DNA of 64,000 nucleotides from an uncultured Croceitalea sp. (lineage in GTDB: Bacteria > Bacteroidota > Bacteroidia > Flavobacteriales > Flavobacteriaceae), in the NCBI GenBank assembly GCA_947499565.1, contig CANMOV010000001.1, positions 434,001 through 498,000 on the forward strand. The letters run 5' to 3'. The position numbers and the translations under genes are program-made. Each line of letters opens with the position of its first letter. Position 1 is the first letter of the stretch. The notes beneath the pieces were generated by a model. The model was not told the origin of the DNA. It saw only the letters and a list, made by a program, of their open reading frames with translations, and did not search any database. This document shows positions 1 through 64,000 of the stretch, piece by piece.

Positions 1-891
1 TTAAAAGAGTTTGATTGGATAAGAAAAGGACTCATGTTTGAACCACGTGGCCACGATATGATGAGCGGAAGTATACTATATCCACCTCATAATCCTGAAA
101 ACGATTTTGCTATTCTATTTATTGAAACATCTGGTTGCCTGCCCATGTGTGGACATGGGACTATTGGAACAATTACCATTGCTATTGAAAAAGGTTTGGT
201 AACTCCAAAAGTTCCTGGAAAAATAAGAATGGAAGCACCGGCTGGGTTAGTTGAAATTGAATATCAACAGACAAATAACAAAGTAGATTGGGTTAAGCTA
301 ACTAACGTAAAAAGTTATTTGGCGGCGGAGGGCTTAACGATTGAATGTCCTGAGCTAGGAGAGATTTCTTTTGATGTTGCCTATGGTGGAAATTATTATG
401 CTATAGTTGATCCACAAGAAAACTTTTCTGGAATCCATGAATTTACAGCTGCAAAAATAATTCAGTATTCACAAGTAGTTAGGGAACTAATTAATAAAAG
501 GTATCCCAATAAATTTATTCATCCGGAGAATATTACTATTAGAAATGTCTCTCACATGCTTTGGACTGGTAATACCTTAGATCCAACTTCATCTGGAAGA
601 AATGCTGTCTTTTATGGCGATAAAGCAATAGATAGAAGCCCATGCGGAACTGGAACTTCAGCAAGATTAGCACAACTATACGCTAAAGAAAAACTTAAAA
701 TAGGAGAAGATTATATCCATGAGAGCTATATAGGAAGTAAGTTCATAGGAAGAGTTGAGGAAGAAACTACTATTAATGATAAAAAAGCAATAATTCCAAG
801 TATTCAAGGATGGGCAAAAATATATGGAGAAAATACAATTACCATAGATCAAGAAGATGACCCGTATGCACATGGATTTCAAGTTATTTAA
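1..891 (+). CDS. 4-hydroxyproline 2-epimerase (proline racemase family), 5'-truncated by window edge
   Basis: Likely interconverts trans-4-hydroxy-L-proline and cis-4-hydroxy-D-proline in the cytoplasm. The reading frame is open from base 1, so the true start lies outside the window; about 296 residues are visible, and the family is usually around 310-340. Both catalytic cysteines of the proline racemase fold are present, in MCGHGT near visible residue 50 and in SPCGTGT near residue 215. The second Cys argues against trans-3-hydroxyproline dehydratase, which has Thr there. The MFEPRGHDMMSG motif is typical of hydroxyproline epimerases. The stop is directly followed by the ATG of a D-amino acid dehydrogenase, which fits the next catabolic step. 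Proline racemase is a less likely alternative. Confidence 0.88.
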   Translation, partial: LKEFDWIRKGLMFEPRGHDMMSGSILYPPHNPENDFAILFIETSGCLPMCGHGTIGTITIAIEKGLVTPKVPGKIRMEAPAGLVEIEYQQTNNKVDWVKLTNVKSYLAAEGLTIECPELGEISFDVAYGGNYYAIVDPQENFSGIHEFTAAKIIQYSQVVRELINKRYPNKFIHPENITIRNVSHMLWTGNTLDPTSSGRNAVFYGDKAIDRSPCGTGTSARLAQLYAKEKLKIGEDYIHESYIGSKFIGRVEEETTINDKKAIIPSIQGWAKIYGENTITIDQEDDPYAHGFQVI

Positions 892-2145
892 ATGGGGAAA
901 CGTATCGTAATAATTGGGGGAGGAATTATAGGCTTATGCTCTGCTTATTATCTTCAGAAAGAAGGTCATGAGGTTACAATACTTGATAAGTCTAATATGA
1001 ATGCTGGTGCTTCTTATGTAAATGCTGGTTACATAACACCTAGTCATATTATTCCGTTAGCTTCTCCAGGAATGATTTCTAAGGGTATACGGTATATGTT
1101 TAATGCGCGAAGTCCTTTTTATATGAAGCCTAGACTAGATCTAGATTTTTTGAAATGGGCGTGGTATTTTAAAAAATCATCTACCAAAGAAAAGGTGGAA
1201 AAGGCCATTCCCCTTATTAAGGATATCAACATTTTAAGTAGGGAGCTTTTCCATGATATTAAATCATCAGGAGATTTAGGAATTTTTCATTTGGAGCGTA
1301 AAGGTTTGTTAATGCTCTATCAGACCCATGCAGAAGGTGATCATGAATTGGAGATAGCAGAAAAGGCTAAGTTTCTTGGTTTGGAGGTAAATCATTTAGA
1401 TAAACAGGGTATTAAAAAAATTGAACCTAATGTTTCTATAAATGCAGTTGGAGCAGTGCATTATGAGTGCGATGGACATACTACTCCAAACGAGTTTATG
1501 GAAAAAATGATAGACCACCTTTTAAGAAAAGGTGTCCGAATTTGTAAAAATGAAGAGGTAATAGCTATTTCTTCCTCAGATCAAAAAATAGATTCCTTAC
1601 AAACCAATCTTGGTAATTATAGAGCCGATGAAGTAGTTTTTGCAGCTGGTTCATGGACATCTAGTTTGGCAAAAAAACTACAAATTTCACTACCAATTGA
1701 AGCAGGAAAAGGGTATCGGATTAATGTGCAAGAACCTACAGGAATTACAATGCCTGCAATTTTAATGGAAGCAAAGGTAGCGGTAACTCCAATGACTGGT
1801 TTTACTCGTTTTGCAGGAACCATGGAATTTTCAGGAATCAATAATACAATTAGAAGAGAAAGAGTTGACACTATTGCTGAGAATGCCTCAAAATTTTATG
1901 AGGGACTAGAAATAACAAATGATAATAAAGCTGAAGCTGCATGTGGATTGCGACCAGTTACTCCGGATGGATTACCATATATTGGTAAATCTTCAAACTA
2001 TAAAAACTTAGTAATTGCCACTGGTCATGCTATGATGGGATGGAGCCTAGGTCCTATCACTGGAAAGTTAGTTACTCAACTGATTTCCAATTCAAAAACC
2101 GAGTTAGATATAGGAGCCTTAAGTCCCGAACGTAAATTCATATAA
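892..2145 (+). CDS. FAD-dependent D-amino acid dehydrogenase (DadA-like), probably D-hydroxyproline dehydrogenase
   Basis: A 417-residue FAD oxidoreductase of the DAO/DadA family. The N-terminal dinucleotide-binding motif IIGGGIIGLCSAYYL is at residues 6-20, and the C-terminal FAD contact region CGLRPVTPDGLPYIG with GHAMMGWSLGP is typical of DadA. The ATG begins immediately after the stop of the hydroxyproline epimerase, so the two are almost certainly cotranscribed. From that context I infer it oxidises cis-4-hydroxy-D-proline to pyrroline-4-hydroxy-2-carboxylate. The later steps (deaminase and ketoglutarate semialdehyde dehydrogenase) are not in this window. Acting as a general D-amino acid dehydrogenase cannot be excluded. 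Confidence 0.85.
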   Translation: MGKRIVIIGGGIIGLCSAYYLQKEGHEVTILDKSNMNAGASYVNAGYITPSHIIPLASPGMISKGIRYMFNARSPFYMKPRLDLDFLKWAWYFKKSSTKEKVEKAIPLIKDINILSRELFHDIKSSGDLGIFHLERKGLLMLYQTHAEGDHELEIAEKAKFLGLEVNHLDKQGIKKIEPNVSINAVGAVHYECDGHTTPNEFMEKMIDHLLRKGVRICKNEEVIAISSSDQKIDSLQTNLGNYRADEVVFAAGSWTSSLAKKLQISLPIEAGKGYRINVQEPTGITMPAILMEAKVAVTPMTGFTRFAGTMEFSGINNTIRRERVDTIAENASKFYEGLEITNDNKAEAACGLRPVTPDGLPYIGKSSNYKNLVIATGHAMMGWSLGPITGKLVTQLISNSKTELDIGALSPERKFI

Positions 2146-2215
2146 AATTTTACTTGATGAAGCTTATTTTCGATGTTTGGCATTCAATTTGCTTTTCAAT
2201 TGGCATAAATCAGAT

Positions 2216-2223
2216 TACTTTTG
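2216..2223 (+). promoter_or_regulatory. Bacteroidota -7 element TACTTTTG upstream of 2228
   Basis: Matches TAnnTTTG. Its last base is 5 nt before the ATG at 2228, so transcription would start at or next to the start codon (leaderless mRNA). No -33 TTG sits at the usual 17-23 bp; one at 2189-2191 is 24 bp away. Confidence 0.5.
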
Positions 2224-2227
2224 CACT

Positions 2228-3157
2228 ATGATGAAAAGTTACCTCTATAACATTTTATTTTGCTTAGTATTTAGTTTTCAATCTTTTGCGCAAGAGTTAA
2301 AACTATTTACTACAAATGATTTTGATTTAAATGGCAATATAAAGTCATGCACTGTTATAACCGATTACGGTAAAGAAGTGTTTGAATTTAATGAGGAAGG
2401 CTTTTTAATTAAATCAATAACAGCTTACAATAAATCCGATCAAGATATCACCACATACAAATACAGTAATGGCTTCCTATTGGAAAAAAGAATGGAAAGT
2501 TATAAGGGTAATGTTTTAGACGAAGCGAGTTCTATGGCTAACTTTTACGAAATAGATACTACTGAGCAAAAGATTATTCGCGAACAAATTATTTCTTATG
2601 ACAAAGAATTTGTTGAGCAACAAGAATTTGTTTTTGGTGAAGAGGATAGGATATATAAAATTACTACATCGCATGAAAATGCAATAGATGAAACAAGAAT
2701 TGAGTATACCACCTTTAAAAATGAGGTGACTAAGACATTATTTGTCAATGGAGTTATAGAAAAATCGGTCCGTACATCAACTAAAAAGTCTAGGTTAAAT
2801 GGAGAACAAAAGGTTATTTTAACCAAGGATTTTTTAGACGGTGAGCCAAACAAAGCTGTTGAACAACGTTTTGGAACAGATGGTAAATTAATATATGAAG
2901 AGTTGTTTTTAACGGATATTGCAGAGGGTGGTTTTGCAAGTCAAGAAATACATGTTTTTGAATATAGTCAAGAAGGTATTTTACAGAAAGAAATAATACG
3001 AAAAGGGAATGCAGTATTTGAGAAAGAATTTATTTTTCAATTTGATGATAATGTGGATAAGAACTGGGTTAAAAAGATAATTACGCCAGATAATACATAT
3101 ACCACTCGTAGAATAGAATATTACCCACCGTTAGAAGTAGAAGAACAACCGGAGTAG
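2228..3157 (+). CDS. Secreted protein of unknown function
   Basis: About 309 residues. The start at 2228 is chosen because it gives a clean signal peptide (MMKSYLYNILFCLVFSFQSFA followed by Q); an upstream in-frame start would place 17 non-signal residues before it. The mature part is rich in short beta-type segments with Y/F-x-E/N-G patterns, such as FEFNEEGFLIK and YKYSNGFLLEKR, resembling repeated beta-hairpin (YD-like) proteins, but I do not recognise the family. It probably acts in the periplasm or at the surface. It ends 1 nt before the convergent alpha/beta hydrolase and shows no intrinsic terminator. Confidence 0.7.
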   Translation: MMKSYLYNILFCLVFSFQSFAQELKLFTTNDFDLNGNIKSCTVITDYGKEVFEFNEEGFLIKSITAYNKSDQDITTYKYSNGFLLEKRMESYKGNVLDEASSMANFYEIDTTEQKIIREQIISYDKEFVEQQEFVFGEEDRIYKITTSHENAIDETRIEYTTFKNEVTKTLFVNGVIEKSVRTSTKKSRLNGEQKVILTKDFLDGEPNKAVEQRFGTDGKLIYEELFLTDIAEGGFASQEIHVFEYSQEGILQKEIIRKGNAVFEKEFIFQFDDNVDKNWVKKIITPDNTYTTRRIEYYPPLEVEEQPE

Positions 3158-3158
3158 T

Positions 3159-3803
3159 TTATTCAAAATTTTTTAATATTTCTGGCTTTATTTCATGCCT
3201 ACCTTTAAATGATAGTATTTCAGCATTTTCTTGAAATAATTCATCACTTTTTATCTTTTGGAGTTTAAGACGTTCATCAGTTAAAAACTCATCAGAATCA
3301 CCATAAATAATTTTTACGACGGATTTATTATAATCAATAAATTCAAAATGTTCTTTTGTTAATTCAGAAGGTAACCCACCTGCATATAAAATAAGTTTAT
3401 GAAATAACAACTTTCTTGTCGCTACCCATCTAGTTGCTATAGACACCCCTTGGGAGAAACCAAATACAATAATATTTTTATCCTCGGGTAAGTTTTCCGT
3501 TACCAAAACGGCATCAACATAGCGCAATACGTTAGCAAGCTCTACTTGTGTATCCTCCTTTGTTAACCAACTTGCACCAACATATTTATATTCTTCATTT
3601 AAATAATATTTTGAAGGCGCTTGTGGAGCAATAATATAGTTCTCCCCCGGGTTAAGCCCTTTAAAAAATTGTAAAAAATAACGGCTTAAGAACCCAATAC
3701 CATGGAATACAATCCAAATATTCTTTGTTTTATTGGTTAAGCTATTAAGTGTTTCATAAGAGTTGGTATTGGTATAAGTAACTATTTTCTTTTCAGATTT
3801 CAT
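3159..3803 (-). CDS. Alpha/beta hydrolase (phospholipase/carboxylesterase type)
   Basis: A 214-residue serine hydrolase. The ATG at 3803 is preferred because longer frames run into the divergent thioesterase gene and add an unlikely N-terminus. The oxyanion region is FHGIG, the nucleophile elbow GFSQG, the likely acid YGDSDEF and the likely base His in KGRHEI near the C-terminus, in the order typical of cytoplasmic carboxylesterase/lysophospholipase proteins. It has no signal peptide. It diverges from the menaquinone cluster across 58 bp. MenH is also an alpha/beta hydrolase, but this protein resembles the esterase branch more than MenH; the substrate is unknown. Confidence 0.8.
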   Translation of the reverse strand: MKSEKKIVTYTNTNSYETLNSLTNKTKNIWIVFHGIGFLSRYFLQFFKGLNPGENYIIAPQAPSKYYLNEEYKYVGASWLTKEDTQVELANVLRYVDAVLVTENLPEDKNIIVFGFSQGVSIATRWVATRKLLFHKLILYAGGLPSELTKEHFEFIDYNKSVVKIIYGDSDEFLTDERLKLQKIKSDELFQENAEILSFKGRHEIKPEILKNFE

Positions 3804-3861
3804 AGTAATAAAAATAACCTCTTTTGTTATATGGGAATGCTTAATTTTACAAAAATTAAAG

Positions 3862-4284
3862 ATGGAAGAGCATAAGGAAAAAATACTCAATGTCTGCAAT
3901 GAAATTTGTAAAGGAACACTAATGGAAACATTAGCTATTGAGTTTGTTGATGTTGGAGAAAATTTTTTAATTGCGAAAATGCCAGTTACCCCAAAAGTTT
4001 ATCAACCAGATGGTGTTTTACATGGCGGGGCTACTGTAGCTTTAGCTGAAAGTGTTGGCAGTGCTGCCTCATATATTTTTTTGGATGGAAATGAATTTTT
4101 TGTACGGGGTATTGAAATTTCAGCTAACCATGTGAAAAGTATTCGTGAAGGCTATGCTTATGCTAAAGCTACAATAATACATAAGGGAAAAACAACGCAG
4201 CTATGGGAAATCAAAATTACCAATGAAGCTAAGGAACTAATTTCAAACTGTAAACTAACTACAATTGCCCTTCCCAAAAAATAG
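3862..4284 (+). CDS. menI: PaaI-family hotdog thioesterase, probable 1,4-dihydroxy-2-naphthoyl-CoA thioesterase
   Basis: A 140-residue hotdog-fold thioesterase. The catalytic segment GVLHGGATVALAESVGSAA carries the HGG turn and the general-base Glu and closely matches the MenI/YdiI subgroup. It releases DHNA from DHNA-CoA before prenylation by MenA. It is the first gene of the menaquinone run and overlaps menF by 20 bp, which supports the role. Without the context it would be called only a PaaI-type thioesterase, and phenylacetyl- or other aryl-CoA substrates remain possible. Confidence 0.78.
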   Translation: MEEHKEKILNVCNEICKGTLMETLAIEFVDVGENFLIAKMPVTPKVYQPDGVLHGGATVALAESVGSAASYIFLDGNEFFVRGIEISANHVKSIREGYAYAKATIIHKGKTTQLWEIKITNEAKELISNCKLTTIALPKK

Positions 4285-5326
4285 AGAATTTTATAAGCTT
4301 ATTGAGAAAGCTCGTTTTCAAAATGAAGACTGTAAGCCGTTTGTAATATATCAAAAACCAAATACTGCAAAAGTTAATGGCATATTTCCAAAGACTTCGA
4401 ATTTAATTTATACTTCAAATTTTTCAGAATCAGGTTTTGTTTTTTCGCCATTTAATACTTCGGATAAAACAATATTGTTCTCCAATGAGAATAGGATTGA
4501 AGCTTCTTATGCTGGTGATGATACAAAAATTAGAGTATCCTCAGATTCAATTAAAATAGGAAGAGAACCTTATTTAGAATTAATAAATAAGGCGATAAAG
4601 CGAATAGGAGATAGAGAATTAAAAAAGGTTGTGGTTTCTCGAAAAATAACAACCCAAACTCAAAAAAATGCGTTTGAGTTATTTGAACAGCTACTTAATG
4701 TTTATCCAAATGCTTTTAAATATTTATGGTTTCATCCAAAAGTAGGGATGTGGTTGGGAGCAACACCAGAGACGCTTTTGAAAGTAAACAAAAATTCTTT
4801 AACCACAACTTCCTTGGCGGGAACTCTTCCAGCAATAGATGATGACCCTCCAAATTGGAGCACAAAAGAAGTTGAAGAGCAGCAACTAGTTACAGATTAT
4901 ATTTTAACTGCATTATCAGATACGCTTATCAATATAGAAGCTACTGTGGCGTCATCCATAAAGGCAGGAAATCTATGGCATCTAAAATCTATTATTAGAG
5001 GTGACTTAAATCCAGAAACAAGTTTGGATGAGATAATTAAAGTTTTACAACCAACTCCTGCGGTATGTGGAGTTCCAAAAATGGCAGCAAAAGAGTTCTT
5101 AATAAAGAATGAAGGTTATGATAGAGAATTTTATACAGGTTTCTTGGGTGAATTGAATTTTGATGCCTCTAGGACCGCACATCTATATGTTAATCTACGC
5201 TGTATGAAACTTAACGGTGAAAATGCTACTATTTTTATTGGTGGAGGTATTACTAAAGAATCCAATGCTGAAAGTGAATGGAACGAAACACAGTATAAGA
5301 GTAAAACAATGCTTAGTTTACTTTAA
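4265..5326 (+). CDS. menF: Isochorismate synthase MenF
   Basis: Converts chorismate to isochorismate, the entry step of menaquinone synthesis. A chorismate-utilising enzyme of 353 residues, shorter at the N-terminus than E. coli MenF. It has the family motifs KVVVSRKI, GATPETLL, TSLAGTLP, TPAVCGVPK and the C-terminal GFLGEL followed by LYVNLRCM and GGGITKESNAESEWNET. The only sensible start is TTG at 4265, inside the end of menI (20-bp overlap); no in-frame ATG occurs before the conserved domain. menD follows 53 bp later from its own -7 element. Salicylate or anthranilate synthase is unlikely beside menD. Confidence 0.92.
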   Translation: MPFPKNREFYKLIEKARFQNEDCKPFVIYQKPNTAKVNGIFPKTSNLIYTSNFSESGFVFSPFNTSDKTILFSNENRIEASYAGDDTKIRVSSDSIKIGREPYLELINKAIKRIGDRELKKVVVSRKITTQTQKNAFELFEQLLNVYPNAFKYLWFHPKVGMWLGATPETLLKVNKNSLTTTSLAGTLPAIDDDPPNWSTKEVEEQQLVTDYILTALSDTLINIEATVASSIKAGNLWHLKSIIRGDLNPETSLDEIIKVLQPTPAVCGVPKMAAKEFLIKNEGYDREFYTGFLGELNFDASRTAHLYVNLRCMKLNGENATIFIGGGITKESNAESEWNETQYKSKTMLSLL

Positions 5327-5365
5327 CCAATTATCTAATTTTTCGATTTTAACTGTTTCAGTTTG

Positions 5366-5373
5366 TATTTTTG
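5366..5373 (+). promoter_or_regulatory. -7 element TATTTTTG for menD
   Basis: TAnnTTTG match ending 6 nt before the menD ATG, giving a leader of only a few nucleotides. No clear -33 TTG is seen. Confidence 0.5.
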
Positions 5374-5379
5374 TAAAGC

Positions 5380-7131
5380 ATGAAGCAGTCAAATATACCC
5401 TCGGCCCAAGCAGTTGTTTCTGCTTGTAAGTCTAGAGGTGTTAAGAACATAATTATTTCTCCAGGTTCGCGAAACGCTCCTCTGACCATTAGTTTTACTG
5501 AGAATCCATATTTTAATTGTTTTAGTATAGTAGATGAGCGTAGTGCGGCTTTTTTCGCTTTAGGTATGGCATTGCAGCAAAAAGAACCAGTTGCAGTAGT
5601 TTGCACATCTGGCAGTGCACTTTTAAACTATTACCCTGCAATAGCAGAAGCTTTCTATAGTACAATTCCATTAGTTGTAATATCTGCCGATAGACCGCCT
5701 TATAAGATTGATGTTGGTGATGGACAAACTATTAGACAAGATCATGTATTTGATAGGCATATTGGATATTCTGCAAATCTAAAACTGGATGTTAGTCATG
5801 CTCAAGAACGAATAGCACGATATGCCCCGGACTTACTTTCCCAAAATCAATCAAAGGTTGATCTATTTAATAAAAAGGAAATCACTGAAGCGTTGAGCGT
5901 TGCTTTTAATAAAAGATTACCTGTTCATATTAATGTTCCTTTTGAGGAGCCCTTGTATGATTTGAATGTAATTGATAAAGAGATGGGTTTTACTGAGGTG
6001 CTTTCCGAGACCTTGGAATTTTATATTGAAGGAGTTTTAAAGGATATAGATGAATATTGTAAGCTATGGAATTCCTCAAAAAAGAAGATGGTACTTGTAG
6101 GGGTTAATCACCCAAACCAGATAGAAGAAGAGCAATTAACCATTCTAGCTAAAGACCCATCTGTATTAATTTTTACAGAAACTACATCTAACTTACATCA
6201 TCCTAACTTTTTCCAAAGTATAGATAGTATTATTTTTCCGATAGAAAAGTCAAATGATAAAGTGAAACTATTTGAGGAATTGAAACCAGATATTTTGTTA
6301 ACCTTTGGTGGATTAGTGGTTTCTAAAAAGATAAAAGCCTTTCTAAGAACGCATAAACCAAAACATCATTGGCATGTAGATGAGGTTAAAGCATATGACA
6401 CTTATTTTTCATTATCCCATCATTTCAAGACAAATCCAAATAAGTTTTTAAAGTTTTTATTATTCAATAATCAAGGGTGTAAAAGCAATTATTTCAAGAA
6501 ATGGCATGCGGTTAAATTAAAGTATGAATCAAGAAGAGCAGACTACTTAACTGAAATTCCTTTTTCCGATTTTTTTGTTTTTAATCAGCTATTAGCTTCA
6601 ATACCTAAAAACTACCAAGTACATTTGGCAAATAGTTCAACCGTGCGTTATGCGCAATTATTTGATGTTAATCCCACGCTAAAGCTTTTTTGCAACAGAG
6701 GAACAAGTGGAATAGATGGCAGTACATCCACAGCAGTAGGCGCTTCTTTTCATGAAAACCAGCCTACACTTCTAATTACAGGAGATTTAAGCTTTTTTTA
6801 CGATAGCAATGCACTTTGGAATAGTTACATAAAAAAGAATTTTCGAATTATAATTATTAATAATTCTGGTGGTGGAATATTTAGAATTTTACCTGGAGCT
6901 GAAGATTCAGAAAATTTTTCTACTTTTTTTGAAACAAAGCATGGAATGAATGCTGCTTATTTATGTAAACAATATGGTTTTGAGTATTTAAGTGCTAAAG
7001 ATGAAATAACGTTACAGCAAGGTCTTTCAAATTTTTATAGTCCTTCGGAACAACCCAAATTATTGGAGATTTTCACACCTAGAGCACTAAATGACAAAAT
7101 TTTGCTTGGTTATTTTGATTTTATATCTTAG
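5380..7131 (+). CDS. menD: SEPHCHC synthase MenD (ThDP-dependent)
   Basis: Joins isochorismate and 2-oxoglutarate (with loss of CO2) to give 2-succinyl-5-enolpyruvyl-6-hydroxy-3-cyclohexene-1-carboxylate. It has 583 residues, close to the family length of about 556-580. Seen are SPGSRNAPLT near residue 28, the ThDP-activating Glu in DERSAAFFALG, the CTSGSA loop, the NVPFEEPL region and the C-terminal ThDP/Mg segment GDLSFFYDSNAL followed by NNSGGGIFRILPG. It follows menF and probably heads its own transcript from the -7 element at 5366. menB does not follow it here. Confidence 0.97.
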   Translation: MKQSNIPSAQAVVSACKSRGVKNIIISPGSRNAPLTISFTENPYFNCFSIVDERSAAFFALGMALQQKEPVAVVCTSGSALLNYYPAIAEAFYSTIPLVVISADRPPYKIDVGDGQTIRQDHVFDRHIGYSANLKLDVSHAQERIARYAPDLLSQNQSKVDLFNKKEITEALSVAFNKRLPVHINVPFEEPLYDLNVIDKEMGFTEVLSETLEFYIEGVLKDIDEYCKLWNSSKKKMVLVGVNHPNQIEEEQLTILAKDPSVLIFTETTSNLHHPNFFQSIDSIIFPIEKSNDKVKLFEELKPDILLTFGGLVVSKKIKAFLRTHKPKHHWHVDEVKAYDTYFSLSHHFKTNPNKFLKFLLFNNQGCKSNYFKKWHAVKLKYESRRADYLTEIPFSDFFVFNQLLASIPKNYQVHLANSSTVRYAQLFDVNPTLKLFCNRGTSGIDGSTSTAVGASFHENQPTLLITGDLSFFYDSNALWNSYIKKNFRIIIINNSGGGIFRILPGAEDSENFSTFFETKHGMNAAYLCKQYGFEYLSAKDEITLQQGLSNFYSPSEQPKLLEIFTPRALNDKILLGYFDFIS

Positions 7132-7163
7132 AAGCATTGTAAACTATAAGAACACTAACAATC

Positions 7164-7505
7164 ATGAGTAAAAGAGACGAATTAATTGAAAAGTATGCTG
7201 CTGATATTAAAAGCAAATTTGGTGAAACTCCAGATATGGATTTTCTTACCAAAGTTGCTATTGGCTTAGGACCAGCTATCTACAATCTAGATGCTTCAAA
7301 AGTATCTGGGAGCGACGACAAGGAATTAGAAACCGTAAAGAAAAATTTCTTAATGAAAAAGCTTGGTCTTTCGGACGGTCCGCAATTGATGGATGCCATC
7401 AACAGCGTTATTGAAAAGTATGGTAAATCTGAAAAGAATAAACACCGTGCTGTTATTTACTATCAGCTGGCTAAACATTTTAAGAAAGAATCTGTTTATA
7501 AATAG
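7164..7505 (+). CDS. DUF2853 family protein
   Basis: A 113-residue soluble, probably all-helical protein matching the pattern of DUF2853 (N-terminal KRDELIEKYAADIKSKFG, C-terminal KNKHRAVIYYQLAKHF). It is 32 bp after menD and is followed by a strong intrinsic terminator, so it is the last gene of the menD transcript. No catalytic motif, signal peptide or membrane segment is visible and its function is unknown. Its place inside the menaquinone run may be positional only. Confidence 0.82.
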   Translation: MSKRDELIEKYAADIKSKFGETPDMDFLTKVAIGLGPAIYNLDASKVSGSDDKELETVKKNFLMKKLGLSDGPQLMDAINSVIEKYGKSEKNKHRAVIYYQLAKHFKKESVYK

Positions 7506-7530
7506 AAACAGTGTTTTAAGATAATTAAGA

Positions 7531-7557
7531 ACCGTCCATATTTAGGGCGGTTTTTTT
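7531..7557 (+). terminator. Intrinsic terminator after the menD-DUF2853 unit
   Basis: Stem ACCGTCC/GGGCGGT (7 bp with one G-T pair), 7-nt loop, then a run of seven T. Confidence 0.85.
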
Positions 7558-7562
7558 ATTTC

Positions 7563-7570
7563 TATTTTTG
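7563..7570 (+). promoter_or_regulatory. -7 element TATTTTTG for the CvfB-like gene, leaderless geometry
   Basis: Perfect TAnnTTTG ending 5 nt before the ATG at 7575, so the predicted transcription start is at the start codon. It lies directly after the terminator of the previous unit. Confidence 0.6.
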
Positions 7571-7574
7571 CAGA

Positions 7575-8405
7575 ATGATACAATTAGGAAATTATAATAC
7601 CCTAGAAATATTACGTAGTACCAGTGTTGGACTTTTTCTTGGTGATGATGAGGGAACTGAGATATTACTTCCAAATAAATATGTTCCAGATCCAATAGAA
7701 ATTGGACAAAAACTAAAGGTTTTTTGTTATCTAGATAATAGTGAAAGGCCTGTATCTACTATCTTAGAACCATATATAATTCGTAACGAATTTGCTTTTT
7801 TAGAAGTAGCAGAAATAAGTGCTTATGGAGCCTTTATGGATTGGGGATTAGAAAAGCACTTGCTTGTTCCTTTTAGAGAACAGCGACTCAAAATGGAAAA
7901 AGGGAGAAAATATGTGGTCCATTGTTATTTGGATGAACAATCATTTAGACTAACCGCTTCGAACAAATTAGATAAGTTTTTAGATAACGAGAAAATTACT
8001 AAAAATTTAAATGACGAAGTTTCACTTTTAATAAGTAGGAAAACAGAATTAGGGTGGGAAGCAGTTGTAGATAATAAGCATAAAGGACTTTTGTTTTTTA
8101 GTGATGTTTTTAAAGAGATACGCATTGGAGATCGTTTAACTGGTTTTATTAAAAATATAAGAGAAGATAAAAAGCTAGATGTTTCATTACTTCCTATTGG
8201 TCAAAAAATGTTAGAGCCAACATCAGAATTAATACTTAAGAAGATAAAGGAAGCTGGCGGTTTCTTAACCTTACATGATAAATCTTCTCCAGAAGAAATA
8301 AAAGAAGAACTACAACTTAGTAAAAAAGCATTTAAAAAGGGTGTTGGAGTGCTTTATAGAGAACGAAAGATTGCAATTGAAGCGAACGGAATTCGTTTAC
8401 TTTAA
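7575..8405 (+). CDS. S1 RNA-binding protein of the CvfB family
   Basis: A 276-residue protein with the CvfB layout: an N-terminal S1-like domain (IQLGNYNTLEILRSTSVGLFL), a second S1 domain (residues about 70-130, GAFMDWGLEKHLLVPFREQ), a third S1-like segment (GLLFFSDVFKEIRIGDRLTGFIKNI, about 170-215) and a C-terminal winged-helix segment (HDKSSPEEIKEELQLSKKAFKKGVG). CvfB proteins bind RNA and affect gene expression after transcription in Staphylococcus; the role in Bacteroidota is unknown. It is a separate transcript between a terminator and a leaderless-type promoter. Confidence 0.88.
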   Translation: MIQLGNYNTLEILRSTSVGLFLGDDEGTEILLPNKYVPDPIEIGQKLKVFCYLDNSERPVSTILEPYIIRNEFAFLEVAEISAYGAFMDWGLEKHLLVPFREQRLKMEKGRKYVVHCYLDEQSFRLTASNKLDKFLDNEKITKNLNDEVSLLISRKTELGWEAVVDNKHKGLLFFSDVFKEIRIGDRLTGFIKNIREDKKLDVSLLPIGQKMLEPTSELILKKIKEAGGFLTLHDKSSPEEIKEELQLSKKAFKKGVGVLYRERKIAIEANGIRLL

Positions 8406-8500
8406 GGAATTTATGATTCCATAGTAGTAACTAAAACTCTTTTTTTAGAACTGAGAAATAGATTTAGTCTTTCTTTATTTTTTTCTTAGAGCAAAAATTT

Positions 8501-8508
8501 TACATTTG
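8501..8508 (+). promoter_or_regulatory. -7 element TACATTTG upstream of the SPOR-domain protein
   Basis: TAnnTTTG match about 75 nt before the ATG at 8584. It would drive the SPOR protein and the downstream menA and LytTR regulator. Confidence 0.45.
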
Positions 8509-8583
8509 TAACAATCTGTATATTTAAGTCATTGATAGTTATTTAATTAGTAACCATTATTAAAATCTAACGTACATTCATAC

Positions 8584-9183
8584 ATGCCGTTTATAGAGGA
8601 AAGCGATTTACTGGATTTACACAAGGATATTGAGAAATCTCAAATAATCAACGAAAGACTATTAGACCAAGTTGGTTTTAAAAACAAGGATCTAAAGAAG
8701 CTAAGGATTCAACGTAATATATTGGCTGGTATCACCTTAGTATTTTTGCTTTTAACCTTTGGCTTTTGGGCATTCTTCTCCGGACTAAGAACTTCAAATG
8801 AATTTAGAGGCCAAGAAACATTAGCGGAAGCTGTGGATAGCTTAGATACATTTAGAACTAGGATAGATTACCTAAAAGAACGTAATGAGGAATTAAGCTT
8901 GGTTAAAGAATTCTACTTAGCAAAAGAATTTTTAGAAAAGGAAAAAATTTATTCCGTACAGGTGAAATCATTTGTTGATAATAACGCTACGCTAGCTTCC
9001 GAGGCGCTTACAAATACATTGTTTGTTAAGACTAATCCATTTTACGCTTACTCATTAGGGAATTTCGAAACCTTAGACGAAGCAAGACGTTTTAGACAAC
9101 AATTAGTAAATATGGGCTTTAAAGATGCTTTTGTAGCATCCTACCAGGATGGAAAGCGTGTAAAAATTGAAGATCCATTTTAA
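8584..9183 (+). CDS. Membrane-anchored SPOR-like domain protein
   Basis: 199 residues. A cytoplasmic helical N-terminus (1-46) is followed by one transmembrane segment (about 50-68, ILAGITLVFLLLTFGFWAFF), a coiled-coil linker (about 85-120) and a C-terminal SPOR-like domain (about 122-190: YSVQVKSF, FYAYSLGNFETLDEARRFRQQLVNMGF). SPOR domains bind denuded peptidoglycan at division sites, so a cell-envelope role in the periplasm is likely. It is the first gene of a unit whose second gene, menA, starts with TTG directly after this stop, implying translational coupling. Confidence 0.75.
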   Translation: MPFIEESDLLDLHKDIEKSQIINERLLDQVGFKNKDLKKLRIQRNILAGITLVFLLLTFGFWAFFSGLRTSNEFRGQETLAEAVDSLDTFRTRIDYLKERNEELSLVKEFYLAKEFLEKEKIYSVQVKSFVDNNATLASEALTNTLFVKTNPFYAYSLGNFETLDEARRFRQQLVNMGFKDAFVASYQDGKRVKIEDPF

Positions 9184-10092
9184 TTGAATAAATTAAAAGC
9201 ATGGGTAAGCGCCGCTAGGCTTAGAACTTTGCCCTTATCTATTTCAGGTATTTTAGTTGGAGCAGCATTAGCAAACTATCGTGGTTTTGCCGATAATGTA
9301 ATTTTAACTCTATCACTTCTTACCACTATAGCTTTTCAAATCACTTCTAATTTTGCAAATGATTATGGAGATGGCGTAAAAGGCACCGATGCTGAAGATA
9401 GAGTTGGCCCAAAGAGAGCCTTGCAAAGTGGTATTCTCAGTAGAAAAGAGCTTAAATCAGGAATTGTTGTAAGCATTATTATTAGTCTTTTGCTAACGCT
9501 TCTTTTAATTTACCAAGCATTCGGAGTAAAGAATTTATTGTATCCTATTTTGTTTCTTGTATTAGGAGGATTAAGTGTATGGGCTGCTATTAGGTATACA
9601 ATGGGAGATTCCCCATATGGGTATAGAGGTTTAGGGGATGTGTTTGTTTTTATGTTTTTTGGTTTGCTTGGTGTTTTAGGAAGTTTGTTTCTTTATACGA
9701 AGAACATTAACTACATAGAGATTCTGCCAGCAATTGCTATAGGATTTTTATGTGTTGGCGTCTTAAACCTAAATAACCTAAGGGATATAGAATCTGATAG
9801 AAATCATAATAAAAATACGCTAGTCGTTAAAATGGGTTTTGTAAATGGTAAGAAATTCCATTTTGCCCTATTGGTATTGAGTTTTATTGCGATGCTATTT
9901 TTCCATTTTATAGTCTTTAAGAGCTATGCCAGACTTTTCTATTTTATTGCATATTTACCAATCGGATTTCATTTAAGAAAAGTGTATCAAACCAAACTTC
10001 CTGTTAAATTAGATACTGAATTAAAGAAACTAGCGTTAAGTACATTCCTGCTATCCCTGTTGTTTTATATAGCAGTTAATTATTTTTCGTAA
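9184..10092 (+). CDS. menA: 1,4-dihydroxy-2-naphthoate polyprenyltransferase MenA
   Basis: Prenylates DHNA to demethylmenaquinone in the inner membrane. A 302-residue UbiA-family protein with eight or nine membrane helices. The first Asp-rich motif is NFANDYGDGVKGTD near residue 56 and the second NLRDIESDRNHNKNTL near residue 198. Its start is a TTG at 9184, right after the stop of the SPOR gene; the N-terminus LNKLKAWVSAARLRTLPLS fits MenA proteins and no ATG serves better. It is separated from menI/menF/menD by two unrelated transcripts. Confidence 0.95.
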   Translation: MNKLKAWVSAARLRTLPLSISGILVGAALANYRGFADNVILTLSLLTTIAFQITSNFANDYGDGVKGTDAEDRVGPKRALQSGILSRKELKSGIVVSIIISLLLTLLLIYQAFGVKNLLYPILFLVLGGLSVWAAIRYTMGDSPYGYRGLGDVFVFMFFGLLGVLGSLFLYTKNINYIEILPAIAIGFLCVGVLNLNNLRDIESDRNHNKNTLVVKMGFVNGKKFHFALLVLSFIAMLFFHFIVFKSYARLFYFIAYLPIGFHLRKVYQTKLPVKLDTELKKLALSTFLLSLLFYIAVNYFS

Positions 10093-10126
10093 TTTTATTC
10101 GCAAGAATATTGTAAACCAGCTCATT

Positions 10127-10882
10127 TTGGAACACCCCATTAAAATTCTTATAGTTGAGGACAATGTTATCATTGCCGATGATATGCAGTCCATGTTAGA
10201 GGAAATAGGTTATGAAGTTGTAGATAACGTTATCGTTTATGAACAAGCGGTAGAAGTTTTAAAAAACAACCATGTAGACTTAGTTCTAATAGATATTATA
10301 CTTGCATCTGATAAAACAGGAATTGATTTAGGCAAACATATTAGAGATGTGTATAACATCCCTTTTGTATTTGTTACTTCCAATTCCGACAAAGCAACTG
10401 TAGAAAATGCAAAATTAGTTAAGCCAGATGGTTATTTAGTAAAGCCATTTGAACAACAAGATCTTTATACATCTATAGAGATTGCATTATCTAATTTTAA
10501 TTATTCTAATAAAACGAGTAATACAAATGTAGAGAATGATGAAGGCGATAGTTTTATGTCTAATTCAGTTTTAAAGGACTCTATTTTTGTTAAGAAACAG
10601 CACCTTTATTATAGAATTCAATTTGGAGATATCCAATTTATAAAGGCTGATAATGTTTATCTAGAAGTAAACACCGTTGATAAGAAGTTCTTAGTGAGGT
10701 CTCCTTTAAAAGATTACCTTGAAAAATTACCTAAGGGCAAATTTTATCGTGCTCACAAGTCTTATATTGTTAATGTAGATCATATTGATGCTATAAATTC
10801 AAAGGACATTATGATTAACAACACATTAATACCAATTTCTAAAGATTTTAAAGAGTTTATTATTTCTTCAATGAACTCATAG
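10127..10882 (+). CDS. LytTR-family response regulator
   Basis: 251 residues. An N-terminal receiver domain (1-120) has acidic residues in IVEDN, the phospho-acceptor Asp in LVLIDIIL (about residue 56), Thr/Ser in VTSNS and Lys in LVKPF. A C-terminal LytTR DNA-binding domain (about 155-250) contains FIKADNVYLEV, LVRSPLKDYLEKLP and FYRAHKSYIVNVDHID. The start is TTG at 10127 (TTG GAA CAC), 34 bp after menA; no ATG lies before the receiver domain. The next gene, 660 bp downstream, is a histidine kinase and its likely partner. The gap holds 21-bp-phased repeats that fit LytTR sites. Confidence 0.93.
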   Translation: MEHPIKILIVEDNVIIADDMQSMLEEIGYEVVDNVIVYEQAVEVLKNNHVDLVLIDIILASDKTGIDLGKHIRDVYNIPFVFVTSNSDKATVENAKLVKPDGYLVKPFEQQDLYTSIEIALSNFNYSNKTSNTNVENDEGDSFMSNSVLKDSIFVKKQHLYYRIQFGDIQFIKADNVYLEVNTVDKKFLVRSPLKDYLEKLPKGKFYRAHKSYIVNVDHIDAINSKDIMINNTLIPISKDFKEFIISSMNS

Positions 10883-10906
10883 TAGTTATTAAAATTAATA
10901 AAATGA

Positions 10907-10929
10907 ATGCCCTGTATAGGGCATTTTTT
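10907..10929 (+). terminator. Intrinsic terminator after the LytTR regulator
   Basis: Perfect 7-bp stem ATGCCCT/AGGGCAT with GTAT loop, followed by six T. Confidence 0.85.
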
Positions 10930-11083
10930 GGTTTAAGAAAGTCGTAAATCACATTTTTAAAGCTTTAAACCACACTTAAATGCCAGTTCACAACATTAAT
11001 TTCTAGTGCCCCCAAGGTGATAGTACATTTACTATATAATAAAAAAGAAAGTAAATTTTTTCATTTTCATATAGTGTTCTCGT

Positions 11084-11118
11084 AAAAAAGCCTTGTCAAA
11101 ACAGATAAGGCTTTTTTT
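11084..11118. terminator. Bidirectional intrinsic terminator
   Basis: Stem AAAAAGCCTT/AAGGCTTTTT with a 12-nt loop and T runs on both strands. It insulates the phased repeats from the regulator side. Confidence 0.75.
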
Positions 11119-11183
11119 ATGCCTAAAATCTGAGGATTATTTACGATTATCCATGAAATACATAAAACATCGATATAATGCAC

Positions 11184-11236
11184 TTTCACATATGCCCAAA
11201 GTAGTTTCACAACATAATTTGGCACTTTCACAACAT
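11184..11236. repeat. Three direct repeats TTTCACAnnAT/G at exact 21-bp spacing (candidate LytTR binding sites)
   Basis: Copies start at 11184 (TTTCACATATG), 11205 (TTTCACAACAT) and 11226 (TTTCACAACAT), each 21 bp from the next. LytTR regulators such as AgrA bind pairs of about 9-bp direct repeats with a 12-bp spacer, i.e. 21-bp spacing. On the other strand the core is ATGTTGTGA, which fits the general LytTR motif in most positions. A lone related copy is at 10986-10996. The third copy touches a -33 element. Confidence 0.65.
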
Positions 11237-11237
11237 T

Positions 11238-11271
11238 TTGCAAGTAAGGCATTCGTTTCGTCCTAATTTTG
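11238..11271 (+). promoter_or_regulatory. Promoter: -33 TTG (11238-11240) and -7 TAATTTTG (11264-11271)
   Basis: The 23-bp spacer is within the Flavobacterium range of 17-23. The third phased repeat lies immediately upstream, the position expected for an activator site. The predicted start of transcription is near 11276. Confidence 0.55.
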
Positions 11272-11275
11272 GTGG

Positions 11276-11349
11276 AAATTTATGCGTCGCCAAATCTTAC
11301 ATTATCATAATATATATAAAGGACTATACGTTTAGTATGGTCTTTTTTT
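11276..11349 (+). ncRNA. Candidate short transcript: small RNA or attenuated leader with 17-codon ORF
   Basis: Runs about 75 nt from the promoter at 11238-11271 to the terminator at 11322-11349. It contains ATG at 11282 encoding MRRQILHYHNIYKGLYV, with the TAG (11333-11335) at the terminator's loop-stem junction. It could be a free small RNA, or a leader whose translation controls read-through to the histidine kinase 195 bp downstream. A chance ORF of this size is quite possible; the promoter-terminator pair is the stronger evidence. Confidence 0.4.
11322..11349 (+). terminator. Intrinsic terminator of the short transcript
   Basis: Stem GACTATAC/GTATGGTC with one G-T pair, extendable by A-T pairs, a 5-nt loop and seven T. 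Confidence 0.75.
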
Positions 11350-11543
11350 AGATATGGTGAACTAATTTGTTGTTAAGTACAAGCAAACTAATTATTCTTT
11401 TGTGTTTATACCACTTAAGTCCTTGTGTTTACAACAAAACATTGTGTCTAATAGGACATAATAATAATTTTATTTGAAGATGATGTCTGTTAGATACAAG
11501 TTATTTAAACAAGAAACGTTTTTATAAAAACAGCAAATAAGTA

Positions 11544-13502
11544 ATGCCAAAACGAGCTAAAATAATTATTCTTCTTACCCTTTTTTCTTTTGGGTGTTTG
11601 GCTGCTCAGTCAATTCAAACACAAGAAGTTGATTTATTAGAGGTTTTTAGAGATACAGAAGGTGCTGTTGAAAAGTTTGATTACTTTTTTGAGACCCCAA
11701 ATAGATATACCCAAGATTCTGCCTATGACTGGTTGGATGACGTTAAAGTATATTTAAATAGTGCCGAAAAAATTAATGATTCTAATGCAATCAGACTATA
11801 CAAGTTAATTAAGGCTCAACTTTATTATGATTTAGGTGACTATGATAAGAGTATTGCTTTTGCTAAAGAGTTACCAAAGAATAAAGACACATTAGGACGA
11901 AAACAATTAGAAATACTGTTAACGATTCTTGATGAAAATTATAGTCAACTTAAATTGTTCGATGAACAAATAAAGATTCGAGAAGAGAAAATAGAGTTAG
12001 GTTATACAAGTGGAGTAGCATTTTATGATATCTATGAAAAAATGGGTCTCTATAGAAGAGCTTTAGATAAATATGTGCGAACTGTTGGTCCTACAATCGC
12101 TGATAATGATGACCTTGGTAAAGCAAAGCATCATAATAAAATTGGTAATTATTTGCGATTAGATAAATCTGAACGTACCGCAATTAGTGAATTGAATAAA
12201 GCCAGTGGCTATTTAAAAGTAGTAATCAATGATATTACCAAACAAAAGACAGAGAATGACCTTTTTGAAATTGAATTTCTTAAAGCCGAAATAGATGGTA
12301 ACATTGGAAAATCATATGTAGGTTTAAAACAATACAAAGAGGCATTACCACATTTACAAGCTAGTTTAAAAATTTTTGAGGAATTTGATAATGGTAAGTA
12401 TTATAATCAAATTACAGATAATAGATTAAACTTTGCAAATGCTCATCTACAACTTGGTAATTATAAAACCGCAAAGAGAAACCTAGATATCATTGGTAAA
12501 CCTAGTGATATTCAGCAGCAATTAAAACAGAACCGATTGTTAGCCAGTTATTATGATAAAACAGACAACTTTAGGACTGCTTCATCTTTTTATAAGAGAA
12601 ATGAGCGCATATTAGATTCATTAGAAGCTAATGAACAATCCATTTTAAAGCAGCAACTAGTTGCAATTGTTGGTGATTCTGATCTAGAAAATTCGAGAAG
12701 ACTGGTTAATCAGCAAAAAGCAGCGAATGAAAAATTTAGAAGTGAGATGCAACAAGCTAGTGAGCGTACTAACCTTGTCATCATTTCTTTAATATTTACG
12801 CTTTTAGGTTTTGCCGGATTGGTCTATGCGTACTTAAAGAGTATTAAGAACCAACGTTTAATTGCGCAACAGAAACATATAATAGAAGATTCTTTAAAAG
12901 AGAAGGATTCGTTGTTAAAAGAAATCCATCATAGGGTTAAAAATAACCTTCAAATGGTATCTAGTCTATTAAGTCTTCAAACAAAAAATACGCGCAGTAA
13001 AGCTGCAATAGCTGCACTTGAGGAAGGTAAGAGTAGGGTAAAGGCTATGGCTTTAATCCACCAAAAATTGTATCAGAATGAAGACCTTTCTGTTATTGAG
13101 ATGCAGGGATATATAGAGAGTTTAATAAATAGTGTACAATCTGTATACAAAAAAGGTGGACATAATATAAGTATTACTATAGATGCTGAAGGCACTGAGC
13201 TGGATATTGATAGAGCCATTCCTTTCGGGTTAATTTTAAATGAGCTGGTGTCCAACTCTTTTAAATATGCATTCCCGGAGAGTGATGATAATGGTAAAAT
13301 TTATATTCACCTAAGAAAGAATGGAGACCAAGGATATTTTGAATATACTGACAATGGCGTTGGATTGCCTGAAGATACAGATGAGCGTGCGAACTCTTCT
13401 ATGGGAATCCGTTTAATGAATCGCTTGGTAAATCAATTACAATCTAAGTTAAATGTTGACAAATCTGGTGAAGGTGTTCGTTTTTGGTTCAACTTTAATT
13501 AG
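11544..13502 (+). CDS. TPR-containing sensor histidine kinase (HisKA_2/HWE-like)
   Basis: 652 residues. The N-terminus looks exported (LTLFSFGCLAAQ, signal peptide about 1-21), followed by a large TPR-like helical sensor region (about 60-370), a coiled coil (about 375-405), one membrane helix (about 409-432, LVIISLIFTLLGFAGLVYAYL) and a cytoplasmic kinase. The DHp motif LLKEIHHRVKNNLQMVSSLL puts the phospho-His at 462/463. The ATPase domain has N-box LILNELVSNSFKYAF, G1 DNGVGLP and a SSMGIRLMNRLVNQL lid. It probably phosphorylates the LytTR regulator encoded upstream. It ends 1 nt from the convergent SDR gene. Confidence 0.93.
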   Translation: MPKRAKIIILLTLFSFGCLAAQSIQTQEVDLLEVFRDTEGAVEKFDYFFETPNRYTQDSAYDWLDDVKVYLNSAEKINDSNAIRLYKLIKAQLYYDLGDYDKSIAFAKELPKNKDTLGRKQLEILLTILDENYSQLKLFDEQIKIREEKIELGYTSGVAFYDIYEKMGLYRRALDKYVRTVGPTIADNDDLGKAKHHNKIGNYLRLDKSERTAISELNKASGYLKVVINDITKQKTENDLFEIEFLKAEIDGNIGKSYVGLKQYKEALPHLQASLKIFEEFDNGKYYNQITDNRLNFANAHLQLGNYKTAKRNLDIIGKPSDIQQQLKQNRLLASYYDKTDNFRTASSFYKRNERILDSLEANEQSILKQQLVAIVGDSDLENSRRLVNQQKAANEKFRSEMQQASERTNLVIISLIFTLLGFAGLVYAYLKSIKNQRLIAQQKHIIEDSLKEKDSLLKEIHHRVKNNLQMVSSLLSLQTKNTRSKAAIAALEEGKSRVKAMALIHQKLYQNEDLSVIEMQGYIESLINSVQSVYKKGGHNISITIDAEGTELDIDRAIPFGLILNELVSNSFKYAFPESDDNGKIYIHLRKNGDQGYFEYTDNGVGLPEDTDERANSSMGIRLMNRLVNQLQSKLNVDKSGEGVRFWFNFN

Positions 13503-13503
13503 G

Positions 13504-14298
13504 CTATCTTACTTCGCTTTTTAGTACAAGTTTATGCAGTAGTCTAGGAAAAAAGCGTTTTACAAGAATACCCTTAGTTTCTTTTCCTCCAATATAAGCT
13601 TCATAGTTTCCTTTTTCAATTGCTTGTATCATTTTTAAACATAATGTTTTAGAAGAAATTCCGTTTTGCGTAGCGGTGTCATTATTACCTTGCGCTGTCC
13701 CATCTGCGGTAAGTGCGCTTTTTGCAATGTTTGTGTTTACAAATCCGGGACAAATCATAGTTACCATAATATTATCCTTATCATGCTCCATCCGCAAGGA
13801 ATCAAAAAAGCCATGTAACGCATGTTTGGCTGCACAATATCCAGAACGGTATGGAGAAGAAAACTTCCCCATTAAACTGCTTACGGTGACAAAATGGCCA
13901 GATTTATGTTTTATAAAATGGGGTAATAAAGCTTTAGTTAAGGCCACAGTGCCTAAATAATCTACATCAATCATTTTTTTATAGACACTAAATTCGGTAT
14001 CAGCTATTAGTGAACGTTGGCTTATTCCGGCATTATTGACGAGGATGTCTACTTTGCCTACTTTAGACAGAATCTCTCCAACTTTAGCTTCCATTCCCTC
14101 AAATTTTGTAACATCCAAGGGCAAAACATAAATATTCTCTTTATTTGAACATTTGTCTTTTACCATTTCTAGAACTTCTTTTCTGCGGGCGGATAATATG
14201 AGATTACAATTTTTTGATGCAAGCTGATAAGCTAGTTCCTCGCCAATACCTGAAGATGCTCCCGTAATCCAAACCGTTTTTCCATCAATTCTAGCCAT
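13504..14298 (-). CDS. SDR family NAD(P)-dependent oxidoreductase
   Basis: 264-residue classical short-chain dehydrogenase. The cofactor motif TGASSGIGEELA is at about 12-23, NNAGISQRS near 90, the catalytic Ser in VSSLMG and the catalytic YCAAK near 156, with PGFVNTNI after it. The C-terminal stretch ending KLVLKSEVR is basic. It resembles the subgroup often labelled short-chain acyl/steroid dehydrogenases of broad substrate range; no substrate can be assigned. It is divergent from menC (43 bp) and convergent with the kinase. Confidence 0.88.
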   Translation of the reverse strand: MARIDGKTVWITGASSGIGEELAYQLASKNCNLILSARRKEVLEMVKDKCSNKENIYVLPLDVTKFEGMEAKVGEILSKVGKVDILVNNAGISQRSLIADTEFSVYKKMIDVDYLGTVALTKALLPHFIKHKSGHFVTVSSLMGKFSSPYRSGYCAAKHALHGFFDSLRMEHDKDNIMVTMICPGFVNTNIAKSALTADGTAQGNNDTATQNGISSKTLCLKMIQAIEKGNYEAYIGGKETKGILVKRFFPRLLHKLVLKSEVR

Positions 14299-14326
14299 AA
14301 GAATTTATTTAGGCTTAGAATATAGT

Positions 14327-14334
14327 TAATTTTG
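14327..14334 (+). promoter_or_regulatory. -7 element TAATTTTG for the menC-CPBP-menE unit
   Basis: Perfect TAnnTTTG ending 7 nt before the menC ATG, predicting a leader of about 2-3 nt. No obvious -33 TTG. Confidence 0.5.
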
Positions 14335-14341
14335 AAGATAA

Positions 14342-15394
14342 ATGAGAGCATCATACAAAAAGCACAAGCTTATTTTTAAACGTCCAAGCGGAACCTCTAG
14401 AGGAGTTTTAAAAACTAAAGAAACTTGGTTCCTAGTAGTAAACGATGGCAATAAATTTGGGGTAGGAGAATGCGGCCTCTTAAGGGGTTTAAGTATTGAT
14501 GATGTTCCAAATTATGAAGCTAAACTAAAGTGGGTTTGCGAAAACATCCATTTAGGTTTGGATACGCTTATAAATCTACTGGTAGACTTTCCTTCAATCC
14601 AGTTTGGATTGGAACAAGCCTTTTTATCTTTTTCATCTCATAATCCATTTGTATTGTTCCCCAGTAAATTTACCATTAGCGATTCTCCAATTGAGATTAA
14701 TGGTCTTATTTGGATGGGAAATAAAGAATATATGTTAGAACAGATTACTAAAAAATTAGAATCTGGATTTAGGTGCATAAAAATGAAGATTGGTGCCATA
14801 GATTTTAATACGGAACTTTCATTATTAGGTTCAGTTAGAGAAAAATATGGAAAAGAAGAAATTGAGTTGCGTGTTGACGCTAACGGTGCTTTTAAACCCA
14901 AAGAAGCGTTATCAAAACTAAAGCAATTAGCTGAGTTCGACTTACATTCCATAGAGCAACCTATTCGGCAAGGCAATTGGAAAGCAATGACTAATTTGTG
15001 TTGCAAGACACCACTACCAATAGCTCTAGATGAAGAATTAATTGGTATAAGCTCAATAACACAAAAGAACGAATTGCTCGAAACTATTAAACCACAATAT
15101 ATTATTCTTAAGCCTAGTTTGGTTGGAGGCTATAAAGGCTCGCAAGAATGGATAGATTTAGCAGAAAAACTTAAAATAAAATGGTGGATCACGAGTGCTT
15201 TAGAAAGTAATATTGGTTTAAATGCTATTTCCCAATGGACCTATACTTTAGAAAGTAAATTACCACAAGGATTAGGGACAGGAAGTTTATTTATAAATAA
15301 TTTTGAAAGTCCATTAGAAGTAAAAGGCGGGAATTTATATTGCAGAAATGATTTATCTTGGCAAACAGATATAAAAGAAGAATTATGTATATAG
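14342..15394 (+). CDS. menC: o-Succinylbenzoate synthase MenC
   Basis: Dehydrates SHCHC to o-succinylbenzoate. An enolase-superfamily protein of 350 residues with the expected catalytic set: KMK in CIKMKIG (about 145-147), the Mg ligands Asp in RVDANGAF (about 179), Glu in SIEQPI (about 205) and Asp in IALDEEL (about 229), and Lys in ILKPSLVGG (about 256). It heads a unit in which the next gene overlaps its last 10 bp. A dipeptide epimerase is the usual alternative in this superfamily, but menE downstream supports MenC. Confidence 0.95.
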   Translation: MRASYKKHKLIFKRPSGTSRGVLKTKETWFLVVNDGNKFGVGECGLLRGLSIDDVPNYEAKLKWVCENIHLGLDTLINLLVDFPSIQFGLEQAFLSFSSHNPFVLFPSKFTISDSPIEINGLIWMGNKEYMLEQITKKLESGFRCIKMKIGAIDFNTELSLLGSVREKYGKEEIELRVDANGAFKPKEALSKLKQLAEFDLHSIEQPIRQGNWKAMTNLCCKTPLPIALDEELIGISSITQKNELLETIKPQYIILKPSLVGGYKGSQEWIDLAEKLKIKWWITSALESNIGLNAISQWTYTLESKLPQGLGTGSLFINNFESPLEVKGGNLYCRNDLSWQTDIKEELCI

Positions 15395-16332
15395 AGCAAG
15401 GGCATAGAGGTAATTTAGGATTATGGAAATATTTACTTATTCCATTGGGTTTTATAAGTTTCATGATTTTTAATTACATCGCGGTATTAATGTCAGATGA
15501 ACCTGTTGATGAAATGATGAATCGTTTAATTGATATGATTGGGAAAAATGCTGTTTTAGCCATAAATCTTGGTTTTTTGGCCCTTGGTTTGTTTATCGTA
15601 TTAGGCTGGACAAAATTGGTGCATCCGCAATCAATAACATCATTAACCACATCAAGAAAGAAAATTGATTGGAGTCGTATTTTCACTTCCTTCTTTATTT
15701 GGGGAACGATTACCACGGTATTTACGCTGGTAAGTGTGTATTACTTGGATCCAGAAGATTATATTAACAATTTTGATGCTACAAAGTTTTTAATATTACT
15801 ACCATTAGCAATTATACTCGTACCATTACAGACCAGTTTTGAAGAGTACCTTTTTAGGGGGTATATGATGCAAGGTCTGGGTATTTGGGTTAAGAACAAA
15901 TGGTTTCCTTTAATATTGACTTCTGTTCTCTTTGGTTTAATGCACATTGCGAATCCAGAAATAGGAAAAATAGGATACATTCTTTTAATCTATTATATCG
16001 GAACTGGCTTATTTCTTGGTATTTTGACACTAATGGATGAAGGTTTGGAACTGGCATTAGGTTTCCATGCAGCAAATAATCTTTTTGGAGTTTTATTAGT
16101 TACCTATGATTGGGGAGCCTTGCAAGCGGATGCAATTTTCAAAAATATTGCTGTGGTAGAGGGAGCAGTATTATCAGAAATTTTGGTTCCAGTTTTTGTA
16201 ATTTTTCCCATCCTTTTATTTGTTTTTTCTAAATTATACAGATGGACTAATTGGAAGGAGAGGCTTTTCGGAAGAGTCCTAGATAAAGAAGAATTTTTAG
16301 CAATTGAAAATGGAAATCCATCCGAAGTTTAA
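15385..16332 (+). CDS. CPBP family intramembrane metalloprotease
   Basis: 315 residues from the ATG at 15385, which overlaps menC by 10 bp; a TTG 27 bp upstream would only add a hydrophilic tail. It is a multi-pass membrane protein (about seven helices) with the CPBP/Abi motifs EEYLFRGYMMQ (EExxxR), FGLMHI (FxxxH) and LGFHAANNLFG (HxxxN). The family includes prenyl-protein-type proteases. Being overlapped on both sides by men genes shows cotranscription with menC and menE, yet no role in menaquinone synthesis is known; it could be a passenger or act on a membrane partner. Confidence 0.9.
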   Translation: MYIEQGHRGNLGLWKYLLIPLGFISFMIFNYIAVLMSDEPVDEMMNRLIDMIGKNAVLAINLGFLALGLFIVLGWTKLVHPQSITSLTTSRKKIDWSRIFTSFFIWGTITTVFTLVSVYYLDPEDYINNFDATKFLILLPLAIILVPLQTSFEEYLFRGYMMQGLGIWVKNKWFPLILTSVLFGLMHIANPEIGKIGYILLIYYIGTGLFLGILTLMDEGLELALGFHAANNLFGVLLVTYDWGALQADAIFKNIAVVEGAVLSEILVPVFVIFPILLFVFSKLYRWTNWKERLFGRVLDKEEFLAIENGNPSEV

Positions 16333-17377
16333 ACTTAATGGCGAGTCGTATTCAAGTCAAGAACTAAAAGATGTCGCCTATAGTTTAGTTAAAGAAGGAG
16401 ATCCTTTTGAAATTTCTATTGGAGATTTTCTTCTAGATTGGTTAAATTCTTCCAAATCACTAACAGTTTTTACTTCTGGTTCTACTGGACAACCTAAAGA
16501 AATAGAACTTCAAAAAAAACAAATGGTCAACTCTGCATTGGCCACAGGTTCCTTTTTTAATTTGAATTCTGGTGATTCTGCACTATTATGTTTGCCTTCT
16601 AATTTTATTGCAGGTAAAATGATGTTAGTTAGAGCAATGGTTTTGGGTCTGGAGTTGGATTATATTGAACCCAACTCAAACCCGCTCTCAGGTATTTTGC
16701 GAACTTATGATTTTGCTGCAATGATACCATTGCAAGTTCAAAATGGTATTGAAGAGCTAAATAGCTTAAAAAAACTAATAATTGGTGGAGCTAAAGTAGG
16801 TAAGGATTTAATTATCAAATTACAGAATGTCAATACTATAGTTTATGAAACCTATGGGATGACAGAGACAATAACGCACATAGCGGCAAAAAAACTTAAT
16901 CATAATTCGGGCAAAGTGGAAGACTATTTCAAAGTACTTCCTAATATTTCTATAGCTAAAGATGAAAGAGATTGCTTGGTAATAACTGCACCAAAAATCA
17001 GTGATAATAAAGTAATTACTAATGATTTAGTCGAATTGGTTTCAGAAAAAGAATTTAAGTGGTTAGGTCGCCATGATACTATAATTAACTCTGGCGGAAT
17101 TAAATTAGTTCCTGAGCAAATAGAGTTAAAATTAACAGGAGTAATTAGAAACCGTTTTTTTGTTGCTGGAGTTCCTGACGCAACATTGGAAAAAAAACTT
17201 GTTCTAGTGGTAGAAGGGGAAGTAAATAAATCAAATGTAAACTCCAAAATGGCTGCATTAAAAAGCCTTTCTAAATTTGAAATACCAAAAACTATTATAA
17301 GCGTTGAGAAATTTATGGAAAGCGATAATGGGAAGGTATTGCGGGCAATGACTTTAGCTGCATCTTTAGCTAACTAA
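16310..17377 (+). CDS. menE: o-Succinylbenzoate-CoA ligase MenE
   Basis: Activates o-succinylbenzoate with ATP and CoA. A 355-residue, compact AMP-binding enzyme; the family is often 440-490, but short forms are usual in Flavobacteriaceae. The P-loop-like motif is FTSGSTGQPKEIEL, with YETYGMTET and the hinge WLGRHDTIINSGGIK, then the C-terminal SDNGKVLRA with the adenylation Lys. The ATG at 16310 is preferred over a TTG two codons upstream. It overlaps the CPBP gene by 23 bp and completes the menC unit. Confidence 0.92.
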   Translation: MEIHPKFKLNGESYSSQELKDVAYSLVKEGDPFEISIGDFLLDWLNSSKSLTVFTSGSTGQPKEIELQKKQMVNSALATGSFFNLNSGDSALLCLPSNFIAGKMMLVRAMVLGLELDYIEPNSNPLSGILRTYDFAAMIPLQVQNGIEELNSLKKLIIGGAKVGKDLIIKLQNVNTIVYETYGMTETITHIAAKKLNHNSGKVEDYFKVLPNISIAKDERDCLVITAPKISDNKVITNDLVELVSEKEFKWLGRHDTIINSGGIKLVPEQIELKLTGVIRNRFFVAGVPDATLEKKLVLVVEGEVNKSNVNSKMAALKSLSKFEIPKTIISVEKFMESDNGKVLRAMTLAASLAN

Positions 17378-17411
17378 TATTTTGTATTTTTCATTTTAGA
17401 ATTCACACGAA

Positions 17412-18758
17412 ATGAAAAACCAACTATTCTTCTTTATTTGTCTTTTCCCTTTACTACTAGTAGCTCAACAAATTCTACCTGAAAATGAACGTGCAAGAGT
17501 AGTAGATGAAATACTTGAAGACAGATTTAATAATCTTTTGCCCAATTTAATGGATAAAACGGGTATTGATATGTGGATTCTTATTTCTAGAGAGTATAAT
17601 GAAGACCCGGTACTAAGGACTATGCTGCCAGCTAAATGGTTAAACGCAAGGAGAAGAACTATACTAGTATTTTACCGAGACAAGAAAAATAATACGATTG
17701 ATAAATTAGCTGTTGCCAGATATAATGTTGGAAAAAGTATTAATTCTGCTTGGTACAAAGAAAAAGAGCCTAATCAATGGAAAAGATTAATGGAACTTAT
17801 AGAAGAACGAAGTCCTAGCAAAATTGGATTGGATTTTTCGCAAGACCATAATATTGCTGACGGTTTAGACAAGACTGATTATGATGCGTTCATGGCAAAC
17901 CTGCCTAAAAAGTATAAAAGTAGCGTTGTTTCTGCGGAACAATTAGCGGTTCGTTGGATAGAGACCCGTACAGAACGTGAAATGGTAATTTACAATCAGT
18001 TGGTAGAGATTACCCATGATATAATTACCGAGGCATTTTCAGAGAAAGTTATTACTCCTGGTATTACTACTACAACAGAGGTAGAATGGTGGATGCGACA
18101 AAAAGTAACAGACTTAGGCCTAGAAGCATGGTTTCATCCCACTGTAGATGTTCAAAGAACAAGTGAAGAACTTGAAAGCCATCTATATTCGTTTTCTGGC
18201 AGACCAAATGATATGGTCATTTTACCAGGGGATTTATTGCATTGTGATTTTGGCATTACTTATTTACGATTAAACACGGATTGTCAAGAACTGGCCTATG
18301 TTTTAAAATCGGAAGAGAAAAATGCTCCCGAGTTTTTAGTAAAGGGTTTAAAAGATGGTAACCGTGTACAAGATTTTTTAACTTCTAATATGGTTAAAGG
18401 TAAGACTGGGAACGAAATTCTTGCTAAATCATTAGCGGATGCAAAAGCTGCTGGATTACGACCTTCAATTTACACCCATCCTTTAGGTCTTTATGGCCAT
18501 TCTGCAGGAACAACAATAGGGATGTGGGATTCGCAGGGTGGCGTTATGAAGGATGATGGAGAGAACTATCCGTTAAACCCAAACACAGTTTACGCAATTG
18601 AATTAAATACCACCATAACAATCCCGGAATGGAAAAGAGATATTAGAATTATGCTAGAAGAAGCAGGGTTTTATGGGGAAGATGGGTTTAGATATGTCAA
18701 TGGAAGGCAAACAGAACTTTTATTAATCCCAAGAGTTAAATCCCATCAAGACAATTAA
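17412..18758 (+). CDS. Exported M24 family metallopeptidase (Xaa-Pro aminopeptidase-like)
   Basis: 448 residues. Signal peptide about 1-18 (NQLFFFICLFPLLLVAQ), a creatinase-like N-terminal domain, then a pita-bread catalytic domain from about residue 190. Probable metal ligands are Asp in HCDFGITYLRLNTD (two), His in GLYGHSAGT, and Glu in AIELNTT and MLEEAGFY. It should remove N-terminal residues before proline, or act on related substrates, in the periplasm or outside. It lies 34 bp after menE and may be cotranscribed, but the functions are unrelated. Confidence 0.85.
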   Translation: MKNQLFFFICLFPLLLVAQQILPENERARVVDEILEDRFNNLLPNLMDKTGIDMWILISREYNEDPVLRTMLPAKWLNARRRTILVFYRDKKNNTIDKLAVARYNVGKSINSAWYKEKEPNQWKRLMELIEERSPSKIGLDFSQDHNIADGLDKTDYDAFMANLPKKYKSSVVSAEQLAVRWIETRTEREMVIYNQLVEITHDIITEAFSEKVITPGITTTTEVEWWMRQKVTDLGLEAWFHPTVDVQRTSEELESHLYSFSGRPNDMVILPGDLLHCDFGITYLRLNTDCQELAYVLKSEEKNAPEFLVKGLKDGNRVQDFLTSNMVKGKTGNEILAKSLADAKAAGLRPSIYTHPLGLYGHSAGTTIGMWDSQGGVMKDDGENYPLNPNTVYAIELNTTITIPEWKRDIRIMLEEAGFYGEDGFRYVNGRQTELLLIPRVKSHQDN

Positions 18759-18824
18759 TTAACTGTTAAAAAGGAACATTTTTTTGTCTAAAATTTTGTA
18801 ATTTGAAGAAAAAATATTCTTGCT

Positions 18825-20690
18825 ATGAAGAAATTACTAATTCTTTTTCTGCTATCTGCTTTATTTTGTTTTCCACAAGATGGAAAGAAAAAAATATCTG
18901 GTCTTATTAATGACGGAAAACTTCCTATTTCTAATGTTTCTATATCGGTAGAAAAACAATCAAAGACAGTTTTTTCTAACGAATCTGGAAAGTATACTAT
19001 CCAAGCGAGTATTGGAGATGTGCTTAAATACAGCTATCAGGGTATGAAGACCGTTCGTATTAAGGTTGAGGACGTTACTAGAATACTAAATGTGACGATG
19101 GTACCTGATATAGAAGAATTAGAAGAGGTAATAGTTGTCGGAAGTAATAGAAAATCCCAAAGTGAATTGGCGTTAGAATATTCTCAAAACCCTAATTTGA
19201 TAAAAACGGCATATGGAATTTTAAATGCGGATACAGCGCCAGGTAACATTAGATTTATGCATGAGGATGAAATAAATCAAGTGTCGCTTTGCATTTTAGA
19301 TTTATTAAGGAATCAATTTTCTGGAGTTAGGGTTCAAGGATCCTGTTTAGGTGCTTTTGGTCCTGGAGCAGGTAATCAAACCCAGGTAACAAATATTGCT
19401 GGGGGAAGTTCTAATACAGTTGGAGTGGTTGGTCTTAGCAGCAGTAATGCTGGTACTGGCGTAAATAGCAGTCTAAATCAAGGTAAAGTATTTATTAGAG
19501 GCGGAAATTCTATTAGTAATCCTAGGTCCGCTATTTTTGATGTGGATGGACAAATTTTTAATGACCCTCCAATTTGGATAGATGTAAAGAATATTAGGAG
19601 GTTAGCAATACTAAATAATTTTGCAACTACTACTCAGTATGGTAGTGCGGGCGCTGGTGGTGTGGTTGTAATTAATACTATTACGGCTAGTCCTAAATCT
19701 AATAAAATTTATGACCAGGCCAGACTTAGAAATAATTTTGTTAGTAGTGCTGTATATAGTCAATCAGAATTAAAAAACAATTGGCCAACGTATCTAAAGG
19801 AAATCAATGAAAGCGCTTCTTTGGATGAAGCTAAGACTGTTTATGAGCGTTATGCCAAGCAATATAGTGGGTCCCCTTATTTTGCTTTGGATATGCAAAC
19901 CTATTTTCAGAATAAGTGGAATAACACGGATTTGGCTGAAGACATAATCAATTCAAAATCCTATATTTTCGATAAAAACCCAGTTTTACTAAAGGGTCTA
20001 GCATATCAATTAGAGTCTCAAGGTAAATATGATAAGGCAAATGAGATTTATAAGAAAGTTCTTAAGTTAAGACCAAATTATGCTCAAAGCTATTTAGATA
20101 TTGCAAATAGTTACAGAGATTTAAGAAACTCTAAGCAAGCTGCTGCTATTTACACTCGATATAATTATTTGTTAGAAGAAGGATTATTAAGTAGTGATTC
20201 CATAACGCTAGAGCCTATTATGAATCGTGAATACAATAATTTTTTACTTCTAGAGAAAGCTGCTTTAATAAAGAATGGGAATAGTAGTGAATTATATGTT
20301 GCTGAAGAAGATTTTAAAGGGACACGTATTGTATTTGATTGGAGCGATAGTGAAGCGGAATTTGAACTTCAATTCGTAAACCCAAGCAAGCAGTATACCA
20401 CTTTTAAACATTCGCAAGCCGATAATTCTGCACTTATTGATCGTGAGAAAGATTTTGGATTTAGTACCGCTGAATTTTTCTTAGATGATTCACTTCCAGG
20501 TACTTGGAGTATGAATATCAACTATTTAGGAAATAAGAGCTTAACACCTACATATTTAAAAGCTACAGTCTATTATAACTATGGTTCGTATTCGCAACGA
20601 AAGGAAGTAAAAGTTTTTAAATTAAGTTTAAAGAATATAAATCAGTCTCTATTCAATATTTCTATAGGTAGTAAATTAGTAGCAAGGTAA
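18825..20690 (+). CDS. CarboxypepD-like / TonB plug-like / TPR protein without a beta-barrel
   Basis: 621 residues. Signal peptide about 1-18; a carboxypeptidase-regulatory-like beta domain (about 24-95) ending in the ELEEVIVVGSNR linker typical of TonB-dependent proteins; a plug-like domain (about 130-290) with GKVFIRGGNS near 220 and GSAGAGGVVVINT at its end; two or more TPR units (about 370-450, LESQGKYDKANEIYKKVLKL); and a C-terminal beta domain (about 490-621, DSLPGTWSMNINYLGN) resembling the YfaP/DUF2135 type. No barrel follows the plug, so it cannot be a normal receptor. Probably periplasmic; function unknown. Confidence 0.8.
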   Translation: MKKLLILFLLSALFCFPQDGKKKISGLINDGKLPISNVSISVEKQSKTVFSNESGKYTIQASIGDVLKYSYQGMKTVRIKVEDVTRILNVTMVPDIEELEEVIVVGSNRKSQSELALEYSQNPNLIKTAYGILNADTAPGNIRFMHEDEINQVSLCILDLLRNQFSGVRVQGSCLGAFGPGAGNQTQVTNIAGGSSNTVGVVGLSSSNAGTGVNSSLNQGKVFIRGGNSISNPRSAIFDVDGQIFNDPPIWIDVKNIRRLAILNNFATTTQYGSAGAGGVVVINTITASPKSNKIYDQARLRNNFVSSAVYSQSELKNNWPTYLKEINESASLDEAKTVYERYAKQYSGSPYFALDMQTYFQNKWNNTDLAEDIINSKSYIFDKNPVLLKGLAYQLESQGKYDKANEIYKKVLKLRPNYAQSYLDIANSYRDLRNSKQAAAIYTRYNYLLEEGLLSSDSITLEPIMNREYNNFLLLEKAALIKNGNSSELYVAEEDFKGTRIVFDWSDSEAEFELQFVNPSKQYTTFKHSQADNSALIDREKDFGFSTAEFFLDDSLPGTWSMNINYLGNKSLTPTYLKATVYYNYGSYSQRKEVKVFKLSLKNINQSLFNISIGSKLVAR

Positions 20691-20697
20691 TTAAATA

Positions 20698-22326
20698 TTA
20701 AACTTGTAAAACTCCTAAATTAAATTGCTTCTCAATAGGAGCATGGTTTGCTGCTTCTATACCCATAGAAACCCATTTTCTCGTTTCTAATGGGTCTATG
20801 ATTGCATCGGTCCAAATTCGCGCAGCTGCATAGTATGGAGAAACTTGATTGTCATAACGGTCTTTAATAGTTTTAAATAGCTCCGATTCTTTTTCAGGAG
20901 TTATTTTTTCACCTTTCTTCTCCAAAGAAGCTTTCTCAATTTGTAATAGCACTTTAGCTGCTGAATTACCGCTCATAACTGCCAATTCTGCACTGGGCCA
21001 AGCAACAATAAATCTTGGGTCATAGGCCTTACCGCACATTGCATAATTACCAGCACCATAACTATTACCAATTACAATAGTAAATTTTGGAACAACAGAA
21101 TTACTTACTGCATTAACCATTTTTGCCCCATCTTTAATAATGCCACCATGCTCACTTTTGCTACCTACCATAAATCCGGTAACGTCTTGTAAAAACACCA
21201 ATGGAATTTTTTTCTGATTACAATTAGCTATAAACCGAGTGGCCTTGTCAGCTGAATCAGAATAAATTACTCCTCCAAACTGCATTTCTCCTTTGCCGTT
21301 TTTAACTACTTTTCTTTGATTTGCAACAATACCAACAGCCCAGCCATCTATACGTGCATAACCCGTTAAAATAGTCTTTCCATAATCAGCTTTGTATTGT
21401 TCAAACTTCGAATCATCAACTATACGCTCAACAATCTCCAACATATCATATTGGTCAGAACGTGATGCAGGTAAAATGCCAAAGATATCCTCTTGATTTT
21501 TTACTGGTTTTTTTGACTCAACCCGGTTGTAACCAGCTTTTTCAAAATCTCCAATTTTACCCATTATGTTTTTAATGGTTGTTAATGCATCCGCATCATC
21601 TTTAGTCTTATAATCGATAACACCACTTATTTCCGAGTGGGTTGTAGCACCTCCCAAAGTTTCGTTATCAATGCTTTCGCCTATTGCAGCTTTTACCAAG
21701 TAGCTTCCTGCTAGGAAAATACTTCCGGTTTTGTCAACAATTAAGGCTTCATCACTCATAATAGGTAAATATGCACCACCAGCTACACAACTTCCCATAA
21801 CTGCAGAAATCTGGGTTATTCCCATGCTACTCATTATAGCGTTATTCCTAAAAATGCGTCCAAAATGTTCTTTATCCGGAAAAATCTCGTCCTGCATTGG
21901 TAAATAAACACCAGCACTATCTACCAAATAGATGATGGGTAGTTTATTTTCTATAGCAATTTCCTGTGCGCGTAAATTTTTCTTCCCGGTTATAGGGAAC
22001 CAAGCCCCTGCTTTAACCGTTGCATCATTGGCAACTACAATACATTGTTTTCCTTGGATATGACCAATTTTAATAACTACACCGCCGGAAGGGCAGCCAC
22101 CATGTTCTTTATACATGTCTTCTCCTGCAAATGCCGCTATTTCAATGGCTTCTTGTGCATTATCCAAAAGATAATCAATTCGTTCCCGAGCTGTCATTTT
22201 TCCTTTGGCATGATGCTTCTCAATCCGACTTTTACCACCTCCTAATTTTACTTTTGCAAGCCGTTTTCTAAGTTCTGATACTTTTAGTTTATTTTGGTCT
22301 TCGTTTTTATTGAACTTTATGTCCAT
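20698..22326 (-). CDS. Acyl-CoA carboxylase beta subunit (carboxyltransferase)
   Basis: 542-residue crotonase-fold biotin-dependent carboxyltransferase, the usual length for propionyl-, methylcrotonyl- or acetyl-CoA carboxylase beta chains. Motifs include the N-terminal KMTARERIDYLLD, ANDATVKAGAWFP, YLVDSAGVYLPMQDEIFPD, the oxyanion glycines in SCVAGGAYLP, LQDVTGFMVGSKSEHGG and GNSYGAGNYAMCGKAYDPRF. YLVDSAGVYLP with EIFPDKEHFG resembles methylcrotonyl-CoA carboxylase more than propionyl-CoA carboxylase. No biotin carboxylase or biotin-carrier gene is near, so its partner is elsewhere. Confidence 0.88.
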   Translation of the reverse strand: MDIKFNKNEDQNKLKVSELRKRLAKVKLGGGKSRIEKHHAKGKMTARERIDYLLDNAQEAIEIAAFAGEDMYKEHGGCPSGGVVIKIGHIQGKQCIVVANDATVKAGAWFPITGKKNLRAQEIAIENKLPIIYLVDSAGVYLPMQDEIFPDKEHFGRIFRNNAIMSSMGITQISAVMGSCVAGGAYLPIMSDEALIVDKTGSIFLAGSYLVKAAIGESIDNETLGGATTHSEISGVIDYKTKDDADALTTIKNIMGKIGDFEKAGYNRVESKKPVKNQEDIFGILPASRSDQYDMLEIVERIVDDSKFEQYKADYGKTILTGYARIDGWAVGIVANQRKVVKNGKGEMQFGGVIYSDSADKATRFIANCNQKKIPLVFLQDVTGFMVGSKSEHGGIIKDGAKMVNAVSNSVVPKFTIVIGNSYGAGNYAMCGKAYDPRFIVAWPSAELAVMSGNSAAKVLLQIEKASLEKKGEKITPEKESELFKTIKDRYDNQVSPYYAAARIWTDAIIDPLETRKWVSMGIEAANHAPIEKQFNLGVLQV

Positions 22327-22392
22327 AAATTAAGATGCTTAAGGCGTTAAAGGTTTAAAGATAAGGACTAATACTGATTTGTAAATAGCACT

Positions 22393-23376
22393 ATGAAAAG
22401 TAAAATACGTTGGGGTATTGTTGGACCTGGAAAGATAGCAAGAGAGTTTGCAAACGATTTAATACAAGTTCCTGATTCAGAATTAACTGCAGTTGGTTCC
22501 AGAAATAAACAGCGCGCTAAATTATTTGCAGAGACATATCAAATATCTCATGTTTTTGATGACTACACTAAATTATTTGAATCTGATGTTGTTGATGTGC
22601 TCTATATAGCTACTCCACATAATTTCCATAAAGATTTGGCAATTAGAGCTATGCAAGCCGGTAAGCATATTTTATGCGAAAAACCTTTAGGAATTAATGC
22701 TAAGGAAGTAGAGGAAATGATTACGGTAGCACGAGAGGAAAAGGTTTTTTTAATGGAAGCTCTCTGGTCTCGTTTTAACCCCACTATTAAAAAAGTAAAG
22801 GCGCTGAGCGATAATGGAGAATTAGGGACATTAAAATACGTTAATGCTGACTTTGCATTTTATGCTCTAGACAGACCTATGGAATCTCGTCTATTTAATT
22901 TGGATTTAGCCGGTGGAACCATATTGGATATAGGGATTTATCCGGTTTTTCTAGCATATCTTTTTCTTGGAAAACCAGAACGAATAGAAGCTATTTCAAA
23001 TTTCAATGAAATAGGAACGGAAATACAAACATCAATCATTTTTCAATATAAAGATGCTCAAGCCATATTAAATAGCAGCTTTGTTAATACTTCTAGAATG
23101 AGTGCTGAAATAGGAGGTACTGATGGAAATGTAACTTTAGAGCCGCGGTTTCATGAAACACAAGGATATCAAATAAAAACAGTTCAAAAAAATGAAAAAG
23201 TGCTATTACCAACCGTTGGTAAGGGATATGCTTATGAAATTATTGAGGTAAACAAGTGCTTAAGAGAAAACAAGCTTGAAAGTTCCTTATGGTCACACAT
23301 AAATAGTATGGAATTGATAACGCTTTTAGATTCGGTAAGAGAAAAAAGCGGGGTTCGTTTTCCTTTTGAAAACTAA
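22393..23376 (+). CDS. Gfo/Idh/MocA family oxidoreductase
   Basis: 327-residue NAD(P)-dependent oxidoreductase. The N-terminal Rossmann motif WGIVGPGKIAREFANDL is at 5-21, ATPHNFHKDLA near 75, and the family Lys in HILCEKPLG near 97; the C-terminal domain has GGTILDIGIYPVF, with Asp and Tyr at catalytic positions. It resembles trans-1,2-dihydrobenzene-1,2-diol or glucose-fructose oxidoreductase-like members acting on sugars or cyclitols. It is cytoplasmic with no signal. The substrate cannot be told from sequence; it is not clearly linked to its neighbours. Confidence 0.85.
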   Translation: MKSKIRWGIVGPGKIAREFANDLIQVPDSELTAVGSRNKQRAKLFAETYQISHVFDDYTKLFESDVVDVLYIATPHNFHKDLAIRAMQAGKHILCEKPLGINAKEVEEMITVAREEKVFLMEALWSRFNPTIKKVKALSDNGELGTLKYVNADFAFYALDRPMESRLFNLDLAGGTILDIGIYPVFLAYLFLGKPERIEAISNFNEIGTEIQTSIIFQYKDAQAILNSSFVNTSRMSAEIGGTDGNVTLEPRFHETQGYQIKTVQKNEKVLLPTVGKGYAYEIIEVNKCLRENKLESSLWSHINSMELITLLDSVREKSGVRFPFEN

Positions 23377-23439
23377 ATTATAGTAGTGAGTTGTTCAATT
23401 TTTACGATATTTGATTTTACACAAAAATTATGGTGAGCA

Positions 23440-23616
23440 ATGGATAAGAACAAAGTACTTGCAATAGCAACTTTTATAATGATAGTAGTAGGTCTTGGAA
23501 TGATAGCTTTGGGCGCTTTTAGATACGACGAAAGTGCAGGATGGGGATTTGCTTCGGTAGGTATTGGATTCTTTGCTATTGCTTGGGTTTTTAATGCGCT
23601 AAAGGGACGTGTATAA
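23440..23616 (+). CDS. Small two-helix membrane protein upstream of ettA (CAL67264-like)
   Basis: 58 residues from ATG 23440 to TAA 23614-23616. Two hydrophobic segments (about 5-26 and 36-54) flank a short FRYDESAGWG turn; the end is basic (NALKGRV). Its size, form and position 36 bp before ettA match the small flavobacterial membrane proteins called CAL67264 family. The opposite-strand frame here is a shadow. Function unknown; the spacing suggests cotranscription with ettA. Confidence 0.75.
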   Translation: MDKNKVLAIATFIMIVVGLGMIALGAFRYDESAGWGFASVGIGFFAIAWVFNALKGRV

Positions 23617-23652
23617 TATAATTTTCTTTTCAACTTTAATTTCATTTAACTA

Positions 23653-25344
23653 ATGTCTGACGATAAAAAAGTCATTTTTTCTATGTCTGGGGTAACCAAG
23701 ACATACAAAAACGCAAATACACCTGTATTAAAAAATATTTACCTCAGTTTTTTCTATGGTGCTAAAATTGGAATTTTAGGTCTTAATGGTTCTGGTAAAT
23801 CAACATTATTAAAAATAATTGCGGGTGTTGATAAAAATTTTCAAGGGGATGTTGTTTTCTCACCAGGTTTTAACGTAGGTTATTTGGAACAGGAACCACA
23901 GCTAGATGAAAATAAAACGGTGCTTGAGGTAGTTAAAGAAGGAGCTGCAGAAACTGTTGCAATTCTAGACGAATACAACAAGATTAACGATATGTTTGCT
24001 TTGCCAGAAGTTTATGAAGACGCAGATAAAATGCAAAAACTCATGGACAAGCAAGCTGAGCTGCAAGATAAGATTGATGCAAGCAATGCATGGGAATTAG
24101 ATACTAAGCTAGAAATTGCTATGGATGCGCTAAGAACTCCTGATTCCGAAAAGAAAATAGGAGTGCTTTCTGGTGGAGAGAAGCGTCGTGTTGCGCTATG
24201 CAGATTATTGCTTCAAGAGCCAGAAATTCTATTGTTGGATGAGCCAACAAACCACCTAGATGCAGAATCAGTTCATTGGTTAGAGCACCATTTGGCGCAA
24301 TATAAAGGAACGGTAATCGCAGTTACTCACGACAGGTACTTTTTAGATAATGTTGCGGGATGGATTTTAGAATTAGATAGAGGTGAAGGTATTCCATGGA
24401 AAGGAAATTATTCCTCATGGTTAGATCAAAAGTCGAAACGTTTAGCACAAGAAAGTAAAACAGCTTCTAAAAGACAAAAGACTTTAGAGCGGGAGCTAGA
24501 ATGGGTTAGACAGGGTGCTAAAGGAAGACAGACCAAGCAGAAAGCTAGACTTAAGAACTACGATAAGTTAATGAGTCAAGACCAAAAACAACTAGATGAA
24601 AAATTAGAAATTTATATTCCTAATGGTCCACGTTTAGGAACTAATGTGATTGAAGGAAAAGAGGTTAGTAAAGCCTATGATGATAAATTGTTATATGAAA
24701 ACCTAAGTTTTAACCTTCCGCAAGCAGGAATTGTTGGTATCATAGGTCCTAATGGTGCAGGGAAAACAACAATTTTTAGAATGATAATGGGTGAGGAGAA
24801 TCCAGATAAAGGAGAATTCATTGTCGGAGATACTGCTAAGATTGCGTATGTTGACCAAAGCCATTCAAACATTGACCCGAAAAAAACCATATGGCAAAAC
24901 TTTAGTGATGAGCAGGAGCTTGTGATGATGGGAGGGAAACAGGTAAATTCTAGAGCTTATTTGAGCAGATTTAATTTTTCTGGTAGTGAACAGAATAAAA
25001 AAGTTAATATGTTATCGGGGGGTGAGCGTAACCGTCTACATCTCGCTATGACCTTAAAAGAAGAGGGTAATGTTTTGCTTTTAGATGAGCCAACTAATGA
25101 TTTGGACGTAAATACCCTTCGTGCCTTAGAGGAAGGGTTAGAAAATTTTGCAGGTTGTGCAGTTGTTATTTCTCATGATAGGTGGTTTCTAGATAGAATT
25201 TGTACTCACATCTTAGCTTTTGAAGGTGATTCACAAGTATATTTCTTTGAAGGTTCTTTTTCTGATTATGAAGAGAATAAGAAGAAAAGACTAGGAGGTG
25301 ATTTAATTCCTAAGAGAATCAAGTACAAGAAGTTAATACGCTAA
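23653..25344 (+). CDS. ettA: Energy-dependent translational throttle protein EttA (ABC-F)
   Basis: 563-residue tandem ABC ATPase without membrane segments; EttA is normally about 555. ABC1 has Walker A GLNGSGKST (about 49), signature LSGGEKRRV and Walker B LLLDEPTNHLD. The linker (about 250-320) carries the P-site tRNA-interaction region with ELEWVRQGAKGRQTKQKAR. ABC2 has GPNGAGKTT, LSGGERNRLHLA and LLLDEPTNDLD. EttA binds the ribosomal E site and gates the first elongation cycle according to the ADP/ATP ratio. Its stop abuts the stop of the convergent MBL-fold gene. Confidence 0.96.
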   Translation: MSDDKKVIFSMSGVTKTYKNANTPVLKNIYLSFFYGAKIGILGLNGSGKSTLLKIIAGVDKNFQGDVVFSPGFNVGYLEQEPQLDENKTVLEVVKEGAAETVAILDEYNKINDMFALPEVYEDADKMQKLMDKQAELQDKIDASNAWELDTKLEIAMDALRTPDSEKKIGVLSGGEKRRVALCRLLLQEPEILLLDEPTNHLDAESVHWLEHHLAQYKGTVIAVTHDRYFLDNVAGWILELDRGEGIPWKGNYSSWLDQKSKRLAQESKTASKRQKTLERELEWVRQGAKGRQTKQKARLKNYDKLMSQDQKQLDEKLEIYIPNGPRLGTNVIEGKEVSKAYDDKLLYENLSFNLPQAGIVGIIGPNGAGKTTIFRMIMGEENPDKGEFIVGDTAKIAYVDQSHSNIDPKKTIWQNFSDEQELVMMGGKQVNSRAYLSRFNFSGSEQNKKVNMLSGGERNRLHLAMTLKEEGNVLLLDEPTNDLDVNTLRALEEGLENFAGCAVVISHDRWFLDRICTHILAFEGDSQVYFFEGSFSDYEENKKKRLGGDLIPKRIKYKKLIR

Positions 25345-26142
25345 CTAATAATCTGTATTTGGGTACCAATCCAACTGAACTATTTCAATTGAAGGGTTTC
25401 CTTGATTAACTAGTTTTTTAAACTTTTTCACATCACTAACATTTGGTCTTCCTCTATAGTGATATGGATAGACTTGTTTTGGTTGAAACGCTAAAACAGC
25501 ATCTGCAGCACTTTCCTCTGTCATAGTATAAGGTAAGTTCATACAAATGAAAGCTTTATCAATATCTTTTAATGCTCTCATTTCTGGGATATCTTCTGTA
25601 TCACCAGAAAAGTATAACCGCTTCCCATCAATATTAAGGACATACCCATTACCGCGCCCTTTGGTATGAAACTTTAAAGCTTCTTCACGAAGATTATACA
25701 TTGGTATTGCTTCTATAGTAATTTCAAACCGCTCTTTTGAATCTCCATTATTCAAAACATCTATCTGAGGGGTAAACTGCTCAGGTATTTTATCTGCAAC
25801 AGCTTGTGGAACTATAATTTTTGATTTTTCAGTATTTAGTTCTTGTAGTGTCTCTAAGCTAAAGTGATCGCCATGAATATCTGTAATCAAAATTAAATCG
25901 GGGTTTCTTTGACCTTCAAAAGCCTTTAGTCCACCTACTGGATCTATATAAATTGTAACATCCTTCCATTCTAAAACTGCAGTCGCATGTTCAATTGGTT
26001 TGATTTTTATTTCATTTACGGTAGTCGCAGCTGGTTCTAATTTAATTGATTTTTCAGCCTTTCTTTCTTTACATCCTCCAAGAATAAGAATGATAAGCAA
26101 GCGAACCATAGCATTTTTTATCACTTTGTAAAAGTTTAACAT
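25345..26142 (-). CDS. MBL-fold metallo-hydrolase lipoprotein
   Basis: 265 residues as drawn. A hydrophobic segment and lipobox-like LILGGCKER point to an export signal with lipidated Cys (about residue 24); an alternative ATG at 26109 (MVRLL) would give a more standard signal. The metal-binding motif is DIHGDHF, later ligands are probably Asp in YFSGDTED and His in VYPYHYRG. The layout matches UlaG/UPF0173-like enzymes. It is probably a periplasm-facing hydrolase of unknown substrate. Convergent with ettA. Confidence 0.82.
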   Translation of the reverse strand: MLNFYKVIKNAMVRLLIILILGGCKERKAEKSIKLEPAATTVNEIKIKPIEHATAVLEWKDVTIYIDPVGGLKAFEGQRNPDLILITDIHGDHFSLETLQELNTEKSKIIVPQAVADKIPEQFTPQIDVLNNGDSKERFEITIEAIPMYNLREEALKFHTKGRGNGYVLNIDGKRLYFSGDTEDIPEMRALKDIDKAFICMNLPYTMTEESAADAVLAFQPKQVYPYHYRGRPNVSDVKKFKKLVNQGNPSIEIVQLDWYPNTDY

Positions 26143-26240
26143 TTCTTTTAAAGGTACGTCATCACTAGTTTAGAGAAAAAAAATTAACATTTAAGTGTTT
26201 TAAAACATCTAAAAGAAATCTTATCACGTAAATAGAACAG

Positions 26241-26263
26241 AAACAAACATTTTTGGTTTGTTT
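26241..26263 (+). promoter_or_regulatory. 5' leader hairpin upstream of the coiled-coil membrane protein
   Basis: Perfect 8-bp inverted repeat AAACAAAC/GTTTGTTT with a 7-nt loop, 28 nt before the ATG at 26291. No T run follows, so it is not a terminator; it may stabilise the mRNA or regulate it. Confidence 0.4.
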
Positions 26264-26290
26264 AAAAGAAGATATTAAAATCAAATTATT

Positions 26291-27178
26291 ATGACAGACA
26301 CTAAAAGTAACAACAGTTTAAAAGTGATAGCAGGTTTACTAGGAGTAATTCTATTAGGTACTATCATTTTCGCGGTAACTCAATATAATGAGAACAAAAA
26401 GAATACCGTAGCTCTTACACAAGAGAAAGAATTGGTCGTTGAAGATTTAAATAACCTTAAGTCTGAGTATGACAAAGCAATTTTAGAGAGCAATGCTACA
26501 AATGAAGAATTGGTAGCTGCTAGAGATAACATTGCACAGTATATTGATTCTGTACAAGGTATGAAAGCAGATATTGCATCACTTTCTAGATACAGAAGAC
26601 AAGTAAGTGTTTTAAAAGCAGAACGTGAAGAATTATTAAGACAAGTAGATTCTTTATCACAGTCTAACACTATGCTTGCAATGCAAAGAGATAGTACTTT
26701 TGTTGAGTTAGAAAAGCAAACAGTTTTTAATGACTCTTTGGTTGTTCAAAATACACAATTGGCTGATGCCGTTGAGAGAGGTTCTGCATTAAACTTAACT
26801 ACACAGAGTGTAGATGCTGTAAAAGAAAGAAACAGTGGTAAATTGGTTTCTACTTCTAGAGCAAAAGCAACTGATAAATTTAGAGTTTGCTTTACTGTTG
26901 CTCCAAACACAATTTCACAAGCTGGCGATAGAGAATTCTTTATTGAAGTTTTAGACCCACAAGGGAATATACTTGGTGAGAGCTTAAGTAAGTCTAATGA
27001 AAGTGGTGCTTCTATTACTTATACAAAAGGAACACAGTTTTATTATGAAAACAGTGCTTTAGATGTATGTGATTACGTAAACAAGCCTGCTGGAGATTTC
27101 CAAAAAGGAAACTATATGGTTAATGTATATGATGATGGATTAAAACTATTGGGTACATCAAAATTCACATTAAAGTAA
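26291..27178 (+). CDS. Membrane-anchored coiled-coil protein of unknown function
   Basis: 295 residues. A short cytoplasmic N-terminus, one membrane helix (about 10-28, KVIAGLLGVILLGTIIFAV), a long coiled coil (about 35-165) rich in Glu/Leu heptads, then a beta-type C-terminal domain (about 190-295) with EFFIEVLDPQGNILG and two Cys (in RVCFTV and LDVCDYV) that could pair in the periplasm. This is a common layout in Flavobacteriia envelope proteins, but I do not recognise a named family. Followed by a strong bidirectional terminator shared with fumC. Confidence 0.72.
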   Translation: MTDTKSNNSLKVIAGLLGVILLGTIIFAVTQYNENKKNTVALTQEKELVVEDLNNLKSEYDKAILESNATNEELVAARDNIAQYIDSVQGMKADIASLSRYRRQVSVLKAEREELLRQVDSLSQSNTMLAMQRDSTFVELEKQTVFNDSLVVQNTQLADAVERGSALNLTTQSVDAVKERNSGKLVSTSRAKATDKFRVCFTVAPNTISQAGDREFFIEVLDPQGNILGESLSKSNESGASITYTKGTQFYYENSALDVCDYVNKPAGDFQKGNYMVNVYDDGLKLLGTSKFTLK

Positions 27179-27201
27179 GGTAATAAACACTATCCACAAA
27201 T

Positions 27202-27234
27202 AAAAAGGGACGTCTCTATTGAGCGTCCCTTTTT
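27202..27234. terminator. Bidirectional intrinsic terminator between convergent genes
   Basis: Stem AAAAAGGGACG/CGTCCCTTTTT (11 bp), 11-nt loop, T runs on both strands. Serves the coiled-coil gene (+) and fumC (-). Confidence 0.85.
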
Positions 27235-27256
27235 TTATTATCATTTTTTAGAAAAG

Positions 27257-28654
27257 CTATTTTAGGCTTCCAACCATTTTTTCAGGCTTCACCCATTCGT
27301 CATATTCTTCTGGAGTAACATAACCCAAATTAACGGCTTCCTCTCTCAATGTAGTTCCGTTTTTATGAGCAGTATTTGCTATTTCTGCGGCCTTATAATA
27401 ACCAATCTTTGTATTTAAAGCAGTTACCAACATTAATGAATTGTTCAATAACGTTTTTATGGTTTCATGATTTGGCTCTATACCCGCAGCACAATTAACA
27501 TTAAAACTTACACAGGCGTCACCAAGTAATTGTGCAGACTGTAAAATGTTAGCTGCCATCATTGGTTTAAAGACATTAAGCTCGTAATGTCCTTGTGTAC
27601 CACCAACGCTTATAGCAACATCATTTCCAATTACTTGTGCACAAACCATAGTTAATGCTTCAGATTGGGTAGGATTAACTTTTCCTGGCATAATAGAACT
27701 ACCAGGTTCATTTGCAGGAATTATTATTTCTCCAATTCCAGAACGTGGACCAGAGGCCATCATTCGAATATCATTTGCAATTTTATTTAGAGAAACTGCT
27801 AATTGTTTAAGTGCACCATGGCTTTCTACTATGGCATCATGGGCTGCCAATGCTTCAAATTTATTTTCAGCTGTTATAAAAGGAAGACCGCTAAATTCTG
27901 CAATGTATTTTGCAACAAGTACATCGTAACCTTCTGGAGTATTTAAACCCGTTCCTACAGCAGTTCCACCAAGAGCCAATTCACCAAGATGGGGTAACGT
28001 ATTTCTTAAAGCTTTTAAACCATGTTCTAATTGCGAAACATAGCCTGAAAATTCTTGTCCTAAAGTTAGAGGAGTAGCATCCATTAAGTGCGTACGCCCA
28101 ATTTTAACTACATCTTTAAATGCAGCTGATTTTTTTTCTAGTGTATCACGAAGTTGTTCTACTCCTGGAATGGTCACTTCAACAATCTTTTTATAAGCTG
28201 CAATATGCATGCCTGTTGGAAATGTGTCATTGGAAGATTGAGATTTGTTGACATCATCATTCGGCTGTATAGTTTTTTCACCTTCCCCAATTTTATTTCC
28301 CGCCAATTCATGTGCTCGGTTAGCAACAACCTCGTTCACATTCATATTACTCTGCGTACCAGAACCAGTTTGCCAAATCACCAATGGAAATTGATCATCA
28401 TGTTTGCCTTCTAAAATTTCGTCACAAACAGCAGCGATTAAATCTCGTTTTTCCTTAGATAATACTCCCAATTCATGGTTCGTAAATGCTGCTGCTTTTT
28501 TTAAATAAGCAAAACCATAAACTACTTCTAATGGCATAGATGCAGGTACACCTATTTTAAAATTATTTCTAGAACGTTCCGTTTGTGCACCCCAATATTT
28601 ATCCGATGGGACTTTAACTTCACCCATTGTATCTTTTTCAATTCTATAGCTCAT
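27257..28654 (-). CDS. fumC: Class II fumarate hydratase FumC
   Basis: Hydrates fumarate to L-malate in the TCA cycle. 465 residues, standard for the oxygen-stable class II enzyme. N-terminal [18 protein letters not shown], substrate sites [12 protein letters not shown] and [17 protein letters not shown], active-site [10 protein letters not shown] and the superfamily signature [16 protein letters not shown] are all present. It is a monocistronic unit with a -7 element upstream and a shared terminator downstream. No sign of damage. Confidence 0.97.
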
Positions 28655-28674
28655 ATTATTATCTTAAATATTGA

Positions 28675-28682
28675 CAAAGGTA
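28675..28682 (-). promoter_or_regulatory. -7 element TACCTTTG for fumC
   Basis: Minus-strand TAnnTTTG match about 20 nt before the fumC ATG. Confidence 0.45.
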
Positions 28683-28743
28683 AAGTTTAGTCTTTTTATT
28701 TTTTAAGAAGTATCCTAGTTTTAAAATTTTCTCATCAACTGAC

Positions 28744-28775
28744 TTGCAATTTTGAATCATTTCATGGTATCTTTG
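28744..28775 (+). promoter_or_regulatory. Promoter with -33 TTG (28744-28746) and -7 TATCTTTG (28768-28775)
   Basis: Spacer of 21 bp. Predicted start near 28780, giving a leader of about 15 nt for the 57-residue membrane protein. Confidence 0.55.
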
Positions 28776-28794
28776 TATTATAAATTAAGTTTTC

Positions 28795-28968
28795 ATGGTA
28801 GAATTTGACCAATATCTTGGTTTTTTAGCTTTTTTAACCATCCTTACCATAGGATTTTGGTTAATGATTTTCTTATTGACTTTTGTTGTGCCTTATTGGT
28901 TAGGTGGTAATTTACTTGAAATGTGGAAAGAAAGACGCGAGGCTAAAAAAGCCAAACGAAACGAATAA
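28795..28968 (+). CDS. Small single-helix membrane protein, 57 residues
   Basis: ATG 28795 to TAA 28966-28968. One long hydrophobic stretch (about 8-36, LGFLAFLTILTIGFWLMIFL) followed by PYWLGG and a strongly charged, basic tail (KERREAKKAKRNE). It has its own promoter (28744-28775) and terminator (28970-28995), which makes a real gene likely despite the size. By the positive-inside rule the tail is cytoplasmic. No family recognised; function unknown. Confidence 0.75.
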   Translation: MVEFDQYLGFLAFLTILTIGFWLMIFLLTFVVPYWLGGNLLEMWKERREAKKAKRNE

Positions 28969-28969
28969 A

Positions 28970-28995
28970 AAAAGGAGCTATTTAGCTCCTTTTTT
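28970..28995. terminator. Bidirectional intrinsic terminator
   Basis: Stem AAAAGGAGCTA/TAGCTCCTTTT with a 2-nt loop and flanking A/T runs; serves the small membrane protein (+) and the outer-membrane protein gene (-). Confidence 0.8.
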
Positions 28996-28996
28996 G

Positions 28997-31429
28997 TTAT
29001 CCTTCAAACTCATCACCGCCATCACTATCCCGTTGTCCTCCTTGAGTTCTCTTTTTCTTTTGATTAAATCTATAGGTAAAAGATAGATTATAGCTACGCA
29101 CCCTAAACTGGAACTCACTATCACTAGTAAAAAATGGCGTTACAGTCTCACTAACTCTTCTTCTGCTATTAAAAACATCACTAACGTTAAATGCAAGTGA
29201 AGCTTTTTCTTTAAATAGGTCTTTACTAAAGGCAAGACTCATAGAAAAAATACCTTGATTTTTTGTTTGTGCAGTTTCAGAAGGGCCTCTGTAAAAAAGT
29301 CGTGTCTGCCAATCTACACTTCCGGGTAAGGTAATTTTATTATTTAGCCTAACAAACCAGCTCAGGTTTTCTGCATCAAAATTCTGACCATTAAAATCAC
29401 CTCTTGTAATTAAATTGAACAAATTAAAGTTTCCATTAACATTCCATTTTTTAGTGGGTCGGTAGTTGGCATTCATTTCAAAACCAAAACGTTCATTCTT
29501 TGCTAAGTTTACAGGTGTACGTCTAATAATACTTACTTGCTCGCCATCAAAAAGTGTGTCATCCCCAGTATCTTCTGTGATAAATGTAATAACGTCGGTA
29601 GCTCTTGCAAAATAGATAGAACTGTTCAAAGTCAATTTTTGATATCGTTTTAAATAACCAAAATCAACCTGGTTGGAAAACGAAGGTGTTAAGTTCGGAT
29701 TACCTTGAAATAGATTAGTTGGACTAGAACGTGACGGAAAAGGGTTTAAAAAACGCGACCTTGGTCTTCTAATTCTTCTATTGTATCCAAATTGTATGCT
29801 TTCTGTTTCACTAAACTCATAGTTTAAGTTTAGTGTTGGAAACAAGCCATCAAAATTATTGCGGTTAAAATCTCCGGTTTCGATTTGATTTATAATTAGC
29901 CTTGTGGATTCATAACGTAAACCACTTAAAAAAGAGAATTTTTTAATTTTTGTCCCAAACTGGATATAAACCGCATTTATGGTTTCTTTATAATCCAGAA
30001 CATTACTTGGATTTGTTATTCCTAATTCATCTATTGTTGGACTAATAAAAGCTACATTGTAATCGGTGTTTAACGTATTAAAATCACCACGGTATCCAAC
30101 TTCAAACTGTCCTCCTTTGCCGATAGGAACAACATAATCCGATTGTAAAAACAACCTTCGTTGGTCTTCGATTGTTTCAACATTTTCGCTATCAAAACCA
30201 TTTTGTATGATTAGGGATTCTTCACTTTCATCACTTTCTTCAAATTGAAAAGCAAAAGTTAACTTATGGCTAGAATCCCCATTAAATTGTTTATCAAAAT
30301 TGAAGGAATATTGAAAGGTTCTGTCATCTTCGGTCTCCGGGTCAAATCGGAAACCAGAACTTGAATTCCCAGAAATATCGGTTTGAAAAAAGTTATTTGT
30401 TGTTTCACTACTATTATCAGAATTTCTTAAAAAGATGGATTGTGTAATGGATGCAGTTTTATTAACATACCATTCTACTCCAAAATTTACATTATACCCT
30501 TTCCGAAATCTTTCGAACTCTCGTTCCTCGCGGATAGAATTTGTAAAAACTCCATTAGTGTCAAAAAAATCTGTGGCATTAAAAGAATTACCTGGGCGTT
30601 CTCTATAGTTATATCCTGTATTGGTGAAAATATTTAAATCACCAGTTCTATAATTTAAATTACCATTTATACCAGCGGAATTCGGATATCCTAGATTGGC
30701 AGTAATTGCACCATTTAAGCCTTGTAACTTACTTCTTCGTAAAATTATATTTATAATTCCGCCAGAACCTTCCGCATCATATCTTGCCGAAGGAGATGTG
30801 ATAACTTCAACTTTTTCAATAGATTCTGCAGGCAGTTGCCTTAAAGCTTCTGTACTATTAAGGCCTGTAATTGCGGATGGTTTTCCATTAATTAAAATAC
30901 GCACATCGTCATTTCCCCGTAGTTGTACATTACCTTCTACATCTACAGAAACCGATGGAACATTATCTAATACATCGCTAACGGTACCACCACTAACGGT
31001 AAGGTCTTTTCCAACATTATAGATTTTCTTGTCTAGTCTTAATTCAACTGTGGTTTTTTCGGCAATTACTTCAACCTCTGCTAGTTGCTCAACATCTATG
31101 GCGAGTATAATATTGCCTAAATCCGTATCTGTGCGCAAAAGCTGTCTTTCTTTCTTATAAGTTTTATAAGAAATGTATTCCACAGCTATATTATACATAC
31201 CCGCTAATGTTTCTACTTCAAATACGCCTTCTAGGTTTGTTATACCTCCGGTAACTTGTTCTGGATTACGAGCGTTTTGTAATACTAAGGTTGCATATTC
31301 TAGAGGCTGACCTGTGTCCTTGTCTATTACTCTTCCTGTTACTTTAATGCTTGGTCTTTGCCCTTGAGGTCTTTGAGCAATTAGTGTAGTAAAACTAAAA
31401 ACGAAAACTACAAGTAACAGTTTCTTCAT
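28997..31429 (-). CDS. Outer membrane beta-barrel protein (TonB receptor-like)
   Basis: 810 residues. Signal peptide about 1-18 (KKLLLVVFVFSFTTLIAQ); a CarboxypepD-regulatory-like domain (about 28-105, TGRVIDKDTGQPLEYATLVL); a plug domain (about 120-230, SDVLDNVPSVSVDVEGNVQLRG, then GSGGIINIILRRSK); then a long barrel (about 240-790). The pattern fits the outer-membrane barrel family 3 proteins common in Flavobacteriia rather than SusC. No SusD partner lies nearby, so the ligand is unknown. It starts 1 nt after the small secreted protein gene upstream, so the two form an operon. Confidence 0.88.
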   Translation of the reverse strand: MKKLLLVVFVFSFTTLIAQRPQGQRPSIKVTGRVIDKDTGQPLEYATLVLQNARNPEQVTGGITNLEGVFEVETLAGMYNIAVEYISYKTYKKERQLLRTDTDLGNIILAIDVEQLAEVEVIAEKTTVELRLDKKIYNVGKDLTVSGGTVSDVLDNVPSVSVDVEGNVQLRGNDDVRILINGKPSAITGLNSTEALRQLPAESIEKVEVITSPSARYDAEGSGGIINIILRRSKLQGLNGAITANLGYPNSAGINGNLNYRTGDLNIFTNTGYNYRERPGNSFNATDFFDTNGVFTNSIREEREFERFRKGYNVNFGVEWYVNKTASITQSIFLRNSDNSSETTNNFFQTDISGNSSSGFRFDPETEDDRTFQYSFNFDKQFNGDSSHKLTFAFQFEESDESEESLIIQNGFDSENVETIEDQRRLFLQSDYVVPIGKGGQFEVGYRGDFNTLNTDYNVAFISPTIDELGITNPSNVLDYKETINAVYIQFGTKIKKFSFLSGLRYESTRLIINQIETGDFNRNNFDGLFPTLNLNYEFSETESIQFGYNRRIRRPRSRFLNPFPSRSSPTNLFQGNPNLTPSFSNQVDFGYLKRYQKLTLNSSIYFARATDVITFITEDTGDDTLFDGEQVSIIRRTPVNLAKNERFGFEMNANYRPTKKWNVNGNFNLFNLITRGDFNGQNFDAENLSWFVRLNNKITLPGSVDWQTRLFYRGPSETAQTKNQGIFSMSLAFSKDLFKEKASLAFNVSDVFNSRRRVSETVTPFFTSDSEFQFRVRSYNLSFTYRFNQKKKRTQGGQRDSDGGDEFEG

Positions 31430-31430
31430 A

Positions 31431-31883
31431 TTAGGATTTTGATTTCTTCTTTTTCTTTTTCTTCTTTTTTACCTTGAATTGATTTTTTTGCAAATCCATA
31501 TAGGCATTATATTTTTCCTCGGGCAGGCCAGCTTTCATTTCTTCATCTTGAAGCTTTGCCAATTTCTCGTATTCTTCTCTCGTTTTTTGAGGCTCCAGTT
31601 TTAATATTTGCAGTTCCATACGTTTCTGGACGTATTTGACTAGAGTAGATCGGACAACTGCTTCTTCAAAAGGATCAAGTTCCAAGGATTCCGAAATTTT
31701 TGGCATTTGCTCATCCACCACTTGCTCAGCTGTTTTTGCCTCTGGTTCTTTGGGTGGGGTCTGTGCTTGAGGTATTGCTGTTCTGCCTCTTTGTTGACGA
31801 CCGTATCTACTGCCATATTGAGCTTCAATAGTAGTGTAGCTAAATAAAAATAATAAAAAAGCGAGTTGGATAAGTGCTTTCAT
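31431..31883 (-). CDS. Small secreted helical protein with poly-lysine tail
   Basis: 150 residues. Signal peptide about 1-21 (FLLFLFSYTTIEAQ), a flexible Gly/Arg/Gln/Pro-rich stretch (22-55), a helical, charged core (about 60-130, ESLELDPFEEAVVRSTLVKYVQKRMELQ) and a tail of nine consecutive Lys then SKS. The core resembles small periplasmic helical proteins of the Spy/DUF type only loosely. It is first in a two-gene operon with the outer-membrane barrel protein, suggesting a shared envelope job. Function unknown. Confidence 0.75.
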   Translation of the reverse strand: MKALIQLAFLLFLFSYTTIEAQYGSRYGRQQRGRTAIPQAQTPPKEPEAKTAEQVVDEQMPKISESLELDPFEEAVVRSTLVKYVQKRMELQILKLEPQKTREEYEKLAKLQDEEMKAGLPEEKYNAYMDLQKNQFKVKKKKKKKKKSKS

Positions 31884-31898
31884 AATATATTAAGATTT

Positions 31899-31906
31899 CA
31901 AAATTA
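31899..31906 (-). promoter_or_regulatory. -7 element TAATTTTG for the 31883-28997 operon
   Basis: Minus-strand TAnnTTTG match, about 15 nt before the ATG at 31883. Confidence 0.5.
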
Positions 31907-31990
31907 GAGTAAGGTTTAAATCACTTTGGTTAAATGTATGTTAAATGAATCTATGGATGATTAATCAATATTTGTGCCGAATAAAATAGT

Positions 31991-33086
31991 CTACTCTGCT
32001 TTTTGCCCCATCATCATTAAAAAGGCTTTCAAAAATTGATTTATATCCCCATCCATTACTGCATCTACATTACCCGTTTCTTCTGCAGTACGCACATCTT
32101 TTACTAGTTTATAGGGATGCATAACATAATTTCTTATTTGTGACCCCCATTCTATCTTCATTTTAGAAGATTCTATCTCTTGTCTTGCTTCTTGCTTTTT
32201 TCGAAGTTCGATTTCGTATAACTGTGATTTCAACATCTTCATCGCAGTAGCCCTATTATCATGTTGTGATCGAGAATCAGAACAAGAAATTTGAATTCCA
32301 GTTGGTTTGTGTACCAATTGAACTTTTGTCTCCACCTTATTTACGTTTTGACCACCAGCGCCGCTAGAACGAGCTGTAGTGATTTCAATATCAGCAGGAT
32401 TAATAGCAATTTCAATAGTATCATCCGCTAGCGGATAAACGTAAACAGAAGCAAATGAAGTGTGACGTTTTGCATTGCTGTCAAATGGAGAAATTCTTAC
32501 CAAACGATGAACACCATTTTCACCTTTTAACCAACCAAAGGCATAATCACCCTCTATTTCTAAAGTAACAGTTTTTATACCCGCCACATCGCCTTCTTGG
32601 TAATTAAGCTCTTTTACTTTAAAACCATTTTTTTCACTCCACATTAAATACATCCGCATAAGCATGGCAGCCCAATCACAACTCTCTGTCCCGCCAGCGC
32701 CTGCAGTTATTTGTAATACAGCCGTAAGCTCATCACCCTCATCTGAGAGCATGTTTTTGAACTCCAAATTTTCAATGAGTTCAATAGCATTTTCGTGTTT
32801 CTGAGTTACTTCATCCTCTTCAACTTCACCAACTTCTTGAAATTCTAATAATACCTCCAAATCATTAACCAAGGTTTGAGCCAAATTATAATTAGTTACC
32901 CAATTTTTCTTTGACTTAATAGATTTCATCTGAATTTGAGCTTCTTGGGGATTATCCCAAAAACCGGGTGCTAGTGTCTTCTCTTCTTCATTCTCTATTT
33001 CAATAAGTTTGGCATCAATGTCAAAGATACCTCCTTAACGCACCAAGGCGATCAATAAGATCTTTATGCTGATCTGTAGTTACCAT
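31991..33086 (-). CDS. prfB: Peptide chain release factor 2, made by programmed +1 frameshift
   Basis: Recognises UGA/UAA stops. Translation starts at ATG 33086, reads 21 codons to CTT (33026-33024), meets TGA (33023-33021), and must slip +1 so that GAC (33022-33020) is read next; the second frame runs to the stop at 31991. The product is 364 residues, the usual RF2 length. Present are the class II signature [14 protein letters not shown] and the catalytic GGQ in [14 protein letters not shown]. Parts: complement(33024-33086) joined to complement(31991-33022). Treating the second frame alone as the gene would lose about 50 N-terminal residues. Likely autoregulated through the frameshift. Confidence 0.95.
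33020..33035 (-). promoter_or_regulatory. prfB programmed +1 frameshift site
   Basis: On the minus strand: AGGAGG (33035-33030), three bases, CTT TGA C. This matches the E. coli site layout (Shine-Dalgarno-like hexamer, slippery CUU, UGA followed by C). Confidence 0.93.
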
Positions 33087-33101
33087 AAATTACATTTATA
33101 A

Positions 33102-33132
33102 CAAAAATAGGGTTTGCACTATGGTTAGACAA
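33102..33132 (-). promoter_or_regulatory. prfB promoter: -7 TATTTTTG (33102-33109), -33 TTG (33130-33132)
   Basis: Minus-strand elements with a 20-bp spacer. Predicted leader of about 11 nt. Confidence 0.55.
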
Positions 33133-33170
33133 TCAATTTTATATAAATTTAGAACTCCAACAAACCAATC

Positions 33171-35573
33171 ATGAAATATAGATTAACATTCGTTTTTATA
33201 CTAGTATTTTCAATATCTTCTATCACTGCTCAAACCTTTGATAAAGCTAAAGATTTTCAAAAATTTAATGGCTATTTTAATTTTTACTATGACGACGATG
33301 GCGACAAAATCTATTTACAAGTAGATGACCTAGAGAAAGAGTTTTTATATGTTTATTCGCTAAGTAGTGGTATAGGAAGTAATGATATTGGTTTAGATCG
33401 GGGGCAATTAGGTAACGAACAAGTAGTGTTTTTTAAAAAAGTTGGCACCAAATTATTATTGGTACAACCAAATCTCAGATTTAGAGCACTTACAGATAAT
33501 GAACTAGAACGTAAGTCTGTAGAACAGGCTTTTGCAAAATCAATTTTACATGGTTTTAAAATCGTAGAAGAACAAAAAGGCAGCTATTTAATTGATATTA
33601 CTGATTTTTTAATGCGCGATGCACATGGTGTTAGTGCAAGATTGAAAAGGAGTAAACAAGGGTCATATGGTTTAGATAAATCTAAAAGTGCTTTGGCTTT
33701 TGAGCGCACCAAGGCTTTTCCTAAGAATGTGGAGTTTGATGTTACTTTAACTTTTAAAGGAGAACCAAAAGGTAACTATATACGGTCTGTGACTCCAAAT
33801 TCAAGTTTGGTAACCGTTGCGCAACATCATTCTTTAATAGAACTACCAGATGATGGCTATAAAAAGAGAGAGTTTGATCCAAGATGTGGTTCTTACCCAT
33901 TTTCATACTATGATTATGCTACTCCAGTCCAAGAGCCTATTTTAAAACGGTACATTACAAGGCATCGCTTGGAAAAGAAAAATCCTAATGCAACCATTAG
34001 CGAAGCGGTAGATCCTATTATTTATTACCTGGATAATGGTACTCCTGAGCCAGTACGTTCAGCTTTGTTAGATGGAGGGCGTTGGTGGAATCAGGCGTTT
34101 GAGGCTATAGGTTATAAGGATGCATTTCAATTAAAAATTTTACCAGATGATGCTGACCCCATGGATGTTAGGTATAATGTAATACAGTGGGTACATCGCT
34201 CAACGCGAGGTTGGAGTTATGGTAGTAGTATTACAGACCCAAGAACGGGAGAGATTATGAAAGGTCATGTAAGCTTAGGCAGTTTGCGAATCCGTCAAGA
34301 TTTTTTAATTGCTCAGGCTTTAATGAACAAACCTTTTGCAGAACGTGATGATAATTATCAGCCAATGCTAGAAATGGCATTAGCGAGAATACGTCAGTTA
34401 TCGGCGCATGAAATAGGGCATACTTTAGGATTTGCACATAATTTTGCAGCAAGTACCAATGGCAGAGCTTCAGTGATGGATTATCCGCATCCACAATTTA
34501 AATTAAATGGTGATGAAATTGATTTCTCCGATGCTTATGCCGTAAATATTGGAGCATGGGATAAAGTTACTGTCGCTTATTCCTATTCAGATTTTTCTAA
34601 GAGCTCGGAAAAAGAGGGATTGAATACAATTTTAAAAGACGCTCAAACTGCAGGTCTTCGCTATATATCTGATCAGGATGCTCGACCAATGGGAGGTGCA
34701 CATGTTTTAGGACACTTATGGGATAATGGTAAAAGTGCTAGCAAAGAATTAGAGGCTGTTTTAAAGATTAGAGAAACGGGGATTAATAATTTTTCTATTG
34801 ATAATATTAGAAAGGGAGAGCCAAACTCGGTTTTAGAAGATGTTTTCGCACCACTATACTTCTTTCATCGCTATCAGACAGAAGCTGTAGCCAAGGTAAT
34901 AGGTGGTTTAAATTATAATTATACGGTTAAAGGAGATGGACAACAAACCGTTTCTATTGTTGATAGAACAACTCAAGAAGATGCCTTGGAAAGTATTTTA
35001 AGGACTTTAGATGCTTCACAAATTGCAATTCCAAGAAAGAAACTAAGTCTATTTCCTCCAAGGGCAATTGGGTATGGAAAATCTAGAGAATCTTTAAAAG
35101 GTAAAACTGGCGTTTCCTTTGATGCGCTCTCAGCGCCAGAAACAGCTGCAGACATGACATTAGGTTTGTTATTGCACCCACAAAGAGCTTCTAGACTTAT
35201 TCAGCAAAAAGCAATAGATTCTGGTAATTTGGGCTTGCAAGAGGTACTGGATGAAATAGTTAAAAATACTATCAATAAAACGATTAAGGATTCTTATATC
35301 AATGAAGTTCAACAGAATGTTAATTTCAGAGTTTTATTTCATTTAATGAATTTAGCGTCGCATACAGATGTGCATCCACAAGTAAACGCTATTGCTAATC
35401 AAACTATCCGTCAGCTATCTCAAAAAATAGGATTAGGAGCTTTAAATAATCCTATAAAAGCAGAGATGGTTAGAAGAATAAATGATTTTTACGCACATCC
35501 AAAGCAATTTAAAGTAATTGCTACACCAAAGATTCCAGACGGTTCGCCAATTGGAATGGCATGTTTTAACTAG
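33171..35573 (+). CDS. Exported zinc-dependent metalloprotease (DUF5117/DUF4953-like)
   Basis: 800 residues. Signal peptide about 1-20 (YRLTFVFILVFSISSITAQ). The extended zinc motif HEIGHTLGFAHN (about 413-424) has the metzincin-type HExxHxxGxxH spacing, followed by a Met-turn candidate in ASVMDYPHP. N-terminal KFNGYFNFYYDDDGDKIYL and GGRWWNQAFEAIGYKDAF fit the large Bacteroidota family annotated as zinc-dependent metalloprotease. It acts in the periplasm or outside; substrates are unknown. It diverges from prfB and precedes the threonine aldolase by 4 nt. Confidence 0.88.
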   Translation: MKYRLTFVFILVFSISSITAQTFDKAKDFQKFNGYFNFYYDDDGDKIYLQVDDLEKEFLYVYSLSSGIGSNDIGLDRGQLGNEQVVFFKKVGTKLLLVQPNLRFRALTDNELERKSVEQAFAKSILHGFKIVEEQKGSYLIDITDFLMRDAHGVSARLKRSKQGSYGLDKSKSALAFERTKAFPKNVEFDVTLTFKGEPKGNYIRSVTPNSSLVTVAQHHSLIELPDDGYKKREFDPRCGSYPFSYYDYATPVQEPILKRYITRHRLEKKNPNATISEAVDPIIYYLDNGTPEPVRSALLDGGRWWNQAFEAIGYKDAFQLKILPDDADPMDVRYNVIQWVHRSTRGWSYGSSITDPRTGEIMKGHVSLGSLRIRQDFLIAQALMNKPFAERDDNYQPMLEMALARIRQLSAHEIGHTLGFAHNFAASTNGRASVMDYPHPQFKLNGDEIDFSDAYAVNIGAWDKVTVAYSYSDFSKSSEKEGLNTILKDAQTAGLRYISDQDARPMGGAHVLGHLWDNGKSASKELEAVLKIRETGINNFSIDNIRKGEPNSVLEDVFAPLYFFHRYQTEAVAKVIGGLNYNYTVKGDGQQTVSIVDRTTQEDALESILRTLDASQIAIPRKKLSLFPPRAIGYGKSRESLKGKTGVSFDALSAPETAADMTLGLLLHPQRASRLIQQKAIDSGNLGLQEVLDEIVKNTINKTIKDSYINEVQQNVNFRVLFHLMNLASHTDVHPQVNAIANQTIRQLSQKIGLGALNNPIKAEMVRRINDFYAHPKQFKVIATPKIPDGSPIGMACFN

Positions 35574-35577
35574 TACT

Positions 35578-36603
35578 ATGGAAATAAATTTAATAAGCGA
35601 TACAGTTACAAAACCAACTTCTGGGATGTTAGATGCTATGATGAAGGCCGAGGTTGGGGACGATGTTTTTAAGAATGACCCTACTGTAAATAGATTAGAA
35701 GCTAAGGTTGCTGAATTGTTTGGAATGGAAGCTGCACTTTTCTTTCCTAGCGGAAGTATGACGAACCAAACAGCCATAAAATTACATACTCTACCCGGGG
35801 AGCAATTAATTTGTGACAAATATGCCCATGTTTATAATTATGAAGGGGGAGGCGCAAGTTTTAATAGCGGTGTATCCTGTAAGCTTATTGACGGTAATAG
35901 GGGCATGATGACAGCGTCTATGGTTGAAGCAGGTATTAATCCGCCAGATTTTTATCACAGTCCGTTAACAAGTTTGGTATGTATCGAAAACACGACCAAT
36001 AAAGGTGGGGGAGCATGTTGGGATTTTAATGAGCTCGAGAAGATTAGAAAAGTATGCGAAAGCAATAACCTAAAGTACCATTTAGATGGAGCACGACTGT
36101 GGAATGCCATGGTAGCAAAAGATGAAACCCCAAAACAATATGGAAAATTATTTGACTCTATTAGCGTCTGCTTAAGTAAAGGTTTAGGTTGCCCGGTGGG
36201 CTCCGTATTGGTAGGGAGTGAAAAACTAATTCACGACGCTATAAGAGTTCGTAAAATTCTTGGCGGTGGAATGCGCCAAGCGGGTTTTTTAGCAGCGGCG
36301 GGAGTCTATGCTTTGGATAACCATGTCGCTAGATTAGCAGATGATCACCAAAAAGCCCGCGAAATAGGAGCTGTGCTTAGCAAGTTAGATTTTATCAAAA
36401 AGGTAGAACCAATTGAAACCAATATTATCATTTTCCAATTAGATGAAGCTATTATGTCTGCAGATAGGTTCTTGAAAAAACTAGAAGAAAATAAAATTTT
36501 AATCATAGGTATGGGACAGGGTAAATTGCGCATTGTTACTCATATGGATTATACTAATGAAATGCATAAAACCTTTTTAGACTTACTTCAACATTTGGAT
36601 TGA
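35578..36603 (+). CDS. Low-specificity L-threonine aldolase
   Basis: PLP enzyme that cleaves L-threonine/allo-threonine to glycine and acetaldehyde. 341 residues from the ATG at 35578, chosen because the fold begins at MEINLISDTVTKPT; a longer frame would overlap the protease stop. The motifs are DTVTKPTSGM, FFPSGSMTNQ, HLDGARLWNA (PLP-contacting Asp) and the Schiff-base Lys in CLSKGLGCPVGSVL (about 200). It lies 4 nt after the metalloprotease and is probably cotranscribed. Confidence 0.93.
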   Translation: MEINLISDTVTKPTSGMLDAMMKAEVGDDVFKNDPTVNRLEAKVAELFGMEAALFFPSGSMTNQTAIKLHTLPGEQLICDKYAHVYNYEGGGASFNSGVSCKLIDGNRGMMTASMVEAGINPPDFYHSPLTSLVCIENTTNKGGGACWDFNELEKIRKVCESNNLKYHLDGARLWNAMVAKDETPKQYGKLFDSISVCLSKGLGCPVGSVLVGSEKLIHDAIRVRKILGGGMRQAGFLAAAGVYALDNHVARLADDHQKAREIGAVLSKLDFIKKVEPIETNIIIFQLDEAIMSADRFLKKLEENKILIIGMGQGKLRIVTHMDYTNEMHKTFLDLLQHLD

Positions 36604-36711
36604 GAAAGCATTTTTCCACATCTTAATTTCATTTTCTAGTATAATCACCTGTCTATTAAATAGATAAAGGCATCTTCTGCACCTCGTTTTTATCAATTTT
36701 CTTTGAAGATT

Positions 36712-36735
36712 TCGCAATCATTTCCTGATTTGCGA
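36712..36735. promoter_or_regulatory. Inverted repeat in the ompA-like upstream region
   Basis: TCGCAATCA and TGATTTGCGA form an imperfect 9-bp inverted repeat with one bulge, 111 bp before the ATG at 36846. It may be an operator or leader hairpin. The rest of the 242-bp gap is AT-rich without other clear signals. Confidence 0.35.
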
Positions 36736-36845
36736 TAAATTATTTTCAAATTTTGTGACTTTTTTAAGAAATAGGGTTCTTAGTAGTTGATAACAATATA
36801 TATTGTATAACACTATAAATTTAATTAACTAACACATTAACTATT

Positions 36846-37946
36846 ATGAAAAAAGTTCTATTTCTTATGGCAGTTTTTGCCACAGCCACAATTAGTGCAC
36901 AAGATTTACCTACAAACCCAGAGCCGGGTAAATGCTATGTGCGTTGTACAACTCCAGATGTTTACACAAATGAGACGATGACAATTACTACAAAGCCTGC
37001 ATATAAGGTTTTAAAAACGGTACCTGCAACATATAAAACTATTACGGAAAGAGTATTAGTAAAAGAAGAAGGTAAGCGACTTGCAGTTATTCCAGCAAAA
37101 TGGGGAACAGAAACAGTTTCTTATGTTTCTAAAGAAGCAGGAAATTCTTTGAACATTATTCCTGCAAGTTTTAGACCTAGTTCTGAGACAATTGAGGTGA
37201 AGCCAGCTTACGCCCAATGGGAATTAGGTTCACCTGCACCTGATTGTGCTTCTGGTAATCCAGACGACTGTCGCTACTGGTGTTATAAAGGCTACCCTGC
37301 AGAATATACTACGGTAAGTACTCAGGTATTAGCAAATGATGCATCATCTCAAAAAATAGCTGGTTCTGTAAAGAATGCCTCTTACACAAAAAGAGTAATG
37401 CTGGAGCCTGCAAAGGTTGTAGAGGAAGTTATCCCAGCTGAATATGCTACTATTACTAAAACGGTATTAGATAAAGATGCATATACTGTGGAAGAAACTG
37501 TACCTGCGGTTACTAAAACTATTACCAAAGAAGTATTAAAAACTAAAGGTGGCTTAACTACTTGGAAAGAAGTGGAATGCTCATTAGTTGAGTATCAAGC
37601 ATTACCTATCAATTGGAATTTAGGAAGTGCTACCTTAACTTCAGAGGCTAAACGAATCATCGATTCTAGATTAATGCCAGTTTTACAACAAAATGCTGGT
37701 ACTAAATTAGAGATTGCTTCTCACACAGATTCTAGAGGTGGGGCTTCATCTAACCAAAGCCTTTCTGAGAGAAGAGCTAAGGCTGTAGCAGATTATTTAA
37801 TTTCTAAAGGTGTTAACTCTAGCTTATTGGTAGCTAATGGTTACGGTGAAAGAAAATTAAAGAACAGATGTGCAGATGGTGTTTCTTGTACTGAAAGAGA
37901 GCATGCTTCTAACAGAAGAACAGAATTTAGATTGATTAATAACTAA
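36846..37946 (+). CDS. OmpA-family outer membrane/periplasmic protein with internal repeats
   Basis: 366 residues. Signal peptide about 1-18 (KKVLFLMAVFATATISAQ). The middle (about 40-240) has recurring units of the form PA-x-Y/x-T-I/V-T/S-x-x-V-L, e.g. VPATYKTITERVL, YPAEYTTVSTQVL, IPAEYATITKTVL, VPAVTKTITKEVL, and several Cys (GKCYVRC, DDCRYWCYKG). The C-terminal OmpA domain (about 255-366) has SHTDSRGGASSNQSLSERRA and ASNRRTEFRL for peptidoglycan contact. There is no evident beta-barrel, so it may be a periplasmic/outer-membrane stabiliser. It has its own terminator. Confidence 0.86.
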   Translation: MKKVLFLMAVFATATISAQDLPTNPEPGKCYVRCTTPDVYTNETMTITTKPAYKVLKTVPATYKTITERVLVKEEGKRLAVIPAKWGTETVSYVSKEAGNSLNIIPASFRPSSETIEVKPAYAQWELGSPAPDCASGNPDDCRYWCYKGYPAEYTTVSTQVLANDASSQKIAGSVKNASYTKRVMLEPAKVVEEVIPAEYATITKTVLDKDAYTVEETVPAVTKTITKEVLKTKGGLTTWKEVECSLVEYQALPINWNLGSATLTSEAKRIIDSRLMPVLQQNAGTKLEIASHTDSRGGASSNQSLSERRAKAVADYLISKGVNSSLLVANGYGERKLKNRCADGVSCTEREHASNRRTEFRLINN

Positions 37947-37965
37947 ACACTACTTTTCAATCTGT

Positions 37966-37997
37966 AAAAAGCCTCCTTTAAAAGGAGGCTTTTTTTA
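37966..37997. terminator. Bidirectional intrinsic terminator between convergent genes
   Basis: Stem AAAAAGCCTCC/GGAGGCTTTTT with 7-nt loop and T run; the left arm gives a T run for the minus-strand thioredoxin gene. Confidence 0.85.
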
Positions 37998-38447
37998 TTT
38001 ATTCTTTTTTAAGAAATCTAAATGATATCTAACTTCCCCGTTCATACTATAGCCGGAGTAATCATCTAGCAATACGCCATTAGAACTTACAACGGCCATA
38101 AGCGGAAAAACTCCTTTTTTATTATACTTGGGAAGGAGCGATTTGTTTTTAGAATATTGCTCAGGTGTAAGTATATCCCTATTCCTAGGAATATCTACAT
38201 ATAACAAAACATATTCTTCCGATAGTTCCTTAAAAGCATCGGTTTCAAATAAATCTTTTTTCAGCATTTTACAAGGAGGACACCAATCACTCCCAGTAAA
38301 ATAGATAAGAACATTTTTTTTATCCTTTTTAGCTTGTTTCAGAACAGAATTATAATCTGTTTGCCATTCCACTGATGCAATAACTTCTTTTTCTGTTAGG
38401 CTTGGAGCCAAAAACAAAAAAGTAAAAATATATAGTAAGGTTTTCAT
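37995..38447 (-). CDS. Thioredoxin-fold exported protein
   Basis: 150 residues. Hydrophobic N-terminus (about 1-18, KTLLYIFTFLFLAPSL) likely a signal peptide. The active site is WCPPCK (55-60) in FTGSDWCPPCKMLKKDLF, of the DUF255/thioredoxin_7 type, with the cis-Pro region VFPLMAVV. It is likely a periplasmic disulfide reductase or thiol oxidoreductase. Pro-Pro between the cysteines differs from the GP of thioredoxin and PH of DsbA. Located 35 nt after the YbaB gene in the same direction. Confidence 0.88.
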   Translation of the reverse strand: MKTLLYIFTFLFLAPSLTEKEVIASVEWQTDYNSVLKQAKKDKKNVLIYFTGSDWCPPCKMLKKDLFETDAFKELSEEYVLLYVDIPRNRDILTPEQYSKNKSLLPKYNKKGVFPLMAVVSSNGVLLDDYSGYSMNGEVRYHLDFLKKNK

Positions 38448-38482
38448 TGCTCTTTATTTTTATTGTGCAAATTGCTTGCCAT

Positions 38483-38809
38483 TTATTTAAATAACGAATC
38501 CATTCCCGGAATATTGGGCATACCTTCTTTAGCCGCAGCAGCTAATTCCGTCTCGTTTATAGTTGTTGCTTTCTCAATAGCTTTATTTAGCGTAAGAATT
38601 AAGTAATCTTCTAACTGTTCCTTGTCTGCCAGAAGGCTGTCATCAATTGCTATCGTTTTTATAGTTCTATTTGCAGTTAAAGAAACTTTTAAAAGTCCAT
38701 CAGAAGAAGTTTCATCAACTAAAACGGTATCTAATCTTGCTTTTGTTGCCTTTACCTTTTCTTGGGTTTCTTTTAATTTCCCCATCATACCCATTAAGTC
38801 ACCAAACAT
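38483..38809 (-). CDS. YbaB/EbfC family nucleoid-associated protein
   Basis: 108 residues, the family's normal size. The N-terminus [26 protein letters not shown] forms the first helix, the core has [16 protein letters not shown], and the C-terminus is helical with GMPNIPGM. YbaB proteins form tweezer-like dimers that bind DNA broadly. It is not next to dnaX/recR here, unlike many Proteobacteria. Divergent from the oligopeptidase (60 bp). Confidence 0.9.
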
Positions 38810-38869
38810 ATTTTAAATTTTAATTAAGGTTAAAGTCCAAAATTACTAATATTGGTTAAAATCTAAGTA

Positions 38870-41008
38870 ATGAGACATCTAACAAAACTAACACCTATTC
38901 TTTTTTTCTGTCTTATTTTTGCCGCTTCTTGTAAAAATGCGAATAACGATACCTCAGCTATGACAATTCCTAAAGCAAAAAAGATTCCAAAAAACCTTGA
39001 AATTCATGGTGATACGCGTATAGATGATTATTATTGGTTAAATGACAGGGAAGATGAAGCCGTGATAGCATATTTAGAAGCTGAGAATTCGTATTATCAG
39101 GAGAAAACTTTGCATACTAAACCGTTTCAAGAAGAATTGTTTCAAGAAATGAAATCGAGAATAAAAGAAGATGACGAATCTGTTCCATATAAAAGAGAGG
39201 GCTACTATTACATCACTCGTTTTGAAACAGGTAAGGAATATCCTATTTACTCTAGAAAGAAAGGATCGCTAGATGCAGAAGATGAAATTCTATTTAATTG
39301 TAATGAACTGGCTGTAGGTCATGATTTTTTTAATTTACGCGGAATTTCCGTAAGTCCAGATAATAGACTGGCAGCTTTTGGAACGGATACGGTATCTAGA
39401 AGACAGTATTTTATTCAAATTAAAAACCTTGAGACGGGCGAAATCTATCCAGATAAGATAGATAATACTACAGGCAGTGCAGTTTGGGCAGCTGATAACA
39501 AGACTATATTTTATACAAAAAAAGACCCAGTAACGCTTCGGTCTGACAAAATCTACAAACATAAATTAGGTACTCCTGTAGAAGAAGACATACTAATATT
39601 TCATGAAGAAGATGATACGTATTCAACCTTTGTTTATAAAACCAAGTCCAAGAAGTACATCATTATTGGTTCTGTAAGTACTTTGACTTCGGAATACCAA
39701 TTCATACCAGCGAATCAGCCAGATGCTGATTTTAAAATTTTCTCACCGCGTACCAGAGGATTAGAATATTCTATTTCACATTATGATGATAGTTTCTATG
39801 TCTTAACCAATAAGGATGATGCAACTAATTTTAAGTTGATGAAAACCTCTGAGAATAATACATCTGCAGATAACTGGAAGGAGTTTATCCCGCATAGATT
39901 AGATGTTTTGCTTGAAGGCATTGATATCTTCAAGGATTATTATGTGCTTTCCGAGCGCGAAAATGGACTAAACAAGATGAAAGTATTTCGTTGGGATACT
40001 ACAGATAGTTACTATTTACCCTTTGAGAGTGAAACCTATGTAGCTGGTGCTAGTACAAATATGGATTTTGATACTGAAAAATTGCGTTATTTCTACAATG
40101 CAATGACTTCTCCGTATTCCATCATCGATTTTAATATGCGGACTAAGGAAAAGGAGATTCTAAAAGAGCAAGAAGTATTAGGAGGCAAATTCGATAAAAA
40201 AAATTACCGTTCAGAACGAATATGGGCAACTGCTAAAGATGGAATAAAGGTTCCAGTTTCCATTGTTTATCATAAGGATACAAAGTTAGATGGTGCAAGC
40301 CCCTTATTACAGTATGCCTATGGTTCCTATGGATCTACAATAGACCCCTACTTTTCTACAGTACGCCTAAGTTTGTTGGATAGAGGTTTTATTTATGCTA
40401 TTGCACATGTAAGGGGAGGAGAGTATTTAGGTAGACCTTGGTATGAGGATGGTAAACTGTTGACTAAAAAGAATACGTTCACAGATTTTGTAGATGTCTC
40501 TAAACATTTAATCGCTGAGAACTATACCTCTTCTGAACATTTATATGCTATGGGAGGCTCTGCTGGTGGATTGCTTATGGGAGCTGTAGTCAATATTGCA
40601 CCAGAATTATATAATGGGGTAATAGCCGCAGTACCTTTTGTTGATGTTATAACTACCATGCTAGATGACAGTATTCCCTTAACTACTGGAGAGTATGATG
40701 AATGGGGGAATCCTAATGATAAAGTTTACTACGATTATATTAAAACCTATTCTCCATATGACAATGTAGAAGCAAAAGAGTACCCAAATTTGTTGGTTAC
40801 TACCGGACTTCATGATTCCCAGGTGCAGTATTGGGAACCTGCAAAATGGGTTGCTAAATTACGTGAATATAAAACGGATGACAATCAGTTGTTTTTAGAT
40901 ACAAATATGGAAGCAGGTCACGGAGGAGCATCAGGTAGATTTGAAGCTTTAAAGGAAACAGCTAAAGAGTATGCTTTTATTCTAGATTTGGAGGGGAAAA
41001 TTAAGTAA
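38870..41008 (+). CDS. Prolyl oligopeptidase family S9 lipoprotein (oligopeptidase B type)
   Basis: 712 residues. Lipoprotein signal with lipobox AASC (Cys about 21). The N-terminal beta-propeller region (about 80-440) is followed by an alpha/beta hydrolase domain. The nucleophile Ser is in AMGGSAGGLLMG (about 563), Asp probably in TGLHDSQVQYWEP (about 649), His in EAGHGGASGR (about 682). The N-terminal DDYYWLNDREDEAVIAYLEAEN is characteristic of oligopeptidase B, which cuts after basic residues in short peptides. Periplasmic or outer-membrane anchored, unlike the cytoplasmic enteric enzyme. Confidence 0.9.
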   Translation: MRHLTKLTPILFFCLIFAASCKNANNDTSAMTIPKAKKIPKNLEIHGDTRIDDYYWLNDREDEAVIAYLEAENSYYQEKTLHTKPFQEELFQEMKSRIKEDDESVPYKREGYYYITRFETGKEYPIYSRKKGSLDAEDEILFNCNELAVGHDFFNLRGISVSPDNRLAAFGTDTVSRRQYFIQIKNLETGEIYPDKIDNTTGSAVWAADNKTIFYTKKDPVTLRSDKIYKHKLGTPVEEDILIFHEEDDTYSTFVYKTKSKKYIIIGSVSTLTSEYQFIPANQPDADFKIFSPRTRGLEYSISHYDDSFYVLTNKDDATNFKLMKTSENNTSADNWKEFIPHRLDVLLEGIDIFKDYYVLSERENGLNKMKVFRWDTTDSYYLPFESETYVAGASTNMDFDTEKLRYFYNAMTSPYSIIDFNMRTKEKEILKEQEVLGGKFDKKNYRSERIWATAKDGIKVPVSIVYHKDTKLDGASPLLQYAYGSYGSTIDPYFSTVRLSLLDRGFIYAIAHVRGGEYLGRPWYEDGKLLTKKNTFTDFVDVSKHLIAENYTSSEHLYAMGGSAGGLLMGAVVNIAPELYNGVIAAVPFVDVITTMLDDSIPLTTGEYDEWGNPNDKVYYDYIKTYSPYDNVEAKEYPNLLVTTGLHDSQVQYWEPAKWVAKLREYKTDDNQLFLDTNMEAGHGGASGRFEALKETAKEYAFILDLEGKIK

Positions 41009-41115
41009 ATCAATGGGGAGTGAGCTCGGAAAGCTTTCTTAGAAAATAAAATTAAAAAATAGGAGGCAAGTCCGATAGTATTAAAACCTCGATTATCGAG
41101 TAAAATAAAAAATAC

Positions 41116-41123
41116 TATTTTTG
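41116..41123 (+). promoter_or_regulatory. -7 element TATTTTTG for the cysteine synthase-like gene
   Basis: Perfect TAnnTTTG; predicted start near 41128, so a leader of about 45 nt containing a small hairpin (AAAGAC GCAA GTCTTT). A second palindrome CTCGATtATCGAG lies just upstream at 41088-41100. Confidence 0.5.
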
Positions 41124-41172
41124 CACGGTATATTAAAGACGCAAGTCTTTGTTTACAAGACCTTACTTAACT

Positions 41173-42213
41173 ATGGAGAATAACATTAATGCGTATAATA
41201 GCATATTGGATTTAGTAGGTAATACGCCCCTTATCAAGCTAAATAAAATTGCTGAATCATTAACAGGTAACTTTTATGCCAAAGTAGAAGCATTTAACCC
41301 TGGACACTCTGCCAAGGACAGGATAGCTGTTCATATTATTGAAGAAGCAGAGCGCAAAGGACTTTTAAATGCGGAAAGTACCATTATAGAAACTACTTCA
41401 GGAAATACTGGATTTAGTTTAGCTATGGCTAGTATGGTGAAAGGATACAAATGTATTTTGGCTGTAAGCTCAAAATCTTCTCCGGATAAAATAGATATGC
41501 TTCGTTCAATGGGGGCTGAGGTATATGTTTGTCCAGCACATGTTAGTGCAGATGATCCGCGTTCCTATTATGAAGTAGCGAAGCGTTTGCACAAAGAAAC
41601 ACCTGGTTCTATCTATATTAATCAGTACTTCAATGGCTTAAATATTGAAGCTCATTACAGAACTACTGGTCCTGAAATTTGGAAGCAAACTAATGGTGAA
41701 ATTACCCATTTAGTGGCCTGTAGTGGAACTGGAGGCACTATTTCTGGTACGGCACGTTTCTTAAAAGAGAAAAATCCAAATATTAAAATTTTAGCGGTAG
41801 ATGCTTACGGCTCCGTACTTAAAAAGTACCATGAGACTGGTGAGTTTGATCATGATGAAGTTTATCCTTATCGGATTGAGGGATTGGGAAAGAACTTAAT
41901 TCCAAGTGCTACGGATTTCAATACTATTGATAGATATATTAAAGTTACAGATGCGGAGAGTGCCCATATGGCTCGCAAAATAGCGCATACAGAAGGTATG
42001 TTTGTAGGTTATACTAGCGGAGCGGCAATGCAGGCAGTAATGCAATACGGTACAGAGGGAGAATTTAAAAAAGACAGTAATGTTGTTGTAATTTTTCCAG
42101 ATCATGGCTCACGCTATATGAGTAAGATTTATAGTGATGAGTGGATGCAGAACCAAGGCTTTTTTGATGCTAAAAATGCTGAGACTCCTAAAGAGATTCA
42201 ATACATCAAATAA
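41173..42213 (+). CDS. PLP-dependent cysteine synthase/CBS-family enzyme (candidate cysteate synthase)
   Basis: 346 residues from ATG 41173. Fold-type II PLP enzyme: [11 protein letters not shown] (13-23), Schiff-base Lys48 in [11 protein letters not shown], substrate loop [11 protein letters not shown] (about 76-86), PLP phosphate site [11 protein letters not shown] and the C-terminal YTSGAAM. The NPGHSAKDR segment differs from the usual CysK NPSGSVKDR, suggesting a specialised nucleophile or acceptor. It is followed by a terminator and then a serine palmitoyltransferase-like gene, a context that suggests supply of cysteate for sulfonolipids (inference). A plain O-acetylserine sulfhydrylase or cystathionine beta-synthase is the alternative. 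Confidence 0.85.
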
Positions 42214-42235
42214 GCAATACTAAAAGAAGTTTAAG

Positions 42236-42266
42236 AGCGGCAACTTCTTATAAGTTGCCGCTTTTT
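42236..42266 (+). terminator. Intrinsic terminator after the cysteine synthase-like gene
   Basis: Perfect 11-bp stem AGCGGCAACTT/AAGTTGCCGCT, 5-nt loop and five T. It separates the two PLP genes into distinct transcripts. Confidence 0.88.
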
Positions 42267-42282
42267 GTTTATAATTAAGCCA

Positions 42283-42312
42283 TTGTATGGTTGGCAAAAA
42301 TGTATATTTTTG
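42283..42312 (+). promoter_or_regulatory. Promoter: -33 TTG (42283-42285), -7 TATTTTTG (42305-42312)
   Basis: 19-bp spacer, both elements canonical. Predicted leader of about 20 nt before the ATG at 42336. Confidence 0.65.
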
Positions 42313-42335
42313 CAACTGATTCAATTTTAAGGTAG

Positions 42336-43595
42336 ATGAGAGATTTATTTGAGAGGATTATTGAAAATAAAGGCCCTTTGGGCAAATGGGCATCACAAGC
42401 AGAAGGTTATTTTGTATTTCCTAAGCTAGAAGGCCCTATATCTAACCGCATGAAATTCCAAGGAAAAGAGGTTATCACTTGGAGTATTAATGACTATTTA
42501 GGTCTCGCAAACCTACCTGAAGTCAAAAAAGTTGATGGCGAAGCAGCCCATGAGCATGGTTCTGCATATCCTATGGGTGCTCGTATGATGAGCGGCCATA
42601 CAGATTATCATGAGCAATTAGAAAATGAACTTGCTGCTTTTGTTAGCAAAGAAGCTTCTTATTTATTAAATTTTGGCTACCAAGGTTTTATGTCTGTAGT
42701 AGACGCTTTGGTTACCAAAGATGATATTATTGTTTACGATGTTGATGCACATGCCTGTATTATAGATGGCGTTCGTCTTCACATGGGAAAACGATTCACT
42801 TTTAAGCATAATGATGTAGAAAGCCTAGAGAAGAACCTAGAACGTGCCACTAAAATGGCGGAGCAAACAGGAGGAGGTATTTTAGTTATCTCTGAAGGTG
42901 TATTTGGAATGCGCGGCGAACAAGGTATTTTGAAGGAAATTGTTGCTTTAAAGAAAAAATTCAATTTTAGATTATTGGTTGATGATGCTCACGGTTTTGG
43001 AACATTAGGTAAAACCGGTGCTGGAGCAGGTGAGGAGCAAGGAGTGCAAGATGATATTGATGTTTACTTGGCCACTTTTGCAAAATCAATGGCAAGTATT
43101 GGAGCTTTTGTTGCTGCAGACCAAGAAATAATAGATTATTTAAAATACAACCTACGTTCCCAGATGTTCGCAAAATCATTACCAATGGTTTATGTAAAAG
43201 GTGCATTAAAGCGTTTGGATATGTTACGTACAATGCCAGAGCTTAAAGAAAAGCTGTGGGAGAACGTAAATGCATTGCAAAACGGACTTAAAGAACGCGG
43301 TTTTGATATTGGTACCACCTCTAGTTGTGTTACGCCGGTATATTTAAATGGTAGTATTCCAGAAGCAATGGCTTTGGTTAAGGATTTACGTGAGAATTAT
43401 GGTATTTTCTGTTCTATCGTAGTATATCCTGTTATTCCTAAAGGATTAATACTATTGCGTTTAATTCCTACGGCCACACATACCATGGAAGACATTTCTG
43501 AGACTTTAGATGCTTTTTCTGGTATTCGTGAACGCTTGGAAAATGGAACTTATAAAAGATTATCTGCTGCTGTTGCGGCTGCAATGGGGGAGTAA
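42336..43595 (+). CDS. Alpha-oxoamine synthase (serine palmitoyltransferase-like), candidate cysteate acyltransferase
   Basis: 419 residues, PLP fold type I. Conserved are YLGLAN, GARMMSGHTDYHEQLE, LLNFGYQGF, DVDAHACIIDG, VDDAHGFGTLGKTG and the Schiff-base Lys in TFAKSMASIGAFV (about 253). The family condenses an acyl-CoA/ACP with an amino acid: glycine (KBL), serine (SPT), alanine (BioF) or cysteate in the capnine-forming enzyme of Flavobacterium. A length near 420 with the MRDLFERIIENKGPLGKWASQ start, and the cysteine synthase-like gene next door, favour the SPT/cysteate branch. SPT itself (sphingolipids) cannot be excluded. Confidence 0.82.
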   Translation: MRDLFERIIENKGPLGKWASQAEGYFVFPKLEGPISNRMKFQGKEVITWSINDYLGLANLPEVKKVDGEAAHEHGSAYPMGARMMSGHTDYHEQLENELAAFVSKEASYLLNFGYQGFMSVVDALVTKDDIIVYDVDAHACIIDGVRLHMGKRFTFKHNDVESLEKNLERATKMAEQTGGGILVISEGVFGMRGEQGILKEIVALKKKFNFRLLVDDAHGFGTLGKTGAGAGEEQGVQDDIDVYLATFAKSMASIGAFVAADQEIIDYLKYNLRSQMFAKSLPMVYVKGALKRLDMLRTMPELKEKLWENVNALQNGLKERGFDIGTTSSCVTPVYLNGSIPEAMALVKDLRENYGIFCSIVVYPVIPKGLILLRLIPTATHTMEDISETLDAFSGIRERLENGTYKRLSAAVAAAMGE

Positions 43596-44138
43596 TTACA
43601 TTGCTTTTTCATAAGCTTCCTTCATCCAATTTACTAGTTCAGTATCAATTTCCGATGTTGAGGTCAATTGTACACGATGGGTGCACATAGTCCCAAAAGG
43701 ATCCGAATTTCCAAGCCTATCCGTTGTTGGTTTGTCTTTTAGTTTCAGCCCTAAATCTATTCTTGTTTTTGTTGCAGGTTTTACAAGCATAAACTGACGT
43801 TTTCGTATAATACTTACACTGCCTTTTTTGGGTGTAATGGTAATATCGTTTCCAAAACCCTTAATAGATTCCAATAGTTTTTCATAAATAGGGAATAACA
43901 CTTCTTTTCCTTTGTATTGTGCTTCAACCAAATCTATTGGAGCTTGGTTTTCCTCTTTTGACAGCGTTACTATGGTGTTTGCAAAACCGTGGGTAACATT
44001 ATGTTCTTTTTTAAGAAAATTAACTCCTTCCGAATGTTTTTCAAAAGCTTTCTTTTTTAGAATAGATTTCCATTCTTCTAAAGATTTGCCTGTTTTTTCA
44101 GGCATATTGTCAATCATCGTTTGTAATGCTTTTTCCAT
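43596..44138 (-). CDS. DUF4287/DUF5655 domain protein
   Basis: 180 residues. The N-terminal half (about 1-70, LEEWKSILKKKAFEKHSEGVNFLKKEHNVTHGFAN) matches DUF4287; the C-terminal half (about 80-180, LIESIKGFGNDITITPKK-like core with GTMCTHRVQL) matches DUF5655, a fold related to YdhG/DUF1801-type proteins. It is soluble, without catalytic motifs that I can name. Its stop abuts the stop of the PLP gene on the other strand. Function unknown. Confidence 0.8.
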   Translation of the reverse strand: MEKALQTMIDNMPEKTGKSLEEWKSILKKKAFEKHSEGVNFLKKEHNVTHGFANTIVTLSKEENQAPIDLVEAQYKGKEVLFPIYEKLLESIKGFGNDITITPKKGSVSIIRKRQFMLVKPATKTRIDLGLKLKDKPTTDRLGNSDPFGTMCTHRVQLTSTSEIDTELVNWMKEAYEKAM

Positions 44139-44180
44139 TTTTATGATATTGATTGTCTGTATACAAGATAAAGAATATCA

Positions 44181-44756
44181 CTATAAAGATGTGATTTTCA
44201 CATTCCGGAATCTTATCTCCCCCGTTCCATTTGCTTGCAAACCAATATATCCTTTAGTTAGTGTATCATCATTAATATCAGCAGTTAGGATACCATTAAT
44301 CCAAACTTGAACATGATTTTTCTCTGCCCTTATTTTATAAGTATTCCACTTATTATTAGTTTCAACTATAGCCAAAGGCACCGCCTTGAGAACTATTGCT
44401 CCCGTTCTAAAATCCTGATTTGGATGTAAATCCCAAATGTTCGCCTCATAACAATCAGTTGGGTTAATTTCTTGATTAGAGCAGCGGATAAAAACCCCAG
44501 AGTTAATAGTACCATCTGGTTTAAATTCTAACTGTAGAATAAAATCACTGTAAGTTTTTTGTGTCATAACAAACCCATTACTATCATCGGCAATACCAAT
44601 TAATTCGTTGTAAGAGAATTTCCATGCAGAGTCTCCAAAACGCTCCCAATCACTAGTGTTTTCTTGAAATAGCACTTGAGAATTTCGACATGAAACAACA
44701 GAAAAACAGATAGCCATAACCGCAATTAAAAATGGCATTCTCTTTAGAAAGCTCAT
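44181..44756 (-). CDS. DUF1080 (3-keto-disaccharide hydrolase-like) lipoprotein
   Basis: 191 residues from ATG 44756; a longer frame starting inside the upstream gene is less likely. Lipoprotein signal with SVVSC lipobox (about 22-26). A concanavalin-like jelly-roll domain (about 35-190) carries the DUF1080 pattern: FILQLEFKPDGTINSGVFIRC, YEANIWDLHP, WNTYKIRAEKNHVQVWINGI, GYIGLQANGTGEIRFRNVKI. Members hydrolyse 3-keto sugars or bind glycans. Single nucleotide between its ATG and the upstream gene's stop suggests an operon. Confidence 0.88.
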   Translation of the reverse strand: MSFLKRMPFLIAVMAICFSVVSCRNSQVLFQENTSDWERFGDSAWKFSYNELIGIADDSNGFVMTQKTYSDFILQLEFKPDGTINSGVFIRCSNQEINPTDCYEANIWDLHPNQDFRTGAIVLKAVPLAIVETNNKWNTYKIRAEKNHVQVWINGILTADINDDTLTKGYIGLQANGTGEIRFRNVKITSL

Positions 44757-44757
44757 A

Positions 44758-45204
44758 TTAACTAATTTTACTTTCTGCAAAAATCTTAAACTGATTCATC
44801 CATTTTTGACTTTGCTTCTTAAACATTCCTGGAAAAAGTTTTGCCATTAACTTAGGCATAAAATCATTGAACTTGGTGTATGCTACTTCAGAGATATAGC
44901 GCGTCTGATTTTCAGAGATTTTTTGAAACCGAGTGGTTTGCGTATTGGTCATGTGAATATGCTCATAAAGTGCTTTTTTCTCTTCAGGTAGATTGTTGAC
45001 CAAAATAGTTTCCAGCAATTCTATTTTTCTTTTTCCTTCCTGTAATAGAATTTTAGATTTTGCACCAACAGAATTTGGTTCTCCTTCTTGGAGTGTTATA
45101 TGCTGAAAACCATCCTGCCATTCTTTAAAATAAGCTTCATTAGTCCATAAGGCAACAACGTTTTCAATCGGTAGATTAATAACAATGGTACACGTATATT
45201 TCAT
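44758..45204 (-). CDS. SRPBCC (START/polyketide-cyclase-like) family protein
   Basis: 148 residues with the helix-grip pattern: an N-terminal strand TCTIVINLPIENVVALWTN, a central beta sheet (KRKIELLETILVNNLPEEK) and a long C-terminal helix (KKQSQKWMNQFKIFAES). Members bind hydrophobic ligands; some are AHSA1-like. No signal peptide. It lies in a minus-strand run with the VOC gene 12 bp upstream and the DUF1080 lipoprotein downstream. Ligand unknown. Confidence 0.8.
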   Translation of the reverse strand: MKYTCTIVINLPIENVVALWTNEAYFKEWQDGFQHITLQEGEPNSVGAKSKILLQEGKRKIELLETILVNNLPEEKKALYEHIHMTNTQTTRFQKISENQTRYISEVAYTKFNDFMPKLMAKLFPGMFKKQSQKWMNQFKIFAESKIS

Positions 45205-45216
45205 GTTGGTTCTTTC

Positions 45217-45573
45217 TTAAATTTGTTGTCCGAAGGTTAATAGGTTGCTGTCTGGGTCAAGTATGGAGAATTCTTTTTGTCCCCAAGGCTTAATTTCTAA
45301 TGGTCCATTTGGGTGAATAGCTGTTTTATTAGCCAATAAGGTATTGTATAAATCGTCAATATTGTTAGTTCTAATATAAACCTGCCCATAATTCCTTTTG
45401 GGTTTAAGTTTTTTAAACTCAAAGAAGTGAATTTCAACTTGGTCTTTTTCTAACATTAAATACCCATCATAATCTACATCGCCTAATGTCTTAAACCCTA
45501 ACTTTTTTGTATAGAATTCTTTGGTAACATTTTTGTCACGCATTGGCAATTTAGGGTGAATATCTGTTAGCAT
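45217..45573 (-). CDS. VOC-superfamily protein (glyoxalase/bleomycin-resistance-like)
   Basis: 118 residues from ATG 45573, chosen because the domain begins MLTDIHPKLPMRDKNVTKEFY; an ATG at 45612 would add 13 residues. The VOC beta-alpha-beta-beta-beta pattern is clear: FYTKKLGFKTLGDVDYDGYLMLEKDQVEIHFFE in the first half, then NIDDLYNTLLAN, PWGQKEFSILDPDSNLLTFG. The Glu in ILDPDSN-type end is replaced by Asp/Ser, so metal-dependent catalysis is doubtful. It resembles small bleomycin-binding proteins; no resistance is implied by sequence alone. Confidence 0.82.
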   Translation of the reverse strand: MLTDIHPKLPMRDKNVTKEFYTKKLGFKTLGDVDYDGYLMLEKDQVEIHFFEFKKLKPKRNYGQVYIRTNNIDDLYNTLLANKTAIHPNGPLEIKPWGQKEFSILDPDSNLLTFGQQI

Positions 45574-45716
45574 GATTTCTAAAATAGTTTTGAAAACGAT
45601 TTCGTCTTGCATTTAAATTTCACAGAATTCTATAGCAGCGGAATCGAGTTAGTTAAAAATAAGAAATTTCAGGCAAGAAGAATTCTGTTGTAAAATATAG
45701 CTAATGTTTAATGCTA

Positions 45717-45724
45717 TATTTTTG
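45717..45724 (+). promoter_or_regulatory. -7 element TATTTTTG with no normal gene downstream
   Basis: Perfect TAnnTTTG on the plus strand; it overlaps the right arm of an 8-bp inverted repeat AATATAGC/GCTATATT (45694-45720). The nearest TTG is 26 bp upstream, slightly outside the usual range. Confidence 0.4.
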
Positions 45725-45728
45725 ATAT

Positions 45729-45836
45729 TTACCCCAATGGTCTCATTTATGAATAGCAGCAATCCTTTTGTTAAGCGGCTATTTAGTATTTAAACAATTA
45801 AAAAAGTGGTTTAGGCATTAGCCTAAACCACTTTTT
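45729..45836 (+). ncRNA. Candidate short transcript (small RNA or tiny ORF)
   Basis: About 105 nt from the -7 element at 45717 to the strong terminator at 45801-45836. No annotated-size gene lies on this strand. It contains ATG 45737 with an 18-codon ORF, MVSFMNSSNPFVKRLFSI, stop 45791-45793. Alternatively the terminator serves only minus-strand genes and the promoter match is chance. Confidence 0.35.
45801..45836. terminator. Bidirectional intrinsic terminator
   Basis: Perfect 16-bp inverted repeat AAAAAGTGGTTTAGGC/GCCTAAACCACTTTTT with a 4-nt loop. It lies just after the stop of the beta-lactamase-like gene (minus strand) and closes the plus-strand candidate transcript. Confidence 0.88.
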
Positions 45837-45868
45837 GGAACTTGTTACCAAATGTAGTTTTTCTATCT

Positions 45869-47194
45869 CTACTGTTCTAATTGTTTCAGTTGTTCAATTG
45901 CTTGTTCATTTTGTGGATTTATTTCTAAGCTCTTCTTATAATTTTTTATAGCTTCATTTTTGTGCCCTGCCTGTAATTGAAAATCCGCTAGGAAACTGTA
46001 TGGATGCCACTGATCTGGATAAGCCTGAACAATTAGTTTTAGGATATCAATCGCTTTTTCTGGCTGTCCTTGCATCGCATATTTTTCTGCAAATCTAAAT
46101 GTATTCCTATCCGAAATATTATTATCTAGCTTAGATAATAATTCACTCGCTTTATCAAAGCCTTGTGCTTTATAAGTTTTCACAACCTGTTCTGTATTTA
46201 AAAATTGCTCTGTTTCTGGAGTACTGCCAAAAAATTCTTTTCTAATTTCAGTTCTAACCTGCGCCCATCCATCCATAGGACTTCTATTTGACAATGTTAT
46301 AATAATTAAGTGTTCGCCCATTACCATATCCAATTCTCCTGAAACACCAGGTGCTCCGCCATTATGTCCGTAAATCTTTGTGCCATTAAAGTCTCTTAAA
46401 CTCATTCCATAGCCATAGCCATTTTTATAATGGTCTGTTGTCATTGAGGAAAGTGATTCTTTGCTAATAAGCTCATTAGCCTTTAGGGCAAGCGCAAATC
46501 TATGGAAATCTCCAACTGTTGAAGTTCCGCCACCGGCTGAGCTGGAAAGCGACCCAGTGGAATTCATCCCTATCGGTACCAAGATGTTTTTAGTTATATA
46601 ACTGTTGTAGTCAGTATCTGATAGTTTTTCAATAATTAATCCTAGAACAATAAAACCTGCATTACTATATCGCATTCTTTCACCAGGGTTAAATTCTAAA
46701 GGATCATTTACAAAAAAGGGAAGATAGTCTTTCAAGGACTTTATAGCATCTTTGTTTTGATCAAATTCAGGCCCAAAAAAATCTCCAAGACCTGAAACAT
46801 GTGAGAGTAATTGTTTAATGGTTATACTTTTAGCTTCTTCATTAGGATAATCGTTTAAGACTTCTCCAATAGTTTGTTGTAGAGTAAGCTTTCCTGTTTC
46901 TTCTAACTGCTTAATTGCTACCGCCGTAAACATTTTGCCCATTGATGCAATCTCATACTTGGTGTCTATTGCGTTTGGATTATTATTTTGGTCAGACCCA
47001 TAAGATTCTTCAAATAATACACTTTGTCCGTCGGCAATTAGTATTGATCCGTTAAAAGCTTTACTCAAATCAGAACTGTCAAGCAATATTTTTATTTGTT
47101 TTACCTGCTCTGAGTAAGCTGATTGTTTATTGTTATTTGTTTTACAAGCGGTAAGGCAAGCAAAGGTTATAAATATGATTGTTAATTGTTTCAT
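45869..47194 (-). CDS. Serine beta-lactamase-like hydrolase lipoprotein with TPR tail
   Basis: 441 residues. Lipoprotein signal with LTAC lipobox (Cys17). The catalytic domain (about 35-340) is of the class C/PBP4* type: SxxK in IASMGKMF (Ser84, Lys87), YxN in RYSNAGFI, and the HNGG motif in IYGHNGGAPG. A TPR-like tail (about 355-441) includes GQPEKAIDILKLIVQAYPDQWHPYSFLADF and NEAIKNYKKSLEINPQNEQA. It probably acts as an esterase or peptidase at the envelope. It overlaps the MarR gene by ATGA, implying translational coupling. Confidence 0.88.
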   Translation of the reverse strand: MKQLTIIFITFACLTACKTNNNKQSAYSEQVKQIKILLDSSDLSKAFNGSILIADGQSVLFEESYGSDQNNNPNAIDTKYEIASMGKMFTAVAIKQLEETGKLTLQQTIGEVLNDYPNEEAKSITIKQLLSHVSGLGDFFGPEFDQNKDAIKSLKDYLPFFVNDPLEFNPGERMRYSNAGFIVLGLIIEKLSDTDYNSYITKNILVPIGMNSTGSLSSSAGGGTSTVGDFHRFALALKANELISKESLSSMTTDHYKNGYGYGMSLRDFNGTKIYGHNGGAPGVSGELDMVMGEHLIIITLSNRSPMDGWAQVRTEIRKEFFGSTPETEQFLNTEQVVKTYKAQGFDKASELLSKLDNNISDRNTFRFAEKYAMQGQPEKAIDILKLIVQAYPDQWHPYSFLADFQLQAGHKNEAIKNYKKSLEINPQNEQAIEQLKQLEQ

Positions 47195-47628
47195 TTTGAA
47201 GTATTTAAGATTATTTTGTTTAATAGTGTAAAAAGGATTTCCTGTTCTTCCTCATTTAAATCTTTTTGAGCTATCTCTCTGTTTTTGAATATTACAGGTT
47301 TAGCTAGACTCAATAATTTTTGCCCTGTATTGGTAATTTTTAAATCCTTTTTTCTTCTGTCATTTACGTTTTCCATTCGAGTAATAAAGTCTTCTTTAAC
47401 CAATAGCTCTATCATTCGAGTAATTGAAGCGACATCTTTAAATAAAAGCTCAGATAATTCTACTTGACTTACTTCAGGGTTATGGTCAATTTCTATCATC
47501 AGTAGAATTTGGTTTATGGTTATTTTATATCCGAGTTTGTTCAAGTTGCCCTGTGCCATTATTCGATATTGTTTTATCGCTTTTTCTATTTGATAGAAAA
47601 TGGTTTCTGAAGGTGTTTTAAATTCCAT
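47191..47628 (-). CDS. MarR family transcriptional regulator
   Basis: 145 residues from ATG 47628. The winged-helix DNA-binding region (about 45-110) has EVSQVELSELLFKDVASITRMIELLVKEDFITRMENVNDRRKKDLKI, with the DRR wing typical of MarR. Upstream lies a perfect 18-bp palindrome touching the -7 element, so autorepression is likely. It shares an ATGA overlap with the beta-lactamase-like gene, which it probably controls. The inducing ligand is unknown. Confidence 0.9.
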   Translation of the reverse strand: MEFKTPSETIFYQIEKAIKQYRIMAQGNLNKLGYKITINQILLMIEIDHNPEVSQVELSELLFKDVASITRMIELLVKEDFITRMENVNDRRKKDLKITNTGQKLLSLAKPVIFKNREIAQKDLNEEEQEILFTLLNKIILNTSK

Positions 47629-47646
47629 AAAATCAAAATATTGATA

Positions 47647-47654
47647 CAAATATA
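47647..47654 (-). promoter_or_regulatory. -7 element TATATTTG of the marR unit
   Basis: Minus-strand TAnnTTTG about 19 nt before the ATG. Its upstream edge overlaps the palindromic operator by 2 bp. Confidence 0.55.
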
Positions 47655-47670
47655 ATTGATATATCAATTA
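47653..47670. promoter_or_regulatory. Palindromic operator, probable MarR binding site
   Basis: Perfect 18-bp palindrome TAATTGATATATCAATTA, containing TTGAT/ATCAA half-sites as in many MarR operators. An extra half-site TTGATAC is at 47641-47647. Placement across the -33/-7 region suits repression. Confidence 0.7.
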
Positions 47671-47822
47671 AATAAATATAATTCATGTTTTTTCTTCTGG
47701 TATGATTAAAATAAGTGTTTTTTTATTGTAGTAAAAAGTCTCATCTACGGTCAATTTCGTGTCTGGATACCCATTCGGCTTAGTAAGCAGGTGAGAGCAA
47801 GTAATTTGTTGTAAATTTTGTT

Positions 47823-48611
47823 CTACGAAGTTTTTTTTCGCAAGGGCTCAGCCCAAAACTGATCAATTTTTCCATTTCGCTCATAAAAGTAGGCTCTTCT
47901 CCCTTTGATAATTACTTTCTTGCTTCTAGGCATTCTTTCATTGTCAATTGGAACAACGACGTTTATTTCTAGGTAGCCCGCTTCTCTGTTTTTCAATTCT
48001 GTTTCTATAGGTTTAGAAAAACCATATGTATATACGCCTATTTTATCCAAGTCTTTTTTAGCAATACGGAAAGTGTTGGTTGAATCTACTATTTTTTGGT
48101 TTCTAATTCTGGGAGCCCAGCCACACTTTCTAATGTATGCTTCGCGAAGCAAATTAATGTTCTTCCTTTGCTTACCAAAGTAAATTGTCAGCATTTCAAA
48201 ATCAGCTAATTCTTTTTTGACTAAAGTGTTGTTTTCATAACGTTCAACATAATGATTGACTTTGATTTCTACAGAATCCCTCAGTCCAATTAGCTTTTCG
48301 TTTATGAATACTGTTGGTTCACGCAACTCCAATTCTGGATTAAGGGTAATTTCTTTTCCTTCCGAAACCCAAGTCCCTTTGTTACTATATCTTTTAAAGG
48401 TTTGAGGATATACATAATCTACTGTTTTGAGTTCAAAAGTTCCATCGTTTTTTAGTTCCAACTCGGTCGTTGCGGATAGTCCCAAAGTCCAATCCCCATA
48501 AATTCCACTAAATTTTGATAACGACTCTTGTCCGTTTAGGTTTAGAACAACTAGAAAAATGACTGTTATATTGATTACTTTTTTCAAATTATGTAGAACG
48601 CTTTGGTACAT
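47823..48611 (-). CDS. Secreted protein of unknown function
   Basis: 262 residues. Hydrophobic N-terminal segment (about 10-27, KVINITVIFLVVLNLNG) looks like a signal peptide with a long n-region; a later start within it is possible. The first part (about 35-100) has a lipocalin-like strand pattern, SGIYGDWTLG then GTWVSEGKEITLNPELELRE, seen in many Bacteroidota secreted proteins. The rest is beta-rich without motifs that I recognise. It stands alone in the accessory block with AT-rich gaps on both sides. Confidence 0.65.
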   Translation of the reverse strand: MYQSVLHNLKKVINITVIFLVVLNLNGQESLSKFSGIYGDWTLGLSATTELELKNDGTFELKTVDYVYPQTFKRYSNKGTWVSEGKEITLNPELELREPTVFINEKLIGLRDSVEIKVNHYVERYENNTLVKKELADFEMLTIYFGKQRKNINLLREAYIRKCGWAPRIRNQKIVDSTNTFRIAKKDLDKIGVYTYGFSKPIETELKNREAGYLEINVVVPIDNERMPRSKKVIIKGRRAYFYERNGKIDQFWAEPLRKKTS

Positions 48612-48809
48612 TACTCCTTAATATAAAATTTGTTAGTTAGTTGTTTTATAATTAATCTGTCCACCCGGGTTTAGAAGCAGATGAAACAGATTGCTATATG
48701 GCATTCTGATATTTTGTATCGATAGGCGCAGTGACATTATGGTGAAATAATTCACTTACCTCAAAGATTGCGCCAGGCATAAATATACTCAGATATGTTC
48801 GTAGAAACC

Positions 48810-49772
48810 TTAGCCCTTATTAATTATAACCTTTGGTAGCCTTAGCTTTAGCATTTTATAAGGTTCCAATTTTTTCAAGTCTAGAATTTTCTCCCCGTCA
48901 AAATTGTCTAGTTGGGTATTGATTACGAAAAAGATATTTCCGTCGAAAATGTCGAAAGTGGTCGGAATCTTAAATTCCTCAGTGAACTCAATTAATTTTT
49001 CTTTCGCTAAAACTTCAGTTCCAGCCTTGTTAAGTTTAAACTTGAACAGTCCATTTTTTGAATTGTCCCCCCAACCGTTCACAATTCCATACAAGTTACC
49101 TTGGTAGAATTTTAAACCATCGATACTCGAAAATTCCTCTTTAGGTTGATTTACTATTCTTTTTGAAGCTTTTTCGACAATGCAAATACCGTTGTTTGAC
49201 GCAAAATATAAATATTCGTCATTGCTGGAAATAGTTATTCCATTTGAGTTTGGAATGTTTTTAGAATCCAAATAGATTTCGATAGTTTTACTAGGTCTTT
49301 GAATTTTATAACTTTTATTACTCTCAGAATCGGTAATGAAAATTTCATTTTTATAGCTAACTGCTAAATCATTTAAATACTGAAATTTCGAATGATTAAT
49401 AGAATAAGACTCAATCAAATCTCCCGTTGAAATTTGTAATAGCAAAAGAATAGATTTGTTTTTGTCCGCTCTTAAGCTATTGCCAAGAGCATATAAAGTA
49501 TCCCCTTTTATTGTCATTCCAAAACCTGCCAAATAATTATGTTCGTCTGTTTCTAGAAATGTTTTGGGATTGTTACCAACAATTGAACTGCTTACTATTT
49601 TTTTGCTTTTAAGACTGTTCAAATAAACAGTTTTTGTTCTACTATCTATGGCAATTCCTTCTGGAAATAAACTTTGTTCAAAAGGGAGTTCAATCAATTC
49701 TACTTTTTGATTCGAGCAAGAGATTAGACAGAACAATACTAAACAGAAGAGAATTGATTTAAACTTGAGCAT
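48810..49772 (-). CDS. SMP-30/gluconolactonase-like beta-propeller lipoprotein
   Basis: 320 residues. Lipoprotein signal with LISC lipobox (about 16-19). The body forms a six-bladed-propeller pattern: LFPEGIAIDSRTKTVYLNS, YLNDLAVSYKNEIFITDSES, NSNGITISSNDEYLYFASN, IDGLKFYQGNLYGIVNG. The NGI and ND/D positions match the metal-site residues of SMP-30-type lactonases (for example Asn in SNGI), though the N-terminal Glu of PEG is the main supporting sign. It may hydrolyse a lactone or be only a binding propeller. It overlaps the flavodoxin-like gene by 14 bp. Confidence 0.72.
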   Translation of the reverse strand: MLKFKSILFCLVLFCLISCSNQKVELIELPFEQSLFPEGIAIDSRTKTVYLNSLKSKKIVSSSIVGNNPKTFLETDEHNYLAGFGMTIKGDTLYALGNSLRADKNKSILLLLQISTGDLIESYSINHSKFQYLNDLAVSYKNEIFITDSESNKSYKIQRPSKTIEIYLDSKNIPNSNGITISSNDEYLYFASNNGICIVEKASKRIVNQPKEEFSSIDGLKFYQGNLYGIVNGWGDNSKNGLFKFKLNKAGTEVLAKEKLIEFTEEFKIPTTFDIFDGNIFFVINTQLDNFDGEKILDLKKLEPYKMLKLRLPKVIINKG

Positions 49773-50283
49773 TCTTTATAGCCTTTGTTAATTGCTGAAT
49801 GAATCTTTGAACACTATGAATTACTTCTTGATCTGGTTTGTCTTTTTCAATCCAAGTGTGCAAATCGCCCAAATATAACATTCCTAAATATTGCGCACTT
49901 AGTTCAAAAGGAACAAAAAACCCTTCGGTAGCTTTTTTTTCTGAACCACAGCTGATAGCCGTCATATATTTTCCCCGCAATCTGTAACCCGTCTCTTTTT
50001 CTATTTTAAGGCAATCGGTTATTCTATCAAAAAAAATTTTCATAAGCCCTGACATTGAATACCAATAAACGGGTGTCAAAAACATAATAAGGTCATAATC
50101 TGTAATTTTTCTTATTAAGGGAAGAAAATCGTCCTGTCGATTTTTAAAATCATAATCGAATTGTCCGATTTGATAATTTTTAAGGTCAATAAGATCGCAT
50201 TCTAGTTCCTTCTGAATTAGTTTTGCAACTTGGTTGGTATGCCCATTACTTCTTGAACTCCCTTGAATAATTACTTTTTTCAT
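49759..50283 (-). CDS. Flavodoxin-like NAD(P)H-dependent oxidoreductase
   Basis: 174 residues from ATG 50283; an upstream ATG would add 11 residues not fitting the fold. Flavodoxin fold with FMN-phosphate loop GSSRSNGHTNQ (about 7-17), the second flavin loop LTPVYWYSMSGLMKIFFDR (about 72-90) and SCGSEKKATEGF (about 108). It belongs to the NADPH-dependent FMN reductase/WrbA-like group. It overlaps the SMP-30-like lipoprotein gene by 14 bp, so the two are cotranscribed. Confidence 0.85.
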   Translation of the reverse strand: MKKVIIQGSSRSNGHTNQVAKLIQKELECDLIDLKNYQIGQFDYDFKNRQDDFLPLIRKITDYDLIMFLTPVYWYSMSGLMKIFFDRITDCLKIEKETGYRLRGKYMTAISCGSEKKATEGFFVPFELSAQYLGMLYLGDLHTWIEKDKPDQEVIHSVQRFIQQLTKAIKNAQV

Positions 50284-50328
50284 ATTTGTAATGTGTGATA
50301 GAGAAAATAGACACATCCTTTTTAGTTG

Positions 50329-51447
50329 TTACAAAGCTTTTCTATAGGTACGTCTGCGTTTATGCGTCCAAGGGTCAAAATGTTTCCAGATTTGAGCAAT
50401 AGCTGTATTTTCTTCAAGCTCAGGGGTACGAATACAGTTTATAATGCCTTTTTCTGTAAAGGTCTTATGAAATTCATTGAAAATAATAGCGGTTACCCCT
50501 TTATTTTGATACTCTGGGTGTACACCGATTAAATAGAAGGTTACATTTTTACTATGCTTTCTTGCGCGTAGTAAATGAAAAATACCAAAGGGAAAAAGCT
50601 TTCCCTTAGCCTTTTGTAAAGCTTCGGAAAAAGAGGGCATTACAATGGCAAAGGCCACTAGCTTATCATCTTTATCGATTACAAATTTTATATACTCAGG
50701 GTTTATAAAACTGATGTATTTCTTTTTAAAATATTCCTTCTGTACATCCGTAATCTTTACAAAGGAAGCTAGGCTAGCATAGCTGTCATTAAACAAATCG
50801 AACATACTATCTACCCATGGCATAATATCCTTGCTGTTTGTAAAATTGAGTTCCCTAAGATTGTAACGCTTTTTTATAAGCATGTTTGCTTTACCAAAGG
50901 TCTTTGGGTTTGCATTGGCAAATAGGAACTTGTTTTCTAGGTATTCCTTTTCTTTTACAAAACCATGCTGCTCAAAATGTGACTGGTAATAAGGATGATT
51001 ATACCAGGTAATCATAGTACCTATATGGTCAAAACCATCAATTAGTACACCAACCTTGTCCAAATTGGAAAAGCCTACAGGGCCTTCCATGTATTCCAAC
51101 TGCCGTTGTTTACCAATTTCAGAAACTATTTCTAATAGGGCTTTAGATACCTCAAAATCATCAATAAAGTCAAACCAGCCAAAGCGCATTTTCTGTAGCT
51201 TTTGTTCTTTAACTTCAATCCAGTTAATTACTGCTGCAACTCGACCTACAATGGTATTATCTCTATAAGCGAGAAAGAATTGCGCCTCCGCATTTTTAAA
51301 GGCAGGGTTCTTGCTCTTATCAAAAGTTTCTAGCTCGTCTTTTATAATTGGGGGCACCCAATACTTGTTGTCTTTGTAGAGTGAAAAAGGGAATTTCACA
51401 AAAGCCTTAAAATCGGCAGGAGTAAGTACTTCTTTTATAGTGACCAT
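50329..51447 (-). CDS. GNAT-fold acetyltransferase-like protein, 372 residues
   Basis: A long cytoplasmic protein conserved in Bacteroidota. The N-terminal part has SLYKDNKYWVPPI and AYRDNTIVGRVAAVIN (GNAT strands), the middle GPVGFSNLDKVGVLIDGFD, and the C-terminal GNAT acetyl-CoA region YLIGVHPEYQNKGVTAIIFNEF (about 320-341), with Q-x-x-G-V replacing the usual R/Q-x-x-G-x-G/A. It may transfer acyl groups to a small molecule or protein; no substrate is known. The N-terminal start MVTIKEVLTPADFKAFVKFPF is typical of the family. Confidence 0.8.
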   Translation of the reverse strand: MVTIKEVLTPADFKAFVKFPFSLYKDNKYWVPPIIKDELETFDKSKNPAFKNAEAQFFLAYRDNTIVGRVAAVINWIEVKEQKLQKMRFGWFDFIDDFEVSKALLEIVSEIGKQRQLEYMEGPVGFSNLDKVGVLIDGFDHIGTMITWYNHPYYQSHFEQHGFVKEKEYLENKFLFANANPKTFGKANMLIKKRYNLRELNFTNSKDIMPWVDSMFDLFNDSYASLASFVKITDVQKEYFKKKYISFINPEYIKFVIDKDDKLVAFAIVMPSFSEALQKAKGKLFPFGIFHLLRARKHSKNVTFYLIGVHPEYQNKGVTAIIFNEFHKTFTEKGIINCIRTPELEENTAIAQIWKHFDPWTHKRRRTYRKAL

Positions 51448-51514
51448 GCAGTTGTATTTGAATGGTCAATATTAGCAATATTAAGAACGCAAGAAAAATA
51501 GTATTCAAAATAAG

Positions 51515-52474
51515 TTAGAAATCTAACTCATCTTTCTTCTTTTTCTTTTTGCGTTTCTTTTTCATACTCTTCTTTTTGATCTTAGTATTATCCTCACTTT
51601 TAGTTTGGATTAACTCATCCTTATGAAAGTCTAAGCGATAAGAAACCCCTGTAGAAACAAATAGGCGAGAGGGAGTAGTTTTAAAGCTTCCTCCAAAATT
51701 AACGTCTACCTGAAAATTTGGACTAAACAGGTGTGCTATGCCACCTCTTAGCAATAAATCCGAATAACGGTCACTATCTATGCCTTGGTGCTCGGCAAAC
51801 ACACTCCATTTAGGGTTGCGCAGTGCGTGCGATAATGAAATGGTATAACTTAATTCAGGGAAATCTGTAGTGATTCTATCATAAGCGATGTTAGAAATAA
51901 GCACGAATCGTGGTGACAGCAAACTTTGTAAGGCTACCATACCGCGATATGAAATCGTGGCATCTTCACGATAAAAAGGGTTATCGCCTAAATTAAAAGT
52001 TGCTCCTCCATAAACCGAAACTGCTGGAATTAAATTTTTCCACTGAAACTTATTATTAGCTCTCCAGCTATATAAATTCGGCTTATTGGCTTCAGGATTT
52101 TTAAATGGATCATATAACAAATACTTCAGACCAATTCTATTTCTTCTAAAATCTGTTCTAGTTTCTTCTAGATTTAGATTATTGAAGGTAATATTCTGAT
52201 TAATATAGGTTCCTTCGTAATTTAATTCTAACTTCTCCAATAGTAAGCCATAGCGGAGTGAAATATCACCGCCAAAAATTTTAGAGTCAGAATTAATATC
52301 GGAATGATCTTGCATTTCATAAAGCAGACCAAATTCTGCCTGTACAACATTTTTACCAACAGCATAGGCGCCAACGGATACTCCAGGCCTGTTAGAATTT
52401 ATAACATCTGTATATTGTGCAGAAGCTAAGAATGGTAAAAGAAGTAAAAGGAATACTTTTTTTTGAAAGGCCAT
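51515..52474 (-). CDS. Outer-membrane beta-barrel (MetA-pathway transporter-like) with lysine-rich tail
   Basis: 319 residues. Signal peptide about 1-19 (KKVFLLLLLPFLASAQ). The body (about 25-275) alternates beta strands as in the phenol-degradation MetA transporter-like family (NSNRPGVSVGAYAVGKNVVQAE, NFGGSFKTTPSRLFVSTGVSYRL). The C-terminus is very basic, KKKSMKKKRKKKKKKDELDF, an unusual ending after a barrel. Located 67 bp after the GNAT gene direction-wise and divergent from DUF4834. Confidence 0.75.
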   Translation of the reverse strand: MAFQKKVFLLLLLPFLASAQYTDVINSNRPGVSVGAYAVGKNVVQAEFGLLYEMQDHSDINSDSKIFGGDISLRYGLLLEKLELNYEGTYINQNITFNNLNLEETRTDFRRNRIGLKYLLYDPFKNPEANKPNLYSWRANNKFQWKNLIPAVSVYGGATFNLGDNPFYREDATISYRGMVALQSLLSPRFVLISNIAYDRITTDFPELSYTISLSHALRNPKWSVFAEHQGIDSDRYSDLLLRGGIAHLFSPNFQVDVNFGGSFKTTPSRLFVSTGVSYRLDFHKDELIQTKSEDNTKIKKKSMKKKRKKKKKKDELDF

Positions 52475-52507
52475 AGAACTGATTTTAATACTTTTTTATG
52501 AAACTTT

Positions 52508-52540
52508 TTGTGGGTTTGCGATACTTACAATGTAATTTTG
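52508..52540 (+). promoter_or_regulatory. Promoter: -33 TTG (52508-52510), -7 TAATTTTG (52533-52540)
   Basis: 22-bp spacer; predicted leader of about 15 nt. It would drive the DUF4834-YfhO-glycosyltransferase-flippase operon. Confidence 0.6.
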
Positions 52541-52559
52541 AATCAATAGCAACAGTAAT

Positions 52560-52820
52560 ATGGTTTTATTACAAACGATTTTAATACTAATCTTAGTATA
52601 CTACGGAGTAAAATTACTTTTAAAGTGGTTAGCTCCTAAGCTGTTTAATTATGCAGTTAAAAAGACCGAAGAGCGTTTTGGACAGCAGTTTGGTAATTTT
52701 CAAGATAGCAATGGGCAATCCCAGTCAAAAAGGCAGTCTACAGCTAATAAAAAGTCGAGACCAAAATCTAATCCTTCAAAAAAAGTTGGAGAATATATAG
52801 ATTTTGAAGAAATTGAGTGA
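52560..52820 (+). CDS. DUF4834 family small membrane protein
   Basis: 86 residues: one N-terminal membrane helix (about 2-24, LLQTILILILVYYGVKLLLKWL), an amphipathic stretch, a polar Gln/Ser/Lys-rich linker and the conserved acidic end KVGEYIDFEEIE. This matches DUF4834, found before YfhO-like genes in Flavobacteriia. Function unknown. 24 bp before the YfhO-like gene. Confidence 0.85.
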   Translation: MVLLQTILILILVYYGVKLLLKWLAPKLFNYAVKKTEERFGQQFGNFQDSNGQSQSKRQSTANKKSRPKSNPSKKVGEYIDFEEIE

Positions 52821-52844
52821 TCTTTGACTACTCAATAGCAATCT

Positions 52845-55286
52845 ATGAAGCTTTCCGCTAAAGCAATCTTTACCAATTTAATAGTCATTGCCCTTTTTAT
52901 TATTACTGCACTGGCATACTTTAATCCAGTCTTGCAGGGAAAAGCAATTTTCCAATCAGATATTGCCCAATACAAGGGCATGGCCAAAGAGCGGAATGAC
53001 TATAAAGAAACCACAGGTGTGGAATCCTATTGGACTAATAGTGCATTTGGCGGCATGCCAACTTACCAATTAGGAGCTAATTACCCTCATGATTATGTAA
53101 AGAAGTTAGACCGTTTAATTCGGTTTTTGCCTCGCCCTGCGGATTACCTTTTCCTTTATTTTATAGGGTTCTACATTTTAATGCTCTGTATGAAGGTAGA
53201 GTATCGGCTAGCTGTTTTAGGGGCTCTAGCCTTTGGCTTTTCTACTTATCTCATTATAATTTTAGGAGTGGGGCATAATGCAAAAGCGCATGCCTTGGGG
53301 TATTTACCCATGGTCTTAGGGGGAATCACCTTAGTCTTTAGAAAAAAATACTTGTTAGGGTTTATTTTAACTTCCATTGCCATGGCATTAGAGATTAGTG
53401 CCAATCACTACCAAATGACTTATTATTTTATGTTTTTGGTATTGATTCTAGGACTTGTTTACTTAATCTATGCGATAAAAGACAAACAGTTAAAGCATTT
53501 CTTTAGTTCTATTGGTATTTTAATTTTAGCTGTAGTATTGGCTATTGCGACCAATGCTACTTCTTTAATGGCTACCAAGGAATATGCGGATTGGAGCACA
53601 CGTGGTAAATCTGAATTGACCATTAACCCAGATGGTTCCGCTAAAGAAATTAATAACGGATTGGACAGAGGTTATATCACTCATTACAGTTACGGTGTTA
53701 CAGAGTCGTTAGATTTATTGGTACCACGAATGTTTGGTGGATCTAATCATGAGGATTTAGGAAAGGACTCTAAAGCCTATGAGTTTTTAATTGGTCAGGG
53801 TTTACAACCATCACGAGCACTAGAGTTTTCTAAAGATTTACCACTTTATTGGGGAGATCAGCCAGGTACTTCAGCACCGGCATATATTGGCGTTGTGATA
53901 TTCTTCTTATTTGTACTAGGATTGTTTTTGGTAAAACGAAAGTTTGTATTGTGGCTTTTAGGAGGTACTATGTTATCGTTGTTTTTGTCTTGGGGGAAGA
54001 ATTTTCCAGCCCTTACTAATTTTATGATAGACTACTTCCCTCTATATAATAAGTTTAGAGCAGTTTCTTCTATACAAGTAATATTAGAACTTTGCGCTCC
54101 AATTTTAGCGGTACTGGGCTTAAGGGAGTTATTTAAATCTTCTGTAAAAAAGAAGGTGAAAATGAAGGCACTAAAGTTTACCGGAATTATCGTTGGAAGT
54201 GTGTTGGTCTTTATTTTCTTAATGAAAGGTTTCTTTGATTTTGAAAGCTTTAGAGACGCAAGTATGGTACAACGCGGTTTCCCTGAAGATTTAATGGCGA
54301 TGATAGAACGTGATCGGGAAGCTGTATATGTTAATGATACGATACGTTCTTTAATTTATATTGTACTTACTGCAGGCGTGCTCTTTTTGTTTTTAAGAGG
54401 AAAAGTAAAAAAGAATTTGGTGGTAATTGCACTTGGGGCATTACTATTATTCGATTTGATTGGCGTTAATTTGCGGTATGTAAATAAGGACGATTTTGTT
54501 CGTTCTAGAGCTGTTGAGCGCCCTTTTCAAGCATCAGATTTTGATACAGCAATTCAGCAAGACAAAGAAGTATTTCGTGTATTTGACCCACAAGAAGGGT
54601 TAAATGGTGCGCGCACCTCCTATTTTCATAATTCATTGGGAGGTTACCATGCCGCTAAACCCGGAAAATTGGAGGATTTGTTTGAATACCATCTTTATGA
54701 AAACAATGTAGAAGTTTTAAATATGTTGAATGTAAAATACATCATTCAACAAGATGAAGAAGGGAGAAGTTTCCCTGCAGTAAACGATGATAGAAATGGT
54801 AACGCTTGGTTTGTTGAGCGAATACAACCTGTAAGTTCTGCGGATGAGGAAATTAAGGCTTTAAAAGGTCTAAACTCAAAGACTACAGCTGTTGTAAATA
54901 CAAAGGCGTATCCTAGAATCACCAAATTATCGTATGAGGTGGATTCTTTGGCTGCTATTAACTTGGTGGATTTAAGACCAGATGCAGTCAAGTACAATTA
55001 TTCCAATTCAAGTGCTGGTTTTATAGTCTTTTCAGAAATGCATTATCCTAAGGGGTGGAAATCATTTGTAGATGGAAAAGAAGTAGCGCATATAAAAGTA
55101 AATTATGCTTTTAGGGGAATGAAAGTTCCAGAAGGTAACCATGAGATAGCGTTCAAATTTGAACCCGAAGTTGTTAAGACTGGAAGTCAGATAGCTTTAG
55201 GAAGTAATATTCTACTTGGCTTAGTAGTTTTAGGTGGAATCGTATTCTCTTTCTGGAAACCTAAGCGTAAAGGCGCCAAAAAATAA
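52845..55286 (+). CDS. YfhO family polytopic membrane protein (GT-C-like)
   Basis: 813 residues with 11-13 membrane helices (about 8-540) and a C-terminal soluble beta-rich domain (about 550-770) followed by a last helix. Typical are the first loop QSDIAQYKGMAKERNDY, with an acidic pair as in GT-C enzymes, WTNSAFGGMPTYQ, and the C-terminal FSEMHYPKGWKSFVDGKEV. YfhO proteins are implicated in glycosylation of envelope polymers (in Bacillus, lipoteichoic acid). A glycosyltransferase and a flippase follow directly, consistent with a surface-glycan role. Confidence 0.87.
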   Translation: MKLSAKAIFTNLIVIALFIITALAYFNPVLQGKAIFQSDIAQYKGMAKERNDYKETTGVESYWTNSAFGGMPTYQLGANYPHDYVKKLDRLIRFLPRPADYLFLYFIGFYILMLCMKVEYRLAVLGALAFGFSTYLIIILGVGHNAKAHALGYLPMVLGGITLVFRKKYLLGFILTSIAMALEISANHYQMTYYFMFLVLILGLVYLIYAIKDKQLKHFFSSIGILILAVVLAIATNATSLMATKEYADWSTRGKSELTINPDGSAKEINNGLDRGYITHYSYGVTESLDLLVPRMFGGSNHEDLGKDSKAYEFLIGQGLQPSRALEFSKDLPLYWGDQPGTSAPAYIGVVIFFLFVLGLFLVKRKFVLWLLGGTMLSLFLSWGKNFPALTNFMIDYFPLYNKFRAVSSIQVILELCAPILAVLGLRELFKSSVKKKVKMKALKFTGIIVGSVLVFIFLMKGFFDFESFRDASMVQRGFPEDLMAMIERDREAVYVNDTIRSLIYIVLTAGVLFLFLRGKVKKNLVVIALGALLLFDLIGVNLRYVNKDDFVRSRAVERPFQASDFDTAIQQDKEVFRVFDPQEGLNGARTSYFHNSLGGYHAAKPGKLEDLFEYHLYENNVEVLNMLNVKYIIQQDEEGRSFPAVNDDRNGNAWFVERIQPVSSADEEIKALKGLNSKTTAVVNTKAYPRITKLSYEVDSLAAINLVDLRPDAVKYNYSNSSAGFIVFSEMHYPKGWKSFVDGKEVAHIKVNYAFRGMKVPEGNHEIAFKFEPEVVKTGSQIALGSNILLGLVVLGGIVFSFWKPKRKGAKK

Positions 55287-56572
55287 TGCAAAAAGTTCTC
55301 ATCATAGCGTATTATTGGCCACCAGCTGGTGGACCAGGGGTACAGCGGTGGTTGAAATTTGTAAAATACTTGCGTGATTTTAAATTGGAACCTGTAGTTT
55401 ATGTTCCAGAGAATCCAAATTATCCAATAACAGATACCTCATTGGTAGACGAGATTCCAGAGGGAATTCAGATACTAAAACAACCCATTTTTGAACCTTA
55501 TGGCTTCGCTGCTATATTTTCAAAAAAGAAGACAAAACGCATTAGTTCGGGAATTATCCAAAAGTATAAAAATCAAACAGCGTTAGAGCGTTTTTTTTTA
55601 TGGATAAGAGGAAATTTCTTTATTCCAGATGCTCGTAAGTATTGGGTAAAACCTTCGGTTAAGTATCTATCAAATGTAATTGAGGAGCAAGGAATCAAAA
55701 CAATTATTACCACGGGGCCTCCGCACAGTGTTCATTTAATTGGTTTAGCGCTAAAAAAACAAAAGAACATTAGTTGGATTACGGATTTTCGTGACCCTTG
55801 GACAACTATTGGTTATCACAAAAAGCTGAAACTAACGAAGTCTTCTCAGCAGAAACACAAACATCTAGAACAGCTGGTTTTAAATACTGCAGATAAGATA
55901 GTAGTTACTAGTGATGCAACTAAGAAAGAGTTTGAGCAACTAACCGGCAAGCCCATCAAGGTAATTACCAATGGTTATGATGGTGTATCCAAGAAGACAG
56001 CATTGGATAGTAAATTTAGCATTTCACATATTGGTTCTTTGTTGACCGATAGGAACCCACAAATGCTTTGGAAGGTTTTACAGGAATTAGTGAGCGAGAA
56101 TATAGCTTTTAAAGAAGCATTACAAATTCAATTGGTTGGAGTAGTGGGTAAGGAAGTTTTGGCTTCTATCGCCGAATATGGTTTAGGGTCATTTATGAAT
56201 GAAGTAGGCTATGTTTCCCATAGTGAAGTATTAGAATTGCAGCCTAAATCGCAAGTATTATTATTGTTGGAAATAGATTCTGAGGAAACTAAGGGGATTC
56301 TTCCTGGGAAACTTTTCGAATACTTAAATGCTAAAAGACCAATACTGGCAATAGGACCAGAAGGTTGGGAGGCGGCAGCAATTGTGAAAGCAACTAACTC
56401 TGGAATTGGTTTGGCTGCTACAGATGAATCCGCCTTAAAAAATGTACTTTTAGAGTGGTTTGCGTTATATCAGAAAGATAACCTTAAACTTGATTCTATA
56501 GGAATTGAAAAATATAGCCGAAAGGCATTAACCCAAGAACTTGCCAAATTTATTAGATGGGAATCGTCTTAA
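55286..56572 (+). CDS. Glycosyltransferase family 4-like
   Basis: 428 residues. GT-B fold: N-terminal ILIIAYYWPPAGGPGVQRWLKFVKYL-type Gly loop (about 4-28), ITTGPPHSVHLIGLALKK, SWITDFRDPW, then a C-terminal domain with the donor-binding Glu-type motif LPGKLFEYLNAKRPILAIG (about 345-363). It uses an NDP-sugar to extend a lipid-linked glycan in the cytoplasm. The ATG shares one base with the upstream stop, and the next gene overlaps by 16 bp, so it is one operon. Sugar specificity cannot be read. Confidence 0.9.
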   Translation: MQKVLIIAYYWPPAGGPGVQRWLKFVKYLRDFKLEPVVYVPENPNYPITDTSLVDEIPEGIQILKQPIFEPYGFAAIFSKKKTKRISSGIIQKYKNQTALERFFLWIRGNFFIPDARKYWVKPSVKYLSNVIEEQGIKTIITTGPPHSVHLIGLALKKQKNISWITDFRDPWTTIGYHKKLKLTKSSQQKHKHLEQLVLNTADKIVVTSDATKKEFEQLTGKPIKVITNGYDGVSKKTALDSKFSISHIGSLLTDRNPQMLWKVLQELVSENIAFKEALQIQLVGVVGKEVLASIAEYGLGSFMNEVGYVSHSEVLELQPKSQVLLLLEIDSEETKGILPGKLFEYLNAKRPILAIGPEGWEAAAIVKATNSGIGLAATDESALKNVLLEWFALYQKDNLKLDSIGIEKYSRKALTQELAKFIRWESS

Positions 56573-58014
56573 AACAATCGCTTAAGAATACTACCATAAC
56601 CTATATTGGTTTTGCTATTGGGGCAATTAATATCCTCTTTTTATATACCAAAATACTCCCAGACGCCTATTTTGGACTTGTAAATGTGATTTTGGCAACG
56701 GCGGCAATTTTAATGCCTTTAATGGCTTTTGGTATTCATAATACCATGGTTAAATTTTATAGCAGTCAAAAAGAAGGAGAAAAGGATGCCTTTTTAACGC
56801 TCATGTTGCTCAGCCCTTTATTAGCATTAATTCCCTTGGCCATAGCAACTTGGTTTTTTTATGATGACATAGCTGCCTTTTTATCTAAAGAAAATGAGAT
56901 TGTAAAAGACTATGTCTGGTATATTTTTTTAGTAGCTTTTGCTCTGGCTTATTTTGAAGTCTTTTATGCATGGTGTAAAGTCCATCTAAAATCTGTTTTT
57001 GGAAATTTTTTAAAAGAAGTATTTGCCAGACTTTGTATTATGGTTTTGCTAGGACTTTATTATTATGAAATCATAAGCCTAGATTTCTTTATAATGGCAT
57101 TAGTAGGTGTTTACCTATTACGAACATTAATTATTAAGTTTTATGCATATAGTTTAAGAAGCCCAAAGCTGGATTTTAATTTTCCTAAAGAAACTAAGCA
57201 GATACTGAATTATAGTTTATTAATAATCCTTGGAGGTTCAGCGGCATTAGTTCTTTTGGAGATAGATAAAGTGATGATCAATCAATTTGTAGCCATTGAA
57301 AACGTGGCCTATTACAGTGTTGCTGTTTTTATAGCCACAGTAATTATTGTTCCTTCTAGAGCTATGCACAATATTACCTACCCACTTACAGCAGAACTTT
57401 TAAATTCGAATAAGCTCCCAGAATTAAGTAAGCTCTATCAGAAGACTTCTTTGACACTTTTTATCGCTTCGGGAATACTATTTCTTTTAATTGTTCTGAA
57501 TTTAGAAGAGTTGCATCAATTATTGCCGGAAGCATACCGCGGAGGCGTTTATATTGTTTTACTCATTGGTTTAGCTAAGGTGTTGGATTCGCTTTTAGGG
57601 AATAATAACGCGATCTTATACAATTCTAAATATTACAAGACCGTACTACTATTTGGAGTTTGTTTGGCAGTATTGACCATACTTTTAAATTTATGGCTAA
57701 TCCCTAGCATGGGTATTGAAGGTGCAGCCTTGGCAAGCTTTAGTGCTATTTGTCTTTTTAATCTTTTAAAACTTTGGTACGTAAACGCCAAGTTTAAAAT
57801 TCAGCCATTTACGGCTGCTACAGGCAAGGTTTTGGGAACTTTGGTTGTTTTAGGTGTACTGTTTAGTTACCTCCATTTTTCTTTTCATCCCATTATAAAT
57901 ATCATACTTAAATCTTTACTTTTAGTAGCGATCTATGCAGGGATTTTATACCGTTTTAAAATTTCTGAAGATGTAAATGGGGTTCTTTCTAAACTTTTTA
58001 ATAGGCTTAAGTAA
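56557..58014 (+). CDS. Oligosaccharide flippase family (Wzx/MATE-like) membrane protein
   Basis: 485 residues with 12-14 membrane helices of the polysaccharide-transport/MVF pattern. N-terminal QSLKNTTITYIGFAIGAINILFLYTKI (helix 1), YFGLVNVILATAAILMPLMAFGIH, and helix-repeat signs such as GGSAALVLLEIDKVMINQFVAI in the second half. It would translocate lipid-linked oligosaccharide across the inner membrane. It overlaps the glycosyltransferase by 16 bp, which completes the envelope-glycan operon. Confidence 0.88.
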   Translation: MGIVLKQSLKNTTITYIGFAIGAINILFLYTKILPDAYFGLVNVILATAAILMPLMAFGIHNTMVKFYSSQKEGEKDAFLTLMLLSPLLALIPLAIATWFFYDDIAAFLSKENEIVKDYVWYIFLVAFALAYFEVFYAWCKVHLKSVFGNFLKEVFARLCIMVLLGLYYYEIISLDFFIMALVGVYLLRTLIIKFYAYSLRSPKLDFNFPKETKQILNYSLLIILGGSAALVLLEIDKVMINQFVAIENVAYYSVAVFIATVIIVPSRAMHNITYPLTAELLNSNKLPELSKLYQKTSLTLFIASGILFLLIVLNLEELHQLLPEAYRGGVYIVLLIGLAKVLDSLLGNNNAILYNSKYYKTVLLFGVCLAVLTILLNLWLIPSMGIEGAALASFSAICLFNLLKLWYVNAKFKIQPFTAATGKVLGTLVVLGVLFSYLHFSFHPIINIILKSLLLVAIYAGILYRFKISEDVNGVLSKLFNRLK

Positions 58015-58090
58015 TTTAAAAGTTTTCTATTCTAACTACAATGTTAATTTGAGTAGGTTCTCGATAGTTCTACTGAGCGAAGTCGAAGTG

Positions 58091-58160
58091 CAATTTCTCG
58101 TTCCTCCAAATCACTCGAACTGATACTTAGGTGATATGTCAGAATACTTAACAACAATTA
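58091..58160. repeat. 70-bp direct repeat, copy 1
   Basis: Aligns without gaps to 58253-58322, with roughly nine differences by eye; shared core ATCACTCGAACTGA and ATATGTCAGAAT. Confidence 0.75.
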
Positions 58161-58189
58161 ATTATTTAAACGCTGTCAATTCGAGTGGG

Positions 58190-58209
58190 TTTTACGCTTT
58201 AGCGTAAAA
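58190..58209. repeat. Perfect hairpin TTTTACGC/GCGTAAAA
   Basis: 8-bp arms with a TTTA loop, lying between the two 70-bp repeats. Confidence 0.7.
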
Positions 58210-58210
58210 C

Positions 58211-58255
58211 TTGTATCGAGAATGGGTTTAGTTATGTTATTTGTTCTCGATACAA
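58211..58255. repeat. Perfect 12-bp inverted repeat
   Basis: TTGTATCGAGAA at 58211-58222 and its complement TTCTCGATACAA at 58244-58255. The right arm overlaps the start of repeat copy 2. Confidence 0.75.
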
Positions 58256-58322
58256 TTTCTCGTTCCTCGAAATCACTCGAACTGACACTTGGTTAATATG
58301 TCAGAATTCTTAACAATAATTG
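58253..58322. repeat. 70-bp direct repeat, copy 2
   Basis: Second copy, 162 bp downstream of copy 1. Has TTCCTCGAAATCACTCGAA where copy 1 has TTCCTCCAAATCACTCGAA. Confidence 0.75.
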
Positions 58323-58407
58323 ACAGTTAAGGAACGAGCTAGAATTTTTGATTATAAAGGATTCGTACTTTCACTTTGACTGCGCTAAGTGCGACATACG
58401 GCAATAA

Positions 58408-58442
58408 AAAAACCCCGCAGCGGATAAATCCAACTACGGGGT
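58408..58442 (-). terminator. Terminator for the minus-strand Arg/Ser-rich protein gene
   Basis: On the minus strand ACCCCGTAG pairs with CTGCGGGGT (one mismatch), followed by a run of seven T. Confidence 0.7.
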
Positions 58443-58502
58443 AACAACTAACCAACCTAAAAACTGTCTTTGGCACCCCGAACTCATTTCAGGGTCTATT
58501 TG

Positions 58503-59729
58503 CTATTGAACTCTTCTAGAACTTCTACTTCTAGAACTCGTTCCTGAACTTCTTTTAGTAGAAGAACTTCTACTTACTGTTTTTCTTTGCGGTGTACTTT
58601 TTCTTTGTACACTCTGAGTTCTTCTTTGTGGAGCGCTTCGTTGTACACTAGATTTACGTTGTGTACTACGGTTGCTCACCACGCTTCTGCTTCTATTCTG
58701 CGCTTGTGGCTTTTTGTACGTTGTTGTACTTCTGCTCACGGTACGCTTTTGAGGCGTTCTTGTAACTTCTCTTTTAGTAACAGAAGTACTTCTTGGTGTA
58801 CGAGTCACAGTTCTTTGCGTTACACTTGTACCTCTGTTAGATCGCTTTGTAACATTAGCACTTCTATTAGAGCGCTGTGCAACACTATTTCCTCTTCGTA
58901 CATCACCTTGCCTTGTAGTTTTGCTTCTAGATACTCCTGATCTATTTGTTGAACTACGTCCACTATCTGCAAACCTTCTATCAGACTTAGAGATTCTATC
59001 CCCTTTTCTATCATAATCTCCTCTTCGACCTCTATTCTCTCTTACTGCTACACGTCTATCGTTACGATATACATTACTTCTATGAGATCTGTTGTAACGA
59101 TATTCTCTACCTCTATTTACATATGCACGTCTAAAGTTGTCTCTATATGGTCTATAGTACGTGTATCTTACTGGGTTGTACCATCTTCTATAAGGTGTAG
59201 TCCATACATTACAGAAATTTACTGCAGGTCTTGCAAACCATCTATGGAATGGGCGATACACATAGTTTCTGTTATATATATTAATGTATCCTGTGTAGTG
59301 GCTAAAAACACCCCCGTTATAAAAGACATTTAATCCGCCAACTCTACGTACTCTATTGTTTCTATACCATACATCTACACCACCAATTTGTGATACACGA
59401 CCATAATAGTCATAAAATATAGGTACGTTTTCTACTTGTACAACAGCACCATAATCATCATACTGTACAAACGGATTGTAATTAAATCCAGAGTTAAATG
59501 TAATGCCAACATTACCAACTCTTGCTCTTGCACCAATGTTCACTTGATTGTCTATATAGAAATCAAATTCACCATCTTGGTAAACGGAGAATGTTACTCC
59601 ATTTTCTACGAAGATGAAGGAGTTATTATAACGATAAGCATTAACAATAACCTTATCTTCTAGTGTTTCTGCTTTGGTCATGGTTGTACCAAAGAAGACC
59701 GCTGCAATAATAAGTACTAACTTTTTCAT
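58503..59729 (-). CDS. Secreted protein with Arg/Ser/Thr-rich low-complexity tail
   Basis: 408 residues from ATG 59729, chosen for the clean signal peptide (KKLVLIIAAVFFGTTMTKA, about 1-21). The first half (about 25-185) is Tyr/Asn/Gly-rich beta structure with short repeats (GGVDVWYRNNRVRRVGGLNVFYNGG). From about 190 to the end it becomes strongly basic, with many R/S/T/Q runs (KREVTRTPQKRTVSRS, STKRSSGTSSRSRSSRRVQ) and few acidic residues. It could bind nucleic acid or anionic glycans outside the cell; that is inference. The antisense strand has false open frames from the same composition. Confidence 0.8.
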   Translation of the reverse strand: MKKLVLIIAAVFFGTTMTKAETLEDKVIVNAYRYNNSFIFVENGVTFSVYQDGEFDFYIDNQVNIGARARVGNVGITFNSGFNYNPFVQYDDYGAVVQVENVPIFYDYYGRVSQIGGVDVWYRNNRVRRVGGLNVFYNGGVFSHYTGYINIYNRNYVYRPFHRWFARPAVNFCNVWTTPYRRWYNPVRYTYYRPYRDNFRRAYVNRGREYRYNRSHRSNVYRNDRRVAVRENRGRRGDYDRKGDRISKSDRRFADSGRSSTNRSGVSRSKTTRQGDVRRGNSVAQRSNRSANVTKRSNRGTSVTQRTVTRTPRSTSVTKREVTRTPQKRTVSRSTTTYKKPQAQNRSRSVVSNRSTQRKSSVQRSAPQRRTQSVQRKSTPQRKTVSRSSSTKRSSGTSSRSRSSRRVQ

Positions 59730-59818
59730 ACTATAAGGTTTTAAATTCTGGAAGTAACTATTTACTTTCCGATTAGCTAATACCAAACAGCGTGCCAAAA
59801 AAATTAATTAGCTATAAA

Positions 59819-60247
59819 TCAGATATTTAAGTTGTGTATAAAAAGTAGTGTGTAGATGCAGGCAAAGAAAATAAACAATAAATTCATGCCATAACTACCT
59901 ATTTTAAAAATAGTCTTTTGTGGAATTTGATACATAGGGTAATACGCAATTTGTGTGATTACTTTACCAACCCAATATGCGCCAATAAGACCTGTAAGGG
60001 CTAATGCAAGATTTGTCTGGTTCTTTAAATCTGAGGGTATTAAAATAGCAATAAGCCCAAATGTAAAGTTTAATCCCTGTATATAACGTCCGTAGGTTTT
60101 AGCAATTTCTTGGTTTAGAGGCTTTAACTTTCTAACATCATTATACCAGTCAAAAACTTTATGCCTTATATAGGGATAAATCATAGCCGTAAAGATTTGA
60201 CCAACCCCACCCGCTATTATTATCCAATTTGGAATTTCTATACGCAT
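59819..60247 (-). CDS. Small four-helix membrane protein
   Basis: 142 residues with four hydrophobic segments (about 7-25, 56-72, 80-100 and 118-138). A short conserved-looking loop HKVFDWYNDVRKLKPLNQEIAKTYGRYIQ lies after the first helix. I do not recognise a named family. It is 41 bp after the bestrophin-like gene in the same direction, so the two are probably cotranscribed and may be linked in ion transport. That link is only positional. Confidence 0.7.
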   Translation of the reverse strand: MRIEIPNWIIIAGGVGQIFTAMIYPYIRHKVFDWYNDVRKLKPLNQEIAKTYGRYIQGLNFTFGLIAILIPSDLKNQTNLALALTGLIGAYWVGKVITQIAYYPMYQIPQKTIFKIGSYGMNLLFIFFACIYTLLFIHNLNI

Positions 60248-60288
60248 AGTCTTAGTATCTTAATAAAAAAGTTATCATTAGGTAGTGG

Positions 60289-61344
60289 TTAAAACTGAAC
60301 ATGATATTTTACAGGAAACTGTGTGGGAATTTCATCTTTTTTCTCTCCTAAATTTTGACGTAAATCAATTTCTATTCCCCTTGCAATGGTAGAAATAGGT
60401 ACATCATTTGCGGTACCTTCAAATGGATTTTCACCTGTGCGCCCAATACGTTCCATGGTATGGAAAATCCATGCCACTATAACATAAAAAGGGATACTCA
60501 ACCAAACAAACAAATTTCCAACAAGCGGATGGTTTTCCGAGATTTCGTTACCAATTTCTCCAAATTGTGGAACCAATGCCAGAGGGAGCAACAACACAAA
60601 AATCCACATAAAAAAGTGGTTTAGAGTTGCAAAATGCCTAGGATACGGGAAGTTTTTAATACGCTCGCTCTTCCCTTGTAGCGTAAAAAGCTCTAGCAAG
60701 ACGGCTTCCAATTCTAAAAAAGAGAATTCCCATATCAACCCTTGTTCTTTTAATCTTCTTAGATGATGTGATTGCTGGTAGAGTAGCGCAGTTTGTTTGT
60801 TATCTTTTTCCAGAATCTCATTTAAGTCAGCCTTAGATAAATAAGGTTGAAGATCATCTGCTAAGTCAGCATCATGTTCTGGGGGTCTTACGTCCCATTC
60901 TTGGTTTGTTCTATGACCAACCGTGGTTTCCCAAGGTTTCTTTGCTCTCATGGCATGGCGTAACGCTGTCATCCAAGCGATATGGCGGTAGGTAAGCGTT
61001 TTTATCGCTGTCTGTAGTTCTTTATCGCTTAGGGACTTTGCGGCGTGTTCATTAGTGAGCATGTCTTGTACAAACATGCCAAAGGTTCTAGAAGTGTTTA
61101 CAATACCTCCCCATATTTTACGAGCTTCCCAAATTCGGCCATATGCGGAGTTATTCTGAAAACCAATAACAAAGGCAACAGCGGTACCAATAAGGGCTAG
61201 AGGAGTCCACGGAATTTTTAACCACGCCAAGTCAAAAAAGTAATACGCAGCGACAACAGCTACAATGATTAGGATAAAAAGAAGGGTTTCAAAGCGCGTC
61301 CAAATCGCCATTTGAAGGGTGGTATAGGTTTTTTTGGTGTACAT
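60289..61344 (-). CDS. Bestrophin-like anion channel (YneE/RFP-TM family)
   Basis: 351 residues. Four membrane segments: two near the N-terminus (about 20-38 and 46-65) and two late (about 240-260 and 275-295). Family motifs include GFQNNSAYGRIWEARKIWGGIVN after helix 2 and GENPFEGTANDVPIS near 305-320, plus a C-terminal RQNLG. Bacterial bestrophin homologues form pentameric ion channels. The visible start MYTKKTYTTLQMAIWTRFETLL fits the family. Confidence 0.88.
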   Translation of the reverse strand: MYTKKTYTTLQMAIWTRFETLLFILIIVAVVAAYYFFDLAWLKIPWTPLALIGTAVAFVIGFQNNSAYGRIWEARKIWGGIVNTSRTFGMFVQDMLTNEHAAKSLSDKELQTAIKTLTYRHIAWMTALRHAMRAKKPWETTVGHRTNQEWDVRPPEHDADLADDLQPYLSKADLNEILEKDNKQTALLYQQSHHLRRLKEQGLIWEFSFLELEAVLLELFTLQGKSERIKNFPYPRHFATLNHFFMWIFVLLLPLALVPQFGEIGNEISENHPLVGNLFVWLSIPFYVIVAWIFHTMERIGRTGENPFEGTANDVPISTIARGIEIDLRQNLGEKKDEIPTQFPVKYHVQF

Positions 61345-61673
61345 AAGTTTGGTAGTTCTTTTAGAGCAAACAAGCTACTAAAATAAAGTCTATAATCAAA
61401 TAGTCTTAGTGTCACGCTGAGTACTTCGACTGTGCTCAGCACAGGCTTTGTCGAAGCGCAGTCAAGATAGAAGTGCAAACTAGTTTCAATGTCACACTGA
61501 GCCCGTCGAAGTGGACTCGAAGGAGAAGGTGAGTATTCTACCTGTTAAAAACTACTTTAGAATTAAAACCCTGTAGGTATAGATATACTAAAATATTTCT
61601 ACGAACTTCGTTACCAGCTGCTAAAATGGAATTAAAAAGCCATTTAGCATATTGATAACCAAACCTTTTTTTA
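61345..61673. other. Intergenic region (329 bp) with REP-like repeats
   Basis: No gene. Apart from the REP-like pair (61408-61515) it holds an imperfect hairpin GCTAAAATGG/CCATTTAGC (61620-61648) just after the uvrA stop, without a T run. Confidence 0.6.
61408..61515. repeat. REP-like repeat pair with CTTCGAC/GTCGAAG arms
   Basis: Unit 1: GTGTCACGCTGAG, then CTTCGAC (61424-61430) and GTCGAAG (61450-61456) as inverted arms around TGTGCTcAGCACA. Unit 2: TGTCACACTGAGCCCGTCGAAG at about 61490-61511. Related decayed pieces lie in 58015-58502, so this is a dispersed family. Confidence 0.7.
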
Positions 61674-64000
61674 CTATAATTTCTCCGCTAAATACTTCGC
61701 TGTAAAAGATGCCTTGTTTTGTATGACCTCTTCTGGGGTGCCCTCAGCCAATAGGTTTCCACCATTTTCGCCGCCTTCTGGGCCAAGGTCGATGATATAG
61801 TCAGCACACTTTATCAATTCTATATTGTGTTCTATCACGATTACAGAATGGCCTTTATCTATCAGCGCATCAAAAGATTTTAGCAGTTTTTTAATGTCAT
61901 GAAAGTGTAGCCCTGTAGTAGGTTCATCAAAAATAAACAAGGCTTTGTCCTTAGTATTCCCTTTTACTAAAAAGGAAGCGAGTTTTATTCGCTGCGCCTC
62001 ACCACCAGATAGGGTAGAGGAGCTTTGCCCTAAAGTCACATAACCCAAACCTACATCTTGCAATGGTTGCAACTTCTTTATTATTTTATCTTGTTTAAAG
62101 GTTTTAAAGTGGTCTATGGCATCGTCAATAGTCAGAATTAAAATGTCGTTAATGCTTTTGCCTTCAAACTTCACTTCTAACACTTCTTTTTTAAAGCGTT
62201 TTCCTTCGCAGACATCACACTCCAAATGAACATCTGCCATAAACTGCATTTCTACCGTGATTTCGCCTTCGCCCTTACATTTTTCACAGCGGCCACCATC
62301 CACATTAAACGAAAAATGTTTGGCTTGGTAACCTCTTAGCTTGCTTAGTTTTTGTGAGGCAAACAAAGCCCGTATATCATCATAGGCTTTTATATAAGTA
62401 ACAGGATTAGAGCGCGAAGAACGCCCAATAGGGTTTTGGTCTACAAATTCCACAGTTTTCACCTGCGAATATTTGCCTTCTATTTTTGTAAACTGCCCCG
62501 CCTTTTCTCCATAACCGCCTACTTCTTTTAAAATAGCTGGGTATAAAATCTTTTTAACCAAGGTACTCTTGCCACTTCCTGAGACTCCCGTAACTACGGT
62601 AAGCATATTTAATGGAAAGGTGGTATCTATATTTTTAAGGTTGTTCTCGCGCGCACCTTTTATTTGAATGTAATTTGGTGAATTACGGCGTTCTTTTGGA
62701 ACTGCAATCTCCATAGCGCCATTTAAATAAGATGCGGTTAGCGAATTGGATTTTAAAACTTCATCTAAGGGACCTGTAGCTACAACTTCACCACCCAAAG
62801 TTCCCGCTTCTGGACCAATATCAATGACTTCATCGGCAGCTTTCATAATATCCTCATCATGCTCTACTACAATTACGGTATTGCCTAAATCTCGAAGGGA
62901 CTTTAATACTTCTATTAAATTCTCCGTGTCTTTTGGATGCAGTCCAATACTGGGTTCGTCCAAAATATACATGGAACCTACCAAACTGCTCCCTAAAGAT
63001 GTCGCTAGATTAATTCGTTGGCTTTCCCCACCAGAAAGGGTGTTGGATTTTCGGTTAAGCGTTAAATAACTCAATCCTACTTTAGAAAGAAAATCTAGCC
63101 GGGTGTTTATTTCTTTTAGTAAACGTTTCGCAATAGTCTGGTCGTGTTCAGACAACTGTAGTTCCTCAAAAAAGGGTGTTAGCTTCCTTATAGGTAGTTC
63201 AATAATATCAGAAATAGACTTGCCGTTTAGTTGCACATAATCCGCTTCCTTACGAAGTCGCTTGCCTTTACATTTAGAGCATTTGGTTTTTCCGCGGTAA
63301 CGCGAAAGCATTACCCGATTCTGAATTTTATAGCTTTTCTCTTCAAGCTGTTGAAAGAATTTATGAATGCCAATAAAATGTTCATTGCCATCCCACACCA
63401 GTTGCTTTTGTTCCTCAGAAAGCTCAAACCAGGGTTTATGAATAGGAAAGTCAAAGGTATAGGCAGCATTTACCAGCTGGTCCTTGTACCAACTCATACT
63501 TTCACCACGCCAAGGGAAAACAGCTTCTTCATAAATAGACAGAGCTGTATTAGGTATCACCAAATCCTCATCTATGCCTATGACATCACCGTAACCTTCA
63601 CATTTTGGGCATGCACCATAGGGATTATTAAAACTAAAGAGGTGCACATTAGGTTCCAAAAACTTCATGTCATCCAACTCAAACTGATTGCTAAACTTTG
63701 CTTGTTCTCCAGTTTCTAAAGCTTCAATCGCACATCTTCCTTTACCTTCAAAGAATGCATTGTCCACCGCATTCCCCAATCGGTTTAAGAAATCTTCATC
63801 ATCTTTAACGACAATTCGGTCTACCACCAAATCAAATTCTTTTCCAATATCCTCAGGAACTTGATCTATTCGTAAAACCTGTCCTTTATATTTAATACGC
63901 GCATAGCCTTGTTTGGAAAACAACTCCAAAGATTTTAAGCTATCCCGGTCTTCCTTTATATGTATAGGTGCAAGTAATAATAGTTTTGTACCTTCTTTAA
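61674..64000 (-). CDS. uvrA: Excinuclease ABC subunit UvrA, N-terminus outside the window
   Basis: Damage-recognition ATPase of nucleotide excision repair. The frame is open to the last base; about 775 residues are visible of roughly 940, so about 165-190 N-terminal residues (with the first Walker A) are missing. Seen are the zinc motif ACPKCEGYGD, a second CSKCKGKRLR, the first signature LSGGESQRINLA with LDEPSIGLHP, the second Walker A GVSGSGKSTL, the C-terminal zinc module CEKCKGEGE / CDVCEGKRF, and the second signature LSGGEAQRIKLA with FDEPTTGLH. Intact as far as visible. A second UvrA copy may exist elsewhere in such genomes. Confidence 0.97.
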   Translation of the reverse strand, partial: KEGTKLLLLAPIHIKEDRDSLKSLELFSKQGYARIKYKGQVLRIDQVPEDIGKEFDLVVDRIVVKDDEDFLNRLGNAVDNAFFEGKGRCAIEALETGEQAKFSNQFELDDMKFLEPNVHLFSFNNPYGACPKCEGYGDVIGIDEDLVIPNTALSIYEEAVFPWRGESMSWYKDQLVNAAYTFDFPIHKPWFELSEEQKQLVWDGNEHFIGIHKFFQQLEEKSYKIQNRVMLSRYRGKTKCSKCKGKRLRKEADYVQLNGKSISDIIELPIRKLTPFFEELQLSEHDQTIAKRLLKEINTRLDFLSKVGLSYLTLNRKSNTLSGGESQRINLATSLGSSLVGSMYILDEPSIGLHPKDTENLIEVLKSLRDLGNTVIVVEHDEDIMKAADEVIDIGPEAGTLGGEVVATGPLDEVLKSNSLTASYLNGAMEIAVPKERRNSPNYIQIKGARENNLKNIDTTFPLNMLTVVTGVSGSGKSTLVKKILYPAILKEVGGYGEKAGQFTKIEGKYSQVKTVEFVDQNPIGRSSRSNPVTYIKAYDDIRALFASQKLSKLRGYQAKHFSFNVDGGRCEKCKGEGEITVEMQFMADVHLECDVCEGKRFKKEVLEVKFEGKSINDILILTIDDAIDHFKTFKQDKIIKKLQPLQDVGLGYVTLGQSSSTLSGGEAQRIKLASFLVKGNTKDKALFIFDEPTTGLHFHDIKKLLKSFDALIDKGHSVIVIEHNIELIKCADYIIDLGPEGGENGGNLLAEGTPEEVIQNKASFTAKYLAEKL

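Follow-up and report, generated by a model that had tools for sequence, protein, structure and literature searches.

Phased direct repeats between a LytTR regulator gene and a histidine kinase gene in an uncultured Croceitalea sp.: a predicted operator-promoter of a small RNA

We propose that positions 11184-11271 of the window (the whole stretch of DNA analysed, 64,000 nucleotides) form the operator-promoter of a predicted small RNA, sRNA2, and that the LytTR response regulator encoded upstream would activate this RNA, a second predicted small RNA (sRNA1), the neighboring kinase gene and further genes, with the small RNAs acting in trans; from sequence comparison we put the probability of this reading at roughly 0.83. 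The comparisons bring out a conserved promoter layout, its reuse across the genome, its co-occurrence with the regulator, terminators and an invariant RNA core. An earlier, sequence-only reading had missed that the promoter next to the repeats (P2) precedes a predicted small RNA, that there are three such promoters here and that the site recurs genome-wide.

Predicted promoters between the regulator and kinase genes

The intergenic region, 10883-11543, lies between the genes for a LytTR response regulator and a TPR histidine kinase (Table 1). These identities had been assigned in the sequence-only reading, and the Pfam domain matches agree with them; in the regulator, both Response_reg (70.5 bits; cut-off 30.2) and LytTR (63.5 bits; cut-off 22.6) score above the Pfam cut-off. 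The regulator gene is preceded in this genome by a UbiA-family gene, which we take to be menA-like, this gene and the TPR kinase being the neighbors seen at the locus. The 14 regulator orthologs in our alignment are 71-98% identical.

Table 1. Features of the intergenic region and its flanking genes (window coordinates).
Feature	Position	Strand	Details
LytTR response regulator, presumed activator	10127..10882	+	251 aa; TTG start; Pfam Response_reg 1.6e-19, LytTR 2.2e-17
P1	10969..11031	+	box1 ACCACA 10969-10974; box2 TTCACAACA 10987-10995; -7 element TACATTTA 11024-11031; by weight matrix
Predicted sRNA1	11037..11118	+	start estimated from -7 element; core TTCATTTTCATATAGTGTTCTCGT 11060-11083; terminator hairpin ~11084-11118
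Conserved co-element upstream of P2	11150..11181	+	TCCATGAAATACATAAAACATCGATATAATGC; AAAACATCGATAAAA pattern
Third, degenerate repeat	11184..11194	+	TTTCACATATG; TTnnCATA in 51/86 P2 regions
P2	11205..11271	+	boxes TTTCACAACA at 11205, 11226; TTG 11238-11240; -7 element TAATTTTG 11264-11271
Predicted sRNA2	11277..11347	+	start estimated; motif CCAAATCTTA 11290-11299; terminator hairpin ~11318-11347
P3, for the kinase	11410..11472	+	box1 ACCACT 11410-11415; box2 TTTACAACA 11428-11436; -7 element TAATTTTA 11465-11472
TPR histidine kinase, presumed partner	11544..13502	+	HisKA_2, HATPase_c

Three repeats phased at 21 bp had been described upstream of the kinase gene. The phase of the copies at 11184, 11205 and 11226 is indeed exact, and those at 11205 and 11226 are perfect (TTTCACAACAT), but the copy at 11184 is degenerate: it has the common TTTCACA, then diverges, and fails the strict pattern TTTCACANNAK. 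It is kept at the same phase in relatives, mostly in the looser form given in Table 1; measured against TTCACAACA, it mismatches at 2-5 of 9 positions in 70 of the 86 P2 regions and at more in 16. The description of the last copy as abutting a TTG, with a 23-bp spacer to TAATTTTG, is accurate. We take TAnnTTTG to be the -7 element of Bacteroidota promoters, in which transcription begins some 12-14 nt beyond the first T of that element.

P2 is one of three tandem promoters in the window that share a single layout (box, 21 bp, box, 28 bp, TAnnTTTG). To score them we used a promoter profile, R1, which derives from an alignment of 87 sites (68 from 30 of the 90 orthologous regions described below, 19 from unlinked copies); five were left out, partly as divergent (both L015 sites, the third of L033, the first of L068, and L135), and the remaining 82 make up the profile, which is thus trained on the genomes it was applied to, only sites outside the training set being independent. 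P2 is the best R1 site in the genome (39.1 bits), P1 scores 32.8 bits, and P3 is a weaker copy with the same spacing (22.3 bits, E 4.4e-4). A general promoter scanner run on 10800-11600 returned no promoter of the kind sought. Of 86 P2 regions, 75 have a pattern resembling AAAACATCGATAAAA (up to 4 mismatches), 65 of them at -66, against 6 of 81 for P1; this co-element, at a fixed distance upstream of P2, may be the site of another regulator.

Conservation of the box layout

Orthologous regions were collected from 95 loci (15, plus the best 80 of 277 from a scan of named genomes), of which five were duplicates, leaving 90 distinct regions with our own included. In L009, where the script detected no ORF after the regulator, we took 1000 bases; L102 was limited to 1200. 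Among the best 80 of the 277 scan loci are ones titled Croceitalea, Flagellimonas/Allomuricauda/Muricauda, Croceivirga, Maribacter, Eudoraea and Poritiphilus, besides others, and the box layout is kept in loci under each of these named titles.

Across the 90 regions, pairs of ACAACA cores (up to 1 mismatch each) at an offset of 21 bp number 228, the shuffles giving 6.4. Exact ACAACA stands 34 bp before TAnnTTTG/A/C or TAnnTTCG 119 times, against 0.1; these counts are not independent, because the regions are related by descent. Offsets of 24 (133), 18 (77) and 45 (70) are raised too and probably represent register shifts of 3 inside the boxes. A weight matrix reads box1 as about T[TA]CAC..., that is tCAC[AC]ACA-like, box2 as TTCACAACA and the -7 element as TA[AC]TTTG; scoring the same 90 regions on which it was trained, it gives 187 matches above 14 bits, with two in 68 regions, three in 15, one in 6 and none in L009. 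In 89 of the 90 regions the regulator is followed downstream by a kinase-like gene of the same strand (best tblastn segment 36-100% identical), and exactly these 89 have at least one promoter of the box layout; L009 has neither. Loss of the repeats or of their spacing in relatives that keep both genes, the outcome that would have told against the sequence-only reading, was looked for and not seen (89 of 89 kinase regions keep the layout).

The notion that the phased repeats are chance or a mobile repeat with no regulatory role draws on the frequency of the single motif, which is no rarer than chance allows: the window has 5 strict matches against 2.27 expected, and 5 are reached in 9 of 100 shuffles. 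This explanation is scarcely credible, however, as box spacing and the distance from the boxes to the -7 element are conserved in the 90 regions even though the intervening sequence drifts. The pairing, unlike the single motif, does stand out: in a genome scan for 21-bp pairs, which had been put forward as a check, the exact pair occurs once in the 3.88-Mb genome, and three other places match with 3 mismatches, against one for the reversed-pattern control. The boxes, of 9-10 nt at a 21-bp pitch, leave 11-12 nt between them and so agree with the definition of LytTR sites in passages of PMC4847170, namely a pair of direct or inverse repeats, 9-11 nt each, with a gap of 11-13 nt.

Two predicted small RNAs

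Downstream of both P1 and P2 lies a hairpin whose 3' arm is rich in U. In sRNA1, which follows P1, the first 20 nt of the core TTCATTTTCATATAGTGTTCTCGT are identical in 81 of the 90 regions and all 24 nt in 77 (the core differs at its end in L012, L034, L103 and L107), while the flanks and the spacer drift. The fold has a z-score of -5.04, and in an alignment of 29 chosen copies pairing of the terminator stem is kept through double changes in 7 of 12 pairs. A terminator scanner missed both sRNA terminators, calling none in 11000-11400, presumably because their U-runs lie inside the stem; its calls in 10800-11600, one per strand, both fall at 10905-10926, the hairpin after the regulator gene.

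Could the core encode a small peptide? An in-frame start codon is present in 23, 6 and 10 of 81 sequences in the three frames, but it is absent from the other 58, 75 and 71, and conservation extends to every core nucleotide rather than following codon positions; we rejected a coding core on these grounds and regard it as very unlikely.

Two further exact cores occur in this genome, in tandem 311 kb away between the genes for a 444-aa and a 128-aa protein, each with boxes, a -7 element and a hairpin. Allowing up to 3 mismatches over its 24 nt, the core turned up in 14 of 98 genomes, which have 1-5 copies apiece and 45 in total; for the 35 distinct copies that we read in these 14 genomes (own included), the best-scoring promoter lies 40-62 nt upstream in 34 and 134 nt upstream in one, the lowest score being 15.2 bits. 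The Flagellimonas-type loci L087, L100 and L102 contain a second sRNA1 copy. A search for a long complement of the core (20 nt, up to 3 mismatches) found no site in this genome beside the sRNA genes; over 12 genomes the 20-nt complement gave 8 sites in 5 genomes, besides sRNA genes and one core-like variant in G018, against 3 for a control pattern read backwards.

P2 in this genome precedes sRNA2, with its own terminator, and not the kinase gene directly. A plain kinase promoter reading of P2 was therefore rejected, because sRNA2 and its hairpin lie between and the kinase has P3. Counting from where the -7 element starts, the motif CCAAATCTTA or a close variant, by a pattern chosen by eye, lies at 23-28 nt in 22 of 87 P2 transcripts. 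Among 17 of these 22 (L006, L103, L105, L106 and L107 were left out of the alignment), double changes occur in 5 of 12 terminator pairs; the sRNA2 fold has a z-score of -2.73, and 1 of 200 shuffles folded equally well.

The arrangement varies, since in most Flagellimonas-type loci P2 seems to run straight into the kinase gene with no terminator detected; a weak hairpin is called after P2 in some, such as L050, L091 and L097. Together with the position of the transcripts, between the regulator and kinase genes on the same strand, this would suit an explanation in which the terminators serve as attenuators within a long kinase-mRNA leader and the intergenic RNAs are cis-acting rather than independent sRNAs. 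We consider that explanation quite unlikely, given that the two unlinked sRNA1 copies here each come with a promoter and a hairpin, the gene after them encoding the 128-aa protein rather than a kinase, and that sRNA1, sRNA2 and the kinase gene each have a promoter match of their own. A CGTTCTTTATATA-like conserved leader was also observed after P2 and before the kinase gene in L036, L041, L061 and other Flagellimonas-type loci, in most cases with no terminator detected.

At gathering score, no Rfam family matched in the window, in 14 orthologous loci or in 13 further loci, and membership of the RNAs in any Rfam family was rejected accordingly. Positions 11041-11116 resemble PsrR1 (RF02701) below threshold (25.7 bits against a gathering score of 42), and this candidate too was set aside. 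Separately, we observed longer candidate RNAs that follow the same kind of promoter and contain hairpins and recurring CCCAAATC and ACCTAC motifs (stretches L210, L212, L215, L217, L219, L220, L223, L224, L186 and L148), partly in tandem in G008, G018, G025 and G033 and singly in G000 and G002; none has an Rfam match, and the shared CCCAAATC motif is the one feature that hints at a possible kinship with sRNA2.

Co-occurrence with the regulator

A regulator at least 86% identical to ours is encoded in 14 of the 98 genomes (own included), and these are exactly the 14 that bear the core. G037 has a regulator of 71% identity and 16 more genomes have weaker matches, giving 31 of 98 at E 1e-30. Searched with R1 at E 1e-4 in 82 genomes (59 + 23), each of the 14 regulator genomes has 7-12 sites; among the 68 others, G001 has five, G037 and G071 one each, and 65 none. 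Part of this co-occurrence is built in because R1 was trained on sites of the same genomes, and the 14 genomes are relatives, not independent cases. The conserved layout and the repetition of R1 sites only in regulator genomes and G001 speak for the central proposal of the sequence-only reading, that the segment is the probable operator-promoter target of the local two-component system.

In the G001 assembly neither a close regulator nor the core was found. The contig breaks off within the UbiA-family gene, of which residues 1-170 of 302 are present and which in our genome stands before the regulator gene; the regulator may therefore be lost in the gap; an assembly gap is the likely explanation of its absence, yet core copies at other loci are missing too. 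G037 is without the core.

A different transcription factor that merely co-occurs with the regulator, for example a LytTR paralog, might instead read the boxes, and a second protein related to the regulator is encoded in this genome (38% identity, E 1.2e-46). G001, which keeps the boxes while its assembly lacks the regulator, and the single sites in G037 and G071 point in the same direction. Three of the sites, however, lie between the regulator and its presumed kinase, and genomes in which the regulator has no more than distant relatives, such as G009, G026, G032 and G034, gave no R1 site at E 1e-4; we thus judge recognition by another factor unlikely. As a separate observation, the G071 site is a strong one (C1:1175879-1175942, L230), in a genome with no regulator match at E 1e-30.

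Proposed mechanism and known systems

If the LytTR regulator is the factor that reads the boxes, the TPR kinase (11544) would presumably phosphorylate it, and the regulator (10127-10882) would bind pairs of TTCACAACA-type boxes that lie on the same side of the helix (21 bp), the inner copy beside the -33 region, and recruit RNA polymerase to promoters whose -7 element is good and whose -33 element is poor. Its targets here would include sRNA1 (three copies at two loci), sRNA2 and the kinase gene, plus further genes, nucleotide-sugar and signaling genes among them, with P3 providing positive feedback on the kinase; the sRNAs would act in trans via short conserved single-stranded cores. Binding, activation rather than repression, expression and trans action are in each case what we infer from the sequences. 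No match to the Hfq family PF17209 was found at E 0.001 in this genome (97.22% complete), and 5 of 14 control genomes have one; the sRNAs would therefore act alone or with another protein.

The closest system in logic is, by analogy, AgrA-RNAIII (agr). In Staphylococcus aureus, passages of PMC4227749 describe AgrA as a LytTR regulator that binds direct repeats upstream of the promoters of its own system and of a regulatory RNA, these promoters having suboptimal spacers. As far as those passages go, a LytTR regulator and repeats before own-system and RNA promoters are common to both, binding being predicted here, whereas AgrA sites are centered near -60 at divergent promoters and here the inner box lies beside the -33 region and the promoters are in tandem. 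Unlike RNAIII, the RNAs predicted here are short and multicopy. Rfam presumably includes RNAIII, and an RNAIII homolog was rejected, no family reaching its gathering score in the window or in the 14 orthologous and 13 further loci. Several redundant sRNAs are placed under one two-component regulator in Qrr (LuxO), the csRNAs (CiaR) and RsmY/Z (GacA), with regulator families and RNAs other than those here.

YpdA/YpdB of Escherichia coli also has a LytTR regulator with a direct repeat, GGCATTTCAT (PMC4847170); this box sequence differs from ours, and the passages concerned mention no small-RNA targets. Within the phylum, FopS of Bacteroides thetaiotaomicron, a multicopy family of 14 paralogous sRNAs described with RbpB in PMC11697453, is a precedent for multicopy sRNAs, the likeness being one of description. 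Passages on Flavobacterium psychrophilum report newly described RNAs (Rfp, e.g. Rfp18; PMC9723704), and passages on F. columnare report candidate sRNAs with no Rfam match (PMC5395568); by description, these resemble ours as flavobacterial sRNAs, and the main text of PMC9723704 has no word starting LytT. In the titles and abstract openings surveyed, a scope that most subscription papers and all preprints fall outside, no LytTR-sRNA link in Bacteroidota appeared.

The system described here would offer an operator code and a candidate regulon for a Bacteroidota LytTR regulator, tied to sRNAs absent from Rfam; the sRNAs belong to a genome without detectable Hfq, and their strongly conserved core makes Hfq-free sRNA action testable in cultured relatives. 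A broader reading, which we offer tentatively and at somewhat less than even odds, is that a clade of Flavobacteriaceae has an Hfq-free switch like AgrA-RNAIII or Qrr, with one LytTR regulator controlling surface-polysaccharide and sensor genes as well as two multicopy classes of unlisted RNA. The first class has a near-invariant core of 20-27 nt that may be constrained by a dedicated protein or by many mRNAs at once; the second, in which CCCAAATC and ACCTAC recur, may titrate a protein in the manner of CsrB.

Candidate regulon

In this genome R1 finds 11 sites at E <=1e-4, comprising the three sRNA1 promoters, P2 and seven more; up to E 10 there are 57 matches, many of them surely chance. Predicted targets were drawn from the stretches that we read, among them 49 around R1 sites (L186-L234), of which seven without a weight-matrix match above 12 bits were dropped (L187, L192, L199, L203, L207, L222 and L231). 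Names were given by eye from translated N-termini in the other genomes, and with Pfam and NCBIfam for this genome only. The predicted targets that recur there are a dTDP-glucose 4,6-dehydratase (G000, G003, G004, G006, G007); a nucleotide-sugar dehydrogenase (G000, G006, G007); a GNAT acetyltransferase with a short ORF before it (G000, G001, G005, G018, G033); a PAS protein (G000, G001, G002, G005, possibly G007 and G025); an IgGFc-binding-domain protein (G000, at E 3.3e-4, G004, G018); and a leucine-rich-repeat protein (G000, G003). The short ORF between the promoter and the GNAT acetyltransferase gene has a conserved EEEI.VYRNDFY-like stretch in L152, L232 and L226 (also in L216 and L225), and in L152 a hairpin then follows it.
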